NCBI GenBank assembly: GCA_001797815.1
Contig: MGQK01000071.1
Span: 50,168 to 55,896, forward strand
DNA from: Deltaproteobacteria bacterium RBG_13_61_14
GTDB lineage: Bacteria; RBG-13-61-14
DNA: 5,729 bases
Direction: 5' to 3'
Part shown: positions 1-5,729 of the stretch, piece by piece
Layout: every line of letters starts with the position of its first letter
How positions within the stretch are numbered: position 1 is the first letter of the stretch
Position numbers and translations under genes: made by a program
Notes under the pieces: model-generated
What the model saw: the letters and a program-made list of their open reading frames with translations, nothing else
What the model was told of the DNA's origin: nothing
Database searches by the model: none

Positions 1-277
1 AGATCGCGGGGAGCCCCTGGACCAGGAGCCGCTTCATGGCGAACTCGGGCGAAGTGTGGAGAAAGAAGACGCCGGCCGGGACCGCCGGGTCGAGGGCGGG
101 GCGGTACTCCGTGGCCAAGGCCTCCAGGTGAAGGTCGGTGCCGGGCGCGGGCACCAGGATCGGGGTGGAGACCTCCTGGTAGCCGCGGCGCTGAAGGGCT
201 TGCCGGAGCTTTTGCTCCAGCTCCATCCGGCCGAGGTATTTCTTCAAATTCCGCCCTGATGCGGTTGCGTTTTCCAC
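1..277 (-). CDS. epmA: EF-P lysine aminoacylase EpmA (GenX/PoxA/YjeA), N-terminal part, cut by the window edge
   Basis: The family attaches (R)-beta-lysine to a conserved lysine of elongation factor P and is a class II lysyl-tRNA-synthetase paralogue lacking the anticodon-binding domain. Reading the minus strand from about 277, the protein contains NLKKYLGRMELEQKL, then motif 1 RRGYQEVSTPILVPAPGTD, then LHTSPEFAMKRLLVQGLPAI. The 'HTSPEFAMKRLL' block separates EpmA from true LysS. About 92 codons are visible; the full enzyme is about 325 residues, so motifs 2 and 3 lie outside the window. I chose GTG at 277-275 because it places EVSTP near residue 35, close to the E. coli spacing. ATG at 328-326 is in frame and only 3 nt after the upstream stop, but it would translate the short tandem repeat at 293-325. 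No clear Shine-Dalgarno site decides between them. The gene is codirectional with the peptidase gene upstream. Confidence 0.85.
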   Translation of the reverse strand, partial: MENATASGRNLKKYLGRMELEQKLRQALQRRGYQEVSTPILVPAPGTDLHLEALATEYRPALDPAVPAGVFFLHTSPEFAMKRLLVQGLPAI

Positions 278-292
278 CTGATGATGCTCTTC

Positions 293-325
293 ACCCTGAC
301 ACCCTGACACTTGACACCTTGACAC
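293..325. repeat. Short tandem repeat of a 7-8 bp unit (ACCCTGAC / ACTTGAC / ACCTTGAC)
   Basis: Four head-to-tail units are seen: ACCCTGAC (293-300), ACCCTGAC (301-308), ACTTGAC (309-315) and ACCTTGAC (316-323), followed by a partial unit. They fill the gap between the peptidase stop at 332 and the probable epmA start. If epmA began at 328 the repeat would encode a Cys/Ser/Gln-rich leader not expected in the family, so I treat it as intergenic. Confidence 0.7.
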
Positions 326-331
326 CATCCG

Positions 332-868
332 TCACGCCATCTTCACTTCAAACGTCCGCATCCGGACCAGGTCCTGCAGCCGCGCGCGCATCAGCGGGAC
401 CGTGACCCCGAAGACCCGGGCCAGCCTTTTCGCTTCGGCCGAGAGTGATTCCGCGTCCAGGCGCTTTCGCGCCAGCCGGTTGACCATGGGCATGGGCATC
501 AAGAGCTCCGCGGCAAAGTAGTCGGCCTCCCACTCCACCGGGTCGGCCGGCTTCTTGCCGAAGAGCCGGAAGGTGGTGCTGATCCGGCAGACGAACTCCT
601 CGTCCGCGTGCAGGAACCCGTGGCCGATCTCGTGGGCAATGGTGAAGCGCACGGCCGGGCCTTTGCTCTCGACCCGGTAGCGGACCAGGCGCCACTCGCC
701 CTTGACCAGGATCTCGCCGTGGAAGCCCCGGGGCAGGCGGGCGGCTTCGAGCTGGTAATGAGGGAACGCCTCGAAGAAGGCCTGGAGCGAAAAGGGCGGC
801 TCGCGGAAGCCGACCTTCCCCTGGATGTAGCTGACGGTGGAAATGATCTCGTTCTCGCGGTCGCTCAT
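332..868 (-). CDS. ImmA/IrrE-family zinc metallo-endopeptidase (178 aa)
   Basis: This belongs to the COG2856/ImmA-IrrE family, whose characterised members (ImmA of ICEBs1, IrrE of Deinococcus) cleave a cognate XRE-type repressor. The gluzincin-like zinc site is intact: HEIGH at residues 79-83 (numbered from ATG 868) with the preceding hydrophobic FTIA, and a third acidic ligand in WEADYFAAELLMP at about residue 114. An N-terminal helical region (residues 1-30) precedes the catalytic domain, and a helical tail follows it. The ORF is open upstream to ATG 892, but those eight extra codons (MPCPYIGR) come from one arm of the inverted repeat at 878-929, so ATG 868-866 (MSDRENEI) is preferred. Neither start has a well-spaced Shine-Dalgarno site. 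The repressor gene lies directly upstream (stop at 938), the usual arrangement of such pairs. Family assignment is secure; the repressor as substrate is inferred. Confidence 0.9.
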   Translation of the reverse strand: MSDRENEIISTVSYIQGKVGFREPPFSLQAFFEAFPHYQLEAARLPRGFHGEILVKGEWRLVRYRVESKGPAVRFTIAHEIGHGFLHADEEFVCRISTTFRLFGKKPADPVEWEADYFAAELLMPMPMVNRLARKRLDAESLSAEAKRLARVFGVTVPLMRARLQDLVRMRTFEVKMA

Positions 869-877
869 CCTGCCAAT

Positions 878-929
878 GTAGGGGCATGGCATGCGGCTCG
901 ACTGAGCTCGCCGAAGTCCATGCCCCTAC
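878..929. repeat. REP-like inverted repeat between repressor and peptidase genes
   Basis: The arms GTAGGGGCATGG (878-889) and CCATGCCCCTAC (918-929) are perfect 12-bp inverted complements separated by 28 bp. The interior carries a second small inverted motif (GCTCGACTGAGC). From memory, 'GTAGGGGCA...TGCCCCTAC' and 'TTCGGCGAGCTCAGTCGA' belong to intergenic palindrome families spread through many environmental bacterial genomes; I could not check this. The element could form a hairpin in the message between the two codirectional genes and supplies the extra N-terminal codons of the longer peptidase ORF. Confidence 0.75.
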
Positions 930-937
930 CAATCCTC

Positions 938-1384
938 TTAGCGCTTGCCCTGGAACTTGAGGTATTGGAAATACTCGAGGAGCTTTTGCATCAGCTCGCG
1001 GTCGCGGAAGGCGGCCTCCATCATCTCGCGGAAAGCTTCGGCCTGGGGGTGCTGGGTGTGGCGGAGGTAATCCGCAGCCGCGGCCAGGAGGTCGGCTTGA
1101 CTCAGCCGCTTGGAGACCCGGGCGCCCACCCGCCGCACTCCGGCTTCCTCCAACTCGGCCACTGGATCCCGGCCGGTCAAAAGCCATTCCATGGGCCGGC
1201 CGGAGAAGCGGGCCAGGCGAAGGAGCACCGGCGGCGAGGGCATCTCCTTTTCCGCCTCGTAGCGGCTGACCATGGCCTGTTTGATCTCAAGGAGGCTCGC
1301 GAACTCGGCCTGGGGGAGATCGCCCCGGATTTGCCGGATTCGGCCCCCCAAAGTGCCTGAAATTTTTTTGATACGCTCACGCAT
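938..1384 (-). CDS. XRE-family helix-turn-helix transcriptional regulator (148 aa)
   Basis: This is a probable DNA-binding repressor. Residues about 12-68 form an XRE/Cro-CI type helix-turn-helix domain (LGGRIRQIRGDLPQAEFASL followed by QAMVSRYEAEKEMPSPPVLL), with the usual 'Q..FA..L.I.Q..VSRYE.....P....L..LA' pattern, closing with PMEWLLTGRDP. Residues about 90-148 are a helical, charged C-terminal region that would serve for dimerisation. The size is close to DdrO/ImmR-type repressors that are cleaved by ImmA/IrrE peptidases. ATG 1384 is the only reasonable start; it is preceded by an A-rich stretch with no Shine-Dalgarno site. The gene faces away from the nuclease gene over a 45-bp gap containing the palindrome at 1401-1414, its likely binding site. 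The target genes are inferred. Confidence 0.88.
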   Translation of the reverse strand: MRERIKKISGTLGGRIRQIRGDLPQAEFASLLEIKQAMVSRYEAEKEMPSPPVLLRLARFSGRPMEWLLTGRDPVAELEEAGVRRVGARVSKRLSQADLLAAAADYLRHTQHPQAEAFREMMEAAFRDRELMQKLLEYFQYLKFQGKR

Positions 1385-1391
1385 TTTTTTC

Positions 1392-1420
1392 TTGACAAGG
1401 ATACGAATTCGTATTAGTAT
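1392..1420 (+). promoter_or_regulatory. Sigma70-type promoter of the nuclease gene
   Basis: A perfect -35 TTGACA (1392-1397) is followed by a 17-bp spacer and a -10 TAGTAT (1415-1420, 4 of 6 consensus). Transcription would begin near 1427, only a few bases before ATG 1430, so the nuclease message would be leaderless or nearly so. The spacer is largely made of the palindrome at 1401-1414. Confidence 0.7.
1401..1414. promoter_or_regulatory. Perfect 14-bp palindrome, probable operator of the XRE repressor
   Basis: ATACGAATTCGTAT is fully self-complementary and lies between the -35 and -10 elements of the nuclease promoter. A repressor bound there would block RNA polymerase. GATAC half-sites recur nearby: GGATAC at 1399-1404, 1432-1437 and 1439-1444, and the inverted GTATC at 1417-1421. 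The repressor gene starts 17 bp away on the other strand, so the same site could also autoregulate it. The binding protein is inferred from position only. Confidence 0.65.
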
Positions 1421-1429
1421 CTCTCCTGG

Positions 1430-1927
1430 ATGGATACAGGATACCAGAAACCAGCCAAAGGATCAAGTCTGCGCTTTGTTATCGGCCTGGTCCTGTTGGG
1501 GCTGGTCTATACCGTGGGCGTGTGGGCCTCGACACCACCCGGCAAGTTGGTGAGGGTGAAATGGGTGGCGGACGGCGACACGGTGGTGCTCTTGAGCGGT
1601 GAAAAGGTCCGGCTGATCGGCATTGACGCGCCCGAGACCCACCATCCGGAAAAGCCGGTCGAGCCGTTCGGCACCGAGGCGGCTGAATACCTCCGCCAGT
1701 TGGTCGAGGGCAAAGAAGTCCTCCTGGTCCTGGATAAAAAGCGCAAGGACGAATACGGCCGCACCCTCGCCTACCTCTTCCTCGGCGACCTCTTCGTCAA
1801 CGCCCACCTGGTAAAGGAAGGCTATGCCCGAGCGTCCAGCCGAAAACCGAACACGACCTATGTGTCGCTCTTCGTTGAACTCGAAGGCCAAGCCCGTTCT
1901 GCCCAAAAGGGTTTGTGGAAGGATTGA
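1430..1927 (+). CDS. Membrane-anchored staphylococcal nuclease (SNase/thermonuclease) homologue (165 aa)
   Basis: This is a Ca2+-dependent phosphodiesterase-type nuclease fold (SNase/TNase family, OB-fold). Residues 15-34 are a hydrophobic segment (FVIGLVLLGLVYTVGVWAS), a signal anchor or signal peptide, so the enzyme would work outside the cytoplasmic membrane. The catalytic pattern is complete: DGDT at 48-51, RLIGIDAPE at 61-69 and KDEYGRTLAY at 106-115. Arg61, Glu69 and Arg111 correspond to the S. aureus nuclease Arg35, Glu43 and Arg87; Asp50, Asp66 and Thr51 correspond to the metal-site residues. The domain ends in the usual GLW. ATG 1430 is the only start that keeps the anchor, but it has no Shine-Dalgarno site and lies about 3 nt from the predicted transcription start. 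The gene is divergent from the XRE/ImmA pair. Whether it acts on extracellular DNA, uptake DNA or phage DNA cannot be told from sequence. Confidence 0.93.
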   Translation: MDTGYQKPAKGSSLRFVIGLVLLGLVYTVGVWASTPPGKLVRVKWVADGDTVVLLSGEKVRLIGIDAPETHHPEKPVEPFGTEAAEYLRQLVEGKEVLLVLDKKRKDEYGRTLAYLFLGDLFVNAHLVKEGYARASSRKPNTTYVSLFVELEGQARSAQKGLWKD

Positions 1928-1928
1928 T

Positions 1929-1953
1929 CCACGAAGGGGCACGAAGGACGCCA
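1929..1953 (+). repeat. Degenerate 'CCACGAAGG-CACGAAG' repeat unit
   Basis: The sequence starting CCACGAAGGGGCACGAAGG, one base after the nuclease stop codon, is a diverged copy of the unit that forms the left arm of the repeat at 2244-2393 (CCACGAAGGCACAAAGACACC). Both belong to a widely seen intergenic repeat type, as I remember it. No inverted partner is visible close by. Confidence 0.55.
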
Positions 1954-1983
1954 GGCGGCCCTCAACCTAGACAGAAAAGATTT

Positions 1984-2079
1984 TCAGCCGGACGGACGGA
2001 CATGCGGTCCGGCGTGTCCGCTCCGGACCAGCGCCGTCATTGCGATCAGGATCGCGCCTAAAAAACTCCGCCTTTTCAT
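1984..2079 (-). CDS. Small ORF (31 aa) with twin-arginine-like leader; possible gene remnant
   Basis: ATG 2079-2077 is preceded by a perfect AAGGAG (2086-2091) at 6-nt spacing. The product begins MKRRSFLGAILIAMTALVRS and ends GHAGPHVRPSG. RRSFLGA resembles the Tat consensus (RRxFL) followed by a hydrophobic stretch and an AxA-like 'GHA' cleavage site. Only eight residues follow the leader before TGA (1986-1984). The last third overlaps a hairpin with 7-bp arms GGTCCGG (2006-2012) and CCGGACC (2023-2029) and a cluster of GGAC repeats. Either this is the surviving 5' end of an eroded gene for an exported protein, or it is a genuine tiny secreted peptide. The ribosome binding site plus leader argue that the start is or was used. 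No family recognised. Confidence 0.45.
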   Translation of the reverse strand: MKRRSFLGAILIAMTALVRSGHAGPHVRPSG

Positions 2080-2243
2080 CCCCGGCTCCTTCGCGGTTTT
2101 GTCCGGATGGCCAGAGGATTAAAACTAAAAACGATTGGGGATTAGCTTAAATTTCCCTCACTTTACCACGCCGGATCAAGCTGTCAGGCAAAAAAATCAT
2201 GAAAATTTCTTTTAACCCGAATCGTGCAGTTGGAAAAAAGATT

Positions 2244-2393
2244 TTTAACCACGAAGGCACAAAGACACCAAGAATAAACGGGTTGAGACCACTGAGAACA
2301 GGCGCGAGAGGTCAACTTGGATTGCGAAAAAAATTTCAGCCGAATTGCCAAGAAATCATTCTGACTTAGAGCCTTTGTGCCTTTGTGGTTAAA
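2244..2393. repeat. Paired 21-bp inverted repeats ('TTTAACCAC.AAGGCACAAAG') around a 108-bp core
   Basis: The left arm (2244-2264) and the complement of the right arm (2373-2393) match at 20 of 21 positions, the difference being G/A at position 10. The core (2265-2372) is AT-rich and carries no gene. This looks like a MITE-like or REP-pair element of the kind frequently seen between genes in deltaproteobacterial genomes (remembered, not checked). The arms translate to tell-tale spurious peptides such as 'CLCAFVVK' on the minus strand. No target-site duplication is evident. Confidence 0.7.
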
Positions 2394-2440
2394 TCCTAAT
2401 TGCATTTTCCGGGTTTTACAATGAAATCAGTGAGTTGAAA

Positions 2441-2478
2441 GGTTGGACGGAGGGTTGCTCTCTTCCCCTCCGCCGACC
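2441..2478 (-). terminator. Long hairpin downstream of bacterioferritin, possible terminator
   Basis: Arms 2441-2454 (GGTTGGACGGAGGG) and 2466-2478 (CCCTCCGCCGACC) form a 13-bp stem with one G-T wobble, one bulged A (2447) and an 11-nt loop, about 45 nt beyond the bacterioferritin stop. The tract following it on the minus strand (TTTCAACTC) is only weakly T-rich, so it is an imperfect intrinsic terminator, or else a 3'-end stabilising hairpin. Confidence 0.4.
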
Positions 2479-2522
2479 CCCTGGCCGGAGGCCGGACCCA
2501 TCAGGCGGACGAAGATTTCTTT

Positions 2523-2987
2523 CTATTTTTTCGTGCTGAGGTAAATCGGCAGACCCATCTGGGCGATCTCGTCCCGCTGCTCCTCGATGTCATCCACGTG
2601 GTCGTCCTCGTCCTTGAGGATGCCCTCCAGGATCTCCCGGGTGGCGTTGTCCCCCACCTCCACCGCCAGCTTGACCCCGGCGTTGTAACCCTTGACCGCT
2701 TTCATCTCCGCGGCCAGGTCGTTCTCCATCATCTTCGGCACTTCCGCCCCAATGTGGATGGGGTTGAGCTGGCTCACGATCGGCTTGCCTTCCAGGAAGA
2801 TGATCCGCTCGATCAGCTCTTCCGCGTGCTTCATCTCGGTGATGGCCCGCTTCTGAATGTTCTCGTGCAGCTTCTCGTAGCCCCAGTTGTGGCACATCTC
2901 CGCGTGCACCATGTATTGGTTGATCGCGGTCAGCTCGTCGGCCAAGAGCTTGTTGAGCATGGTCAATAGCTTCTCATTGCCTTTCAT
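2523..2987 (-). CDS. bfr: Bacterioferritin (154 aa)
   Basis: This is a haem-binding ferritin that oxidises Fe2+ at a di-iron centre and stores it as mineral inside a 24-subunit cytoplasmic shell. All ferroxidase ligands fall at the E. coli numbering: Glu18, Glu51, His54, Glu94, Glu127 and His130. Met52, the haem-iron ligand at the subunit interface, and Tyr25 are also present. The length is typical (about 155-160). The ATG at 2987 has an ideal AAGGAGG (2995-3001) at 7-nt spacing. The gene lies downstream of and codirectional with the GMC oxidoreductase, and has its own candidate promoter overlapping the end of that gene. I saw no convincing Fur box in the 104-bp gap. No ferredoxin (bfd) gene is adjacent in the window. 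A role in iron storage and protection from Fenton chemistry is expected. Confidence 0.96.
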   Translation of the reverse strand: MKGNEKLLTMLNKLLADELTAINQYMVHAEMCHNWGYEKLHENIQKRAITEMKHAEELIERIIFLEGKPIVSQLNPIHIGAEVPKMMENDLAAEMKAVKGYNAGVKLAVEVGDNATREILEGILKDEDDHVDDIEEQRDEIAQMGLPIYLSTKK

Positions 2988-3065
2988 CTTTGGTCCTCCT
3001 TCTCTAATGAGTCAGGTCTGCCTCGCGAATCGGAACGTAGAACTCCCCGATCATGCACCTAAGCG

Positions 3066-3095
3066 GATATAAGCACAACCCGGGCTACTTTTCAA
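3066..3095 (-). promoter_or_regulatory. Candidate sigma70 promoter for bacterioferritin
   Basis: On the minus strand TTGAAA (3095-3090) and TATATC (3071-3066) are separated by 18 bp. The -35 overlaps the TGA stop of the GMC oxidoreductase gene. The leader to the bacterioferritin ATG would be about 70 nt. It is a reasonable but non-consensus match. Confidence 0.5.
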
Positions 3096-4612
3096 CCTAA
3101 ATACCGCGCCCGGTTCTCCAACAGGTACTGCCCCGCCCTTGTCGCCAGCGCCATGATCGTCTCCTGCGGGTTCACCCCCAGCGAGGTGGGGATGATGCCC
3201 CCGTCGGTGATGAACAGGTTCTTCACCTCGTGGCACTCGCCGAAGCCGTTGACCACGGCGCGCCGGGGGTCGCGGCCCATGCGGGTGGTGCCAAAGGCGT
3301 GCACGGTCAGCACCTCGATCTCGGAAAGCTTGATCCCGGCCTCGTAGATTTTCGGGATCTCATCCATCCCGCTGATCTCCTGGAGGTAGGTGAAAGGCAG
3401 CAGGCACTTCTTGGCCCCGGCGGTGAAGAGCAGCTCGCAGAGCAGGGCCGCGGCGCGGATCAGGCGCTCGTGCTCCACGTGATCAACCTGGTAAAAGGCC
3501 AGGGGCTGGCCCCAGGGAGCGCGCACGATCTTGCCCGTGGTGGTGTCGTCCACCAACGCCCCGGCCACCAGCATATGGTTCCATTGCTCCATCAGTTCCA
3601 GGCTGCGCCGGCCATACTGGGGCAGGCCCAAGGCGGCCAGCGCCGGGTGAACCCCCCCGATGGCCATGAGGATGCCTTCTTCCAGGAACTCGTGAACCTG
3701 GTGGCCCTGGTGCACCCCCGCCCAATAGCGGACCTCGTCCTCAAAAATCCCGACCACCTTCACGTTGGGGTGGCACAAGAAGTTCTTGCCCACCTGGCCC
3801 GACTTCTTGGCCAGGCCCGAGCCCATCAGCAGGCACGGCGTCTGCAGCGCGCCCCCGGCCAGCACGATCACCTTGGCCTTCACCGTCAAGGTATGCCGCT
3901 TTTTCCGGGTCTGGCGGTCCAGCACCTGGGCCACTACCTCCGTGGCCCGGCCGTTTTGGGCCTTGATTTTAACCGCCCGCGTGTCCGCATACAGCCGGGC
4001 ACCCTGGGCCATCGCCCGGGGGATATAGGTGATCAGCACCGACTGCTTGCGGTCGGTCGGACACCCGAACACGCAGGCGTCCTCCCCGGTGCAGTCCTTC
4101 TGGTTGCGCCGGTTGGGGTGAATCAGCCAATGAAGCTTGTCCGCCGCCTGCTTGAAAAGCATGTCACCCTTGCCCAAGGACTCCGGGCTTTGCGGCGCCA
4201 CGTTGATCCGCTCCTCCACCTTGGCGAAAAACGGCTCCAGGTTCTCCGGCGTCATCTCCTCCAAACCAAACTCCCGCCGCCAGCGGTGCAACACCCGCTC
4301 CGGGGTCCGCCAGCACATGCCGCCGTTGATCACCGTCGAGCCGCCCACGCAACGGCCTTCGGAAAAGATGATGGCCGGCGTTCCCAGGATGGTGGAGCTG
4401 CCGGCGTCGCGGTAGAGCTGGGGGATGGCCTTGTGGGGGTGAGGGGAAAATTCTTTGCTGGTGTAGTATCCCCCCTCTTCCAGGATGACCACCTCCACTC
4501 CCGCCTCGGCCAACTCCGCGGCGAGGCTCCCGCCGCCCGCGCCCGAGCCGATCACACAAACCTCTGCGGTCTCCTGGATATCCCTGGTCACCTGCTCGCC
4601 GATGGTAATCAT
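3092..4612 (-). CDS. GMC-family FAD-dependent oxidoreductase (choline dehydrogenase-like / long-chain alcohol oxidase-like, 506 aa)
   Basis: The family oxidises alcohol or sugar groups using FAD. An N-terminal Rossmann motif is seen at residues 18-47 (VCVIGSGAGGGSLAAELAEA, with the acidic residue in VVILEEG). The second GMC signature region is GRCVGGSTVINGGMCWRTP at 86-104. The C-terminal domain has VHAFGTTRMGRDP at 437-449 and NLFITDGGIIPTSLGVNPQE at about 465-484. His438 and Asn481 occupy the usual active-site pair positions. An insert CTGEDACVFGCPTDRKQS (Cys174, Cys180, Cys184) resembles the cysteine-containing segment of fatty-alcohol-oxidase-type GMC proteins. No signal peptide is seen. 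ATG 4612 overlaps the upstream stop as ATGA and has GGGAGG (4621-4626) at 8 nt, so translational coupling is likely. Length is normal for the subfamily. The substrate cannot be read from sequence; a long-chain or hydrophobic alcohol is a guess based on the partner protein. Confidence 0.92.
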   Translation of the reverse strand: MITIGEQVTRDIQETAEVCVIGSGAGGGSLAAELAEAGVEVVILEEGGYYTSKEFSPHPHKAIPQLYRDAGSSTILGTPAIIFSEGRCVGGSTVINGGMCWRTPERVLHRWRREFGLEEMTPENLEPFFAKVEERINVAPQSPESLGKGDMLFKQAADKLHWLIHPNRRNQKDCTGEDACVFGCPTDRKQSVLITYIPRAMAQGARLYADTRAVKIKAQNGRATEVVAQVLDRQTRKKRHTLTVKAKVIVLAGGALQTPCLLMGSGLAKKSGQVGKNFLCHPNVKVVGIFEDEVRYWAGVHQGHQVHEFLEEGILMAIGGVHPALAALGLPQYGRRSLELMEQWNHMLVAGALVDDTTTGKIVRAPWGQPLAFYQVDHVEHERLIRAAALLCELLFTAGAKKCLLPFTYLQEISGMDEIPKIYEAGIKLSEIEVLTVHAFGTTRMGRDPRRAVVNGFGECHEVKNLFITDGGIIPTSLGVNPQETIMALATRAGQYLLENRARYLG

Positions 4613-5145
4613 CGCGCCTGCCTCCCGGGTTTGAAGGCATCCCGGCCGGGGTAAGGGATGCGGGGATTCTGATCGTAACCCTGCTTGCGGAAAAACGCGC
4701 AGGCCTCCGCGGAAGCCGGCTCGCTCGGCTGGCCCACGCCGTTGACTTTTCTCAGGTGCGCTTCCAGGTCAAAGCCGATGTGGGCCATGACCTCGGGGTT
4801 GGAATAATAGGCCGGCAGGCACAGCGCTTTCATTCCCTTGACCAGGTCCCGCCGCAGCCCGATCTTGGAATCCACCCAGCCTTGCAAATAGCGGTCGCGG
4901 TTCTCCAACTTCATGCGGGAAAAGGGGAGAAGGCTTCCTTGAAAGATGAGCGGGCCGAATTCCAAAAGGTAAAGCCCGAGCGGCAGGCCCACTTTCATGT
5001 GCCAGGGGAAGTAGCCGTAGAAGGTGTCGGCAAATTCGAGCATCTCCTCTTCCACCGGCGGATCAAAACCCGGCTTCCGGGGCTTGACCACCTCGATCAG
5101 GGCGCGCACGATCCGCCGCACGCGCGGGGATAAATTTTGAGCCAT
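4609..5145 (-). CDS. Small-subunit-like partner of the GMC oxidoreductase (gluconate 2-dehydrogenase subunit 3-like / FAO N-terminal-like, 178 aa)
   Basis: The pattern F(S)RM.LENRDRYLQGW.DS (77-93), LRRDLVKGMKALCLPAYYSN (97-116) and PEVM.HIGFD (117-126) resembles the N-terminal region of plant-type long-chain fatty alcohol oxidases and small subunits that accompany GMC dehydrogenases. Residues 51-70 (KVGLPLGLYLLEFGPLIFQG) are hydrophobic and could be a membrane-contacting helix; no signal peptide is seen. ATG 5145 has GGAGG (5156-5160) at about 10 nt. The ORF is open upstream to 5244, but that extension runs through the promoter's inverted repeat and is unlikely to be coding. The stop TGA overlaps the GMC start ATG by 4 bp, implying a stoichiometric complex. 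Family assignment is by remembered pattern and is moderate; a hypothetical conserved partner protein is the safe reading. Confidence 0.75.
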   Translation of the reverse strand: MAQNLSPRVRRIVRALIEVVKPRKPGFDPPVEEEMLEFADTFYGYFPWHMKVGLPLGLYLLEFGPLIFQGSLLPFSRMKLENRDRYLQGWVDSKIGLRRDLVKGMKALCLPAYYSNPEVMAHIGFDLEAHLRKVNGVGQPSEPASAEACAFFRKQGYDQNPRIPYPGRDAFKPGRQAR

Positions 5146-5210
5146 GACCTGAGTTCCTCCCCATGCAGGCGTTTTCTCTCCAGCTTTTCGCAGGATGGAT
5201 GGCAAAAACC

Positions 5211-5238
5211 GGATGCTCTCACACAGGTGAGCGCATCC
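5211..5238. promoter_or_regulatory. 28-bp near-perfect inverted repeat over the -10 region, probable operator
   Basis: The arms GGATGC-T-CTCAC (5211-5222) and GTGAG-C-GCATCC (5227-5238) pair at 11 of 12 positions around a 4-base centre ACAG. The repeat overlaps the -10 hexamer (5235-5240) and the expected transcription start near 5228 of the GMC operon. This placement suits repression. As RNA most of it would be excluded from the leader, so an operator is more likely than a riboregulator. The regulator is not identifiable in the window. Confidence 0.55.
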
Positions 5239-5263
5239 TAGCAACCTGTAGAGGCCTTGTCAA
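5235..5263 (-). promoter_or_regulatory. Sigma70-type promoter of the GMC oxidoreductase operon
   Basis: On the minus strand a perfect TTGACA (5263-5258) is followed by a 17-bp spacer and TAGGAT (5240-5235, 4 of 6 consensus). The leader to ATG 5145 would be about 80 nt and includes the Shine-Dalgarno at 5156-5160. Confidence 0.65.
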
Positions 5264-5283
5264 TCTTCCCGTCCCCGGTTTGC

Positions 5284-5312
5284 TTGTTAGGGTTCTCAAA
5301 GAGTGATAAAGT
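5284..5312 (+). promoter_or_regulatory. Candidate promoter for the plus-strand membrane-protein ORF
   Basis: TTGTTA (5284-5289), a 17-bp spacer and TAAAGT (5307-5312, 4 of 6 consensus) lie just upstream of ATG 5323. This would again give a very short leader. The AT-rich sequence makes chance matches likely. Confidence 0.35.
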
Positions 5313-5322
5313 TTAAAAAATA

Positions 5323-5544
5323 ATGCCAGGAAAGGAATTATTTTTCAAGGTTGGGTTAGTCATCGCCAGCCTGAGCGTCACCTTGCTGATGCTGGAGGGC
5401 GTGGCCCGGTTGCTTTTCCTTCGCGCTTATGGAAAAGGCATTGTCACTCCTTATCCTTTGCTCGAACTCACTCCCCGGGGGCCGCGGCGCCATAGATTTC
5501 GGGAGGGCGCAATCGGAAGAAGCCCCCCCTCTTTTCCGTTGTAA
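5323..5544 (+). CDS. 5' part of a membrane-anchored protein, probably truncated (73-codon ORF)
   Basis: Residues 8-33 form a hydrophobic anchor (VGLVIASLSVTLLMLEGVAR), followed by LLFLRAYGKGIVTPYPLLEL. The 'LEG..R.L' end of the helix followed by a Pro/Tyr-rich periplasmic segment resembles the start of membrane-tethered SGNH/GDSL-hydrolase-like proteins, which usually run to 300 residues or more. After about residue 50 (TPRGPRRHRFREGAIGRSPP) the composition becomes arginine-rich and unstructured and ends at TAA 5542-5544. That tail overlaps the convergent minus-strand reading frame. I think the first 50 codons are a real gene start joined to unrelated sequence by a deletion or rearrangement. 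No Shine-Dalgarno site precedes ATG 5323. The SGNH link is tentative. Confidence 0.45.
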   Translation: MPGKELFFKVGLVIASLSVTLLMLEGVARLLFLRAYGKGIVTPYPLLELTPRGPRRHRFREGAIGRSPPSFPL

Positions 5545-5729
5545 TCTGTAATACAATTACCGTTAAAACCAACATGGCCACCGCGCTCGGGTCAATCCAG
5601 TTTCCGTAACCCAACCGGCTCCGGATTTGGAAGGCCGCACTCACCAGGATGGCCAAATACAACACATGCATGGACCAGGGGAAAAGACATGAAAAAAAAG
5701 TGATCGACGGTCAGGCCGGAGAGAGACAG
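5468..5729 (-). pseudogene. C-terminal part of an integral membrane protein with an apparent frameshift, continuing past the window edge
   Basis: From 5671 down to the TGA at 5470-5468 the minus strand encodes MHVLYLAILVSAAFQIRSRL, GYGNWIDPSAVAMLVLTVIV and LQITTEKRGG, which reads like two transmembrane helices joined by a loop and a short tail. Upstream this frame meets a stop within 50 nt, while the neighbouring frame from 5729 reads LSLSGLTVDHFFFMSFPLVH, equally membrane-like. Dropping a single base between about 5666 and 5699 joins them into one continuous hydrophobic protein. An eight-A run (5692-5699, T8 on the coding strand) lies in that interval. I do not recognise the family; a polytopic enzyme or glycosyltransferase tail is possible. 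It may be a decayed gene, a phase-variable gene or a sequencing error. Confidence 0.4.

Follow-up and report, generated by a model that had tools for sequence, protein, structure and literature searches.

Pairs of a COG2856 peptidase and an XRE-family repressor are very common, and the locus described here bears on two questions about them: what do most of these pairs target, and what activates the small peptidases that lack a GAF-like domain? In the genome of Deltaproteobacteria bacterium RBG_13_61_14 (G000, an assembly of 4.7 Mb in 132 contigs), such a pair lies next to a divergent gene encoding a nuclease of the SNase family, and we asked whether the former controls the latter. The window, i.e. 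the whole stretch of 5,729 nucleotides that was analyzed (G000:C71:50168-55896), has the following features at this locus.

2-328, minus strand: genX/EpmA-like gene (EF-P lysine aminoacylase), cut by the window edge (TIGR00462, E 3e-17).
332-868, minus strand: gene of an M78/COG2856 metallopeptidase of ImmA size (178 aa; PF06114, E 2e-14; start set by alignment).
878-929, no strand: dispersed hairpin-forming repeat, between the XRE stop and the peptidase start (26 matches in the genome; fold energy).
938-1384, minus strand: gene of an XRE-family repressor (148 aa; PF01381, E 2e-9).
1392-1420, plus strand: sigma-70-like promoter of the nuclease gene (TTGACA, 17 bp, TAGTAT; 10/12 consensus).
1401-1414, no strand: perfect palindrome ATACGAATTCGTAT, candidate XRE operator, inside the spacer of the nuclease promoter.
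1430-1927, plus strand: gene of an SNase-family nuclease (165 aa; PF00565, E 1e-28).

The XRE gene lies directly upstream of the peptidase gene on the minus strand, with the dispersed repeat inside the 69-bp gap between them, and is divergent from the SNase gene, 45 bp away. The three genes called in the initial annotation are real; only the start of the peptidase had to be moved, from 892 to the ATG at 868, as indicated by the alignment to relatives, and the ATG at 892 falls inside the repeat. Besides the SNase, the neighbours of the locus are bacterioferritin, GMC oxidoreductase, genX and FrhB-like genes, with no immune operon adjacent among them, and none of the neighbours that received a Pfam family, over about 19 kb, is a recognised defence gene. 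The genes scanned in these 19 kb include no recognisable integrase, excisionase, relaxase or phage gene. When reading the sequence, we found a clear Shine-Dalgarno motif for the bacterioferritin gene of the window and none for the XRE and SNase genes.

The presence of a repressor/peptidase gene pair, as initially described, is confirmed by the PF01381 match of the XRE and by a peptidase that matches PF06114 (M78, IrrE N-terminal-like) above the cut-off and has all the active-site residues. The latter include the HEIGH motif and the third-ligand motif EWEAD; H79, E80, H83 and E112 are invariant, and the protein keeps all invariant residues of a 19-member alignment of relatives. Its best match in PADLOC is capP (E 2e-23 over the catalytic part, positions 3-138 of 242). 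CapP (7t5t) also comes first in a sequence search of the PDB (E 9e-8), followed by PprI/IrrE, and in a Foldseek search with the structure model (E 1e-7, TM 0.60), followed by IrrE and ssDNA-bound PprI. This model has a mean pLDDT of 90, with low confidence in the loop after HExxH, and terminates after C-terminal HTH-like helices. The GAF-like domain is absent, the protein having 178 aa and the profile match stopping at 138 of 242. Since the CapP profile reaches many ImmA-size proteins, i.e. it also matches generic short ones, including in Bacillus subtilis among the control genomes, similarity to CapP is by itself insufficient to make this peptidase a CapP. IrrE truncated so as to lack the GAF-like domain can still be activated, and this domain is also missing from other small COG2856 proteins that have been studied (PMC7907104).

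A cysteine (Cys94) is found 11 residues after HEIGH, in a putative switch loop. In VapB52, and according to the same paper in CapP as well, a cysteine of this loop ligates zinc and is proposed to move out of the active site when ssDNA binds (PMC13273310). Such a cysteine occurs in the loop after HExxH in 9 of 58 short homologues, as against 12 of 36 homologues of CapP size; it is at +11 in the peptidases of the window and of G002 and at +12 in that of G049, the latter two being the nearest relatives. Its presence in the window peptidase points towards CapP, with a putative role in zinc ligation. Many short ImmA-type peptidases have an aspartate (as in FVDK) where the clade of the window and several CapP-size proteins have the cysteine, and one may speculate that this residue could have a similar zinc-capping role.

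The XRE protein is made of an HTH (residues 11-68) and a helical C-terminal region. In fold searches the HTH resembles the ImmR and P22 c2 repressor domains, and the search with the whole protein was uninformative beyond it. The model of the C-terminal region is weak and its fold uncertain, with helices predicted at 115-127 and 129-146. The CapH model is matched weakly. In ImmR, the cut made by ImmA falls between F95 and M96, in the stretch that links two C-terminal helices (PMC8960796); by analogy, the window XRE would be cut at F126-R127, a candidate site where its last two predicted helices meet. Stand-alone XREs that resemble the window XRE in their C-terminal region occur in all three genomes of our phylum comparison, i.e. 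the window genome G000, G001 and G002 (L002 1471-1902, L016 1456-1929, L017 1447-1926), and their upstream regions differ from that of the window XRE. An operator common to these paralogous XREs was considered and rejected because these regions have no similar palindrome.

Peptidases of this family inactivate XRE repressors under stress, which opens the repressed promoters (PMC10233336, PMC10904395, PMC13373217), and ImmR, CapH and DdrO are reported to be cleaved by such peptidases (PMC8960796, PMC10233336, PMC10904395). By naming ImmA and IrrE, the initial annotation identified the right kind of system, a repressor with the peptidase that cleaves it, and overlooked the closest match, CapH-CapP ('controller of associated pathways'; CapP of Thauera sp. 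K11, PDB 7T5T). The latter resembles the window in the adjacency of the XRE and M78 genes, the catalytic residues, the cysteine in the putative switch loop and a neighbouring gene within the repressor's reach. However, CapP has about 290 aa and a GAF-like domain, whereas the window peptidase is much shorter and lacks it. Moreover, CapH-CapP adjoins an immune operon, and control of the adjacent operon is already described for this system (PMC13373217), whereas the window locus has one SNase gene and an XRE that matches CapH weakly. ImmR-ImmA of ICEBs1 and relatives share with the window the size of the peptidase, the XRE-peptidase gene order and the HTH fold, but they belong to mobile elements, of which we recognised none here, and the loop cysteine, present in the window, is rare in short homologues. 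DdrO-IrrE (PprI) of Deinococcus likewise combines an XRE repressor and an M78 peptidase, but IrrE has the extra GAF-like domain and a regulon of many boxes, whereas the box in the window is single. Finally, the same pair is found in the COG2856-XRE modules predicted to be toxin-antitoxin-like by Makarova et al. 2009 (PMC2701414), where the pairing of XRE with COG2856 is one of the most frequent in the list; the third components there are mostly RelE or PIN toxins, whereas the window has an SNase. A fused XRE-M78 antitoxin (PADLOC RmrA) was rejected, as the matches are weaker and the window proteins are separate. The window pair is of a known kind (COG2856/XRE: ImmR-ImmA, CapH-CapP, DdrO-IrrE), one that probably works like ImmR-ImmA or CapH-CapP. 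We did not file it as CapH-CapP because it lacks the GAF-like domain and the immune operon, nor as a mobile-element module because no such genes were recognised. We found no description of an SNase target of such a pair in the open-access literature searched.

The nuclease has a full SNase domain, and its alignment to staphylococcal nuclease bears out the complete active site that had been noted, with the DGDTV, RLIGIDAPET and DEYGR motifs kept. As for the membrane anchor that had been proposed, there is one N-terminal hydrophobic segment (approximately residues 16-34, read from the sequence), which could be an anchor or a signal peptide cleavable between VWA and S. The nuclease appears exported. 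The full domain, the catalytic motifs and the N-terminal export or anchor segment are those of the SNase/thermonuclease family (PF00565), its PADLOC match is to a generic SNase-containing model, and apart from its regulator neighbours it has nothing notable for the family. The window genome has three further SNase-family genes (contigs C88, C46 and C45), with no XRE or M78 gene nearby.

The one link that may place the nuclease under the control of the pair is the overlap of a candidate operator with its promoter. The latter (TTGACA at 1392-1397, TAGTAT at 1415-1420) is the only promoter-like site found in 880-2050, where 0.1 are expected in shuffles. Since the -10 ends at 1420 and the SNase ATG is at 1430, the transcript would be nearly leaderless. 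The perfect palindrome reported between the -35 and the -10 is indeed there, with arms of 7 and no loop. When the 45-bp gap was shuffled 20,000 times with its dinucleotides kept, only 34 shuffles reached a perfect loopless 7+7 palindrome (250 with loops up to 8). The palindrome is thus above chance for this gap, although five stretches sampled from the window genome have a perfect 14-bp palindrome about every 10 kb. It has a single exact copy in the genome, and copies with two mismatches are as frequent across the genome as those of the control pattern, which led us to reject a regulon with a common palindrome. We regard it as a plausible operator of this one locus and not as the box of a regulon. 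The hairpin repeat on the other side of the XRE gene (GTAGGGGCATGG...CCATGCCCCTAC) is a dispersed REP/MITE-like element: a 75-bp stretch has 26 matches in the genome, the best being 89-92% identical over at least 50 bp, and the hairpin folds at -35.8 kcal/mol (z -4.8).

Four comparisons speak against a conserved trio. G002, an uncultured delta proteobacterium MAG (contig CAIUDS010000543.1), has genX (L004 486-1496), as the window does, next to a peptidase that is 48% identical to the one of the window and has no XRE upstream; no SNase was found at E 1e-3 in this assembly, which is 87% complete. In G001 the SNase and the XRE are at separate places, there is no peptidase, and the SNase has neither partner nearby. 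Around the peptidase, the one conserved feature that we saw is genX, which directly follows it in both the window genome and G002. The CapP profile has matches in 80 genomes, and of these only the window genome has an SNase within 10 kb of the peptidase (about 31 kb separate the pair that comes next); the trio is in none of the 79 others. We also scanned 59 genome and 15 viral loci of peptidase relatives: many have an XRE directly upstream, and none of the 74 has an SNase adjoining the peptidase, or the trio. Similarly, no XRE or peptidase lies within about 1.5 kb of any of the 29 nearest SNase homologues retrieved (41-54% identity), as far as their contigs extend; the scans of both sets of loci used home-made profiles built from few sequences, which can miss weak homologues. 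One locus (L074) was rejected as a second SNase-M78 case: its SNase has 90 aa and is 2 kb from the peptidase, with intervening ORFs, no XRE between them and phage-like surroundings. Other short XRE-peptidase pairs adjoin genes of an HNH endonuclease (L043), an ExoI-like exonuclease (L045) and a UvrD-like helicase (L063), which are possibly uncharacterised damage-response or defence operons. DNA-processing neighbours thus recur beside such pairs; SNase does not.

On this synteny (G002, the 79 other genomes, the 74 peptidase loci and the 29 SNase loci), we reject a conserved three-gene XRE-M78-SNase system. The initial annotation had suggested such a system, with a search for conserved synteny as its check and a nuclease not conserved beside the pair as one of two grounds for refuting it; in a sample with few close relatives, the search found the trio in no relative and the nuclease beside no other such pair, which is the outcome named as refuting. 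The locus seems to be made of known parts brought together locally, and not to be a new system.

Can the pair control its neighbour all the same? The promoter overlap speaks for such control, and the fact that the trio is not conserved speaks for a recent or incidental coupling. The best explanation, which we consider about evenly poised between right and wrong, is that the XRE and ImmA/CapP-type module functionally controls the divergent nuclease. A repressor bound at 1401-1414 would silence the SNase gene, and probably the XRE gene too. The peptidase would become active under stress, the most likely signal being ssDNA from DNA damage, or else zinc or redox stress, and would cut the repressor in its C-terminal helices; the repressor dimer would then fall apart and the promoters open. 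By analogy with the known systems, cleavage of the XRE followed by derepression is the likely mechanism. The nuclease gene would be a target picked up locally, and its product would work outside the cytoplasm, e.g. in nucleic-acid scavenging. This explanation is favoured by the CapP-like peptidase with its intact residues, by the XRE upstream in many relatives and by a palindrome that is single and lies in the nuclease promoter. Against it are the SNase that is not conserved, the G002 peptidase with no XRE beside it, the hairpin repeat that separates the XRE and peptidase genes, the paralogous XREs without a similar palindrome and the uncertain C-terminal fold of the XRE. A narrower version, in which DNA damage or ssDNA triggers the repressor cleavage, the exported nuclease is the dedicated output and the switch uses a minimal peptidase with a cysteine-switch-like residue and no GAF-like domain, is rather unlikely.

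The alternative that survives best, and that we hold to be a tentative possibility of some weight, is that the genes are accidental neighbours. The XRE-peptidase pair would be self-contained and autoregulated through the palindrome, with targets elsewhere or none, and the SNase would be an ordinary exported nuclease on which any effect is incidental. The trio is indeed not conserved, neither an XRE nor a peptidase gene is near the further SNase genes (three in the window genome and one in G001), and with a gap of 45 bp an overlap with the promoter is almost unavoidable. However, the palindrome sits exactly between the -35 and the -10 of the nuclease promoter and is unique in the genome. This uniqueness makes a wider regulon acting through this box unlikely.

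A defence or damage-response unit, in which a CapH-CapP-like controller would unleash the nuclease against phages or to kill the cell, is improbable: CapP is the closest match and other short pairs lie beside DNA-processing genes, but the nuclease appears exported, its PADLOC match is generic and the Pfam-assigned neighbours are not recognised defence genes. We disfavour even more strongly, as very improbable, a remnant of the ImmR-ImmA immunity module of a mobile element, since the ImmA size of the peptidase and the ImmR-like HTH are set against the lack of recognised mobile-element genes among the scanned neighbours and a genX adjacency that, being kept in the sister genome G002, suggests a long-standing chromosomal position of the peptidase.

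With one pair, one candidate operator and one candidate target, the locus is a compact test case for this very common class of modules. If the nuclease is not controlled by the pair, it cautions against inferring function from a single divergent neighbour. If it is, the known outputs of these modules would widen to an exported nuclease, and, were the switch reading true, a CapHP-like controller would be coupled to extracytoplasmic nucleic-acid degradation, not to immunity or to the release of a mobile element.
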